A stretch of 64,000 bases of DNA, taken from Panopea generosa. Lineage: Eukaryota; Mollusca; Bivalvia; Adapedonta; Hiatellidae. Positions 1 to 64,000 of the stretch are shown one piece after another. The notes below the pieces were generated by a model, which was not told the DNA's origin, did no database searches, and saw only the letters and a list, made by a program, of their open reading frames with translations. Each line of letters starts with the position of its first letter. The first letter of the stretch is position 1. The stretch spans positions 12,918,770-12,982,769 of the forward strand of contig CM055895.1 of assembly GCA_029582155.1 (NCBI GenBank), written 5' to 3'. A program made the position numbers and the translations under genes.

Positions 1-472
1 TTGTAATAGTTATACATTATATTGGCAATCGAACAGACACGTGTTTGTATTGAAAACAACAAAAAATGGCTTTAAGTAAATCAACCATCCTCCAGCGTTA
101 CGCAACTTTCAAACAGTCCCACCAGCTCCTCCATTGTTACGCTGATTTTTAACCATAAAGCCGTCATTAAATTAATTTGACACCAGTACAAGACTGAATG
201 GGGTAAAAATATAGTGTTGAGGAGGGTGTTGCTTATAAAAGAATATGATATATCAAATTATGTTCGGTAACAAGACAGTTTTCGCACTTTTAAAACACTC
301 GTGCCAATGTTTACACAGAAAATTCCTTGTATTTCCCGAATGATCAAGAAAACGTCTGCAGTCTGCACAGATTCGGTGGCTGTCGAGTGATCAGAAATGA
401 TACGACATTATCTTGCTTGACTCAGATTTTTAAAAAATTATCAACAATAGTTAAAAAAGATAGTTTTCTTAC

Positions 473-568
473 CGCTGATCGCGAATCCCACTGCCATTCA
501 ACGTTACCCCACCGTCATCCAACGTTACCTCCACTGCCTCCTCAGGAAACGTTTGGACACGGTGGTTT
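473..568 (-). CDS. candidate single coding exon, unknown gene
   Basis: On the minus strand an open stretch of 32 codons ends at a good donor (GCG|gtaaga) and begins after ttagtag|AAAC. Its reading includes VQTFPEEAVEV and TLDDGGVTLNGSG, rich in Glu, Asp and Gly and less AT-rich than its surroundings, which resembles host coding DNA. No second exon was found nearby, so the gene (if real) would continue left of the window. The family is not recognised. It could equally be a chance open frame; the polypyrimidine tract before the acceptor is poor. Confidence 0.25.
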
Positions 569-1627
569 CTACTAAACAACTACATTATACACTGTACATT
601 GATGAGGAGCAGGGTTAGAACTCTCATCTTACTATTTAATGAAAATGAAAGCTTAATTAAAATCCATTAGAATGTTCATAGGTGTAGGAGGGTTTCAAAT
701 ATTGGGGGAGGAGGGGCAACCTGAGGAGAGAGTTATAAAGTGATAAATGATAAAAAATGATAAAGTCATTATTTAAAGAGGAAACACAGTTGGAACAATC
801 TCCAATCTTACCTGTGGTCCTCTATTATATACATGATAACAAAGTGAGTAACAACACAATTATAGACATTTTTTGACTGGACCTGGTTGTAAGCAAATAT
901 TCAAACCACACATGACAGTATTCAAATTTTATCTGCAGTCACAACACAATTAGGTCTATCCCAAAATGGTTCCACAAGATTTCACATATGAAAATTAGAC
1001 AAATTCAACCCATTATCTAACACTGTTATAATTTCCTAGTCTTATGTTCAAATCTGGATAACTATCAAAGGCAGATTCAGGGATAGGGAAGTGGGGTTGC
1101 ATCCTCCCCTGTCTATCACTCTTAAAATTAAAAAGATTTTTTTCCCCACATATTTTAACCTTAATTTCTGTGGCTTTCTCTACACCAAATATGCATCCCC
1201 TCTAATGAAAATTCTTGGATCTGCCCATGACTATGGTGACGAGTATGGATAACTATGGTGAAACACAATAATGAAAGTTAACCATACTGACCATAATTGC
1301 TGTAAACTATGTCCTCCTTATCAACAGATATATACAGATGTATAAACTTTCATAATTATAATATTTTATTTAATGATTATTTCTATGTATAAACACTGAA
1401 ATCTCTCATTTCATCACTGCTTAACAAAAATAAAACTTCCTTCAAAGATAAGATTTCAGTCACATGAAGTCATATGAAGGTGAAATAGTTCTATTTATAA
1501 TGGAAAAAACTATTTCCTGTATTATATCATTAATTTTCCTTCTCATTTTAATGTCCATGGTATGAGACATTCACCATTTAAGACAAGAATGACACTGCTT
1601 TATGTTACAGTCTTTAATAATACATAA
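569..1627. other. no gene seen
   Basis: AT-rich sequence without a convincing open frame, splice-bounded exon or recognisable repeat. Confidence 0.5.
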
Positions 1628-1915
1628 GCCTGGCCAGATTAGCTCAGTCAGTTACGCATCTGGCTATCAATCCAGGGGTCGTGAGTTTGAATCCCCTGCC
1701 CGGCAACAATCTCCATGATGATTGATATACAACATTGTGTCTCATTATCATTCGTCTCTCACCACTGATTCAAGTGGGAAAGTTATCAGTTACTTGCGGA
1801 GATGGGGTGTGCCCAAGAACTGGTTAATCCCAGGAATAAGTGGTTAGGTTAACTGATCGTCTGTTAGCCCTCGATGGCATAAAAATGACGCTAAATATTG
1901 AATCAATCAATCAAT
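1628..1915 (+). mobile_element. tRNA-derived SINE, family A
   Basis: The 5' part is tRNA-like, with an A-box-like segment (TTAGCTCAGTCAG) and a B-box-like segment (GAGTTTGAATCCCC). A family-specific body follows (ACTTGCGGAGATGGGGTG, GTTAGCCCTCGATGGC), then a tail of repeated CAAT/TCAA units. Six further copies or fragments in the window share the same body. It is a non-autonomous retroposon transcribed from an internal pol III promoter and mobilised by a LINE partner. Confidence 0.85.
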
Positions 1916-2082
1916 AGTAATACATAAAGATTGATACTATGAGATTTACTCTACAGACTGACCAAGAACAAGTAACTGCATGCTAATTTATTGTAACATA
2001 AAACACATGCAATACAGAACATAAAACCCACAAGGACATGGACACTACACACATAATGGTGTTTAAATCCACCATTGACCGG

Positions 2083-2165
2083 TCCTGATTAGCTCAGTTG
2101 TTAACGCGTCTGACTATCAATCCAGGAGTCTTGGTTTCGAATCCCCTTCTTGGCCACAGTCTGTG
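2083..2165 (+). mobile_element. SINE family A, 5' fragment (head-to-head pair, left arm)
   Basis: Only the tRNA-like head is present (GATTAGCTCAGTTG to CGAATCCCCTTC). It is immediately followed by an inverted copy of the same family, so the two heads face outward around a shared body. Cannot be an active tRNA: it is embedded in SINE sequence and its stems are mismatched. Confidence 0.75.
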
Positions 2166-2342
2166 ATGATACATATCCGCAAGTAACTGGTAACTTTCCC
2201 ACTTGAATCAGCAGTGAGAAACAAATGATAATGCGACACAATGTCATATATTAATCATTCCGGAAACTGTTGCCGATGGGGATTCAAACTCGCAACCCCT
2301 AGATTGATAGTCAAACTTGTTAACAACTGAGCTTATCGGGCC
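2166..2342 (-). mobile_element. SINE family A, inverted copy (right arm)
   Basis: Reads on the minus strand from the tRNA-like head (TTAACAACTGAGCTTATCGG on plus) into the body shared with the copy at 1628. The body stops near the left arm, so together the two pieces form an imperfect palindrome of about 260 bp. Confidence 0.75.
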
Positions 2343-4087
2343 CAGCTAATCTAATTGGATATCCAATTACAGCTACCTGTATATCAACCAACTGGAACCT
2401 TAATTACACAGTGGTACATTTAGAGCACATTAGTGGTTAAGGCCTTGAACTGCCATCCAGATGTTGCAGATCCCCCCCCCCACCCAAAAAATACTTATTA
2501 GTCTTTTGAGGTTCCATGTATTGTTGCTTTACACCAGGCATGTCAAAGAACCAGAGGCGCTATAAAAAAGGTCTTCAGAATCTCAAAAAATCTAAAATTA
2601 CCAATACTTTTCTGAAGCTGTCTCCGATAAAAATTATATCATTATTGTACCAGTCAGCTTGCATAATCAGATCCCTGTTGTTTTAGCAGCAGCAGACTTT
2701 TACTAGTGTATCAACATTTGTTATCCAGACTCCCTGCCCAGAATGGGACATAAATATGCCCCGCCCTTACCACATCTCCACAGTGTCATGAAATTATTGA
2801 TGTTTTACAACACACCCAAAACAAAAGTGTCTGAGATTACCGGTATTATTGTGATGCCAATTGCCGGGGAGTATTGGAACTTGTGTTAGATGTTCAATCA
2901 TATTCTACAGGGGCAATGTAATTGCAAGAAAAGTCAACAGACGAAACAATATACCAGCAATAACATGGTCCCCAGGGCCAGAGGCTATTACCAGCAAAGT
3001 GTCCCATAATCACGAAAGTGCAAAATATGATGTCTTTCAATCTTCACAAGAGTTGACTAATTAAACTAGTTAATAAAGGGAAGTAACTAGATTTTACTAC
3101 AATGTACAATTAAGAAAGAGTTTCCTCCCTTTGATATCAAGTAAAATAGGTGCTATTTCTCTTGCAGCTGCTCATCCAGCCAGAGAATAGTAAACTGAAA
3201 CAGAAAAAGTGATGCACAACTATGTTTATGTACACGTATTTTGACTAATACGAATTTCAAATCGAATCAAATTTCCACAGTAATTAATCGGAGAATATAA
3301 TTCCAACACTTTACCGCTACATTGAAGTACCAACACTATCACAAAATCCATAGTCATGTATTGTGTATGAAGCGTCTTGCAACCTGCGCTTGCGGTAACA
3401 GTAACAATAAACTATGTTCATTTTGTCGTAGCCATGGCATCATTTAACATATATGATTTCAATATATTCAAAATCTGTATGTGTAAATGATAGATCCCTA
3501 GTACCAGTAACTCCATGCAAGAAATAATAGTAAAATAGCAAAATATAGTACAAACTTCAGGAATTTTACAATTAATTTGAAGACAAGTCAGTTTTGCTGA
3601 TAAGATTGAAAACATTTTGTGTATTGTTACGATGAAAGTGACCCCCCCCCCTCACCCCCCACAAATCCCCAATACAAACTCTACATTGCAGCCTAAAATT
3701 TGGTGGTCAAAACGCTACACATTCAAACAAATTATATAGGGATGAACACACTACATTTGATTTAAATAAAACTTTGCTACATATGTTTTTGCAGCAAAAT
3801 TTCTGTGTCACTGTGTCTACTCTCTAATCTACCAGGTTCCTTAAGCCTGGAGTTCCTAGACAGGAGGGGATTGAACAATGGATGTAACAAGGGGTCGAAA
3901 GTCTACATTGTATGTCCAAAAAGGAGGGTCAAAGCTCCACATCGCATTATGCAAAAGAAAAAGGTGCCAAAACTCTACAACATATTTCCCAGATAACCAA
4001 ACCTATATGTCATTTAAATCCGAGAGGAGAGTGATGTTTGTACTAAATGGTAAGAAGTCAGAGCGCGGGTGTTTTTTCACAAGAATA
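2343..4087. other. no gene seen
   Basis: AT-rich. Two overlapping short frames near 3.8-4.1 kb carry no recognisable domain and no splice context. I see no repeat family here beyond homopolymer C runs (about 2466 and 3642). Confidence 0.5.
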
Positions 4088-4400
4088 TTTGTGTCAAATC
4101 AACCAAAACGTGATAAAATCGATATTTAAATTTGAATGGTAAACTTCCATTCTAAAATTTGACAGCACTTAAATATTGCTTGATGACCTTCGAATCATCA
4201 CTCGGTCTCTTTCTAAGACGAAATAACGTGACTCATTTAATATGTCACAAAATATGTTGCAATTTTAAGCAATTTTAAGCAAGAAATCTATTTTAGTCTA
4301 ACCTAGCTGCGTAGCCCAAGTTAGAAAATCTCTTTTCAATATAACATTTTGGCATGCTTAAATAGATATCCATTTAGCAATACAGGGTCAGTGAGTACAC
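4088..4400 (+). repeat. dispersed repeat, copy 1 (partner at 61.3 kb)
   Basis: Shares an ordered series of segments with 61260-61590: GTGACTCATTTAATATGTCA, CTATTTTAGTCTAACCTAG, CGTAGCCCAAGTTAG, then a GGGTCA(G/T)TGAGTA motif. Copies are diverged and carry indels. No terminal repeats or coding sequence were seen, so the class is unknown. Confidence 0.65.
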
Positions 4401-4918
4401 TTAACAAAATTGCTAAGTACCAACTTTCATTTTTTAAATATTTTTTTTATTACTAAGTATATCGACATGATTTTTTCAAAATACTATAACAGCCTTCAAG
4501 CGGGCATATTAGCATAGACATTTTGTTCATTTTTATGATGATCACTCAAGCGTAAACCATTGTTGAAAAGTGCACAATGTGCATGTACAGCAAATGCTTG
4601 TTACAACACAAAGTTGTCATTCATTTAAAATCTTAGCCCATAGAAAGTCAAAATAGAAAAACAAAAAATATGTGGAAATTATGCATTGGATAACGATTGA
4701 AGAGCGTGGTCGTGCCGTCGGCTGCTTGCTGGAAGGTCCATTCTGCACTGGTACCTATAACTTCCTTGTTTTGCTTCTTTTGTACATTGTTTTTATTGAT
4801 TTGACTTAGAAATTCACACACCTGTCAGTAGAAACCATTATCAGCATTCTTGTCATTGGTATAAATGCTGTCGGCATCATCGGAAGACCCAAAATGATTT
4901 GTTTTTAAAAATTTTCAT

Positions 4919-5722
4919 GAGAGTCTGTTAGTGTTTCTTGCATATGTCATATGGGCCCATTTATTTTTTTGCATATGCCATAGAGGCGAAATATTTTTTG
5001 GCATATGCCATATCAGGTTATTGATTTTTTCTATATGCTATTCGAAAATTGAATTAAAATTCTAATACTTTTTTGTTATTTTGAGTATTTTGATCTATAT
5101 TGATCTATTTTCAGGCCTCTTTAAGATCTTTACACGATCTTAGAACCACCACCGTATGCCAAAATGACCTTCAATGCAGTTTGACCATTTTCCTACTCAA
5201 AAATAGAGATATACATATATATATATATATGGAGATAATTATTTGTGAATAACCAAGACATAAATGTACAGACCAGACTACGGCGAGTGCGCCTAGCTAC
5301 AATGCAAACCATAGATACAATATCAAGGCATCTGCCAAACCAAATAAATTTGGTGTCACCATGACTTATATACTATGGAATTACATGCAACACATCTGGA
5401 CAGGGTGGACAAATTTACATACATGAACTGATAGCTTTATATGAGTAGGATCCAGTTAAGGATTCATGACTACTCACATGCTATATAAAGGACAGATTTA
5501 TAAACCCGTTGGATCATATAGATACAGTGAATTCATATATATTTAATTTCGTAAAGGGAGATAATTAAATTCACAACAATGGATTTATATAAACATACAA
5601 TTACAGACTCGCAATCTTAAACTTTCTTTTCTCCATATAGAAAAAAGTATTTTTTGCATATGCCATATGAGGTAATTTATATTTTGCATATGCCATACGG
5701 GTATCCCCCCTAACAGACCCTC
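4919..5722. mobile_element. non-autonomous inverted-repeat DNA transposon with GCATATGCC subterminal motifs
   Basis: Ends are inverted (GAGAGTCTGTTAG at left, CTAACAGACCCTC at right) and are flanked by TTTCAT on both sides, a plausible target-site duplication. Just inside both ends lie repeated motifs of the type GCATATGCCATA (three at left, two at right), like transposase binding sites. The middle has no transposase; a minus-strand frame at 5585-5902 has no known domain. The superfamily is not assigned. Confidence 0.65.
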
Positions 5723-6261
5723 TTTCATAGCGCAGACTGCATCCGTTTTAAAAGATAAACATGGAACTGTAAACCACAAAGAATTCCCATGAATTATATT
5801 AACTCCATGCGTCATCATTGCCAGACTGTTATCTGCGCCAACAGGGGTCACACGTGATACTGATACTTTCATATTTGGCCTTTTGTTTAGGTTTTGTTGC
5901 ATTTTAAATGAAATTAACCCATTAGATTCTAATGTTTTGGCATTTTATTGTTTGTTACTGCTTTATGAAACATATTGCAACACAATACGAAACTATAACC
6001 ATACAAAAAAGGAAATAATTTAAATATCCTTGAGGTGATACTTTGCAATTTGGTTTAGTGTATGTATAAGCATGATATTGGAAAAAAAAATAGCGAATTT
6101 CAATATTTTAACACATGTTTATGAATGATCAGTGCAATGGAATGCATTCTCACAGATACCGCTTCTTACGAATAATAATTAAACTATAAACGGTTCAATG
6201 TTTCTGCCAGTACACCTGCATGCCTTAACACAATGCATAAAGACTTGGCACTGCATTCTGT

Positions 6262-6478
6262 CTTGGGCGGAGGGCAAGGACTGGTGGTAGAGCATCAGGA
6301 TCAGAGGGCCGCTGGTTCAAAACCACGCCATAGTTATGTGTGACGTCCTTGAACAAGACAATTTATCTGCATATGCTTAGCACTGGTTTTTACCAAGGAA
6401 CTTCGAGAGTGATTTAAAAATTAGCTAACTTGTAAGAACTTGTTCCCTAACTGAGATAAAATAAATAGTTTAAACTAG
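6262..6478 (+). mobile_element. tRNA-derived SINE, family B
   Basis: tRNA-like head (GGTAGAGCATCAGGAT, GCTGGTTCAAAACCACG). The body motif CTTGA(A/G)CAAGACA is followed by ACTTCGAGAGTGATTT and a conserved 3' end, AAAATAAATAGTTTAAAC. Other copies lie at 32.3, 59.1 and 60.6 kb. Distinct from family A in body and tail. Confidence 0.8.
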
Positions 6479-6861
6479 GTGCAGAGCAGGTTCAACTTAC
6501 AACAGATTAGATAAAGTGTGGATGGACAGCTAAATTTTTGATATTTGGATATTCGATGTGCTGTCTCGGGAGATGCCAAATAAAAAATTGTTAAAAGGCA
6601 CCTTTAAATAGAGGCGTGAAATATGTCACATTAAATCCCCATCCTACCCAGGGTCTCCATCTAATTATCAAAATGTTTTGGCCGAGATATAGTTGGGTGG
6701 GAGAGAGTTACTTTTTGTGTATCCTTAAAATTCTAAATATACACAAGATCTCAGAGTATCTTTTACACCATTTTCACTGAAAAATAATAAATGCATTTCT
6801 TTTAAACATTTTTACAATCTCTCTACCTCCCTCTGAATCTTCCAGTAGTTCTACAATGTAT

Positions 6862-7006
6862 TAGGCCATAATAAATTAATTGCTAGATAATCATCCCCTC
6901 CCATCCCCTGATTTTCATGCCACTCTGACCCTTTTTAAAAATTAAAAATAAAAATAATTCAGAAAAATTTGGATGATAATCTAGCAATTAGTTTATAATG
7001 GTCTTA
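6862..7006. mobile_element. hairpin (foldback) element
   Basis: Arms of about 36 bp are inverted with few mismatches: AATTGCTAGATAATCATCC at left and GGATGATAATCTAGCAATT at right, around an AT-rich loop of about 70 bp. No coding capacity. Likely a small inverted-repeat element; flanking duplications are unclear. Confidence 0.6.
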
Positions 7007-7505
7007 TATAAATTATATAGATCTTCTGCCATATTATTAGGGCATATTCCATGTCACTAAGGACAAGTTATTTTAATTAATCTTGCTAGCACTACAATAC
7101 TCCGAGCCTGATTATATAAGCCTAAAAAGCATGGATGTACAGCACTTTTTATTTGGATATTGTAATTTTCAAGGATACACTTTAGGAATGTGAATATAAT
7201 TTCATTGACATGTTTTGTTTCATAAAGGAGCATAATTATGTCAGCTTCTAAATTAAACAGTATGGCTGATTAGAAGAGACTAGATATTTGACTTGCTGCC
7301 CTTTATAGATCAGGAGACGTATATTATAATACTTGACAAACCTTTCTTTAGGAATTTGCAAATTATATGCTGCACCATAATATTCCCAAATAGTAATTTC
7401 TAACTTTGTGCGCCAACCATGAATGATATCTAGGTAAACCCGAGTGATGTGAGGACATACCTTGGGAAACTAAATCCCAACAAGGTTTCCGGGCCAGAAA
7501 CTATT

Positions 7506-7993
7506 CAGGGCCATAGCCACACTGAGGCAAACACTTGCCTCCTGTAGAATATGTGGAGGTTCACATCTTTATTAGTGTTTTTGTAAAAATAACAAAGTTA
7601 TCCCCAAAAAATGAATTGCACTCATAGCAAAACTATGACATATCCTTTCACATATCATTATTTCAATCTCACTGTATCATAATACAAAGACGACAATAGT
7701 CATATTACGAGTTGATATGTACAATTATGTCAGTTCTAAAAAACTACCAGTGTGTATTCAAGATAATTGTGTAAAACATAGGCAACTCTGTAAAATGCAG
7801 TCCGTGTTATTGATTTGAAAGCCTTACAATGTGTCTCAAATATCTGGAAAAACTAGGAAATGTATGCTAGGAGCTAAATATTTTTCCAGGGTGGGGGAGG
7901 GAAAGGGGGAATGAAGGTTGGGCATGCCCCAAGTACACCCTATCAAAGTTGGGATTGTGCCTCATGTAAAATTAAACTCTGGCTACGGCTATC
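7506..7993. mobile_element. hAT-like non-autonomous element inserted in the LINE
   Basis: The LINE reading breaks after GPETI and resumes about 490 bp later. The inserted segment starts CAGGGCCATAGCCAC and ends with an approximate inverted copy, GGCTACGGCTAT. Ends of the CAGGG..GTAGCCA type are known from hAT elements. No transposase frame; the exact right end and the 8-bp target duplication could not be settled. Confidence 0.45.
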
Positions 7994-9172
7994 TATACAC
8001 GCATACTCAAGTTGCTGCAAAAATTTTAGTGACATCATTGCAGCTATTCTAATAGGTTAATTCGAACTGGAGAAGTCCCTGATGACTGGCGGAAAGCTTG
8101 AATGTCACTCCAATCTATAAGAAGGAGGATATTATGACCCCTCTAATTATAGGCCAGTCTCACTAACACGCATTATATGCTGTAAGCTTCTAGAACATAT
8201 ACTGGCTAGTAATATCATAAAGCACCTACAGACAAATGACATACTTGCTGACTCGCAGTACAATTTCAGAAGCAGACATTGTTGTGAACCCCAGTTAATT
8301 TGGTTCATTAATGACATAGCACTAAATCTAGACAGAGGTTACAATAAGAAGCACAAACAGACAGACATTATTGTAATGGACTTTGTCAAAGCCTTTGACA
8401 AAGCACCATACAAGCGATTTCTACACAATCTAGCCCACTAAAGTGTAAGAGGGATAACCAACTGTTAGATTGCCTCACGGTTATCAGACAGAACACAAGA
8501 AATAGTAGTCGATGGAATGCACCCCAACCCAGCTCCAGTTGTATGGATCAGCATTCTTCAAGGCTCCTGTCTGGGTCCCATTCTTTTGTTACTGTTCATT
8601 AAATCAACCTCCTGGATGGTAAATCGTCAAATGTAAGGCTTTTTGCAGACAGCTGTATCCTCTATAAAAGTTTATATTCTCATCAGAACTGCATGTAACA
8701 GACCAACTTACAAAAACTTGGTATATGGGAGCAACAGTGGACCTTGAAGTTCAACGTATCCAAATGTCACTCGATGATAATAACACGACCAGACAAACAA
8801 ACTGATTTACTGTTACACTTTACATGGAACAATGCTGGGAGAGATGAAAAAAATATTACCTTGGGGATTCAATCACTGTTACAATAGACTGGATGCTGCG
8901 TATCCAATATATAACCAACAAGGCAACAAAACTCTTGACTTTCTGCGCTTGAATCTGTCACATGCCCCCATGGGAACCAGAGTTTAGTTTGTCACGAACT
9001 TGAGTAATAAAATGCATCTCCAATTTTGAATCACCACATCCAGGTAACACATATAAAATTGAAATGGTAAGAAGAACAGCAGCCTGAACATGCCTGAGAT
9101 TACACAATACTACACATGTTAGGGACATGCTTGAAGACATAAATTATGATGGTCAACCCTACAGCGATGCGT

Positions 9173-9413
9173 TTAACCCTTTACTCCATAGATACGCGTT
9201 TTCCCGCACCAATCACAGAAGGCCTTTGAAAACAGAGCAGGAAGAGTTCAGAATGCTCGTAACGAGCAATCTGAACACTTCCTGCACTGTTTTCCACTCT
9301 GCCAGTTAATATAAACATAATTCACCCAATAATTCAAAAGCCTTCTATAAGAGGTGGCCAAAGGCGTCTATTTTAGAGGTGTCCAAAGGCGTCTATATGA
9401 AGTAAAGGGTTAA
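9173..9413. mobile_element. piggyBac-like MITE, copy 1
   Basis: 241 bp bounded by TTAA on both sides. Ends are inverted: TTAACCCTTTACT at left, AGTAAAGGGTTAA at right. TTAA targets with CCC-starting ends are typical of piggyBac. The interior has a palindrome (TGCTCGTAACGAGCA) and two copies of CCAAAGGCGTCTAT. It interrupts the 3' part of the LINE. A second copy in the opposite orientation lies at 44845-45084. Confidence 0.8.
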
Positions 9414-9560
9414 TTAAGACATACCAATACAAGCTTGATGTGTGTTTTTTTTACAAAATACATTTACTACGATTTGGCTGACATTGACAGAGACAACTGC
9501 CATATGACTATTAACAAAGCAACTGGATTCTCTATAAGAACAGCTCATCTACAACATATG

Positions 9561-10984
9561 ATCGACTGACTGCCTCGAATGATCTTTTAATAATTTCTTC
9601 TATCCCAGGTGTCATACCAAGTGCTGTGGATTGCTCTTCCAGAATATATTGTTGCCATGACTACAGTAGATTCTTTTATGTCAAAACATATATGAAAAGT
9701 TGTTATATAATACACACAATTCGTACATGTGGTATTAATTATCAAATTTGTAATTAGTTTTAATGCTAAGGTCAGCAGTCATTTTTATTTTCTCCATTTC
9801 ACTTTTAGAAACTGTAATCTGACTGCACATATGACACCACCCTGTTGTGATGATCAGGACTGATTGGTGAAGGTATAGGAAGAAAGAAAGCATATGAACC
9901 ACAGTGGATATAGAACGTATATTGTTACTAGACAAGGCCCTTAATAGGCTGCTATGCTTCCATATGTCATAGCTGTTTGTGTAAAAAGAACAACTGTAAT
10001 AAAACACATGTAATGTATAGAAATTATATCCACACGTTGTGATACGATATAAAACACACGATATATAAGTATGCCATGTATAATTTATTCACGACTGTAA
10101 TTCTATGATATTCATGTATAATGAAAGTAGATCAGTTCTAGATTTCGACTTGTGAAAATAGGTCATCCCGTTGAAATTTTATGAAACTACAATCAATAAC
10201 TTATGACTTGTTAATATTAACTTTCAATAAACTTACATCTGATGGGTTGACATTGCGTAACTTATCCATGGTTTCGTTTCGACTAACAAATGTTTTACAC
10301 AGACCAGCGTTACAGTTGTTGTTCCATTTTTATTGTGGTGCCCTGCTTAACTTCACACCGTCTTTTTCTAAAACATTTTGTGCAGGGTACCATTATTGTT
10401 TACAAAATATTCCGATGTCTTCTGTTATATTATCGCCGCCGTTCGCCGTCACATGATACGCGTGTGACATAAAGGTATCACTCGGAACACCTTGGCTATT
10501 ACTACGTATAATACCGAAGGATGACGGAATTTGCCGAGTATGTACGATTGATAAAGGTATAAGCCCACCATTTGACTTTTGTTCTTTATTCTGCAGTAAA
10601 TAAAAAGTGTGTATGCTTGTCATCTAATTGGAGGACGCAATTCAAAGAAGTAAAACTTAACTTTTATTATTTCTTAACCTCTGCACTACTTAAATATGAT
10701 GAGAAAAGTAGGGGTCATCAAGGACCTATCGAAGGGTTCTTAGGTCATTCAGATTGATTGATTGATATTTATTCAGGTTAAAACACACATTATACAGGTT
10801 AAATTAAATATACATACTCAATTACTAATAAAACAACAAATACATTAGTAAAATATTATTTAAATATCAACCATATCAGGTAAAAATTAAGTTAATGCAA
10901 CTTATTAAATATAAATTATCACAGAATGTATATACACACAATCATATACTACTGTTTTGGCAAATATTCTATAGAAAAACTATG
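9561..10984. other. no gene seen
   Basis: AT-rich. Short frames on both strands around 10.2-10.7 kb overlap one another and lack domain or splice support; a CpG-containing patch at about 10.43-10.53 kb stands out weakly. A GATTGATTGAT run near 10755 may be a SINE tail remnant. Confidence 0.45.
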
Positions 10985-11560
10985 GCAATTCAAATGAAAT
11001 GAATGGCAAATCTTAAAGAAGTACCAGACGATTGGAGAGAAGCGTCAGTTGTGCCACTTTTCAAGAAAGGCGATAGACAACAGGCCCGTGTCACTGACGT
11101 CCATGACGTCCAAGCTACTTGAGCACATCGTCCACAGTAGTGTGATGAAGCACTTCGACACGCATGATGTCCTATGCGATAATCAGCACGGCTCCGGAAA
11201 ACGCCACTCCTGTGAAAGCCAGCTTCTCTCAACCATCCAAGAGATAGCATCCAGCACTGCAAAAGGCAAACAAGTCGACATCATACTACTCAACTTCGCC
11301 AAGGCCTTCGATAAGGTTCCTCATAATCGCCTTTTGCATAAGCTTGACCATTACGGGGTCCGCGGTAATCTCAAGATGTGTATCCAATCATTCTTGGGTC
11401 ACAGAACACAACAAGTCATCATAGACGTCGCTAAGTCAGAGACATCAGCAGTGTTGTTCGGCGTGCCCCAAGGTACTGTACTTGGCCCCCTGTTGTTTCT
11501 TGCATACATCAACGACCTCCCAGAACTTACTGGACTATTTCAGACATTTCAGAAGAGTTA
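10985..11560 (+). mobile_element. non-LTR retrotransposon fragment, reverse transcriptase core
   Basis: The translation carries [72 protein letters not shown], the fingers and first palm motifs of a LINE reverse transcriptase. The frame changes once near 11090, and sequence homology stops just before the expected FADD catalytic motif. Truncated at both ends. It is less decayed than the LINE at 7.4 kb and noticeably GC-richer than its flanks, so it is a younger insertion of a related family. Confidence 0.85.
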
Positions 11561-11627
11561 TTCGATAATTGCCGCTGCGCTATTTGGTGATTTTGGAATG
11601 AATCCAATTACCTCCCTTAGACCGTGA

Positions 11628-12030
11628 TAAAACAGACAGGTATTGTTCCGCTCTGACACTAACATTAAGTAGGCGTGACGTGTTATTTACGCCCTCGGGT
11701 ATAAAATACAGTTATTAGATCCGATAAGCATGTTTTAGTGTAGACATGATGATGTATACTATAAAAAAGAAACTTATGTGTTTTACTTAAACGCTAAAAT
11801 TATTTTATTAAATTTAATGTGTAAAAATAAAAAAATATAATAAAAACTTTGATATAGTTTTATTCATTATCAATCAACAGATTAATACCGCTTATGTTGT
11901 TATTGCTTTTATTTATCTATGAAATAAAAAATGTGTATTTGATTCAAGCAAATAAAGATTGATTATTTTGTATTGTAATAACAAAATATAAAACACAGGT
12001 TATTATTTTGTATTCTTTTATTTTTCTACA
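11628..12030. other. no gene seen
   Basis: AT-rich spacer between the LINE fragment and a microsatellite. Confidence 0.5.
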
Positions 12031-12031
12031 T

Positions 12032-12035
<4 letters not shown>

Positions 12036-12066
<31 letters not shown>

Positions 12067-12128
12067 AATAATATTAATAATAATAATAATAATAATAATA
12101 AAAATAATAATAATAATAATAAATATAA
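12036..12128. repeat. (AAT)n microsatellite
   Basis: Nearly uninterrupted TAA/AAT trinucleotide run. The poly-Ile frame through it is a by-product. Confidence 0.9.
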
Positions 12129-12182
12129 TGATGTTTGGTTATCTCACATTGATATCAAGCAACATATATGCACATAGTGATA

Positions 12183-12300
12183 ATTCATGAAGAAGAAGAA
12201 GAAGAATATTTTATTGATTTAATCCATACATAGTTTCTCATCAAATTACAATGTTGTAATCACATGTAAATAAATAAACACATAACAAGTTGAGTAAATA
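12183..12300 (-). repeat. 3' end of an interspersed repeat with (CTT)n tail, copy 1
   Basis: Read on minus it matches 48895-49030: ATGTGATTACAACATTGTAA, TTGATGAGAAACTATGTAT, then TCAATAAAATATTC followed by CTT repeats. A shared 3' end closed by a simple repeat is typical of retroposons (LINE or SINE); the body is not recognisable here. Confidence 0.6.
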
Positions 12301-12690
12301 GTATGCATCTCAGAAACTGGTTTATATTAGCGCATGTGTTTTTAATAAAGCCTTAACCGATATTTGACCATAATTGATACCACATAATTAAAGAATCACA
12401 TCAAATAAACATCGACTTAAGTCAAATAATACTAAACTATCTATATAAAGCATAATGATAATGTCATAATGACATAATATAAATAATAATATGTGATGAT
12501 TTTAAAACAAAATTGAGCTGAATTTGACATAATTGTTACTTTTATAGTGTACATAATTTAATACACATAGTAAACACTATATATGTATACAATGTAGTTT
12601 GTAAATACATGCAAATCTTTCACAAATAGTACATTAAGTGAGCTTTGACTAAACACCTATGTTATTATCCTTTTATCCATACAACTGGCA
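12301..12690. other. no gene seen
   Basis: Very AT-rich; nothing recognisable. Confidence 0.5.
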
Positions 12691-12697
12691 AAATCAT

Positions 12698-12973
12698 TTA
12701 TATACAAGTGTGGTCCTGACGTATTTGAATTAATTTTTCGCGCTTCCTCACTTTTGGTTTCATGCCTAACGTTTTAAGTGTTTCCTTTAGTTCTTTGTCG
12801 GACATTAGTTCTATGTAATTTGGTCCCGTAGGAGTGTTCAATTTTAAATATTTCATGTTTACTTCTTCAATTTCATAATTTATTTGTCTCCGTTTATTTT
12901 TGTATTCCTGTTGTCCAATTTTCGGAGTCGCGTTTTGTGTAGTATTGTTTTTCTCGTCCACAGTGATGGCCAA
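12698..12973 (-). CDS. possible SLX4 C-terminal-domain-like exon or fragment
   Basis: A 91-codon frame: a basic, polar N-terminal half (KNKRRQINYEIEEVN), then TPTGPNYIELMSDKELKETL and KTLGMKPKVRKREKLIQIRQ. The second half has the helix-turn-helix pattern of SAP-like folds. It resembles the small C-terminal domain of SLX4 (the scaffold that binds the SLX1 nuclease), where a P-x-Y/L motif precedes two helices with a G-(V/M)-(R/K)-P turn. This is from memory of the family, not a search. The true exon start may differ from the ATG at 12973. No neighbouring exon was found; it may be a retrocopy or an isolated exon of a gene outside the window. Confidence 0.35.
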   Translation of the reverse strand: MAITVDEKNNTTQNATPKIGQQEYKNKRRQINYEIEEVNMKYLKLNTPTGPNYIELMSDKELKETLKTLGMKPKVRKREKLIQIRQDHTCI

Positions 12974-13179
12974 ATAAATATTCCAGTCTCTTTCGCGTGG
13001 TTAATTCGTCAACGGTATCAAACAATGTGGATGTAGACTGAGAACCAAACAATGTAGATGGAGACTGAGAAATAAATAACAGTGAAATAAATCAGTCAGT
13101 GGCCTGTTTAGCAAAATAGTAATAAATTGCTATATTAGGTTGATAGCCGATATATTGTTGTGAATTGCACGTCTAGTGT

Positions 13180-13262
13180 TATTGTGGCGCCCAAGTTCAG
13201 TGGTCGTGTCATTGGAATAGTATTCCAGGGTCCCGGGTTTGATCCTCGGTTATGGCATTGAT
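13180..13262 (+). repeat. second tRNA-like segment in macrosatellite
   Basis: GTGGCGCCCAAGTTCAGTGG followed by CCCGGGTTTGATCCTCGG resembles the A and B boxes of a pol III promoter at a tRNA-like spacing. Present in units 1, 2, 4, 5 and the partial sixth copy, shortened in unit 3. No folded tRNA is apparent. Confidence 0.35.
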
Positions 13263-13978
13263 AAGTATTTCCCACATGTCGCATCAATCGGTGTTGCTGA
13301 GTTTCTAATCAGTACTGTACTGCTATTCCGCTTATGTTTTTTTTATTTATAGGCTATAGATATAAAGCAAGGGCAGATTCAGGGAGGTATCCCCCCCACC
13401 GCCAAATAAAAAAATAAAAATAATAATAATTGGCAAGCATAGGTTTTTCTTTCACACATTTACTCTGAACTCAAGTTACCATCTAAACGAATTGTGTTAA
13501 AACAAATTAAGCACGTATTTAAAGTACCTGCGACGGATTGTTCAAAGGAGCAGTCAACTAGTGACGGCCTATCTCTCGCTGTTAAAGCCGTAGGTTCGGC
13601 TACAATCGGTCCAAAAACTCCATCGGAGAAAGTATACGATTTACTTGCGGAAGGAAAGTGGTTCTACTCAAATCTATCTTGAGGTCTTCGTCAACTAATA
13701 AAACTGGATATGCAATACGTAATCAGCCATTTGTTGAAAATGACGTTAAGCACAATTGAGGACCTCAGTGTAGATTGAACTTAAATCAACCTTGGAGTTT
13801 AACGTAAAATAAAGAAACACACAACATTATCATTATTATTAATGTTTATACGCGTATATCAGTAACTTCTATCCTGTGTCTGTGTAATCTATTCAAAAAA
13901 TTGTATGTTATTTTAATAGGGTTAATATTTTCAATAAGAAAAAGTAATAAAATATATATATTATTAAATTTTTTTTTC

Positions 13979-14053
13979 GCCTTCGCTGCGGCTTGAACAT
14001 ACGACATTCTGAGTGACAGTTAAAGGCGTATGCCTCTGCGCCACTTTGGAGCC
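13979..14053 (-). repeat. tRNA-like segment in macrosatellite (also 17116-17190, 20463-20537, 23847-23921, 26570-26644)
   Basis: On minus: an A-box-like AGTGGCGCAGAGGCATACG and a B-box-like TATGTTCAAGCCGC, ending in GGCGAAAAAA. The acceptor-stem halves do not pair, so this is a tRNA-derived retroposon remnant rather than a tRNA gene. It has been carried along by the array amplification. Confidence 0.5.
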
Positions 14054-14334
14054 TAATAATAATACAACAGTTAACACCTTTTAAAGTTGTTAGATCATGA
14101 AAGGGGCGTCATTCTAGCTGACCGGAACTGGAATTAATTCATACGTTTGATATACGTTTATGCTATGCAAATTGTTGGAACCGACTAAACGGTTTTGCTG
14201 GTGGGTATAAAATACCTCGAAATGTGTACATAGCATCCATTTATATCTGGCGGTTTGCTAGTAGAGCAGATAGCCTAGTTTTCAAATCCTCATCATAAGT
14301 TAAATTGAGGTTAACTCATCTTGTGGGATGTGGT

Positions 14335-14535
14335 TGCCATTCAATTGCTACAATCGCCGGTCGTGGATGATTGAGAGTCCCTTTCACTGTCTTATCTCTA
14401 TATTTCTTCTGTCTTATAAAGTAACATCCTTTTTTTGTGTTTGAAGAAACCGGTTTGAGTCCATATTTTGGTAATTGGTTATTCTAACACTGACCTTATT
14501 GCAGTATTTTCTGATAAATTTTCTTTCTTTATTTA
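14335..14535. repeat. leader P1 (unit 1), paralogue of leader P2
   Basis: P1 (14335-14535) and P2 (15818-16054) share ATTGCTACAATCGCCGGTCG, a TAAAGTAACxTC motif, TTGAGTCCATATTT and AACTGGTTATTCT in the same order, and each is followed directly by the 27-bp tract at an ACTGAGAG junction. So one unit is an old internal dimer of leader plus minisatellite. The same pair recurs in the other units (P2 missing in unit 4). Confidence 0.75.
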
Positions 14536-15775
14536 CTGAGAGTTAATGTAGATGCCAACTGAGAGCCAAACAATGTACATGGAGATTGAGATCCAAACAA
14601 TATCGATGTAGACGGAGAGCCAAACAATGTAGATAGAGACTGAGAGCCAAACAGTATAGACGGACACTGAGAGACAAACAATGTACTTGGAGACTGAGAG
14701 CCAAACTCTGTAGATGTAGACTAAGCAAAAAAATGTAAATAGAGATTCAGAGCCAAACAATATAGACGAAGATTGAGAGCTAAACAATGCAGTTGTAGAC
14801 GGAGAGCCAAACAATGAAGATGGAGATTGAGATCAAAACAACGTATATTGAGATTGAGAGCCAAACAATGTAGATGAAGACTGAGCGTCAAACAATGTAG
14901 ATGGAGTCTGAGAGCCAAACAATGTTTATGGAGACGGAGGGTCAAACAATATAGATGGAGATTGAGAGCCAAGTAATGTAAACGGAGACTGAGAGACAAA
15001 CAATGTACATGGAGACTGATAGCCAAACAATGTAGATAGAGACTGAGAGCCAAACAATATACACGGAAACTGAGAGAATAACTATGTACATGGAGACTGA
15101 GATCCAACCTATGTAGATGGAGATTGCGAGCCAAACAATGCAGATGTAGACGGAGAGCCAAACAATGTAGATAGAGATTGAGAGCCAAACAATATAGACG
15201 GAAACTGAGAGACAAACAATGTACATGGAGACTGAGATCCACCCTATGTAGAACGAGATTGAGAGCCAAACAATGCAGATGTAGACGGAGAGCCAAACAA
15301 TGTAGATTGAGACTGAGAGTCAAACAACGTATATTGAGACTGAGAGCCAAACAATGTAGATAGAGACTGAGTGTCTAGCAATGTAGATTGTGTCTGAGAG
15401 CAAAACAATGTTTATGGAGACTGAGAGTCAAACAATTAGATGCCGACTGAGAGCCAGACAATGTACATGGAGATTGAGAGTGAAACAATATCGATATAGA
15501 CGGAGAGCCTAACAATGTAGCCAAACAATATAGACGGAGACTGAGAGACAAACAATGTACATGGAGACTGAGAGCCAAACTTTATAGATGTGGATGTAGA
15601 CTGAGTGTCAAACAATGTATATGGAGACTGAGAGTCAAACAATGTAGATGAAGACTGATAGCCAAACTATGTAGATGTACACGGAGAGCCAAACAATGAA
15701 GATGGAGACTGAGATCAAAACAGCGTATATTGAGACGGAGAGCCAAACAATGTAGATGGAGACTGAGCGTCAATG
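14536..15775. repeat. 27-bp minisatellite tract (representative, unit 1)
   Basis: About 45 tandem monomers of 27 bp built on GAGACTGAGAGCC followed by AAACAATGTAGATG. Variation is mostly single substitutions; the period hardly ever changes. Because 27 is divisible by three and the minus-strand monomer has no stop in any frame, all three minus frames stay open for long stretches (9-residue periods such as HCLALSLHL and IYIVWLSVS). Confidence 0.9.
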
Positions 15776-16200
15776 CAGATGAAATCCTCACTAAATCTAG
15801 CGGAATGTTCTTGTTTTACAATTGCTACAATCGCCGGTCGTGGATGATTGAGCGCCTTTTACTGTCTCTCTCTATCTTTCATATGTCTAATAAAGTAACC
15901 TCATTATCTTGTGTTTAAACAAACACGTTTGAGCCCATATTTACTGTGGAGTTCAAAGTTTGGCAACTGGTTATTCTTACACTCTAGCTTTTATTATACT
16001 GCTCTGATTTCAGTATTTCCTGCTAAATTAAGTTTTCTTTATCCTAAAGTTTTTTTATTGACTGAGAGCCAAACAATGTATATGTAGACGAAAGGCCAAA
16101 CAATGCAGATGGAGACTGTGAGCCAAACAATGTAGATGACGATTGATGGCCAAACAATGTGGATGTAGACTGAGAGTCAAACAATGTAGATGGAGACTGA

Positions 16201-19200
16201 GAAATAAATAACAGTGAAATAAATCAGTCAGTGGCCTGTTTAGCAAAATAGTAATAAATTGCTATATTAGGTTGAAAGCCGATATATTGTTTTGAATTGC
16301 ACGTCTAGTGTTATTGTGGCGCCCAAGTTCAGTGGTCGTGTCATTGGAATAGTATTCCAGGGTCCCGGGTTTGATCCTCGGTTATGGCATTGATAAGTAT
16401 TTCCCACGTGTCGCATCAATCGGTGTTGCTGAGTTTCTAATCAGTACTGTACTGCATTTCCGCTTAGGTTTTTTTATTGATAGGCTATAGATATAAAGCA
16501 AGGGCAGATACAGGTAGGTACCCCCTCCCCGCCAAATAAAAAAATAAAAATAATAATAATTGGCAAGCATAGGTTTTTCTTCTACACATTTACTCTGAAC
16601 TCAAGTTACCATCTAAACGAATTGTGTTAAAACAAATTAAGCACGTATTTAAAGTACCTGCGACTAATTGTTCAAAGGAGCAGTCAACTAGTGACGGCCT
16701 ATCTCTCGCTGTTAAAGCCGTAGGTTCGGCTACAATCGATCCAAAAACTCCATCGGAGAAAGTATACGATTTACTTGCGGAAGGAAAGTGGTTCTACTCA
16801 AATCTATCTTGAGGTCTTCGTCAACTAATAAAACTGGATATGCAATACGTAATCAGCCATTTGTTGAAAATGACGTTAAGCACAATTGAGGACCTCAGTG
16901 TAGATTGAAACTTAAATCAACCTTGGAGTTTAACGTAAAATAAAGAAACACACAACATTATCATTATTATTAATGTTTACTGTCATACGCGTATATCAGT
17001 AACTTCTATCCTCTGTATGTGTAATCTATTATAAAAATTGTCTGTTATTTTAATAGGGTTAATATTTTCAATAAGAAAAAGTAATAAAATATATATATTA
17101 TTAAATTTTTTTTTCGCCTTCGCTGCGGCTTGAACATACGACATTCTGAGTGACAGTTAAAGGCGTATGCCTCTGCGCCACTTTGGAGCCTAATAATAAT
17201 ACAACAGTTAACACCTTTTAAAGTTGTTAGATCATGAAAGGGGCGTCATTCTAGCTGACCGGAACTGGAATTAATTCATACGTTTGATATACGTTTATGC
17301 TATGCAAATTGTTGTAACCGACTAAACGGTTTTGCTGGTGGGTATAAAATACCTCGAAATGTGTACATAGCATCCATTTATATCTGGCGGTTTGCTAGTA
17401 GAGCAGATAGCCTAGTTTTTCAAATCCTCATCATAAGTTAAATTGAGGTTAACCCATCTTGTGGGATGTGGTTGCCATTCAATTGCTACAATCGCCGGTC
17501 GTGGATGATTGAGAGTCCCTTTCACTGTTTTATCTTTATATTTCTTCTGTCTTATAAAGTAACATCCTTTTCTTGTGTTTGAAGAAACCGGTTTGAGTCC
17601 ATATTTTGGTAACTGGTTATTCTAACACTGACCTTATTGCAGTATTTTCTGATAAATTTTCTTTCTTTATTTACTGAGAGTTAATGTAGATGCCGACTGA
17701 GAGCCAAACAATGTACATGGAGATTGAGATCCAAACAATATCGATGTAGACGGAGTGTCAAACAATGTAGATAGAGACTGAGAGCCAAACAGTATAGACG
17801 GACACTGAGAGACAAACAATGTACCTGGAGACTGAGAGCCAAACTCTGTAGATGTAGACTAAGCAAAAAAATGTAAATAGAGATTCAGAGCCAAACAATA
17901 TAGACGAAGATTGAGAGCTAAACAATGCAGATGTAGACGGAGAGCCAAACAATGAAGATGGAGATTGAGATCAAAACAACGTATATTGAGATTGAGAGCC
18001 AAACAATGTAGATGAAGACTGAGCGTCAAACAATGTAGATGGAGTCTGAGAGCCAAACAATGTTTATGGAGACGGAGGGTCCAACAATGTAAATGGAGAT
18101 TGAGAGCCAAATAATGTAAACGGAAACTGAGAGACAAACAATGTACATGGAGACTGATAGCCAAACAATGTAGATAGAGACTGAGAGCCAAACAATATAC
18201 ACGGAAACTGAGAGAATAACTATGTACATGGAGACTGAGATCCAACCTATATAGATGGAGATTGCGAGCCAAACAATGCAGATGTAGACGGAGAGCCAAA
18301 CAATGTAGATAGAGATTGAGAGCCAAACAATATAGATGGAAACTGAGAGACAAGCAATGTACATGGAGACTGAGATCCACCCTATGTAGAACGAGATTGA
18401 GAGCCAAACAATGCAGATGTAGACGGAGAGCCAAACAATGTAGATTGAGACTGAGAGTCAAACAATGTAGATAGAGACTGAGTGTCTAGCAATGTAGATT
18501 GTGTCTGAGAGCGAAACAATGTTCATGGAGACTGAGAGTCAAACAATTAGATGGCGACTGAGAGCCAGACAATGTACATGGAGATTGAGAGTGAAGCAAT
18601 ATCGATATAGACGGAGAGCCTAACAATGTAGCCAAACAATATAGACGGAGACTGAGAGACAAACAATGTACATGGAGACTGAGAGCCAAACTTTATAGAT
18701 GTGGATGTAGACTGAGTGTCAAACAATGTATATGGAGACTGAGAGTCAAACAATGTTGATGAAGACTGATAGCCAAACTATGTAGATGTACACGGAGAGC
18801 CAAACAATGAAGATGGAGACTGAGATCAAAACAACGTATATTGAGACGGAGAGCCAAACAATGTAGATGGAGACTGAGCGTCAATGCAGATGAAATCCTC
18901 ACTAAATCTAGCGGAATGTTCTTGTTTTACAATTGCTACAATCGCCGGTCGTGGATGATTGAGCGCCTTTTACTGTCTCTCTCTATCTTTTATATGTCTA
19001 ATAAAGTAACCTCATTATCTTGTGTTTAAACAAACACGTTTGAGTCCATATTTACTGTGAAGTTCAAAGTTTGGCAACTGGTTATTCTTACACTCTAGCT
19101 TTTATTATACTGCTCTGATTTCAGTATTTCCTGCTAAATTAAGTTTTCTTTATCCTAAAGTTTTTTTATTGACTGAGAGCCAAACAATGTATATGTAGAC

Positions 19201-19309
19201 GAAAGGCCAAACAATGCAGATGGAGACTGTGAGCCAAACAATGTAGATGGCGATTGATTGCCAAACAATGTGGATGTAGACTGAGAGCCAAACAATGTAG
19301 ATGGAGACT
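16201..19309. repeat. macrosatellite unit 2
   Basis: Complete unit without SINE, closest to unit 1. Long tract about 17674-18890, leader P2 18900-19165, short tract to 19309. The 62-codon frame (16624-16812) is uninterrupted. Confidence 0.85.
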
Positions 19310-22300
19310 GATAAATAAATAACAGTGAAATAAATCAGTCAGTGGCCTGTTTAGCAAAATAGTAATAAATTGCTATATTAGGTTGAAAGCCGATATATTG
19401 TTTTGAATTGCACGTCTAGTGTTGTTGTGGCGCCCAAGTTCAGTGGTCGTGTCATTGGAATAGTATTCCAGGGTCCCGTGCTGAGATTCTAATCAGTACT
19501 GTACTGCTATTCCGCTTATGTTTTTTTTTATTTATAGGCTATAGATATAAGGCAAGGGCAGATTCAGGGAAGTATCCCCCCCCGCCAAATAAAAAAATAA
19601 AAATAATAATAATTGGCAAGCATAGGTTTTTCTTTCACACATTTACTCTGAACTCAAGTTACCATCTAAACGAATTGTGTTAAAACAAATTAAGCACGTA
19701 TTTAAAGTACCTGCGACGGATTGCTCAAAGGATTGATTGATTGATTGAATATTTAGCGTCATTCTTATGCCATCGAGGGCTAACAGACGATCAGTTAACC
19801 TAACCACTGTTTCCTGGGATTAACCAGTACTCGAGCACACCCCATCTCCGCAAGTAACTGATAACTTTCCCACTTGAATCAGTGGTGAGAGACGAATGAT
19901 AATGGGACACAATGTCGTATATCAATCATCACGGAGACTGTTGCCGGGCGGGGGATTCGAACTCAAGACCCCTGGATTGATAGTTAGACGCGTAGCCGAC
20001 TGAGCAAATCGGGCACGACTTGTTCAAAGGAGCAGTCAACTAGTGACGGCCTATCTCTCGCTGTTAAAGCCGTAGGTTCGGCTACAATCGGTCCAAAAAC
20101 TCCATCGGAGAAAGTATACGATTTACTTGCGGAAGGAAAGTGGTTCTACTCAAATCTATCTTGAGGTCTTCGTCAACTAATAAAACTGGATATGCAATAC
20201 GTAATCAGCCATTTGTTGAAAATGACGTTAAGCACAATTGGGGACTTCAGTGTAGATTGAACTTAAATCAACCTTGGAGTTTAACGTAAAATAAAGAAAC
20301 ACACAACATTATCATTATTATTAATGTTTACTGTCATACGCGTATATCAGTAACTTCTATCCTGTGTCTGTGTAATCTATTCAAAAAATTGTATGTTATT
20401 TTAATAGGGTTAATATTTTCAATAAGAAAGAGTAATAAATTATATATATTATTTTTTTTTTCGCCTTCGCTGCGGCTTGAACATACGACATTCTGAGTGA
20501 CAGTTAAAGGCGTATGCCTCTTCGCCACTTTGGAGCCTAATAATAATACAACAGTTAACACCTTTTAAAGTTGTTAGATCATGAAAGGGGCGTCATTCTA
20601 GCTGACCGGAACTGGAATTAATTCATACGTTTGATATACGTTTATGCTATGCAAATTATTGTAACCGATTAAAAGGTTTTGCTGGTGAGTATAAAATACC
20701 TCGAAATGTGTACATAGCATCCATTTATATCTGGCGGTTTGCTAGTAGAGCAGATAGCCTAGTTTTCAAATCCTCATCATAAGTTAAATTGAGGTTAACC
20801 CATCTTATGGGATGTGGTTGCCATTCAATTGCTACAATCGCCGGTCGTGGATGATTGAGAGTCCCTTTCACTGTCTTATCTCTATATTTCTTCTGTCTTA
20901 TAAAGTAACATCATTTTCTTGTGTTTGAAGAAACCGGTTTGAGTCCATAATTTGGTAACTGGTTATTCTAACACTGACCTTATTGCAGTATTTTCTGATA
21001 AATTTTCTTTCTTTATTTACTGAGAGTTAATGTAGATGCCAACTGAGAGCCAAACAATGTACATGGAGATTGAGATCCAAACAATATCGATGTAGACGGA
21101 GAGCCAAACAATGTAGATAGAGACTGAGAGCCAAACAGTATAGACGGACACTGAGAGACAAACAATGTACCTGGAGACTGAGAGCCAAACTCTGTAGATG
21201 TAGACTAAGCAAAAAAATGTAAATAGAGATTCAGAGCCAAACAATATAGACGAAGATTGAGAGCTAAACAATGCAGATGTAGACGGAGAGCCAAAACAAT
21301 GTAGATGAAGACTGAGCGTCAAACAATGTAGATGGAGTCTGAGAGCCAAACAATGTTTATGGAGACGGAGGGTCAAACAATGATGTAGATAGAGATTGAA
21401 AGCCAAATAATGTAAACGGAGACTGAGAGACAAACAATGTACACGGAGACTGATAGCCAAACAATGTAGATAGAGACTGAGAGCCAAACAATATACACGG
21501 AAACTGAGAGAATAACTATGTACATGGAGACTGAGATCCAACCTATGTAGATGGAGATTGCGAGCCAAACAATGCAGATGTAGACGGAGAGCCAAATAAT
21601 GTAGATAGAGATTGAGAGCCAAACAATATAGAGGGAAACTGAGAGACAAACAATGTACTTGGAGACTGAGATCCACCCTATGTAAAACGAAATTGAGAGC
21701 CAAACAGTGCAGATGTAGACGGAGAGCCAAACAATGTAGATTGAGACTGAGAGTCAAACAACGTATATTGAGACTGAGAGTCAAACAATGTAGATAGAGA
21801 CTGAGTGCCTAGCAATGTAGATTGTGTCTGAGAGCGAAACAATGTTTATGGAGACTGAGAATCAAACAATTAGATGCCGACTGAGAGCCAGACAATGTAC
21901 ATGGAGATTGAGAGTGAAGCAATATCGATATAGACGGAGAGCCTAACAATGTAGCCAACCAATATAGACGGAGACTGAGAGACAAACAATGTACATGGAG
22001 ACTGAGAGCCAAACTTTATAGATGTGGATGTAGACTGAGTGTCAAACAATGTATATGGAGACTGAGAGTCAAACAATGTAGATGAAGACTGATAGCCAAA
22101 CTATGTAGATGTACACGGAGAGCCAAACAATGAAGATGGAGACTGAGATCAAAACAGCGTATATTGAGACGGAGAGCCAAACAATGTAGATGGAGACTGA
22201 GCGTCAATGCAGATGAAATCCTCAATAAATCTAGCGGAATGTTCTTGTTTTACAATTGCTACAATCGCCGGTCGTGGATGATTGAGCGCCTTTTACTGTC

Positions 22301-22632
22301 TCTCTCTATCTTTCATATGTCTAATAAAGTAACCTCATTATCTTGTGTTTAAACAAACACGTTTGAGTCCATATTTACTGTGGAGTTCAAAGTTTGGCAA
22401 CTGGTTATTCTTACACTCTAGCTTTTATTATACTGCTCTGATTTCAGTATTTCCTGCTAAATTAAGTTTTCTTTATCCTTAAGATTTTTATTGACTGAGA
22501 GCCAAACAATGTATATGTAGACGAAAAGCCAAACAATGCAGATGGAGACTGTGAGCCAAACAATGTAGATGACGATTGATTGCCAAACAATGTGGATGTA
22601 GACTGAGAGCCAAACAATGTAGATGGAGACTG
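19310..22632. repeat. macrosatellite unit 3 (with SINE)
   Basis: Carries the SINE insertion at 19732-20019, which splits the conserved block. Lacks part of the second tRNA-derived-looking segment near 19480. The long tract (about 21020-22210) has lost a few 27-bp monomers relative to unit 1. Confidence 0.85.
19732..20019 (-). mobile_element. SINE family A in unit 3
   Basis: Full-length minus-strand SINE, flanked by near-identical 11-bp target duplications (TTGCTCAAAGG / TTGTTCAAAGG). The same junction occurs in units 4 and 5; the empty site is intact in units 1 and 2 (GATTGTTCAAAGGAGCAG), which proves the direction of the event. Confidence 0.9.
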
Positions 22633-25345
22633 AGAAATAAATAACAATGAAATAAATCAGTCGGTGGCCTGTTTAGCAAAATAGTAATAAACTGCTATAT
22701 TAGGTTGATAGCCGATATATTGTTTTGAATTGAACGTCTAGTGTTGTTGTGGCGCCCAAGTTCAGTGGTCGTGTAATTGGAATAGTATTCCAGGGTCCCG
22801 GGTTTGATCCTCGGTTATGGCATTGATAAGTATTTCCCACATGTCGCATCAATCGGTGTTGCTGAGTTTCTAATCAGTACTGTACTGCTATTCCACTTAT
22901 GTTTTTTTTATTTATAGGCTATAGATATAAAGCAAGGGCAGATTCAGGGAAGTATCCCCCCCGCCAAATAAAAAAATAAAAATAATAATAATTGGCAAGC
23001 ATAGTTTTTTCTTCTACACATTTACTATGAACTCAAGTTACCATCTAAACGAACTGTGTTAAAACAAATTAAGCACGTATTTAAAGTACCTGCGACGGAT
23101 TGTTCAAAGGGTTGGTTGATTGATTGAATATTTAGCGTCATTCTTATGCCATCGAGGGCTAACAGACGATCAGTTAACCTAACCACTGCTTCCTGGGATT
23201 AACCAGTACTCGAGCACACCCCATCTCCGCAAGTAACTGATAACTTTCCCACTTGAATCAGTGGTGAGAGACGAATGATAATGGGACACAATGTCGTATA
23301 TCAATCATCACGGAGACTGTAACCGGGCGGGGGATTCGAACTCAAGACCCCTGGATTGATAGTCAGACGCGTAGCCGACTGAGCAAATCGGGCACGACTT
23401 GTTCAAAGGAGCAGTCAACTAGTGACAGCCTATCTCTCGCTGTTAAAGCCGTAGGTTCGGCTACAATCGGTCCAAAAACTCCATCGGAGAAAGTATACGA
23501 TTTACTTGCGGAAGGAAAGTGGTTCTACTCAAATCTATCTTGAGGTCTTCGTCAACTAATAAAACTGGATATGCAATACGTAATCAGCCATTTGTTGAAA
23601 ATGACGTTAAGCACAATTGAGGACCTCAGTGTAGATTGAACTTAAATCAACCTTGGAGTTTAACGTAAAATAAAGAAACACACAACATTATCATTATATT
23701 AATGTTGACTGTCATACGCGTATATCAGTAACTTCTATCCTATGTCTGTGTAATCTATTCAAAAAATTGTATGTTATTTTAATAGGGTTAATATTTTCAA
23801 TAAGAAAAAGTAATAAAATATATATATTATTAAATTTTTTTTTTTCGCCTTCGCTGCGGCTTGAACATACGACATTCTGAGTGACAGTTAAAGGCGTATG
23901 CCTCTGCGCCACTTTGGAGCCTAATAATAATACAACAGTTAACACCTTAAAGTTGTTAGATCATGAAAGGGGCGTCATTCTAGCTGACCGGAACTGGAAT
24001 TAATTCATACGTTTGATATACGTTTATGCTATGCAAATTGTTGTAACCGACTAAAAGGTTTTGCTGGTGAGTATAAAATACCTCGAAATGTGTACATAGC
24101 ATCCATTTATATCTGGCGGTTTGCTAGTAGAGCAGATAGCCTAGTTTTCAAATCCTCATCATAAGTTAAATTGAGGTTAACCCATCTTGTGGGATGTGGA
24201 TGCCATTCAATTGCTACAATCGCCGGTCGTGGATGATTGAGAGTCCCTTTCACTGTCTTATCTCTATATTTCTTCTGTCTTATAAAGTAACATCCTTTTC
24301 TTGTGTTTGAAGAAACCGGTTTGAGTCCATATTTTGGTAACTGGTTATTCTAACACTGACCTTATTGCAGTATTTTCTGATAAATTTTCTTTCTTTATTT
24401 ACTGAGAGTTAATGTAGATACCAACTAAGAGCCAAACAATGTACATGGAGATTGAGATCCAAACAATATCGATGTAGACGGAGAGCCAAACAATGTAGAT
24501 AGAGACTGAGAGCCAAACAGTAAAGACGGACACTGAGAGACAAACAATGTACCTGGAGACTGAGAGCCAAACTCTGTAGATGTAGACTAAGCAAAAAAAT
24601 GTAAATAGAGATTCAGAGCCAAACAATATAGACGAAGATTGAGAGCTTAACAATGCAGATGTAGACGGAGAGCCAAACAATGAAGATGGAGATTGAGATC
24701 AAAACAACGTATATTGAGATTGAGAGCCAAACAATGAAGATGAAGACTGAGCGTCAAACAATGTAGATGGAGTCTGAGAGCCAAACAATGTTTATGGAGA
24801 CGGAGGGTCAAACAATGATGTAGATGGAGATTGAGAGCCAAATAATGTAAACGGAGACTGAGAGACAAACAATGTACATGGAGACTGATAGCCAAACAAT
24901 GTAGATAGAGACTGAGAGCCAAACAATATACACGAAAACTGAGATAATAACCATGTACATGGAGACTGAGATCCAACCTATGTAGATGGAGATTGCGAGC
25001 CAAACAATGCAGATGTAGACGGAGAGCCAAATAATGTAGATAGAGATTGAGGGCCAAACAATATAGACGGAAACTGAGAGACAAACAATGTACATGGAGA
25101 CTGAGATCCACCCTATGTAGAACGAAATTGAGAGCCAAACAATGCAGATGTAGACGGAGAGCCAAACAATGTAGATTGAGACTGAGAGTCAAACAACGTA
25201 TATTGAGACTGAGAGTCAAACAATGTAGATAGAGACTGAGTGCCAAACAATGTAGATTGTATCTGAGAGCGAAACAATGTTTATGGAGACTGAGAGTCAA
25301 ACAATTAGATGCCGACTGAGAGCCAGACAATGTACATGGAGACTG
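22633..25345. repeat. macrosatellite unit 4 (with SINE, leader P2 deleted)
   Basis: SINE at 23111-23398. The long tract (about 24404-25345) runs straight into the next unit's landmark, so the 3' part of the long tract, leader P2 and most of the short tract are absent. This is what recombination between two 27-bp tracts of one unit would leave. Confidence 0.85.
23111..23398 (-). mobile_element. SINE family A in unit 4
   Basis: Same insertion as in unit 3, same flanks (TTGTTCAAAGG), tail GGTTGGTTGATTGATTG. Shared position means a single retroposition followed by amplification of the unit. Confidence 0.9.
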
Positions 25346-28300
25346 AGAAATAAATAACAGTGAAATAAATCAGTCAGTGGCCTGTTTAGCAAAATAGTAA
25401 TAAACTGCTATATTAGGTTGATAGCCGATATATTGTTTTGAATTGAACGTCTAGTATTATTGTGGCGCCCAAGTTCAGTGGTCGTGTTATTGGAATAGTA
25501 TTCCAGGGTCCCGGGTTTGATCCTCGGTTATGGCATTGATAAGTATTTCCCACATGTCGCATCAATCGGTGTTGCTGAGTTTCTAATCAGTACTGTACAG
25601 CTATTCCGCTTATGTTTTTTTTATTTATAGGCTATAGATATAAAGCAAGGGCAGATTCAGGGAAGTATCCCCCCCCCCCCCCCGCCAAATAAAAAAATAA
25701 AAATAATAATAATTGGTAAGCATAGTTTTTTCTTCTACACATTTACTCTGAACTCAAGTTACCATCTAAACGAATTGTGTTAAAACAAATTAAGCACGTA
25801 TTTAAAGTACCTGCGACGGATTGTTCAAAGGGTTGGTTGATTGATTGAATATTTAGCGTCATTCTTATGCCATCGAGGGCTAACAGACGATCAGTTAACC
25901 TAACCACTGCTTCCTGGGATTAACCAGTACTCGAGCACACCCCATCTCCGCAAGTAACTGATAACTTTCCCACTTGAATCAGTGGTGAGAGACGAATGAT
26001 AATGGGACACAATGTCGTATATCAATCATCACGGAGACTGTTGCCGGGCGGGGGATTCGAACTCAAGACCCCTGGATTGATAGTCAGACGCGTAGCCGAC
26101 TGAGCTAATCGGGCCCGACTTGTTCAAAGGAGCAGTCAACTAGTGACGGCCTATCTCTCGCTGTTAAAGCCGTAGGTTCGGCTACAATCGGTCCAAAAAC
26201 TCCATCGGAGAAAGTATACGATTTACTTGCGGAAGGAAAGTGGTTCTACTCAAATCTATCTTGAGGTCTTCGTCAACTAATAAAACTGGATATGCAATAC
26301 GTAATCAGCCATTTGTTGAAAATGACGTTAAGCACAATTGAGGACCTCAGTGTAGATTGAACTTAAATCAACCTTGGAGTTTAACGTAAAATAAAGAAAC
26401 ACACAACATTATCATTATTATTAATGTTTACTGTCATACGCGTATATCAGTAACTTCTATCCTATGTCTGTGTAATCTATTCAAAAAATTGTATGTTATT
26501 TTAATAGGGTTAATATTTTCAATAAGAAAAAGTAATAAAATATATATATTATTAAATTTTTTTTTTTTCGCCTTCGCTGCGGCTTGAACATACGACATTC
26601 TGAGTGACAGTTAAAGGCGTATGCCTCTGCGCCACTTTGGAGCCTAATAATACAACAACAGTTAACACCTTTTAAAGTTGTTAGATCATGAAAGGGGCGT
26701 CATTCTAGCTGACCGGAACTGGAATTAATTGATACGTTTGATATACGTTTATGCTATGCAAATTATTGTAACCGACTAAAAGGTTTTGCTGGTGAGTATA
26801 AAATACCTCGAAATGTGTACATAGCATCCATTTATATCTGGCGGTTTGCTAGTAGAGCAGATAGCCTAGTTTTCAAATCCTCATCATAAGTTAAATTGAG
26901 GTTAACCCATCTTGTGGGATGTGGATGCCATTCATTTGCTACAATCGCCGGTCGTGGATGATTGAGAGTCCCTTTCACTGTCTTATCTCTATATTTCTTC
27001 TGTCTTATAAAGTAACATCATTTTCTTGTGTTTGAAGAAACCGGTTTGAGTCCATATTTTGGTAACTGGTTATTCTAACACTGACCTTATTGCAGTATTT
27101 TCTGATAAATTTTCTTTCTTTATTTACTGAGAGTTAATGTATATGCCGACTGAGAGCCAAACAATGTACATGGAGATAGAGATCAAAACAACGTATATTG
27201 AGATTGAGAGCCAAACAATGTAGATGAAGACTGAGCGTCAAACAATGTAGATGGAGTCTGAGAGCCAAACAATGTTTATGGAGACGGACGGTCAAACAAT
27301 GTAGATGGAGATTGAGAGCTAAAAATGTAAATGGAAACTAAGAGACAAACAATGTACATGGAGACTGATAGCCAAACAATGTAGATAGAGACTGAGAGCC
27401 AAACAATATACACGGAAACTGAGAGAATAACTATGTACATGGAGACTGAGATCCAACCTATTTAGATGGAGATTGCAAGCCAAACAATGCAGATGTAGAC
27501 GGAGAGCCAAACAATGTAGATAGAGATTGAGAGCCAAACAATATAGACGGAAACTGAGAGACAAACAATGTACATGGAGACTGAGATCCACACTATGTAG
27601 AACGAGATTGAGAGCCAAACAATGCAGATGTAGACGGAGAGCCAAACAATGTAGATTGAGACTGAGAGTCAAACAACGTATATTGAGACTGAGAGTCAAA
27701 CAATGTAGATAGAGACTGAGTGTGTCTAGCAATGTAGATTGTGTCTGAGAGCGAAACAATGTTTATGGAGACTGAGAGTCAAACAATTAGATGCCGACTG
27801 AGAGTCAGACAATGTACATGGAGATTGAGAGTGAAACAATATCGATATAGACGGAGAGCCTAACAACGTAGCCAAACAATATAGACGGAGACTGAGAGAC
27901 AAACAATGTACATGGAGACTGAGAGCCAAACTTTATAGATGTGGATGTAGACTGAGTGTCAAACAATGTATATGGAGACTGAGAGTCAAACAATGTAGAT
28001 GAAGACTGATAGCCAAACTATGTTGATGGAGACTGAGATCAAAACAACGTATATTGAGACGGAGAGCCAAACAATGTAGATGGAGACTGAGCGTCAATGC
28101 AGATGAAATCCTCAATAAATCTAGCGGAATGTTCTTGTTTTACAATTGCTACAATCGCCGGTCGTGGATGATTGAGCGCCTTTTACTGTCTCTCTCTATC
28201 TTTCATATGTCTAATAAAGTAACCTCATTATCTTGTGTTTAAACAAACACGTTTGAGTCCATATTTACTGTGGAGTTCAAAGTTTGGCAACTGGTTATTC

Positions 28301-28522
28301 TTACACTCTAGCTTTTATTATACTGCTCTGATTTCAGTATTTCCTGCTAAATTAAGTTTTCTTTATCCTAAAGTTTTTTATTGACTGAGAGCCAAACAAT
28401 GTATATGTAGACGAAAGTCCAAACAATGCAGATGGAGACTGTGAGCCAAACAATGTAGATGACGATTGATTGCCAAACAATGTGGATGTAGACTGAGAGC
28501 CAAACAATGTAGATGGAGACTG
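25346..28522. repeat. macrosatellite unit 5 (with SINE)
   Basis: SINE at 25832-26119. The long tract (about 27130-28100) is shortened by loss of monomers near its start. Leader P2 (28105-28380) and the short tract are present. A partial sixth copy follows to 28751. Confidence 0.85.
25832..26119 (-). mobile_element. SINE family A in unit 5
   Basis: Same insertion site and tail as in unit 4. The tRNA-like head keeps GAGCTAATCGGGCC, the less mutated form. Confidence 0.9.
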
Positions 28523-28751
28523 AGAAATAAATAACAGTGAAATAAATCAGTCAGTGGCCTGTTTAGCAAAATAGTAATAAATTGCTATATTAGGTTGATA
28601 GCCGATATATTGTTTTGAATTGCACGTCTAGTGTTATTGTGGCGCCCAAGTTCAGTGGTCGTGTCATTGGAATAGTATTCCAGGGTCCCGGGTTTGATCC
28701 TCGGTTATGGCATTGATAAGTATTTCCCACATGTCGCATCAGTCGGTATTG

Positions 28752-29371
28752 AACAATAAACGGAAGCAGCTGCTGGTACAAATGCCTGTTGGGCTATAGT
28801 AACATAAAATTTTGAGCGTATTAAAAAGTTTTGCAGTTAAAATGCACTCTTTTATGCAGGGAAACTATAATTTATATAATGTTAAACATAAGTTAAATTA
28901 TACAAAAAAAACACAAAAAACATTTCCACTTTATGAAACGTTTACTTACGTCTTATAATATAAACATAATGAGCATGGTATTTGAATGGCTAAATTAGAT
29001 ACAACATGTTTTATTAACATTCAACACAATAATAGAAGTTCAGGAAAAATATCAACGAATGACGAGACGTATTACATACCGTTATTCACATAAGTTAGTA
29101 TCACCATTTTAGTTGCCATATCTTGTCCTTATAGTTTACATTTTTAAAAGCGTTGACTATTTCCAATTTACGCTTTAAATGTTTGCATGCAGCTCAATAT
29201 CTGGCACTGAATAAAATCTTAACAGTTTACTGAATTTGAATCAAGTCAAACATAGCGCATGGAGATTTATGCCTATAATACAACAGGGAAACATACGTTT
29301 TATGCAGCAGTCGTTTGAAATTGAAACTGAAATGTGGGTTTTATGTCAATTTTAACATTAAATGTAGGTTT
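28752..29371. other. no gene seen
   Basis: AT-rich sequence after the end of the macrosatellite; nothing recognisable. Confidence 0.5.
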
Positions 29372-29648
29372 TTATGGTTGATTGATTAAATATTCAGCGA
29401 CATTTTATGCCATCGAGGGCTAACGGATGATCAGTTAACCTATCCATTTTTTCCTGAGATTCCTGGTAGGTTTACCAGTACTTAAGCACACCCATCTCCA
29501 CAAGTATTTCCCCACTTGAATCAGTGGTGAGAGACGAATGATAATGATACGCAATGCCGTATATCAATCATAACGGAGGCAGTGGCGGGGCAAGGATTCC
29601 AACTCACGATCCTTGGATTGATAGACAGACGCGCTACCGACTGCCCGG
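29372..29648 (-). mobile_element. SINE family A copy
   Basis: From tail (TTGATTGATTAAATATTCAG) through body (GCCATCGAGGGCTAACGGAT) to the tRNA-like head (GCGCTACCGACTGCCCGGCT). More diverged from the copies in the satellite than those are from one another, so it is older. Confidence 0.85.
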
Positions 29649-30954
29649 CTATTTTTATGATAGATTGTGTCCATAAACTTTAGTGACAAACGAATGAGGT
29701 TTAAATCAATCTGTAAAATAATAACCATTGGCATGTAGTGGTTTTTTTGTCCATGATACAACTTTTATATATTTATGAATTATAGGTGACATAGTTTAAT
29801 CAGGCAATATCACACATAATCACATCCATACTATGCTTTGTTGTATTTAAAGGCTCATTAAACTTCCGAATCGGCTGTTTTTAGTTATATTTTAAGTCCT
29901 TTTAATCTTGTTCAATTCATATTTACATATATACACCGGGATTTTTATTTTGAAAACAAAAATAGAATTATAACGGGCATTATTTTTAAAAAAAAAACAA
30001 CACCTTTTATAAAATGAAATCTGTAAGATCTATCGTTTTTTTTTGTTTTTTCATCGTCAAACCTGTAAATCTATACTGTCGTTTGCGTTTACGTGTATCC
30101 ATCACATTATTGGGCATATCAAAACGTGTATAACAATTATGTAATCGATTTCTGTATTTGCGATTTTTGGAGGGGCAGCGTCAGGACCCAAGTTATTGCC
30201 TGATGCATCTGTTAGCAAACGCATTAAGTTAGCGGATCGCTTTTTTAAAAACACACATTTTGATTGGAGTTCGTTGTTTTTTTCAAAAGCAGTCATTAGT
30301 GACTCTACAGATATGTTTTAGTAATAATACACACACATTATTTCAGTAATGTTTTATATTGTCAACAAAACCCGACGTTCTGAAGTTTAATGGTGTTTTG
30401 TTTATAAAGAGCCGTATCTAGTGTACACACAGAACTAACAGCTAATCATCGTATGGGCGATTCGTCATGCTACTGCGCAGTCTTCAGGGCACATGCGCTG
30501 TGTAAATCGGAGTTGGAAATCCCGAGGAAGCATTCGGGTCTACCTTGCCAGCATAGTTTATTCGTCCAAATGGATTGTATGGGCTGTAATTGATTAATTA
30601 CATTAAATTAAATAATAACAACTCTAATAGTACTGTAAATATCAGGCTGATATAAAGAAAATCAAACGAGAGAATGCAATACTATGTTAGAAGTAACAAA
30701 GCAAAGCAATAAACAAAACTCACTTAAACACGTGTTTTTTGGAATAAGTAAAAGTTATAGTTTTGCTTACATATTAAAAAATATAACAACAACAACGTCA
30801 TATTCACATGTTCGTAATCGTATGCATTTTCCACATGTAAATCTTTGACAATAATACATACACACGTTAGTTAATTTCTTCAAGTCAGGATTAAACATAA
30901 TAAATGTTTGTCTTTTTATTAACTGCAGAGTAAAACAATGACGATGTACACGTC
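29649..30954. other. mostly empty; one coding-like minus-strand frame at 30102-30296
   Basis: AT-rich. The minus frame at 30102-30296 includes KKRSANLMRLLTDASGNN and LGPDAAPPKIANTEIDYI, which reads like host protein and lies downstream of the cadherin gene. None of its possible acceptors matches the phase (2) left by the exon at 31909-32208, so I could not join it. It may be noise or part of another gene. Confidence 0.25.
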
Positions 30955-31904
30955 AGTTACATTCATTCAGTATTCCTATCCTTTATTTGCAGGGTACAAT
31001 GAGCGTAAGAAATACAGATATTAGCTATATTTGCTTAGTTTCCAAACTAATAGTTTCCCTACTTCTAGTATTTGGTTGCAAGGTAAAACATTAAATGTAA
31101 GAAATACAGACATTAGCTATATTTGCTTAGTTTTCAAACTAATAGTTTCCCTACTTCAGGTATTTAGTTGCAAGGTAAAACATTAAACGTAAGAAATACA
31201 GACATTAGCTATATTTGCTTAGTATTCAAAATATTAGTTTCCTATCCTTTATTTGCAATGGCAAGAAATAAATACGTTAGCTGTAATCGTTCAGTATTCA
31301 AAATATTAGTTTCTTATCCTTTATTTGCAAGCGCAAGAAATAAACACATTAACTATATTCGTTCAGTATTCAAAATATTAGTTTCCTACCCTTTATTTGC
31401 AAGCGAAGAAATAAACACATTAGCAATATTCGTTCAGTATTCAAAATATTAGTTTCCTTTCCTTTATTTGCAAGCGCAAGAAATAAACACATTAGCTATA
31501 TTCGTTCAGTTTTCAAAATGATAGCTTTAGTTGTTTCAAGGAAAAATATTGAACGTAAGGAATACAGACATTACCTATATTCGTTCAGTTTTCACAGTAA
31601 TAGGTTGCATACCCTTTTGGTTACAAACGCAAGAATTTAACACATTAGATATATTCTTTCAGTATAAAAAGTAATAGTTTTCATACTCTTTAGTTGCAAG
31701 TTAAAAAGTACACATTTACTATATTCGTCCAGTATTCAAAATAATAACTGGTTTTAGTTGCAGTATACAACATTGGCCACAATAACTACCAAAATTAATT
31801 ATATTCGATCACTATTCAAAGAAATGTTATTCCTACTCTTAATTTGTAGGGAAACCTTTGGCCACATCAGTTACGTTCGATCAGTATTCAAAATAACAGT
31901 TTGC
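30955..31904. repeat. tandem array of about 70-95 bp units abutting a 5' splice site
   Basis: About 12-13 diverged units of CAAGAAATAAACACATTAG, CTATATTCGTTCAGTATTC, AAAATATTAGTTTCCTA type. The central five units are most alike. The right edge coincides with the donor of the exon at 31909-32208: on minus the intron starts GTAGGCAAACTGTTATTTTG and the units repeat GTAGGAAACTAATATTTTG. No exon sequence is included in the unit, unlike the arrays at 52 and 57 kb. Confidence 0.8.
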
Positions 31905-32208
31905 CTACCGATTATCTGGTCGTTGCGGTTCATCGTCACTCGTATCACTGCTACTGCTGCTGCTATTATTGCTATCGCTGCTGATACTGCTTCTGTTGTT
32001 TGAGTTGTTAACTTGGCGTTTGACAGGCATCTGTTTTCCCTTTGCCAAACGCACGCGTCCAGCTGGCACCACCACTCTGATGCCGGTCGCGTTGGAAACA
32101 CGAGTCATCTCCATGACGTTGTTACTTGTTGAAGCACGATTCCTGGTTACCGCAGAACTGAACCTTGGTCTGGTTACTTCTATAACTTTGGTTGCTTCTG
32201 ACGAGGCG
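31905..32208 (-). CDS. putative cytoplasmic-tail exon of the cadherin gene (exon 15)
   Basis: Open frame behind a good acceptor (tatactgcag|CGCCTC). It encodes about 100 residues: a basic part (TRPRFSSAVTRNRAS, RVVVPAGRVRLAKGKQMPVK) followed by a Ser/Asn run and an acidic end (SSISSDSNNSSSSSS, DTSDDEPQRPDNR). It is GC-richer than its flanks. Starting one base into a codon, it fits the phase-2 donor that overlaps the stop of exon 14 at 36763. The frame ends at TAG (31905-31907), or splices on at CG|gtaggc (31909). No catenin-binding motif is recognised. It could instead belong to an unrelated gene. Confidence 0.55.
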
Positions 32209-32261
32209 CTGCAGTATACAAGCATGGTTGTATATGAAATTGTTGATTTTTAAACTCGGTC

Positions 32262-32460
32262 AAGTGTGATTTGAGCGTCGGACCCATGGTCGAAGGGTCG
32301 TGGGTTCGATCCTCCGCCACGACTATACTGTGTCCTTGAGCAAGACACTTTTCCTCATACGATTAGTACTGACTCCACCATAGAAGACTTCGAGCGTGAT
32401 TTGTCTAAGTTGTAATAACTCGTTTCACAATCGAAGTAAAATAAATAAGTTTAAACTTAA
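32262..32460 (+). mobile_element. SINE family B copy
   Basis: B-box-like GTGGGTTCGATCCTCC, body TGAGCAAGACACTTTTCCTC, ACTTCGAGCGTGATTTG, and 3' end AAGTAAAATAAATAAGTTTA. Best-preserved family B copy together with the one at 59.1 kb. Confidence 0.8.
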
Positions 32461-32811
32461 GTATGAATTATAAAAAATAAAAATTATCACCATCTTTCAG
32501 AATGTTGAATAAACCTTTCATATGATAACAAATGTATTGATTCCGTAACATATATGAATCGATAAAAACTAGGAGATCTGGGGTAAAAATATAGTCAATA
32601 TTCCGAAACATACGTTTTAAAAGGCGTTAAGTATATTATGTACGTGAAGATAGTTTTTATTTTCGTATGGTTATACGTTTATATGTGTGAAGATTGATTT
32701 GCTGCCTGAGCATGGTTAAAATCGATTGTGTCCCTTTGATACCGGTTTATATTATCTTATCGACATATACACAACAATCAATTCATTTCAATAATTTATA
32801 AGCATAATATA

Positions 32812-32985
32812 TACAGTCAAACCTGTCTTAAGCAGCCAGTCAAGGATAGGAGCAAAAGTGATCTTTTAAGACAGGTTGTTGCTTAATACAGGTAAGCATG
32901 CTCTGAAAGCATAGGAATGGGAAACAAAAAATGTGGCTGCTTAAGACAAGTGGCTGCTTAATAGAGGTGACCGTTAGTTTTGTTT
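32812..32985. mobile_element. pogo/Tigger-like MITE fragment
   Basis: Begins CAGTCAAACCTGTCTTAAGC, the type of end seen on pogo-group elements, and repeats GGCTGCTTAAGACA and TTGCTTAATACAGG inside. The right end (TTAATAGAGGTGACCGTTAG) matches only in part, so the element is diverged or truncated. No coding capacity. Confidence 0.5.
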
Positions 32986-33229
32986 AAATCTTTCAAAATA
33001 CAATGTTAAGACAATTATGTTATTTCGTGTAAGTGCGTTACACGTGTTTATATCGTTTATCTTGATAGTGCAGGATATGGTTGACTATTTGGTTACAAAG
33101 AATGTTATTGTTGACGGCTTCCTTATTGTTCAGGGATTGCTCACGAGCATTAATAACGCTAGGATAAGGATAACTAAGGTAACGTGGCTGTAAATGCAAT
33201 TGGTACGGCGATAACTGATATAATAAATT

Positions 33230-33610
33230 TAAACAGATATGGTACCGATATGTACGTTACAGTGAATATACGATGTACTGATATGTATGTGACAGTAAAG
33301 ATACGATGTACTGATATGTACGTGACAGTGAAGATACGATTTACTGATATGTATGTTGCAGTAAAGATAGGATGTACTGATATGTATGTGACAGTGAAGA
33401 TAGGATGTACTGATATGTACGTGACAGTGAAGATACGATGTACTGATATGTACGTGACAGTGAAGACAGGATGTACTGATATGTACATGACAGTGAATAT
33501 ACGATGTACTGACATGTACGTGACAGTGAAGATACGATGTACTGATATTTATGTGACAGTGAAGATAGGATGTACTGATATGTACGTGACAGCGAAGATA
33601 CGATGTACTT
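33230..33610. repeat. 33-bp minisatellite
   Basis: About 11-12 tandem copies of GATGTACTGATATGTACGTG plus ACAGTGAAGATAC (33 bp). The period is divisible by three and several frames on both strands are open for 110-158 codons (11-residue periods such as RCTDMYVTVKI). It lies in the proposed last intron of the cadherin gene. Confidence 0.9.
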
Positions 33611-33811
33611 TTTACCATGTCAATGTATTCAATTCTGTTGATAAACTGCATGTTTGCTAAACATAGTTTTATCACGCCAACGCAAGACTATCAGACATAT
33701 GACGTCATTATGGATGATTATACATTTTGACGGAATCTATAGAATGTAACAAAAGTTTAAAGCTGATTTTCAATTCATAAAAAGACGAATTAGAAATACT
33801 GACATGATAAA

Positions 33812-33930
33812 GTGTATACCATGTTAGTGTCTAATAGTATCAACTTTATCATGTTCGACACGAGCCTCATCTTGTTTTTTTAAGCCTTGACTGATAAAGT
33901 TGATGATATCAGACACTAACATGATATTCT
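33812..33930. repeat. hairpin with about 35-bp arms
   Basis: CATGTTAGTGTCTAATAGTA followed by TCAACTTTATCA on the left is mirrored by TGATAAAGTTGATGATATCA and GACACTAACATGAT on the right, separated by about 40 bp. The loop contains a further partial copy (AACTTTATCATGTTCGA overlapping the left arm's end). No coding. Probably a small foldback element. Confidence 0.65.
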
Positions 33931-34149
33931 CTATACGTATGTTAATGTAAACAAATATAATACTTTGTGTACTTTACAATGAAAGTAGGCTGCGCATTAT
34001 GTACGCGAGATAATTTTAACATACTGTATATAGTAATGTGTAAATCATTTTGTATTCATATACTTAATGGAATATTTTTTAAAGATCAAGAGGGACATTA
34101 TATATCTACTGCAAATGGTGGTTTATGTTAAGTTGATTATTTTATTGCT

Positions 34150-36290
34150 TCGTCAAACATGTTCCCTTGTATTTCACATTTTGAAATTGGTGACAGATTA
34201 AAACGGACCGTGTATTCCTCTGGAAATATTACACAAAGAATGGTACCATCATTTTAAAAAGCTATTGTGCAATGAAAGTACAGACAATAACACACTTTAA
34301 AAACATTTTTGTCAGAAAACCAAAATATAGATGTTGATTTAATGATCCTTTAACAATGCTTGAATTAAAAAAAAATGTGAATGACCTTAAGCTTGGTAAA
34401 TCAACAGACCCCTGTGGAATACTGGCAGAAATAGTAAAAAGTAATATTACAGATATCTCAGCTATTTTGCTTCCATTATATAATAGAATATTCAATACAG
34501 GAGTGTTTCCGAAAGTATGGAGACAAAGTATTCTATGCCCCTTTCACAAATCTGGCTCTTTTAATGCTGCGAATAAGTATCGCGGCATTTCCCTAATAGA
34601 CACACTGAATAAAATTTTAACATGTTTGACGCACAACAAATTAGTAATATGGGCGGAAAATAATAAAAAGACTGACCAGGTACAATCTGGCTTGAAAAGG
34701 GGTGTCTCAACCATTGATAATTTGTTAACACTTATGGCCATGGTTAAAAAATATATAAGTAAGAGAAGTGGACGATTTTACTGCCTGTTTGTAGATTTTT
34801 CAAAGGCATTCGATACAATTATTCACAAGGAACTTTTTAATAGTCTTATAAGAAAAGGAGTTAGTGGACAGTATTTGGCCATACTTATTGCTATGTATGA
34901 TAATTTGTCTTCTTGCGTACGCACTGGTCGTGATGATTATACTAATATCTTCAAATGCAATATTGGTTGCCGCCAAATCTGTAAATTGAGCACGATTTTA
35001 TTCAATCTTTTTATTAATGATCTTGTTGAAGAGTTAAAACAAACATGAACAAATGGTATACATATTTCAGAAGAAGTGGATGATATATTTACAATACTAT
35101 ACGTCGATGACCTGGCAAATTGCAGTGACACTGTTAGACAATTGCAAATGATATCAATATATAAACTTCAAAGAAACGTTGGATTTTTTACCATTTTGAA
35201 TTTTTTATATTGTTTGATGCTATGGTTGTGCCGATATTAACACATGGATCTGAACTTTGGGGATATGAATATGCAACTCAAATTGAAATTATTCAAAACC
35301 AGTTTTGTACAAGATATTTAAAATTATATAAGACTTGTTTCCATGCCCTTTCGCTCGGCGAATGTGGTAGATTTCCTTTAAATATTACATATTATTGTAA
35401 ATGCGTAAACTATTGGTTGCGTCTTATCCATATGGATAATCGTAAATATCCTTAACAATGCTATATTATGCTTCGGAATTTGGATGATGCAGGACGGGTT
35501 ACATTGGCAACACATGTTAGATCATTACTTTTCAGATAGTGATTTGGATATGTCTTGATATCGGAAAATGTAAGCGATGAAAAAGCCTTTATATTCAGTT
35601 TTAAACAGCGTTTATTGGACTGTTCCTTAAAAAACTGGCATGCTGATTTATATCAACCGAGCAAAGCTAGACATTATAAGTATTTTAAAACTAACCTAGA
35701 TGTAGAAAGGTGTCTTACTTTGAAAATTCCAATTAACTTGAAATTAGCACTCTAAACTACGATGTTCAGCTCATTCACTTTTAGTTGAAACCGGAAGACA
35801 CACCGATATCCAATACGAACAAAGAATATGCTTTTTATGTAACTGTAGAGAAATAAAGGACGAATTTCATGTAATAATGAAATGTGCGTATTATGATGAT
35901 TTGAGAAATCAGTATCTATCAGATTTTTTGAATGGTAATCATAATGGATTAAATTTGTTCTTTAAATTAATGAGTACACAAAACAATAAAACTCTCTAAA
36001 TGTGTACTAGAAATGTTCAATAAACGGAAATACTTTATTCAAGTCCAAACTGACACAAACTAAAATATGATTATGCTACACCGTTATAAGATTCAATTTA
36101 CACTTGTAAATACTGATATAACATTTTAGACACTCTATGTTTGATAATTCATATGTGTTTCCTTTTTTTATTCCTGATATTGTCTTTATCCTTTTGGCAC
36201 ATTGTTGTATTATGATAATATTTATGTGTATTTGTATTATGGGCCGATGGCCTGAATTACTTGAATAAACTATTGTCATTACTAAAATGC
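34150..36290 (+). mobile_element. non-LTR retrotransposon fragment, reverse transcriptase plus C-terminal region
   Basis: 34356-35048 reads DLKLGKSTDPCGILAEIVK, NKYRGISLIDTLNKI, LFVDFSKAFDTIIHKELFN, FKCNIGCRQICKLSTILFNL. After one TGA (35046-35048) the same frame gives LYVDDLANC, with an intact catalytic YVDD. An internal deletion of roughly 100 codons follows, then GSELWGYEYATQIEIIQNQF and a Cys/His-rich end (CFLCNCREIKDEFHVIMKC). Jockey/I-like organisation. Dead through truncation, stops and the deletion. It lies in sense to the plus strand, so antisense to the cadherin gene. Confidence 0.85.
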
Positions 36291-36394
36291 AGGTTTTGAA
36301 AAGCTCACTGGTAACGACGGGACGTTAGGGGAGATGGCAATGGTCAAGGTGTCATATATTAGATTGTATATAATGGGTTACCTATGGCCACGGC

Positions 36395-36485
36395 ATAGGA
36401 GGAAATGCGGTGATCAAGGGGTTGTGGGGACGAGTCGACAGGCGGTGATCAAGGGGTCAAGGGGACGAGTCGGCAGACGTTGTGA
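36395..36485. repeat. short GC-rich direct repeats
   Basis: GGTGATCAAGGGGT followed by GGGGACGAGTCG(A/G)CAG occurs twice at about 36-bp spacing, with a partial third copy. Notable only because the surroundings are AT-rich. Confidence 0.6.
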
Positions 36486-36661
36486 TTTGTTTAAGATGGA
36501 GTGGGGAAATTTATTTTGAGCCGCGACACAAATATTAAAGTTAAGCAAACAAGGAAAATGCGTAAACGAGTTTCAATACGTGACATTTTATAGAGATCTC
36601 AAACTGTTTAATAGTCCATTTTTGCTGTGTATACGTCTAGTATTTTGTAAATTCAGTGTAT

Positions 36662-36667
36662 TTTATT
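36662..36667 (-). terminator. candidate polyadenylation signal AATAAA
   Basis: AATAAA on minus, about 95 nt after the in-frame TGA of exon 14. It would serve the short isoform, in which exon 14 is terminal. AT-rich DNA makes chance occurrence likely. Confidence 0.3.
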
Positions 36668-36758
36668 GTGGTTTTCAATTCTGAACTGTCATGATTGACA
36701 TTGATTGCTTCGACCATCCTTAGTCAATTATATTCTTGACAATTTCATTTAAATAATC

Positions 36759-36980
36759 TCACCATATTTTATTTCCATGGAAACAGAATCTAATTATTAT
36801 GTGAGCAATAATAATGGCGATGATTAGACCTTCCAAACCCAGAAATACGATGAGAAATTTGCCTTTGGTTGTGCACGATACACACGAGTCGCTGGTACTT
36901 TCGACTGAAGCAGCGGACGGCGTGTAATTAGCTGTTACTAATATACCTGTAAATTTCTCACTAGCTTCTCCGTCAGACAC
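36759..36980 (-). CDS. cadherin gene exon 14: end of repeat G, transmembrane helix
   Basis: Acceptor ttattgtag|GTGTCT, phase 0. Begins VSDGEASEKFTGILVTANYT (last strand of a cadherin repeat), then DSCVSC, a basic TTKGK, and about 24 hydrophobic residues followed by RFCFHGNKIW and TGA. The codons before the stop read ATATGGTGA, where TG|gtgaga is also a good donor (exon end 36763, phase 2). So the exon either ends the protein with a roughly ten-residue tail or splices to a downstream tail exon. Confidence 0.85.
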   Translation of the reverse strand: MSDGEASEKFTGILVTANYTPSAASVESTSDSCVSCTTKGKFLIVFLGLEGLIIAIIIAHIIIRFCFHGNKIW

Positions 36981-39900
36981 CTACAATAAAACAATATTGG
37001 ATGTTGTCCTACATTCTCAGCCAATAAAATCGTTTAGACTTTTCAAAATATAGCATTCCATTTAACATAGAATGTCATGACCGTCAGTAGATGTTGACCT
37101 ACTTCCTTAGCCAATGAAATCGCTCAAGGAACGAGAAAGTAGATCGATGTCAAAGCCGGTTGGAAATTATATGGAATTCTTATGGCATTTACTATTCTAT
37201 ATAGCTTCTAACCTATATACACAATATTGTAATATGCAATCTAAAACACAGACAGTAAAAACAACAACACAAAGTAAAGAAGTACGAAGAAGTTAAATAT
37301 ACACAAAAACCACCCTCGAAAAACACTATTTTAATTGTTATGGTATATATAGCAATTAACGAAACCACTTACAGTTACGCTATCCACACTTGTCACCTGG
37401 AGTTATTGATATTTCGTCAACACGAGTTTGTAAATTTAAATGTTTAATCTAATAAAGATCTGAATATTTCATTTAAATTCATACAGAAATAAACGAGTAT
37501 CAACATTTCAAAATGAATCATTCCCAAAGTAAAAATCCAAAATTATATCAGTGTCTTTCATATGTATTCACCGATTCGTCATTGTTGAAACAAATATCTC
37601 TGCAAGTATCTTTTGACAATGTTTTTCCAAGCTTAGTCAACGTTCTGATACAAATGCATCGATGTTATGTGGCTGTAGATGCTATCGTGTTTGTTTTAAG
37701 CAAGTCCTACGCATATAAAATGAAAAGAAAATAAGAGATGTATATAGTAGATGAAATATGTATGTGGTGTTATGTAATTGAATATTGTATTATTTGCTCT
37801 ATATGGTATTTGACTGAATAATATATACTTAAAGAAGGAAAAAAATATACCTTCTTATTTGTTACAAAGTCAATGAGGTTGAGAAGTATAGCCGAAATCG
37901 GTGCAAATAGCGGACATACACGATACTGATACAGTTGTGAAGTTTGACTTTGCGGATGATGCTTTTCAAATAGCTGTTGAATGTTTATTTCTGTATGAAC
38001 TTAAATGGCATTTTCAGAAAATATGCACAATGAATTTGTTTATTAGACTGTAGATTAAAACACGAACTCGTGTTGGCGAAGTATCAATAAATCTAGGTGA
38101 CTGAGTATAACTTTTACTAATTGTTCAATTTACTCGAGTCATTTTATACCAGGAGCCCATTTTGGTAATCTTCGTAAGTATAACAATTGCGTACGAACCA
38201 GTAAGACATGTACATATATTTCCTTTATAAAAAGTTCGCAAGAAATGTAATACGTATTTGTCATATTCTGTTTACGAAAGTTCAAAAATGATGATGTTAG
38301 TTTCGAAATTTGTAATCTTACACATTTGATGTTCGTAGCTTACGAACTTTGGTAAAACGGACACTAGGACTTTACATGTCATATATCATATACAACTCCA
38401 TAAACCAAACCACTCTGAATTTGTTTATTAATGATATCCATTTTACAAACATATTCGTTTTTAAGACATTTATAGCGTTTTTTCTTGATAAACTTAGTTT
38501 AAAATAATATCATGTGTTCAATAAGTTTACCTCCGTTTAAAGCTGTTAGTTTCGTGGCAAATATATGTTAACAGCTACCGTTCGTTTAACCGTTATATGT
38601 AGGTCTCACTACATAGATAATTTTTGTTCTTTGTTCTTAATAAAATAAGATCTAGGATTTCCACGCTAAAATATTCCACATAGAAATTTCTAAAGATTTT
38701 ATTTTCATAGCATTAAAATGCACAATAACTTGAAGGTGGACAAGTAGTGCAGTGACACCCTAAGATATTTTTAAAACTTGAAGTCCTCAAATGCTCATAA
38801 ATACATGCATTCGTTAAAATCCTGTAAAAACACTTGTTGAACATCAGTCATGACTTATTGCAGTATATGCTATACCAGCTTTTGCTCTACTCATCTGCAA
38901 CAAGAAATCACAACCACTATGAACCATTTTGAAAATATTTCAAACCAAATTACATAGGACATTTTTTCAGCGCAAGATGTTTTTGGGAAAAAGGAACGTA
39001 GACGGGGGTCTGTTAATAGTTAACTTTCGTGGCGGGGCTCTGTGGACAGTTATCTGTCTGGTGGAGAGCTACGGACAGTTCATTGTCGTGGCGGGCGTCT
39101 GTTAACAATCATCTTTCATGGCGGGGGTCTGTGGACAGTTGATTTTCGTGGCGGACGTCTGTGGAAAGTTAGCTGTCGTGTTATCAAGAATCATAATATG
39201 ATCGTGCAGGATATAGCAAATACGTGTGGTTTAGTTACGAATTCACTTATTACCCAATAATTAGCAGAGTAATTAATATTATACCTTAATTGTAAACTTC
39301 GTGCTGAAAGGATAACCTAGTGTTATTTTTTCTTTCAATCGTAGCACTCCAGTAGCACTGCCGGTCGAGCTCATTACAAAATATGTGTTACCCATCCCGT
39401 TTGCCGGTCCAAGAATGGTAAAAACAAATTGACCATCGTCATCACTGTCTAAATCAGAAGCAGTTACAGTCAACAAATCGTCTACCACACTGGTTGATCC
39501 ATTTATCTGAAATAGAATGACGCATTTACCAATTAACAATTTCTTCGTCAAGAACCTGACATATCCCGAATCAGGTCTATTCACCCAAAACGAAAAACAG
39601 GAAAACCTATTCCTGTCCCACAATTCATAGTAATTGAACGCTTACTAAACTATGACGTCATTCAAACTTTCCATGGAGTAACTGACCAATCAGCGTACTC
39701 GTAACAAATGATATTTAACAGACCCGATCTGGAGAGTTGGGTTCGTTCTTCAAACTAAATTAACGTCATGGTGTTGAGAGCGTGCGGCCACAAAGGCCTT
39801 ATTGAAACTATAACCAGCATCTAAGAATAATTTTAAATAATAAGCTCGGTCCAACAATGTATGTCGGAAAGTCTTCCAGCTACTTGCGGAAGGACGATTG

Positions 39901-40883
39901 TTCTACCGATTCATTTAGACGTTTTTCTTCACCAATAAAACTGCATATACCAGATATGACCTATCATGTGTTGAAAATGCCGTTACACTTCACCTTTTTA
40001 CTTTATCATACTCTTTCTGGTGTCTTTTAAGTACATGTATAAGCGATATTGTCTGATTACACCCAATTTCTCACGGTCGTAGCTCTCCCCAGTAAGGACC
40101 GTTACAAAGCAGTGACATAGAAGCCCGCTGGTTGGTCAGTTGCTTCAACGGAAGTTGAATTTTACCTCAATTAAGTAATGCGTTTCAATCGTTAAACATC
40201 GGGTATTTCCGTATCCTCCGTATAATACGGCGTAGCATTGCGTAGCATAAAGGCCGCGGTAATAGACTGACACGTTTTGAGCACTTCAAAATATTGGATA
40301 GGCAAGGAAGACTATGCTTTTACAATATGGTATAACAGACTTGAATCAACAGACACTTGGTACTAGGATTAGTGTAATATTTGCTATGACTTTGTTAAAA
40401 CACCCAAACGACATGAATTTCCACGGGTGTTTCGCAGTTACGTCTGCTTTTTTTTATTGTTAGATCTACTAAACTTAGAAACAGTATGTCATTATTACGT
40501 CATTGAAGATTGCTAAAATTATAATTTTTGATTGGCTAGTTGATAGCAAAGTGTGCTGACACATGCTTTTTCTGTTCTCGCTAAACAGTGGCAGTTAGGT
40601 TATAGCATAGTAGATAATGACCAGTGCAAGGGATCATATTTTATTGCATAATATTATGTTAACATCATATACATATAACCATTCGTTAAATTACAGACAT
40701 AACATAAACAAATGGGTTGGGTACACATTTTTACAACATTAGTTACAGCCCTCCCATTGCGGCAGATTAATATAACAAAATAATGACAGAATTTTCTAAG
40801 TTCAATTTCAATTTCAAGATGCTTGAAATGGTTAATGATATAAAAAAATAAATATTTCATAAAATAACGCACACACGCACGTA

Positions 40884-40940
<57 letters not shown>

Positions 40941-43900
40941 ACCAACGAAATTTTTGACCGTGCTTTGTTCGCCATGTTCATTCGCAACTCACGGAAAGTC
41001 CCACGCACCCCGTCCCATCGTTCTTCGACTAAAGACATTTTAATGAAAATCAAAAGATTGCAATTCCCGTTGAAGACCATGAGCCGGTTTTACTTAACAC
41101 CTCAAGCTGTGACTCTAAAATCTCAATTTCTCTGAAGTATAGCTTGCATTTATTGCATGTTAAATGACTAGACAGAATGGAAGTCAAAACATATTTCTAC
41201 TCATTGGTAAAAGGTAAAATGCAAAATTATCAATGTTAATAAAATTATGAAAATTATGAAAATCTCTGGTTAAGAAGTTCAGTGAAACTGTGACCAGTAG
41301 TCTATGTTTCGTACGTTAACTTACCAGTAATACAGTAGTTCCACCTGGTGTTGTGTAAGTAGCACTTGGCTTGTATTCGTTAACATGTGACACTGACATG
41401 GTGACGGCGGCCGTGGCAGATAATCCGGGTGTTCCGCTATCTGTGCACGCGATAACGAGAGACGAGGATGTAGGTAAGGCGGTGGATTCAAAGTCCCAGT
41501 TCTGGGCAAGTGAGAGGGCGCCTGTTGCACTGTTTATCCTGCAACAAAAGATCAGTCACGCTCTATAATTAATTCTTCATTGAAAGGTATAATCCGGACA
41601 GAAGTTATGAGTATAATATAGTAGTAAATGACCGATTCAATGGCTGGGTTAGTTCATCATATTTTATTGCATAATATTATGTTTACAATATATACGTAAT
41701 ACCATTCGAATAATAACAAACATAGCATAAGACAATCGATTGGAAAATGGAATCGTACTGACTTTCTATTAACCTTTATTATTTCAAAAGTGGTCTGCTA
41801 TATTTTCTTTATATACGTGCTGACACGGACCTTTTTTTTTTTTTTACATGAATCGCCTGAGGAACATGAAATGTTGTTTTATTATTACATTTTTGTTTAT
41901 CTTCAAGTAGAAATAAATGTTTTTAAATAATCCATATAGATTAAATGTATTAACTTTTAAAATAAAGGAAACAAAAGAACTGTATTTTGGTTGTTTTCAT
42001 CATGTTCATTCATTAAAAGCCTTTACCTTTTCGAATAATTAATAAGTCAGTACATGTACAAGTGTGTATAGAATTGAATAAAAGTCACGCTCTTATTTTG
42101 AGCGTCCCAAACGTACGTGAAATATGCCGCATGAATTCCACTGTTTATGGTAAAGGTCAAGGTTTCCGACGCATCGGGATCCGTGCAAGTAAATTGTGGG
42201 TCGGTCAGTTCTGTACCAACTGCCTGTGGATACAAAAATTATATATCATGATATTAGATTTTTACTTGCGAATAAACGTAATTCTACCTCTCCCAAAATC
42301 AGGTCTGTTTATCCCGAATGAAAAAGCAGGGAATTCCATGCCTGTCCCACAATTCATATACTAAACTGTGACGTCATTCAACTTTTTTTATAAGCAACTG
42401 ACCAGTCAACGTACTGAAATATCATTGCTTTGTAACGGACACAAGCAGGATAGCTGGGTTCATTTTACAGTCTAGGCGATACTAATACTAATCACTGGGC
42501 ATTTCAACGTTACCCAAAATGGTTAACCAGCGTTTAATTTGCTGTATGCATATTTTAAATATAACACTATGCTGCAGAATATACATATTGCACATTATTT
42601 CGGTCGCAGATCAGGATATGAATTCAGTTTTAAATACACTTTTCTACAGTTGATTGTGTTATCTAGTATCGGCATTCATAAAAATGTTCTCTTCAAAATT
42701 CAAAATAGACTGTTGCTTTTGTGAAATCTGCTTAAATTGTCCATAAATAGATACTCGTACACTGTATGGTTATTGACAGATCCTGAATAGTACGTCAAAA
42801 TCCATTTCTGTTAAATCAGATTGGTGTACTAACAGGATATACTTCATAAATGTGCTATGAGTGAATATATAATAACACATGCTGTGATAAGACTGTAACG
42901 ACTTACAGAAAATATCTGAATCGAGAGATGTCAGGACTTAATATACAATAAAATTTGTGCTAGCTTTTTAATATGACATTTGTATATTTTGTGACTGATT
43001 GAAGACTGAATATGATAAAACAATGGGAAACATATTTGTACCAATCAATTCTTTGGAAAAAGCATAATTTATAGAATATCTATACCAAACACACGCACGC
43101 AGGCAGGCAGGCACGCGCGCATGCACGCACGAAATTCGTATTCAAACATACACGGACATTATTCTTACTGTTGACTCCAGAAATGTTACTGTCGACGTTC
43201 CAACTGTGAGAGTTGGTTGCTCGTTAACGTTGTTGATGGACACCGTTAGGTCCTTGCTCTCAGCTGCACTCAGGTACTCGTCACTGACGCTGAACGTTAT
43301 CGTGTACGACGTGGTTCCAGATTCGTAATCGAAAAATGCCGCAGTAGTTAGAACACCAGCTAATAAATACAATCACAATTAGCATTAAATACGCAACACA
43401 AAATGTTTTCAAGAAACGTGTGGACAAATTGTATAAAATGGCATCTGCTGTTATTAAGTTTTCAGGTAGAGTACTAGAATTGCAAACAGGAAGTGCCTCC
43501 ATGGGACATAATTGCTGCCAAAAATAGTTCAAGTTTCTTAATCTAAAATTCATTTTCACATTTACATTGTCTTTTGTTGGTTTGGGTGGCGATGCTTATC
43601 TATTTGGAACGCTTCGACTTCATGTTTAAGTTGTGAATTTAGAAGAAGGACAAAGATTTGGAAATTGGGATATGAATACATTATTTCGAAAAGTTTACTT
43701 TCGTCTTTTTCAACGATGTTCACACTTGCCGGAAACAATCCCTCTGATGAAACATGACCCGATCTGAAAGTTTGTAAACAAGTTCTCTCATGTCCTGAAT
43801 AGTCCAGTCAATCTACGTTTATTAGGTCAACCTGGACAAAATTTCAACAGAATTTCTAATGTATTAACATATATTGCTGCAAACATATCAAAAGTTTACC

Positions 43901-46900
43901 GCAATCAGACGTTGGGAAAACTTATATTTACTAGTTCAAACACACCACCTAACTGAAAATGTTTAAGCTTTGAAAAGGTCATCACTGACACTACTTGTGT
44001 ATAGTTCACTATTTGACATTTACTACTGTTATGTTCTGGGATGCACATGTTGTAACAATAAATTTCTTATCACAAAAACATTTAGAATATTTGGAGCCTT
44101 AATGTATTGAAAATGTGCCGTTTGAGACTGTGGAATGGACCCATCCATTTTAACGAATCAATCTGTAACTAGTTTAAATCAAATTAAATAAATTGCAACA
44201 AAATGTTTCTAACCTGTTCTTTTTATAAACTTATATTGCAGGAAAGCATATCAAAAGTTTACCTAATCGATCAACAGAAAATCTTATTTGGATTAGTTCC
44301 AACATACCACCTAACTGAAAAAAGTTAAGCTTTGAAAAGGCCATCACTGACACTTAATGGGTTGTGTATAGTTCACTATTTTACACCTAAAACTGTTATA
44401 TTCTATGATTCATATGTTGTAACAAGACGTTTGTCATCACAAAAATAACACATTTTAGATTATTTGGAGCCTTGAAATATTGAAAATGTGCCGTTTGAGC
44501 TTGTGAAAATACACCACCCTACTATTTAAACGGGTCAACCGATAAATAGTTTACCAGTAGGTTAAATTAGAGTTAATTACTACAAAATGTTTATTAACTG
44601 TTCATTTTACTTACATATATTGTAGAAAACATATTAAAAGTTTACCACAATCGAACAATAGGAAAGCTTATTTTTTTTAATTCAAAACATACCATCTAAC
44701 TTTAAAATGTTAAGCTTTGAAAAGGTCATCATTGACACTAGTTGTGTATAGGTCACTGTTTCACACCCAATACTGTTTTTTTTTATTATGCATATGCTGT
44801 AACAATAAGTTTCTTATTACAAAAAAATCTGTTATTGTTTTAGGTTAACCCTTTACTTCATATAGACGCCTTTGGACACCTAATATATACGCCTTTGGAC
44901 ACCTCTAATATAGAAGGCTTTTGGATTATGGGTGAATTATGTTTATTTTAACTGACAGAGTGGAAAACAGTGCAGGAAGTGTTCAGATTGCTCGTTACGA
45001 GTAATCTGAACTCTCCCTGCACTGTTTTCAAAGGCCTTCTGTGATTGGTGTGGGAAAACGTGTATCTATGGAGTAAAGGGTTAAAGCGGACACAATTGCA
45101 ACATAATACTTTTATGCTGATTTTTCATATTCACAAGTGTTTCTGCAAAACATATACAAATACAGCAATTAAGTTCCAACCCGTTACCTATTTGAAAAAT
45201 GTTTATTTTCGGAATAGGCCATTTCGGAATGACACAAGCATACAATTTATTATTTTACACTTTTACGTATTATCTGAAATAGTTTATGCTTAATACTAAT
45301 ATTTTATTTATCAATAAAATAACTAATTGATGTTATTAGGAAGCAATTTATACTAAAATTGTGTAATTGGGGCCTGTAAAAATATCTCTCTCGCAGTTCT
45401 AACAAGCAGATATGTGACTCTTGTTTCTAAGTTGTTTTCATAACATATTGTTTCATGATATATCGAAAGTTTACTGTGATTAAACAATGAGAAATATCTA
45501 AGTGTTAGTTTGAACTTAATTATCATATAACTGTTAATAATTATTCTTTTACATGTATATAAATTACGGTTTCACACCATACAACCATATTTTCTAAATA
45601 AAATCATATGTTTGGGGTATTTCGAACCGTAATGTACTAAATATTTTCATTTAAAACTTGTGGAATTACCAACACACACATTTACACCGTGCTCTTATAT
45701 AACAATGTCTTCTATTAGAATGTCTCTTGAAATTTTGATTACAAAACTGAACTGTCCAATAACATTCCATTCTAGGCTTCCCAGCTAGTCCCATTCTTAT
45801 AGTTTAATAGAACTGATTCCTTTCAATTATGAACTTCTAGGCTTTGGCGTTGTCGCTTTGCTGCAACTGGTTTTGGTGTAATTGTTTCTTGAAGGTACAA
45901 TTGTCAGTACGCACATTGATAACGTCATCCAAAAACAATCTTATATGCTTTTCTTGGCATTCCAGTTTTGGGGTTTTGTAACTCTTCAATATTGGAGGTT
46001 AATATTACAAAGATTATTTATTTTGCAAATAAAATAGTTGAGTCGAGAAATAATACTCCATAAATTGCTATTTTGTTTCTTATTTTAAACTTAAGAGCTT
46101 TAATTGTTGTCATTGTTGTTGTTGCTACTTCTGTAACTGCTGATTCTGATGATGATAGTGACATATCTGTTGTAGATTTACTTTTTGTTAATTAATCTTT
46201 ATATTGTTTTAATACTAAGTCAATAAAAAATGAAATGTCTTAGTATTAAAACTGGAAAATGTTACTGTATAAAATTGATGGGTAAGGTATTTATTATGCT
46301 AAATGTCAATGAAAAAGCCTTATTTTGTTGATGTAGTTGAATTTTTTCTTTAAAATGAGTATCATTTAAACTATTTTCAATTGTATCGACTTTAAAGGCA
46401 ATATAGTCTCAACAAGTATTGTAGATTGATACACTTATATATTTGATAAAATAATCGTCAAATGCCAATACTTTCACTCTTTTTTCTTCAATTTTATACA
46501 TCTACGACTTTTGTAAACTTTCTGTATGTTTTTTAACACATCATTCCCTTAATAAGTCCGCCAACAGAAATTTTGTTGTAATTTTGTCCGGGTGATGTGG
46601 TAGATTTACTGGACTAATACTGGACTAAACGTCAAATCAAAATAACTGTCACTCATTTTTACTTTATTAAGTGAAGTTTGGTACTTGTATGGCCGTTAAA
46701 TACGTTGTTATAGAACGTCTCTGCGAACTTTAAATCAGCCCTAGCGCATTTGGAAATATCACATTTTTCATCTATTTAAACTTACTGCTTGAATCCAAGG
46801 CAAACATCGACGTTGCTGACGCTGGGTCAACTGTTTTTCTTACTGTCCAAGTTTCACCTACATCTGGATCGATCCAATCTACATCAAATAACAATGTGCC

Positions 46901-49900
46901 CAAACCGGCGGATTCGTCAGTTGAAACCGATGCAGGGAGATTGTTTAACACTGGTGGGGTTCGTGAACCTAGTGCAAGAAATATTGTATACAGGATTAGA
47001 AAGTCAGCTTTAAGTTATTTGGGGCCCGTGTGGTCCCTTAAGCCCTAAATCCCATTCAGAAAACCAAATCTCAAAGTTATGACTAGACATTGCTTCAGAA
47101 AAATCATGGCAAAAATTGGTAGGGGAATTATTTATTCTCTCACAGAATTCCTATTAAAATGAATCCCATCAGCTTTATTTGAATAATTTTACTCATAAAG
47201 TTAAATTAAATAAAATATAAACACATCTGGTTGACCGATTCTTCAGAAAAACGCCATTTATTCAGAACTTTAACCTTTTTGAACGTTTAATGTCCCCTTA
47301 TGGATACTACGGCCTTTTAAAAGAACCAAAATCTTAACTTCTATTTAATTTATAAGAAAATGTCTTTTTTAATAAAACCATAGCAGAAATGCACGCGAAA
47401 GTAAAACATTTCTATTTTCTCGTATCTTTCCTATGTGAACGTTAAAGTTTTTCAGAGCCGAAATGAATCCCAAGCTAATAACAAAAATATACCGCGATTT
47501 CAGGTATTCTTATACTCGAATGTATCCATTATATAGCTTACCGAACGCTTTTATATTGACGTGTGCAATGTATAATCTAATCATTTGTATGCTTGTGAAA
47601 TTGTTCTACACGACAATACTTTATACTCACTTGTAAAGGTGGCAGTCAGAACTCCAGAACTACTACTAGGATGTTTTGTGTCACCAATAGTTACAGTGAT
47701 GGCGTACGCTACATTATTCTCCGTTATAACATCAACGTTTCGCCTTAAAGCGATCTGACCTGTACATATGATACCAAATATTGTCAGAATTATTTGCATC
47801 AATAAATCAGTGTGGTCTACCGGTATTCAGTTTATTCCTGGTGGTACAACTTTCGAGTTCAAAACAAAATAATGTTAGATTTTCGTTAAGTATATATAGG
47901 CCGCCGAAACTATTGCAAGGGAAAAAAAGCATTTATGCAAACTGGCTAAGTTATTCCTGCCTTAAAAACCATCGTCGCAAAAGCAACTGTTGCTGCATAG
48001 ATAATCCAAATTAACCGACGTGATTAACATACATATACCTATGTTCTTGTTCATTTTTATTCCAGTTTTCTAATAATCGGTAATCAAACACACCAGGATA
48101 TGTCATTATTTCTTTCCCAGATTGAAAGAATAGGTATAAACTTTTATAAACAATTAACTGTTTTGTTAGCTAATTTATAACCATAAATGCATTATCAATG
48201 TGATAAGCATATAAAAACGTATGTAAATCATACTAACAGTACTATATTCTTCACTTATCTAAAATTTACTCCTCCCAATATCTCGCAATCTGGTACCCTG
48301 ACCCACCAATAAATCAGCAATAAGCCAGAGAACAGCATTATGCATTATATCATTCTACTTCCAAAATGCTTAGACAATAGAATCAACTAATGACGTGATA
48401 GGAAACAATTTATTATACCAGTCAATATAATAAAATAAAAATGATCAATTCATAAGGTTTAGGGCCGCAGATGTATGACATTTTGGGATTCAATTATCGG
48501 TGCTTGTCTTATCATGATGCATTCTGAAGACAAGCACTCGCATTCACTGATCATAATTAATATTTTTGAATTGAAAATATCTCTGTAATATTTTTTTGTT
48601 TGTCTTCATCATTTATATTCAATATAATTATATCTTATTCTTCTTGCCACTTTTGTATTTTGATTAATTTAGAACTATATCATGATAAAAAATAATGTTA
48701 AAATTAAATATCCTGATGGAGATCTTCTATATAACTGTAAAGACATCAAAAAAACCTATTTTATGTAAAAAAAAAATTTGTGTATATTATACAATATCTA
48801 ATGGATATGAGTATTGAAATGTCGATAGTAAGAACGGTTACGTGTGGTGGGGTGCATGTGTGCGTGCGTGTGTTTTTGTGTGAAAATGTGTGCATGCTAT
48901 TTACTCAATTTGTTATGTGTTAATGTGTTTAATTATTTACATGTTATTACAGCATTGTAATTTGATGAGAAACTATGTATAGTTTAAATCAATAAAATAT
49001 TCTTCTTCTTCTTCTTCTTCTTCTTCTTCTGCTCATAAAAAAACCGCCCCATTTATATAGCTCGTATAATATGCATTGTTTGTGCATATAGTCCGGTTAT
49101 TATTGGGAATAACAGAGTGTGAAATATATATTTCGGTCTAAGATAGACGTGTAATAAAAACATATAAGCACTATAATTACAATTTGACCCTTATCTACAT
49201 AAAATTTGCGAATGACCTTTGAAACAACTAATGGAATCTGATCGCGCACATTAATTCATATACGGATATATCGGTGATTAAATATTACATACAGTATAAC
49301 TTCCATATATCGAACTTCAATATATCGAATTTCTCGGTATATCGAACTTTTTCTCAAGTCCCAACTTTTTTCCTTCTAAATCTATATGGAAAAACCGCAA
49401 ATATATCGAAGTTATACATAACGAATTTTTCAGTATATTGAAGTTTTTGCACGACCCCAAAGAGTCCTTTTACACATCATTAACCATTTATGTATCGAAT
49501 ATCGATTACCTGTTCAAAATTTCTCGCGGGAGTGATGTACATGTATTTCACACCTGCGGTGCACCATTGCGATAATCGTAGGAACAAAGGCCCCGCTGAT
49601 CATATAGCGTAAAGTCCCTTCGAGTGCTCAGATAAATGTTTGTTAGGAGTCACACTTTAATAAACATTTGATTACTTAAAGGCAGAATGGTGATAATTTA
49701 CTGATAAAAACAATAACTTCGTGTACGCAAACATGGCGGCTGCGTCTGTCATGATTACAAATAAGTGATACGTGATTACATAACGTACGTGTAAATCGCA
49801 CGCATTGTATGACGTTTAGTTTCGAATCATGTTATCTTACAAGTGTAATTTATGAACATTTATTTATGTTTATTGTACATGTATGTTGATGTTTTATTCA

Positions 49901-52900
49901 TGTGTGTTTGTACCAACTGATGTGCTGATGAAATATTCATGTACATGTATGTGCTTATTTTCGTATACCGGAAGTGCTCCATGTAAGTTTTTATGTTTGT
50001 ACATGTTTGTAGTGCTATAGTTATATTGATTTTTAAATGACGTGCAGGAATTCAATCAATAATAAACTCGATTTAATTCAGTTTTTTTTTTAACTTACCC
50101 TTACTAGTAAACGTATGACAGGTAGATCTACGGTCATTCACATGTTGCGATCTCATTAACAATCAAACTTTTACCATTACCATCGAGTGATCCAGACATG
50201 CACATATATCGAAGTCCCGGTATATCGAACTTTTCATGACGGTCCCCTGAACTTCGATATATGGAAGTTATACTGTATTTCAATTTACCACCAATGCACT
50301 CCAGTGGGACGTATGAGTTGAGGACGGAACAGGCGTATGTGATGGCATCATTTTCAGTATCTGTCACACTCACTGTATAAATCACCGTCCCTGACAAAAT
50401 TGTAGCTGGGTCTACATTCACGGCAGCTTTAATTATAAATATAAAATATTATTCTATACCTGTAAATGTATAGCCAATCACCTTCTCCAGTTGTTACCAC
50501 GTGACCGTACAATATGTAGAATTTTATTTGTTCAAATAACTTTTATATTGTACAGTTCAAAATTCAAAATATATTTCCATATTGTACAAAGCACAGTAAA
50601 TTAACCTTATAGTATATAAATATACACTTACTATTTCAGATATTCACAAATAATGTGATATGGTTAATTTTCTTTCGCACTAGCAATCCATTCAAGAAAA
50701 CATGTTTTTTATTGGTTTTATTCTACGCAAAATACAATCAAATTGTAATGAAATTGCCTAGTGAAAAAGTCCATATAGTCAATAATTCGATAATATTTAT
50801 ACTACATGCGTCATATAATTTGGTCCCTTAAACATTGTACTGTTATCTGCAGTAGTACATTTAGTTAACATGATAGTTACATAAATTCAGTTCTATTCAA
50901 AGTTGCTAGACAATTAAATGATACCGTCAAGATTTGAAATGACTGGTTGCTGGTTCAATAGAATGTTGACTGTAAGTTCGCCTGTGCTGAAACTGGCGTA
51001 ACGATCTTCACAACGAGTACTGACTGTGTAGGTGGTCGTCGCAGATGTAAACCCCGGAGTGTCTCTGCTCGCGACAGAGAAAACTGAAGATGAAATTTAC
51101 AGGAGCCGCATTATGATAAGTCCAATCCATACATTTAAATGTACACAGGGCTATAGCAAGATTAGCAGACCCTGCTCTTCTCTAACAGTTAACATCTCAA
51201 TCCAATGAAGTAATGTTTGGTTGCGTTGGTGTCATGTTTTTTTACTCAGTGTTATATTTTCTCTTTATTTCTTACATTACCAGTGTGCCACTTTGTAAAT
51301 CCGTTAACTAAGACATTTTAGACGGTTTGTAAACTACGTTTAAATCCTGTACAAAATTATCTCTAGGTTTCTACAGTTGATTGAAACTTAGCGTTTATGT
51401 CAACGGCAGATGGATTTTTCCATTTGTTAGATAATCTGATATTATTTTCTGTTTAACTGTTTAACACATTGTAGCCATGACCGTTTGCATATACATGTTT
51501 AATTGTACACCGATATAAGAAAAGGCATAAACAAGGTCAAATTTAGTTCCGTAAAATTGTAGAAGTTGTCTTACTAGTACAAAGTATAAGCAACAGCATT
51601 GTACTCGCTTGCTATAAATCATAGCAAGCATAGACGTCCTGGCTTGATTTTGCGGGTTTTGTTTCTTGGTTTTCGAAAGAATGCTATTATATTTAACTTT
51701 GCACCGAGATAGGAAAAGCCAGCCCTAATAGCAACATTAGTTTCGTTTTTTAATGTCTAGAGGGTTTCTATCGTGCAATCTGTCAAAATATAAGACGCAG
51801 TTCAAATTAGCTTTCGATTTTGCTCCACCTTCTTCTCCTTGCATTTACATTACTTTCTTACAAGAAGGAGAGGTACAGGGAACCAATAACAGCATAGATA
51901 TAGAACAGTGCTCATTACTTATTACCATCAGAGCCGGGAACAATTTAATTCAGGTAGAAAAAACGTCGGGTTAGTAGCGGTAGGTGTTGGTGAAATGGCG
52001 GTTGTGTTACAGGACACAATGTCGTCTGTAACAGCATAGATATAGAACAGTGCTCATAACTTATTACCATCAGAGCCGGGAACAATTTAATTCAGGTAGA
52101 AAAAAACGTCGGGTTAGTAGCGGTAGGTGTTGGTGAAATGGCGGTTATGTTACAGGACACAGTGTCGTCTGTAACAGCATAGATATAGAACAGTGCTCAT
52201 TACTTATTACCATCAGGGCCGGGAACAATTTAATTCAGGTAGAAAAAAAACGTCGGGTTAGTAGCGGTAGGTGTTGGTGAAATGGCGGTTATGTTACAGG
52301 ACACAGTGTCGTCTGTAACAGCATAGATATAGAACAGTGCTCATTACTAATTACCATCAGGGCCGGGAACAATTTATTTCAGGTAGAAAAACGTCGGGTT
52401 AGTGGCGGTAGGTGTTGGTGAAATGGCGGTTATGCTACTGAACACAGTGTCGTCTGTAACAGCATAGATATAGAATAGTGCTCATGTATAAATACAACCA
52501 GAGCCGGAAACAATTTCTATCAGGTAGAACAACGTCGGGTCGGTGACGATAGGTGTTGGTGAAAAGGCGGTTATGCTACAGGACACAGTGTCGTCTGTAA
52601 CAGCACATATATAGAATAGTGCTCATGTATAAATACCACCGGAGCCGGGACCAATTTCTTTCAGCTAGAACAACGTCGGTTTAGTAACGATAGATGTTGG
52701 AGAAATGTCGGTTATGTTACAGGACACAGTGTCGTCTTTAACAGCATAGATATAGAATAGTGCTCATGTATAAATACCACCAGAGCCGGGAACAATTTCT
52801 ATCAGGTACAACAACGTCAGGTCGGTGACGATAGGTGTTGGTGAAAAGGCGGTTATGCTACAGGACACAGTGTTGTCTGTAACAGCACAGATATAGAATA

Positions 52901-55900
52901 GTGCTCATGTATAAATACCACCAGAGCCGGGACCAATTTCTTTCAGCTAGAACAACGTCGGTTTAGTAACGATAGATGTTGGAGAAATGTCGGTTATGTT
53001 ACAGGACACAGTGTCGTCTTTAACAGCATAGATATAGAATAGTGCTCATGTATAAATACCACCAGAGCTAGGAACAATTTCTTTCAGGTAGAACAACGTC
53101 GGTTTAGTAACGATAGATGTTGGAGAAATGTCGGTTATGCTACTGGTAACATTGTCGTCTGTAACATCATATATATATATAAAAATATAATAAAGTGCTC
53201 AATAATTACCATCAGAGCCGGGAACAATTTCTTATAGATAGAACAATGCCGGGTAAGTGGCGATAGATGTTTGAGAAATAGTGGTTATGCTGCAGGACAC
53301 AGTGTCGTCTGTAACAGCACAGATATAGAATAGATCTCATGTATAATTACCATACTAGTAGGAGTGGTGCAGGGAACCAGTAACAGCATTATATATAAAA
53401 TATTGCCCATGTATAATTACCATCAGAGCCGGAAACAATTTCTTTCAGGTAGAACAACGTCGGGTTTGTGACGATAGGTGTTGGTGAAATGGCGGTTATG
53501 CTACAGGACACAGTGTCGTCTGTGTTGGGGTCTGTTGTCGATATGGTAAAAATAATCGTCTCCACAACAATGTCCTCATGGATTGAAGTCGTGTCGGGCA
53601 GGTTTGAAATTAACAGAGGCTGCAACAAAACACGTATATCAAAGTTACGTCTTTAAAGCGATATTCTATCTATTGGTGCTAGTTATTGGTTACTTGTGGA
53701 GTGAAAACTAAATACAATGTTACAATAACCAGTATTTACTTTTAAGTAAAGTCGATATGGTTCTATTTATAACTCTAATCCAGGAACCATCGCGAGGACC
53801 ACTGACAATATTGTTGAACTTACACGTATTGGTCACAAAAAACTACTTATATGTAAAAAGAAAGCTACATTTTTGTGTACTTGATATTTGTTACATAGCA
53901 TATCCTACTTTATTAAAAATCTATTTATGCTGAATTGTTAACCGGGTATGCATTGCCACCATTTAAGTGTGATTGTGTGTCTTCCAATATGAAACAATGG
54001 GTTACAAACCACTCAAACAAACAATCAATGAAACATTAGTGTTTTATTACGACATTGATAGTATCACAAATGACATGCAAATGTGATAATAAAACACTAA
54101 TAAAACACTTTAAACAAACCACTAGTAAAATACTTTAACAAAACATCAATTCTGCTCTAATAAAACGCTAATAAAATACTAAAATTTTTATTCAAAACAT
54201 CAATAAAGCATTTTTAACAAAACAGTAATGAAACACTAATAAAATATCAATAAAGCACTTTCAACAAAACACTAATGAAACATCAATGTCTGGTGGACAT
54301 TCAAAATGTATAGGTGGAATGTACTGGTGAAAATGTTCAAGGGGGCCATTCCAAATGTCTGGGGGAAATTCCAATGTCCAGGCAGACATTCCAAATGTCT
54401 GGGTAAAAATTCTAATGTCCAGACAGACATTCCAAATGTCTGGTTGGAAAATCCAATGTCGAGGCAGACATTCCAAGTATCTGGGTAGAAATTCCAATGT
54501 CCAGACTTTTAAATGTCTGGGTGGATTTATACCAATAATGTGTCTTATTTTTTAAAATGGAGTTCTCTTTTCAATTTCACACTTGCATTTAAAACATTGA
54601 TTTGTCTCACTGTCCCTGTGCGAAATGTGACGTCTGTAAAATTCGTGTAAACCAGGCATAATTTTATTGAAATCCATCGAAATTTTGTTTGCACAAAAGA
54701 TGAAAACCAAGCATAAAATGAGGTGACGTAGATCACGCAGGTATAACATATCACGAAATATGCAAAGAATCTACATGGTTTTAAAAATCTAGAAGTAATT
54801 TAAACCACACATCAAAAGTAGTACTAATCAACCAGGCTTAAAAATAACCAGGGGTCAAAAGGACCAGACTTAAACTAGCAATGTGGATAAGAATGTTCTC
54901 ACTGTAAGCTTTGAAACAAACTTGAGTGCATGTGGCTACTTACTCTTTTTACCAAATAATTAACATTATTTCAGATCAAGTATCATGACAAATAACAAAA
55001 CATTATTGCTACAAAATAGCGTTGATGGTCTGTGACCACAGAAGCTAGAGCTATAATTAAGGAACTTCTATGAAGTCTTATTAGACATTGGCTTAAGTTA
55101 TTTGTTTTTTAATTATAAAACATTTTGCACTTAAAATAATAAAGTTCTTTGTGTTCTTCTCGTTTTAAGTGTTTAGGATAGTTCAAAATATTACAGTTCT
55201 CAAATTCAAGTTAATATTTACATTTATTATGCTTTAAAGTGCTAGTTACTTTGACCTTAATTGTTGGCATGCATACATTCACCCCTAAGATGATTTAAAC
55301 ATGCACAACATTCATGTTACAAAAGCTCATAGGTTTGAGCACACTAATTTGCATTTAAACAAAGATTTATTTGTGGGTATGTTTTTCAAATTACATTTAT
55401 ATTGGACATTTCTGAGTTGTGTATTAATTGTTGATTTAATCGGAATAATAAACTAGTAAACTTAAACGCAAATAAAAATATACGCAACATTATTTGAAGT
55501 CAACATATATTAGGTACGTAGGACCTTTTTCACACATGTTTGTATAATACACTATACATATATGTTGTTACCTAGCGTCACTATGACATATATGGTACGA
55601 ACCCAATATCCACACGTATTTGATTTGAAGCATACACAAATATAATTATGTACGTATGGCGTAATGGCGACACTATGACAGCTACCACACAGACGTCATA
55701 TCCGCACGCTTTTGTATCATACACAATATACATATACTTACGTAGTTAACCGCCGTCACTGTAACAGTTACCACACAGACGCCATATACACACGCATCTG
55801 TATCATACACATAACACATACTTACATAGTTAACTGGCATCACTGTTGCAGTTACCACACAGACGCCATATCCACACACTTTTGTATCATACACAATATA

Positions 55901-58900
55901 CATATACTTACATAGTTAACCGCCGTCACTGTAACAGTTACCACACAGACGCCATATACACACGCATCTGTATCATACACATATACACATACTTACATAG
56001 TTAACCGGCATCACTGTTGCAGTTACCACACAGACGACATATCCACACGCTTTTGTATCATACACAATATACATATACTTACATAGTTAACCGCCGTCAC
56101 TGTAACAGTTACCAAACAGACGTCATATCCACACGCTTTTGTATCATACACAATATACATATACTTACATAGTTAACTGCCGTCACTGTAACACTTACCA
56201 CACAGATGCCATATACACACGCATCTGTATCATACACATATACACAAACTTACCTAGCTTACCGGCATCACTGTTGCAGTTACCACACAGACGCCATATC
56301 CACATGCTTTTGGATCATACACAATATACATATACTTACGTAGTTAACCGCCGTCACTGTAACAGTTAACACACAGACGCCATATACACACGCATCAGTA
56401 TCATACACATATACACATACTTACATAGTTAACCGGCATCACTGTTGCAGTTACCACACAGACGCTGTATCCACACGCTTTTGTATCATACACAATATAC
56501 ATATACTTACGTAGTTAACCAGCGTCACTGTAACAGTTACCACACAGACGCCATATCAACACGCATCTGTATCATACACATATACGTACGTAGTTAACCT
56601 GTGTCACTGTTACAGTTACCACACAGACGCCTTATCCACACGCATCTGTATCATACACATATACTTACGTAGTTAACCGGCGTCACTTTTACAGTTACCA
56701 CACAGACGCCTTATCCACACGCATCTGTATCATACACATATACTTACGTAGTTAACTTGTGTTTCTGTTACAGTTACCACACAGTTGCCGTATACACAGG
56801 CATCAGTACCATACACATATACTTACATAGTTAACCGGCGTCACTTTTACAGTTACCACACAGACGCCTTATCCACACGCATCTGTATCATACACAAATA
56901 CTTACGTAGTTAACTTATGTTACTGTAACAGTTACCACACAGTTGCCATATACACAGGCACCAGTATCATACACATATACTTACATAGTTAACCGGCGTC
57001 ACTGTAACAATTACCACACAGACGCCATATCCAAATGCATCTGTATCTTACACATGCACATATACTTACATAGTTAACATGCGTTAATGTATCAGTTATC
57101 ACACAGACGCCATATTCACACGCATCTGTATTATACACATATACACATACTTACATAGTTAATCGGCGTCACTGTTACAGTGACCACACCAACGCCATAT
57201 CCACACGCGTATGTATCATACACATATACACATACTTTCATAGTTAATCGGTGTCACTGTTACAGTTACCACACAGACACCGTATCCACACGCATCTATA
57301 CATACACAAACACACATACTTACATAGCTAACCGGAATCACTGTTGTATTTACCACACAGACGCCATATCCACACACACATCTGTATCATACACATATAC
57401 ATATACTTACATAGTTAACCAGCGTCACTGTTACAGTTACCACACAGACGCCATATCCACACGCATCTGTATCATACACATACTTACATAATTAACCGGC
57501 GTCACTGTTACAGTTACCACACAGACGCCATATCCACACACATCTGTATCATACACATATACACATACTTACACAGTTAACGGGCGTCACTGTTACAGTT
57601 TCCACACAGACGTCATATCCATACGCGTCTGTATCATACACCTGTACACATACTTACGTAGTAAACCGGCGTCACTGTTACAGTTACCACACAGACGCCA
57701 TATCCACACGCATCTGTATCATACACATATACACATACTTACATAGTTAATCGGCGTCACTGTTACAGTTACCACACAGACGCCATATCCACACGCATCT
57801 GTATCATACACATATACACATACTTACATAGTTAACCGGCGTCACTGTAACAGTTACCACACAGACACCGTATCCACACGCATCTGTATCATACACATAT
57901 ACTTACATAGTTAACCGGCGTCACTGTAACAATTACCACACAGACGCCATATCCAAATGCATCTGTATCTTACACATGCACATATACTTACATAGTTAAC
58001 ATGCGTTAATGTATCAGTTATCACACAGACGCCATATTCACACGCATCTGTATTATACACATATACACATACTTACATAGTTAATCGGCGTCACTGTTAC
58101 AGTGACCACACCAACGCCATATCCACACGCGTATGTATCATACACATATACACATACTTTCATAGTTAATCGGTGTCACTGTTACAGTTACCACACAGAC
58201 ACCGTATCCACACGCATCTATACATACACAAACACACATACTTACATAGCTAACCGGAATCACTGTTGTATTTACCACACAGACGCCATATCCACACACA
58301 CATCTGTATCATACACATATACATATACTTACATAGTTAACCAGCGTCACTGTTACAGTTACCACACAGACGCCATATCCACACGCATCTGTATCATACA
58401 CATACTTACATAATTAACCGGCGTCACTGTTACAGTTACCACACAGACGCCATATCCACACACATCTGTATCATACACATATACACATACTTACACAGTT
58501 AACGGGCGTCACTGTTACAGTTTCCACACAGACGTCATATCCATACGCGTCTGTATCATACACCTGTACACATACTTACGTAGTAAACCGGCGTCACTGT
58601 TACAGTTACCACACAGACGCCATATCCACACGCATCTGTATCATACACATATACACATACTTACATAGTTAATCGGCGTCACTGTTACAGTTACCACACA
58701 GACGCCATATCCACACGCATCTGTATCATACACATATACACATACTTACATAGTTAACCGGCGTCACTGTAACCGTTACCACACAGACACCGTATCCACA
58801 CGCATCTGTATCATACACATAAGCGTTCATAGTGTAGACTGTCGATGGGTAATCCGCAGTTAAAGTCTTGATGGTTGTTACTGCACCTAAATTGCGAAAT

Positions 58901-61900
58901 TTTTTTTTTTTTTAAATAATGTGTGTTTTTAAATACTGAACTTACCTGTATTAAAAAACGTAAATTTGAGTTACACTTGCTTAAATATGAAAACGTGGTT
59001 GTAGGCAATACACATAATGTATGATTGGGTGATACGTTATGTGATATAAAATAGTTAATTTCCTTTAAACGTAAAACGGTTTAGTTATATCCACATCTCA
59101 ATATGGAGCGCGTGGTCCAGTGGTAGAGCACCGAACCCATGATCGGAGGGTCATGGGTTCGACCCTCCGCAACGACTTGATCGTTCGCCTTGAGTAAGAC
59201 ACTTTTCCTCATATGTTTGGAACTGGTTCTAACCAGGGAGACTTCGAGTGTGATTTGCCTAAGTTGTAAGAACTTTTTTTCACAATCGAAGTAAAATAGA
59301 TAAGTTTAAACTAAGGGATTAGAGCAAAACTAATATATCTACCTTCTAAATGTGACTCAAGTTAGACTAGTATTGAACTAAGGTATGATACGTGTAAATA
59401 TTCATTTATAGGATGAACATGAGTAAAATTGATGATTTTGACATATTTTATTGCCAAATATGTGCAAGTACAGTGCAATTGGTTCATGCCACAAGTGATA
59501 CAAACATTAGCTTCCCTAAAACTGAGTTAACAAATATCATGAATATGGCTAAACATATTTAATAACATATATTAACATAGAGTTGAGTTAACTAATTGAT
59601 ATCAACATTGTTGATTATCCCTTTAACAGCAGTTAGGAGAATTGTTTGAATTGTCAATTTAGAAAATATGTGATGCTTGGAGATTGAGGTATGAATACAT
59701 GTTTTCAGAAACCTACTTTCACTTTTTCAACAGTGTACACAATGAGCAGAAACAATCTCTTATATGACACATGACCCCTACTTTGGTAGTGCGGTGGTTG
59801 ACAAACAGTAAAATGTAAGTTCACATCTTTCATTTGGTTCTCTCTGTGAATGACAAGCCTTCAAACTTTTATTATTTACTATAGAATAAAAAACAAAAAT
59901 CAATGGTAGGATGACACCTTAATGCCATAATATACATTATTACCTGTTCCACTGTTCACTGAGAAGTATTCGATAGAGTCGGAAGCTAAAGAATAGCTAA
60001 GTCCGGAATATGTGCCTGGACTGGATACCAAATCATAAATACTGAATAACTGTCCACCCACTGCATATTCTGTAGTTACTGAGACGCTGTGAGCAGTGCA
60101 TTGTGGGATTGGTGAATTGCAATAGTCTGAAAAATCAGAGGTATTCAAATCACTTACTTTTAATTAATTTGAGTAATTTTATATAATACTTTCAAGGACA
60201 CTGGAAACTTTTTGTTAGAATTACAAGCTATGGACTACAACCTAGTGATGTACATTTATATCTTATAAAAAGTACTAGGGTCTCAATTCAAAGATTTATT
60301 AAAATAATTCCAGACAGGGTTTTTATGAAATGTGTCCAAAATCTAAGATCAATAGGACCTGATGACAGTCTTTAACAATTTTATCTGTATTTGGAGTTAA
60401 AATGTCGTCCCCTATTCTCTAGGACTCAGTGTTGTTATTATTTCTAGTTCCTTTTAATCACGAATTTCTTTATGTGTTTTCTCAGAAATTAGAATACCGC
60501 TTAAGTGGTATGTAAAATGTCTATAAAGCTTTCCCTTTCTAATTTCATTCTTTAGCTTAGGTTTTTAAAACTTTATATGCTAAACTTTTACAGTCAGTAA
60601 ACAACAGCAATGGATCAGTCAAAACCAAATTTTGTGGAACGTAGATTCGTAGAGCAACCAGACCCAGGATCGGTGGGTTGTGGGTTTTGATTGTCCACCA
60701 TGGTGTGTGAAGTGTCTTGAGCAAGATACTTTATCGAAAATACTTACTATTTGTTCTACCCAGGACGATATCGAGCGTGAATTGTTTAATTGTACATGAA
60801 AACCTGTTTCACAATCAATGTAAATTATATAAGTTTAAAACAAAAGCAAGTTTACTCAGAACTTACTCTTTATATCTATAGTCAGTGTTTCACAAATTTC
60901 GTTTCTACGCTCGTGTCCGCATACTAGAATGGTGTAAGTTGTGTCCGTGGTCAGGTTCCAAAGGTGAGTTGTCATTGTTATATTCGCAAGATTACCTGAA
61001 ACAAACATAATTATGCATCGTAGCATTCACTTTAACAAATCAGCTGTTTACAAAAATGTTTGTACTTTCTTCTTGTTATTTTTACGGGGCACACAAAAAT
61101 TTAATTTCACTTATGTTCACATATCAAATCGATCATTATATCATACGTTTAAAGTGAATATATCGGGGGAAAACGCTTTAAATGTCTTAAAAAATAAAAA
61201 TATATTTTTTTAAATTGGACAAAAAGCATTTCTTAATCGAATACAATGGTTTGGCATATCAAATCCGCCGAAATGTGACAAAATCAATGTTTCAGTCGGA
61301 GTGGTAAACTTACGAAATTGCCATTAAAAAAATAGACAACACTAAATACTGCTTGAAAACTCTCACATCGTCGTTCGGACGCTTCCTAAGACGAAAACAA
61401 TTTTATACCGTGTAAACCGGTATGCCTGATCAAATTGAAAACAAAATGAAATCTCATGACTCATTTAATACGTCACAAAATCTATTTTAGTCTAACCTAG
61501 GCGCGTAGCCCAAGTTAGGAAACCCGTTTTCAATATGTTTAAAGAGCTATCCTTTTTGAAATACGGGGTCATTGAGTATATATAGACACGAATAAAAACG
61601 AATATTTTTAGCCAATTTTTAAATTTTGAAAAATAAAAAAGTTACCTTTATAGAATTTTAACAGATAAAAGTATTAATGCCCATATGAGGATTTCATTTT
61701 TAAATAAAACACAAACATTAGGGAATCACTGCACAGTCTTTAAAAAGAGCCAAGCTAGTCAATCTACCCGTTATTGTGCATTTTTATGTGAGAATATATT
61801 CTTGTTATTAAAAACTACTTTAAAAAAAGATTCTATGTAAACTTTTTGTTTAATGTTGAAATCCTAGACCTTATTTTATATAAACAAAGAACAAAATTCA

Positions 61901-63209
61901 AGCCCTGAATATAGTTCTAATACTATCAATAGTTTGACTGTAAAGTCTATGGATTTCTGAAAATTAGTTTCGTATTTAACTCTCCAATCTGTTATTTAAC
62001 CGAATGCCATTTTATCAAGTTATCTATGCCAAGGAATTATATATAGTTCTTGGCTATGCCAAGCATAATTCAGTATTTGTGCGGCAGCATAAGGCCGTTA
62101 TTCGTACTTCAATATAATCGAATAACGAGTCAATTCTGTCTGAGTCTATCCAAGATCCTTATATCTACCGAATCTGGTTTAATCTCCCGAATTCGATGCT
62201 TGTCCCATAAGTCATCGAAATTGAACGCTAACTAAACTGTGACGTCATCAGTTGAAATACCTGACCAATCAACGTGCTGAAATTACGCTTCCCAAACATT
62301 GCTATTTAACGGACCCAATCAGGAAAGCTGGGTCCGCACTACAGACCACTGCTTGTTTAAGTCTATTTTGTTCCTAAAAACTATAAACTGGTTCCTCTTG
62401 ATTTGGTGAAAGTAATTTGTCAAAACTTAATTTGCCTCACACATGAACAATTCTTCATTAATATCAGACTATGTATCTATGTATATAGGGATGCATCAAC
62501 ACTACGCATTTCTTACAATGAATGAATGAAGGAATGAATGAATGAGGTTTTACGGCGTACCAACACATTATAGGTTATTCGACGCCAACAGGAAAGAAGA
62601 TCCCAGGTTCACTCTACATGTACAAAAACAACAGATTAACATACAGATTTAAAAAAAATACACCTTCAAATGAATATGCAGAATGAACCTAGAACCTTGA
62701 TACCTGCAGAACTGCAGAGTTTCAGCAAATTCTATCGTATTACTCAAATTGTCGCTTCTTACGACATGCATAAGCCACAGTGATCCTATTCTTGCCATCA
62801 CTCATATGGCTCCCTGAAACCACACAGGGGTTGATAATTTAACCACAATAGTGAACATGACAAAAAATGATAAAATGAACATGACACCCATTCGGAGGAT
62901 TCCTACCCCTCTGCAGAGATCGGCAGTGATTCTGTTCTTAGCCGGAACCACACGGGATGCATTTCTTACAAATTTGACTATTTAACATGTTGCTCTTTCG
63001 TTGAACAGTACTTGTACACTACTAGTATATTTATCTTATGTCTGACTTACCAGAATAATCGCCGGAGGGACTTCCTTGAAAAAAACCAAAGTCCTGGACG
63101 GGTCCATACGTGTATAAATAATAAAGCGTCTCCAGTTCAGCGTCCGAGTACTGTATATTGTAGACTGTGTCAATGTCGCTCAAGGAATCAGAATTTTCTA
63201 CGATACTTT
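36759..63209 (-). CDS. cadherin-repeat membrane protein, C-terminal half (14 exons, probably 15)
   Basis: Single-pass adhesion receptor of the cadherin superfamily. Fourteen exons listed separately have GT/AG borders and join in frame without a stop: about 789 residues ending at the TGA at 36759, or about 889 if exon 15 (31905-32208) is used. Order: cadherin repeats A (exons 1-2), B (3-4), C (5-6), D (7-8), E (9-10), F (10-12), G (12-14), then a CVSC juxtamembrane stretch, a transmembrane helix (FLIVFLGLEGLIIAIIIAHI) and the tail. Repeats F and G keep the best calcium-site motifs (DYES, DFES, VNEQP, VNEYKP, DLDSDDDG); A-D are divergent, so calcium binding there is doubtful. In repeats A-E an intron of phase 1 cuts at the same fold position, around the conserved 'S-x-T-G' turn, showing repeat-plus-intron duplication. 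The start codon and signal peptide lie right of the window. No symbol can be given; Fat-like or protocadherin assignment is not justified. Confidence 0.85.
37300..39000. other. cadherin intron 13, no feature seen
   Basis: AT-rich intron sequence. A plus-strand frame at 37513-37734 has no recognisable domain. Confidence 0.5.
39003..39185. repeat. G-rich minisatellite, about 34 bp
   Basis: Five to six imperfect copies of GTCTGTGGACAGTTAACTT followed by TCGTGGCGGG. It starts about 100 bp past the donor of exon 13. G-rich on the plus strand, so the pre-mRNA is C-rich here. Confidence 0.75.
39286..39507 (-). CDS. cadherin gene exon 13: repeat G
   Basis: 222 nt, phase 0 at both ends; acceptor ttctatttcag|ATAAAT, donor ATTAAG|gtataa. 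Encodes INGSTSVVDDLLTVTASDLD, SDDDGQFVFTILGPANG and later TGVLRLKEKI. The DLDSDDDG segment corresponds to the calcium-ligand loop of a cadherin repeat. The frame joins exon 12 (TTVLL) to exon 14 (VSDGE) exactly. Confidence 0.9.
39543..39755 (+). repeat. dispersed 200-bp repeat with TGACGTCA, copy 1
   Basis: Shares CTGTCCCACAATTCATA, ACTAAACTATGACGTCATTC and AACTGACCAATCA with copies at 42285 and 62148. Ends in a GGGTTCGTTC-type segment. No inverted ends. All three copies are in the same orientation in introns of the cadherin gene and carry a full CRE-like palindrome. Confidence 0.75.
39845..39995 (+). repeat. diverged relative of the macrosatellite block
   Basis: CTCGGTCCAACAATGTATGT, CTTGCGGAAGGACGATTGTT, TCACCAATAAAACTGCATAT and GTGTTGAAAATGCCGTTACAC align in order with 13605-13755 in the satellite units. 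So that block is itself part of a dispersed element. The TTGCGGAAGG..GGTTCTAC..AATAAAACTG..GTTGAAAATG.CGTTA pattern recalls the 3' half of SINE-like elements common in molluscs; family naming from memory is uncertain. Confidence 0.65.
40868..40940. repeat. (CACG)n microsatellite
   Basis: Almost pure GCAC tetranucleotide run. The minus-strand RACVRACV frames are by-products. Smaller runs of the same kind lie near 43090-43130 and 48850-48890. Confidence 0.9.
41325..41538 (-). CDS. cadherin gene exon 12: repeat F second half
   Basis: 214 nt; acceptor cttttgttgcag|G, donor ACTG|gtaagt. Supplies the third base of the codon split from exon 11. Encodes INSATGALSLAQNWDFES, SSSLVIACTDSGTPGLS and VSHVNEYKPSATY. 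DFES is the LDRE-type calcium motif and HVNEYKP is the inter-repeat DxNDN-type linker, here lacking the usual DND. Confidence 0.92.
42117..42223 (-). CDS. cadherin gene exon 11: repeat F first half
   Basis: 107 nt, phase 0 in, phase 2 out; acceptor gtatccacag|GCAGTT, donor TTCAC|gtacgt. Encodes AVGTELTDPQFTCTDPDASE and TLTFTINSG. It joins exon 10 (TFLEST) and exon 12 (INSATG) so that the strand TINSGIHAAYFTINSATG reads through. The donor could be shifted by four bases, but only gtacgt keeps the frame. Confidence 0.88.
42285..42462 (+). repeat. dispersed 200-bp repeat with TGACGTCA, copy 2
   Basis: CCTGTCCCACAATTCATA, CTAAACTGTGACGTCATTC, CTGACCAGTCAACGTACTG, GGATAGCTGGGTTC. Lies about 60 bp beyond the acceptor of exon 11. 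Confidence 0.75.
43169..43359 (-). CDS. cadherin gene exon 10: repeat E second half, start of F
   Basis: 191 nt, phase 1 in and 0 out; acceptor atttattag|CTGGTG, donor TCAACA|gtaaga. Encodes TGVLTTAAFFDYESGTTSY, TITFSVSDEYLSAAESKD and NNVNEQPTLTVG. DYES and VNEQP are clear cadherin calcium-site and linker positions. Confidence 0.92.
43740..45560. repeat. diverged tandem repeats of about 370-380 bp
   Basis: The block CATATCAAAAGTTTACC, ACCACCTAACTGAAAA, AGCTTTGAAAAGGTCATCA, TGTATAGTTCACTATT recurs near 43885, 44254 and 44633, with a decayed fourth copy near 45140-45560. The fourth copy is separated from the third by a piggyBac-like MITE. Located in cadherin intron 9. Confidence 0.7.
44845..45084. 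mobile_element. piggyBac-like MITE, copy 2
   Basis: 240 bp, inverted relative to the copy at 9173, with the same TTAACCCTTTACT ends and TTAA borders. Internal GCTCGTTACGAG palindrome retained. Both copies are near full length and similar, so the family moved fairly recently. Confidence 0.8.
45600..46780. other. cadherin intron 9, no feature seen
   Basis: AT-rich intron sequence without recognisable repeats or frames. Confidence 0.5.
46786..46968 (-). CDS. cadherin gene exon 9: repeat E first half
   Basis: 183 nt, phase 1 at both ends; acceptor cttgcactag|GTTCAC, donor AAGCA|gtaagt. Encodes PPVLNNLPASVSTDESAG, LFDVDWIDPDVGETWTV and MFALDSS, which continues into exon 10 as SSTGVL. The first residues after the previous exon read SSRTPPV, a proline-containing linker. 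Confidence 0.9.
47631..47759 (-). CDS. cadherin gene exon 8: repeat D second half
   Basis: 129 nt, phase 1 at both ends; acceptor catatgtacag|GTCAGA, donor TACAA|gtgagt. Encodes GQIALRRNVDVITENNVAYA, ITVTIGDTKHPSSSSGVL and TATFT. The usual LDRE motif is replaced by NVDVITEN, so calcium coordination is doubtful. Confidence 0.88.
48895..49030 (+). repeat. 3' end of an interspersed repeat with (CTT)n tail, copy 2
   Basis: TTGATGAGAAACTATGTATA, ATCAATAAAATATTC, then eight or so CTT units. Partner of 12183-12300. Confidence 0.65.
49292..50275. mobile_element. pogo/Tigger-like non-autonomous DNA transposon in cadherin intron 7
   Basis: Inverted ends CAGTATAACTTCCATATATC (left) and ATATATGGAAGTTATACTG (right), each flanked by TA (49290-49291 and 50276-50277). 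Subterminal TATATCGAA motifs are repeated at both ends. CAGT..CC..ATAtCGAA ends with TA targets are characteristic of the pogo group. 984 bp with no transposase frame. The right end lies 11 bp inside the intron from exon 7's donor. Confidence 0.8.
50289..50426 (-). CDS. cadherin gene exon 7: repeat D first half
   Basis: 138 nt, phase 1 at both ends; acceptor ataattaaag|CTGCCG, donor TGGTG|gtaaat. Encodes AVNVDPATILSGTVIYTV, SVTDTENDAITYACSVLN and VPLECIG. DTENDA sits where cadherins have their second Asp pair. A 984-bp pogo-like element begins only 11 bp beyond the donor. Confidence 0.88.
50925..51083 (-). CDS. cadherin gene exon 6: repeat C second half
   Basis: 159 nt, phase 1 at both ends; acceptor catcttcag|TTTTCT, donor TGACG|gtatca. 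Encodes FSVASRDTPGFTSATTTYTV, STRCEDRYASFSTGELTV and LNQQPVISNLD. NQQPVISNLD is the linker to the next repeat. It is the first true exon after the exon-tail array at 51.9-53.3 kb. Confidence 0.88.
51871..53308 (-). repeat. array 1: ten tandem copies of the 3' tail of cadherin exon 5 plus its splice donor
   Basis: Exon-like segments: 51926-52025, 52068-52168, 52211-52312, 52355-52453, 52496-52594, 52637-52735, 52778-52876, 52919-53017, 53060-53158, 53210-53308. Period about 142 bp. Seven are exactly 99 nt, like the source (53421-53519); the three leftmost are 100, 101 and 102 nt through growth of one A run. On minus each unit follows gctgttacag| and ends in a GT donor (gtaata or gtattt). Copies at 52496, 52778 and 53060 are open in the host frame; the others at full length have a stop. 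The unique flank GGTxCAGGGAACCA(A/G)TAAC occurs at both ends of the array (51871 and 53365). Confidence 0.9.
53421..53619 (-). CDS. cadherin gene exon 5: repeat C first half; seed of array 1
   Basis: 199 nt, phase 0 in and 1 out; acceptor ttttgttgcag|CCTCTG, donor TGATG|gtaatt. Encodes PLLISNLPDTTSIHEDIVVE, TIIFTISTTDPNTDDTVSC, ITAISPTPIVTNPTLFYL and KEIVSGSD. Its last 99 nt (53421-53519), donor included, recur ten times in the following intron. Confidence 0.9.
54040..54290. repeat. AT-rich short repeats (AATAAAACACTAAT type)
   Basis: Many imperfect copies of AACACTAATAAAACA and CATCAATAAAGCA. No fixed period. Intronic. Confidence 0.6.
54295..54530. repeat. about 40-bp minisatellite with palindromic monomer
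   Basis: Four to five units of CCAATGTCCAGGCAGACATT and CCAAATGTCTGGGTAGAAATT. CCAGACAGACATT and AATGTCTGG are inverted within a monomer, so each unit can fold. Open frames through it are by-products. Confidence 0.8.
55565..58744 (-). repeat. array 2: about 36 tandem copies of the 3' tail of cadherin exon 4 plus its splice donor
   Basis: On minus each unit is gtatgatacag|ATGCGTGTGGATATGG.. to ..CCGGTTAACTAT|gtaagtatgtg. The modal period is 85 bp (donors at 58745, 58660 and 58575); others run about 75-100 bp. The source is the end of exon 4 (58750 upward), and nearly all copies keep GTAAGT. Left-end units are the most decayed. The seed of duplication can be seen: exon 4 has TATGTGTATGATAC and its intron starts gtaagTATGTGTAT, a short shared sequence that would support slippage. 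Confidence 0.92.
56979..58822. repeat. two head-to-tail 922-bp blocks within array 2
   Basis: 56979-57900 and 57901-58822 match unit by unit, including rare variants (ATCCAAATGCATCTGTATCT, GTATCAGTTATCACACAGAC, CATACTTTCATAG). One visible difference is TAACAGTTACC against TAACCGTTACC near the end. The right block includes the real exon 4 tail, so the left block carries a copy of it. Confidence 0.88.
58750..58886 (-). CDS. cadherin gene exon 4: repeat B second half; seed of array 2
   Basis: 137 nt, phase 1 in and 0 out; acceptor cgcaatttag|GTGCAG, donor AACTAT|gtaagt, a near-perfect 5' splice site. Encodes AVTTIKTLTADYPSTVYTMN, AYVYDTDACGYGVCVVTV and TVTPVNY. The last 56-70 nt plus donor are the source of the 85-bp array downstream. 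Two Cys (DACGYGVC) could form a local disulphide. Confidence 0.9.
59107..59322 (+). mobile_element. SINE family B copy
   Basis: tRNA-like head GTGGTCCAGTGGTAGAGCA and ATGGGTTCGACCCTCC, body GAGTAAGACACTTTTCCTCA, ACTTCGAGTGTGATTTG, 3' end AAAATAGATAAGTTTAAAC. The head is close to a real tRNA in its first half, but stems fail and the SINE body follows. Confidence 0.82.
59944..60126 (-). CDS. cadherin gene exon 3: repeat B first half
   Basis: 183 nt, phase 1 at both ends; acceptor ctgatttttcag|ACTATT, donor AACAG|gtaata. Encodes YCNSPIPQCTAHSVSVTTEY, AVGGQLFSIYDLVSSPGTY and SDSIEYFSVNSGTG. The Cys-containing linker replaces the usual DxNDN. The same size and phases as exon 9 support repeat duplication. 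Confidence 0.88.
60640..60840 (+). mobile_element. SINE family B copy, diverged
   Basis: GTAGAGCAACCAGACCCAGG, GTCTTGAGCAAGATACTTTA, GATATCGAGCGTGAATTG and TTATATAAGTTTAAAAC follow the family B order with many substitutions. It ends about 25 bp from exon 2's donor. Confidence 0.7.
60867..60995 (-). CDS. cadherin gene exon 2: repeat A second half
   Basis: 129 nt, phase 1 at both ends (like exon 8); acceptor ttgtttcag|GTAATC, donor AAAGA|gtaagt. Encodes GNLANITMTTHLWNLTTDT, TYTILVCGHERRNEICETL and TIDIK. Two N-glycosylation sequons (NIT, NLT). Confidence 0.85.
61260..61590 (+). repeat. dispersed repeat, copy 2 (partner at 4.1 kb)
   Basis: Matches 4088-4400 in order: TGACTCATTTAATACGTCAC, CTATTTTAGTCTAACCTAGG, CGCGTAGCCCAAGTTAGGAA, GGGTCATTGAGTA. 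Has an extra segment with ACCGTGTAAACCGGT. Confidence 0.65.
62148..62345 (+). repeat. dispersed 200-bp repeat with TGACGTCA, copy 3
   Basis: GCTTGTCCCATAAGTCAT, CTAAACTGTGACGTCATCAG, CCTGACCAATCAACGTGCTG, ending GGAAAGCTGGGTCCGC. Confidence 0.75.
62515..62970 (+). repeat. probable mollusc-type interspersed repeat
   Basis: A GAATGAATGAATGAG run is followed by GTTTTACGGCGTACCAACAC, TTATTCGACGCCAACAGGAA and later TTCTTACGACATGCATAAGC and GGAACCACACGGG. A simple-repeat edge plus these segments suggests a SINE or MITE in antisense. Assignment rests on memory of mollusc genomes; no second copy is in the window. Confidence 0.4.
63051..63209 (-). CDS. cadherin gene exon 1 of the window: repeat A first half
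   Basis: 159 nt, phase 1 at both ends; acceptor tctgtttatag|AAAGTA, donor TTCTG|gtaagt. Encodes SIVENSDSLSDIDTVYNIQY, SDAELETLYYLYTYGPV and FFQGSPSGDYSG. It starts within a codon, so the gene continues to the right; I found no further exon up to 64000. Confidence 0.82.
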
Positions 63210-63214
63210 CTATA

Positions 63215-63406
63215 AACAGAAACATACCACATTATACAATTAATGTCACATGTTGTATTACCACATTGTACAATTTATTCCACGTGTTTATTTTACCACA
63301 ATGTACAGTTTATGTCACGTGTTTGTAATACCACATTGTACAGTTTATGTCTAGTGTTTATATTACCATATTGTAAAATTTATGTCACGTGTTTGTTTTA
63401 CCACAT
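63215..63406. repeat. 32-bp tandem repeat next to exon 1's acceptor
   Basis: About six copies of ACCACATTGTACAGTTTATG followed by TCACGTGTTTGT. CACGTG E-box-like hexamers recur, but within an intron this is probably incidental. Confidence 0.8.
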
Positions 63407-63689
63407 TCACGGTCAAGGAACTCTGTCACAACGTAGAGTGATTCGCGTCGGCAGTTTGTCACAAACTATCAGATACTCGTTATGTAACGTTTAGGTCATC
63501 GAGTTTGCGTAAGAATTTGTCAATCTACCATTTGCAGGTATGTATTCAATAATTTCACGGCGTTTGGACGTAACGTAACGCAAAACCAATGCATTTGGCA
63601 AATTCCTCGATCCCCGTAGCAACGCCTAAGCTAAATCACAGAGATTATCGTTTTGGTGGTTTAATGACCCAGGTATTCTAAATTTTTGC

Positions 63690-63990
63690 AAGGATCAAGG
63701 GAAACTTCCGGCCATGTGAAAACATTGACCTTGTTCAAGTATTGCCTGGTGAACATGGGCTGCCAATTAACTCCAGTTCAGATGACGTCGCACACATTAA
63801 AGCATGGCAGCGAGGTAACGTCGGGCCAGTTCTAGTGTATGGGCGCCTCGCTGTCCGATTAGTTGGGAGTTACGACGCAAACGGTAACGAATAGTCTGTA
63901 CTGAAACGCCATACTGCCAAGTAGCGAAGATAGCCGTGGCAACAGACACTGACGTAAGCACGTCAACGTTCGGTTCCGGTCTTTGTCTCT
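63690..63990 (-). pseudogene. possible Tc1/mariner-like transposase remnant
   Basis: The minus strand reads QYGVSVQTIRYRLRRNSQLI, then GQRGAHTLELARRYLAAML, stop, CVRRHLNW. A helix-turn-helix of the SVQTIRxRL kind followed by an LTxxHRxxRLxWARxHLxW-like segment is the N-terminal layout of Tc1-like transposases. Stops interrupt it. The stretch is GC-richer and CpG-richer than its flanks. No inverted ends were located; the element may extend beyond the window. Confidence 0.35.
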
Positions 63991-64000
63991 ACAGGTTTAC

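Follow-up and report, generated by a model that had tools for sequence, protein, structure and literature searches.

Tandem copies of an exon end and its 5' splice site in the following intron of a cadherin-like gene of Panopea generosa

Introduction

The human gene IFI6 (6-16, G1P3) contains a minisatellite whose unit is reportedly 12 nt long, so that extra units stay in frame. According to a later summary, two of its downstream repeat units serve as splice donors, which leads to three mRNA species (PMC4526556, citing Turri 1995). Internal tandem repeats at exon-intron boundaries have also been described in human genes within segmental duplications, together with alternative splicing and the activation of cryptic splice sites. 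Some of these repeats have long units, given as 62 to 126 bp for introns in Table 2 (PMC2812944). In Caenorhabditis elegans, CeRep25B is a mostly intronic minisatellite with splicing-related motifs (PMC4039745).

Here, we describe two neighboring introns of a cadherin-like gene in the bivalve Panopea generosa, each of which begins with tandem copies of the end of the preceding exon and its donor. The analysis covered one stretch of 64,000 nucleotides (the window), which is animal-like DNA with a GC content of 35.6%. The larger array is like CeRep25B in being an intronic minisatellite that carries splicing motifs. However, the CeRep25B motifs are described as splicing regulatory elements, not donors, and the accessible part of that report does not mention an exon origin (PMC4039745).

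Results

Eight exons of the cadherin-like gene were placed on the minus strand between 63209 and 47631, with their frames joined by hand. They are numbered by the window, and the start of the gene may fall outside it. The spliced 411-aa model of exons 1 to 8 matched Pfam Cadherin (PF00028) with an E value of 3.5e-05 and 24.6 bits, under the curated cutoff of 28.8, and an open reading frame at 41319 to 41555 matched the same family with 8.2e-05 and 23.4 bits against that cutoff. No Pfam family was found when exons 4 to 7 were scanned alone. When exons 3 to 6 were compared with solved structures, there were cadherin-superfamily matches with E values down to 1.8e-04, and the 14 PDB sequences with E values up to 1 were desmocollin-1, cadherin-23, CELSR1, Cdhr2, and protocadherins. 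From these similarities, the predicted gene product looks like cadherin repeats. The translation of exon 4 is AVTTIKTLTADYPSTVYTMNAYVYDTDACGYGVCVVTVTVTPVNY. Features of the locus are listed in Table 1.

Table 1. Coordinates of the exons, arrays, and duplicated blocks within the window
Feature	Position	Strand	Description
Exon 4	58750..58886	-	137 nt; phase 1 in, phase 0 out (phases by hand); second half of a cadherin-like repeat
Exon 4 own donor	58742..58749	-	GTAAGTAT
Exon 5	53421..53619	-	199 nt; source of array 1
Array 2 (85-bp array)	55666..58821	-	Exon 4 tail, donor, and intron start; found by TRF
Decayed terminal units (two)	55561..55665	-	Donors lost; 34% and 40% different from exon tail
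Block copy A	57900..58821	-	922 bp; begins within exon 4
Block copy B	56978..57899	-	922 bp; starts with a unit nearly identical to exon 4 tail
Array 1 (second array)	51887..53352	-	Units of ~141 bp (TRF); ten copies at start of intron 5

Array 2 reaches three kilobases into intron 4, and TRF reported it as 37.7 copies of 85 bp with 84% matches. There are 37 donor positions on the minus strand, from exon 4's own at 58749 to the last at 55741, which leaves 36 in the array. An exact GTAAGT is present in 33 of the 36, and the longer GTAAGTAT in 32. The three defective donors are GAAAGT at 58161 and 57239 and GTACGT at 56589. A plain count of GTAAGT gives 35 (one in the exon, 33 in the array, and one new) because an extra one arose within the exon-like part of a unit. 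An initial annotation, made from the letters of the DNA, had described an exon tail and donor amplified about 36-fold in the next intron, forming a row of about 37 near-consensus 5' splice sites. The donor positions, the TRF array, and a tblastn search (see below) agree with that description. The 85-bp unit that it gave is indeed the commonest donor spacing (17 of 36), but the length is not fixed. The other spacings are 79 bp (seven), 86 bp (five), 84 bp (three), 77 bp (two), and 87 bp (two), so that units run from 77 to 87 nt, with a coding tail of 56 to 62 nt. The statement that every unit starts at ATACAG went too far, because ACAG heads 24 of the 36 units and is missing from 12. Beyond the last of them, the two decayed units have recognizable donor positions, at 55655 and 55561. 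Decayed units at the outer edge are usual in tandem arrays. A blastn search of the window with 700 bp of array 2 and 600 bp of array 1 found no further copies beyond these two arrays, and a 20-base pattern from the array had no match in viral contigs.

When exon 4 was used as a tblastn query, the array units were matched one after another on the minus strand. Homology extends 72 nt into the exon (58821-58750). The array thus has the exon 4 tail as its first unit. We built a consensus from 25 array units, leaving out block copy B (units d11-d21) and the two decayed units, and it encodes TDACGYGVCVVTVTVTPVNY, identical to the exon peptide. Thus, the derivation of the units from exon 4 that had been proposed is upheld by the search, the shared tail, and the consensus. 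The exon differs from the consensus at four exonic positions and one intronic position. All four exonic differences are synonymous, which has a chance of about 0.006 when transitions are weighted 2:1. In contrast to the exon, the same 25 units vary at 18 synonymous, 40 nonsynonymous, and 3 stop sites, against 16.0, 42.5, and 2.4 expected without coding constraint. With the exon added as a 26th row, the counts are 19, 40, and 3 against 16.2, 43.3, and 2.5. The 25 units are 6 to 22% different from the exon tail. The intronic units vary like noncoding DNA, while in the exon copy the amino acids have been preserved; the synonymous-only differences of the exon therefore mark it as the constrained member and the units as its unconstrained copies.

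We also considered a conveyor model, in which units are born at the exon and older ones are pushed outward. Divergence from the exon had a Spearman correlation with distance of 0.28 for all 38 rows (p 0.08), 0.27 with block copy B collapsed (n 28, p 0.17), and 0.09 when the two decayed units were also removed (n 26, including the duplicate pair d10/d21). The model is therefore without support inside the array, where the only clearly decayed units are the two outermost.

The array has been copied in blocks, most recently as a block of 922 bp. At a shift of 922 bp, positions 58821-57886 match the next stretch with one mismatch in 936, a synonymous difference at 58774 in the exon copy. Because the register of the match begins within exon 4, the coding exon end shares in exchange with the intronic satellite. 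Unit d11, in block copy B, is only 1.2% different from the exon tail. The GAAAGT defects at 58161 and 57239 are one event that was copied, and the two 77-bp spacings are likewise one unit and its block copy. Of the 37 donor rows, 11 (57827 to 56984) fall in block copy B, and the number of independent units among the 36 in the array is therefore about 25. Such near-identical copies, seen here in one haplotype, make length variation between individuals likely. Two plus-strand open frames of 110 aa, at 57159-57491 and 58081-58413, lie exactly 922 bp apart. We rejected them as genes because they are one stretch of the array in its two block copies.

Intron 5 starts with a second array of similar build from another exon. 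Each unit of array 1 joins the final 99 nt of exon 5 and the exon 5 donor to the start of the intron, with a spacer of about 42 nt that ends in TTACAG or TTAAAG; the ten copies begin right after. The units are pseudo-exons bounded by AG and GT, 99 nt long in 7 of 10 and 102 nt in one. Although 8 of the 10 are multiples of three and phase compatible, 7 contain a stop or a frameshift. A second array of this kind, with most of its units broken, argues for a mutational habit of the locus. The presence of two such arrays side by side points to a tendency, either local or genomic, toward duplication across exon ends. However, tandem repeats abound in the window (40 TRF rows, some of which overlap), so chance could also have placed the two arrays next to each other.

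Several measures were used to ask how well the array donors are kept. Across the unit tree, 2 changes fell in the six donor columns, against an average of 8.1 for windows of six columns, and 3 of 74 windows had as few (permutation p 0.022); this is one FastTree tree of 27 rows, including one duplicate pair (d10, d21), and many of its nodes are weak. Two other measures, taken over the 25 units plus the exon, gave p values of 0.04 and 0.015. The exon-like part has CpG columns that vary more, and with CpG columns set aside, these two measures gave 0.07 and 0.03. By these alignments, the donor columns appear somewhat more conserved than chance (p 0.015 to 0.07), which is suggestive, not decisive. 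In computed pairing with the U1 5' end, 32 of the 36 array donors had -7.3 or -7.6 kcal/mol, one had -10.5, and three had about -3.5. The same calculation gave -7.3 kcal/mol for the exon 4 donor and -4.4 to -9.1 for those of the seven other exons.

Reading through past exon 4 adds VSMCICV and then meets a TGA, whichever downstream donor is used. Therefore, the annotated in-frame TGA after seven codons is present. A consensus 56-nt unit read as an exon has a TAA after nine codons. Either outcome is predicted to give a truncated cadherin or decayed RNA. It had also been claimed that the units cannot be spliced one by one. The 29-nt gap does make splicing between adjacent units unlikely, but skipping one unit leaves 29 + 85 = 114 nt, and spacing alone therefore does not forbid unit exons. 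Five units (four distinct sequences) folded as RNA had no unusual structure, with z scores from -1.3 to 0.1, and a conserved RNA structure of the units was rejected. There were no known RNA families in the window at gathering scores. One unit folded as single-stranded DNA had z scores of -2.6 and -2.5 on the two strands, and such folding is a possible aid to instability.

The window contains other repeats and mobile sequences. A 35-bp minisatellite at 63225-63407 stops about 15 nt short of exon 1, whose first base is 63209; it is a third repeat array against a splice site of the cadherin-like gene. Between 13019 and 28525, TRF found five long 27-bp minisatellites in succession, all with the same motif and with 34 to 46 copies each. 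After four of them comes a short array of about five copies, a pattern that looks like tandem duplication of a segment of about 3 kb. Reverse transcriptase fragments (Pfam RVT_1) are on the plus strand at 8121-8438 (E 3e-07), 10998-11624 (E 3e-16), and 34338-35045 (E 3e-17). On the minus strand, a 984-bp stretch at 49292-50275 has 23-bp inverted ends (CAGTATAACTTCCATATATCGAA) and TA on both flanks, and its start lies 13 nt past the donor of exon 7, counted from the first donor base (50288). We take it to resemble a nonautonomous Tc1/mariner- or pogo-type element. By eye, a tRNA-like head followed by a tail in intron 3 (59108-59300, plus strand) is a putative SINE; ARAGORN found no tRNA in the window.

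Discussion

We think it probable that array 2 is a neutral, exon-anchored minisatellite that straddles a 5' splice site, has spread by unequal exchange, and has leaky downstream donors. It might have originated by tandem duplication between short matches, the exon sequence TATGTGTAT at 58821 and the first intron bases. The match is 9 bases long; as read by eye, its exonic copy lies at 58821 and its intronic copy at +6, and the 77-bp unit found in both block copies has the exact length expected from such a founder duplication. The intron start beside the exon is already array sequence and shows only the current 85-bp register, so we infer the founder event. Later copying would have proceeded in blocks, with the exon tail taking part in the exchange, and the many donors would be by-products carried along. 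Exon 4's own donor would mainly be chosen because it is closest to the exon 4 acceptor. Some use of the next donors is to be expected; it would yield a single truncated product, with seven extra codons and the TGA, whose transcript would probably be destroyed by nonsense-mediated decay.

The initial annotation had offered three functions, a U1 decoy, a brake on splicing, and neutral satellite growth. The last of these fits best because the units drift without visible coding constraint, were copied in blocks, and fold ordinarily as RNA. It is also favored by an array that begins within the exon, a consensus that encodes the exon peptide, two decayed units at the far edge, and the absence of further copies in the window beyond the arrays. 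The computed U1 pairing of 32 of the 36 donors, about as strong as that of the exon's own, also speaks for this explanation. The one hint toward a decoy or a brake is the modest donor-column conservation. This could reflect weak selection that keeps the donors, and it counts against neutrality.

A length-variable brake, in which downstream donors compete, each use leads to the same premature stop, and array length tunes output, is in our opinion unlikely. It would explain why 33 donors are intact, most of them with nearly the computed U1 energy of the real donor, why any extension past exon 4 hits one TGA, and why the donor columns are above average in conservation. However, that conservation is borderline and becomes weaker when CpG columns are set aside, and exon definition should favor the first donor. 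There is a precedent in the use of two downstream repeat units as donors in human IFI6, as summarized in PMC4526556. A broader version, which we regard as quite improbable, is that exon-seeded 5' splice site arrays in two adjoining introns form a heritable, length-variable rheostat. Each copy would add a competing donor leading to the shared premature stop, and unequal exchange with the coding tail would keep donors sharp and let intronic variants enter the protein. A U1 snRNP reservoir, with about three dozen U1 sites holding U1 on the nascent RNA as a decoy or as a shield of the rest of intron 4 against premature polyadenylation, seems highly improbable. GTAAGT does occur 35 times in 3,084 nt of the array 2 sense strand, whereas six other intron stretches have 0 to 3 each, and the array is free of AATAAA and ATTAAA, of which the rest of intron 4 has 6 and 2. 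Yet intron 7 also has 6 AATAAA and just one GTAAGT. Furthermore, the 14 donors examined were mostly paired in local folding, with a fully open chance of 0.01 to 0.13, although the 8-mer median there was lower still (0.006).

We find it barely credible that the units are alternative exons, or alternative exon 4 tails, that vary the cadherin repeat. Twenty of the 26 array rows in the unit-tree set have no stop in the exon frame, and the bounded, phase-compatible units of array 1 have lengths that would suit such exons. However, the consensus unit exon of array 2 soon runs into its TAA, a third of the units are without ACAG, and by eye no pyrimidine tract precedes ACAG. Moreover, array 2 has no coding constraint, and most array 1 units are broken. 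We therefore rejected coding exons in a Dscam-like alternative-exon array. It is also very unlikely that misassembly accounts for the 922-bp repeat or for more of the array. The two block copies are as similar as a false duplication might make them, but their sole difference is synonymous and sits in the exon copy, and assemblers do not invent the divergence between the exon and the units outside block copy B.

Overall, we consider the array most likely to be repeat DNA that propagates itself and happens to abound in working-looking splice signals, and not a dedicated device. It provides a natural experiment in how the spliceosome picks one donor among about three dozen near-identical ones in a row, as well as a case of sequence exchange between a coding exon end and an intronic satellite. 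A literature search, mostly of papers open without subscription, found no precedent with about 36 long-unit copies or with arrays in two neighboring introns, and the donor-array precedents that it found are scattered human cases.

Within what is accessible of the human reports, the array belongs with the IFI6 and segmental-duplication repeats at exon boundaries and differs from them in unit size, copy number, and its occurrence twice in a row. It shares with the latter a long-unit tandem repeat at an exon-intron boundary, but in that report novel introns formed from repeats in exons (PMC2812944), whereas here the exon is unchanged and the intron fills with copies of the exon tail. The closest known case, as far as it is described in the summary cited above, is the splice-donor minisatellite of IFI6 (6-16). 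In both genes, a tandem repeat lies at an exon end and its units carry donors, which are predicted here. The first unit of our array is a coding exon end with its donor, and the units keep the consensus donor. Unlike IFI6, the clam gene has far longer units that read into a stop and extend deep into the intron, and it has a second such array in the next intron.
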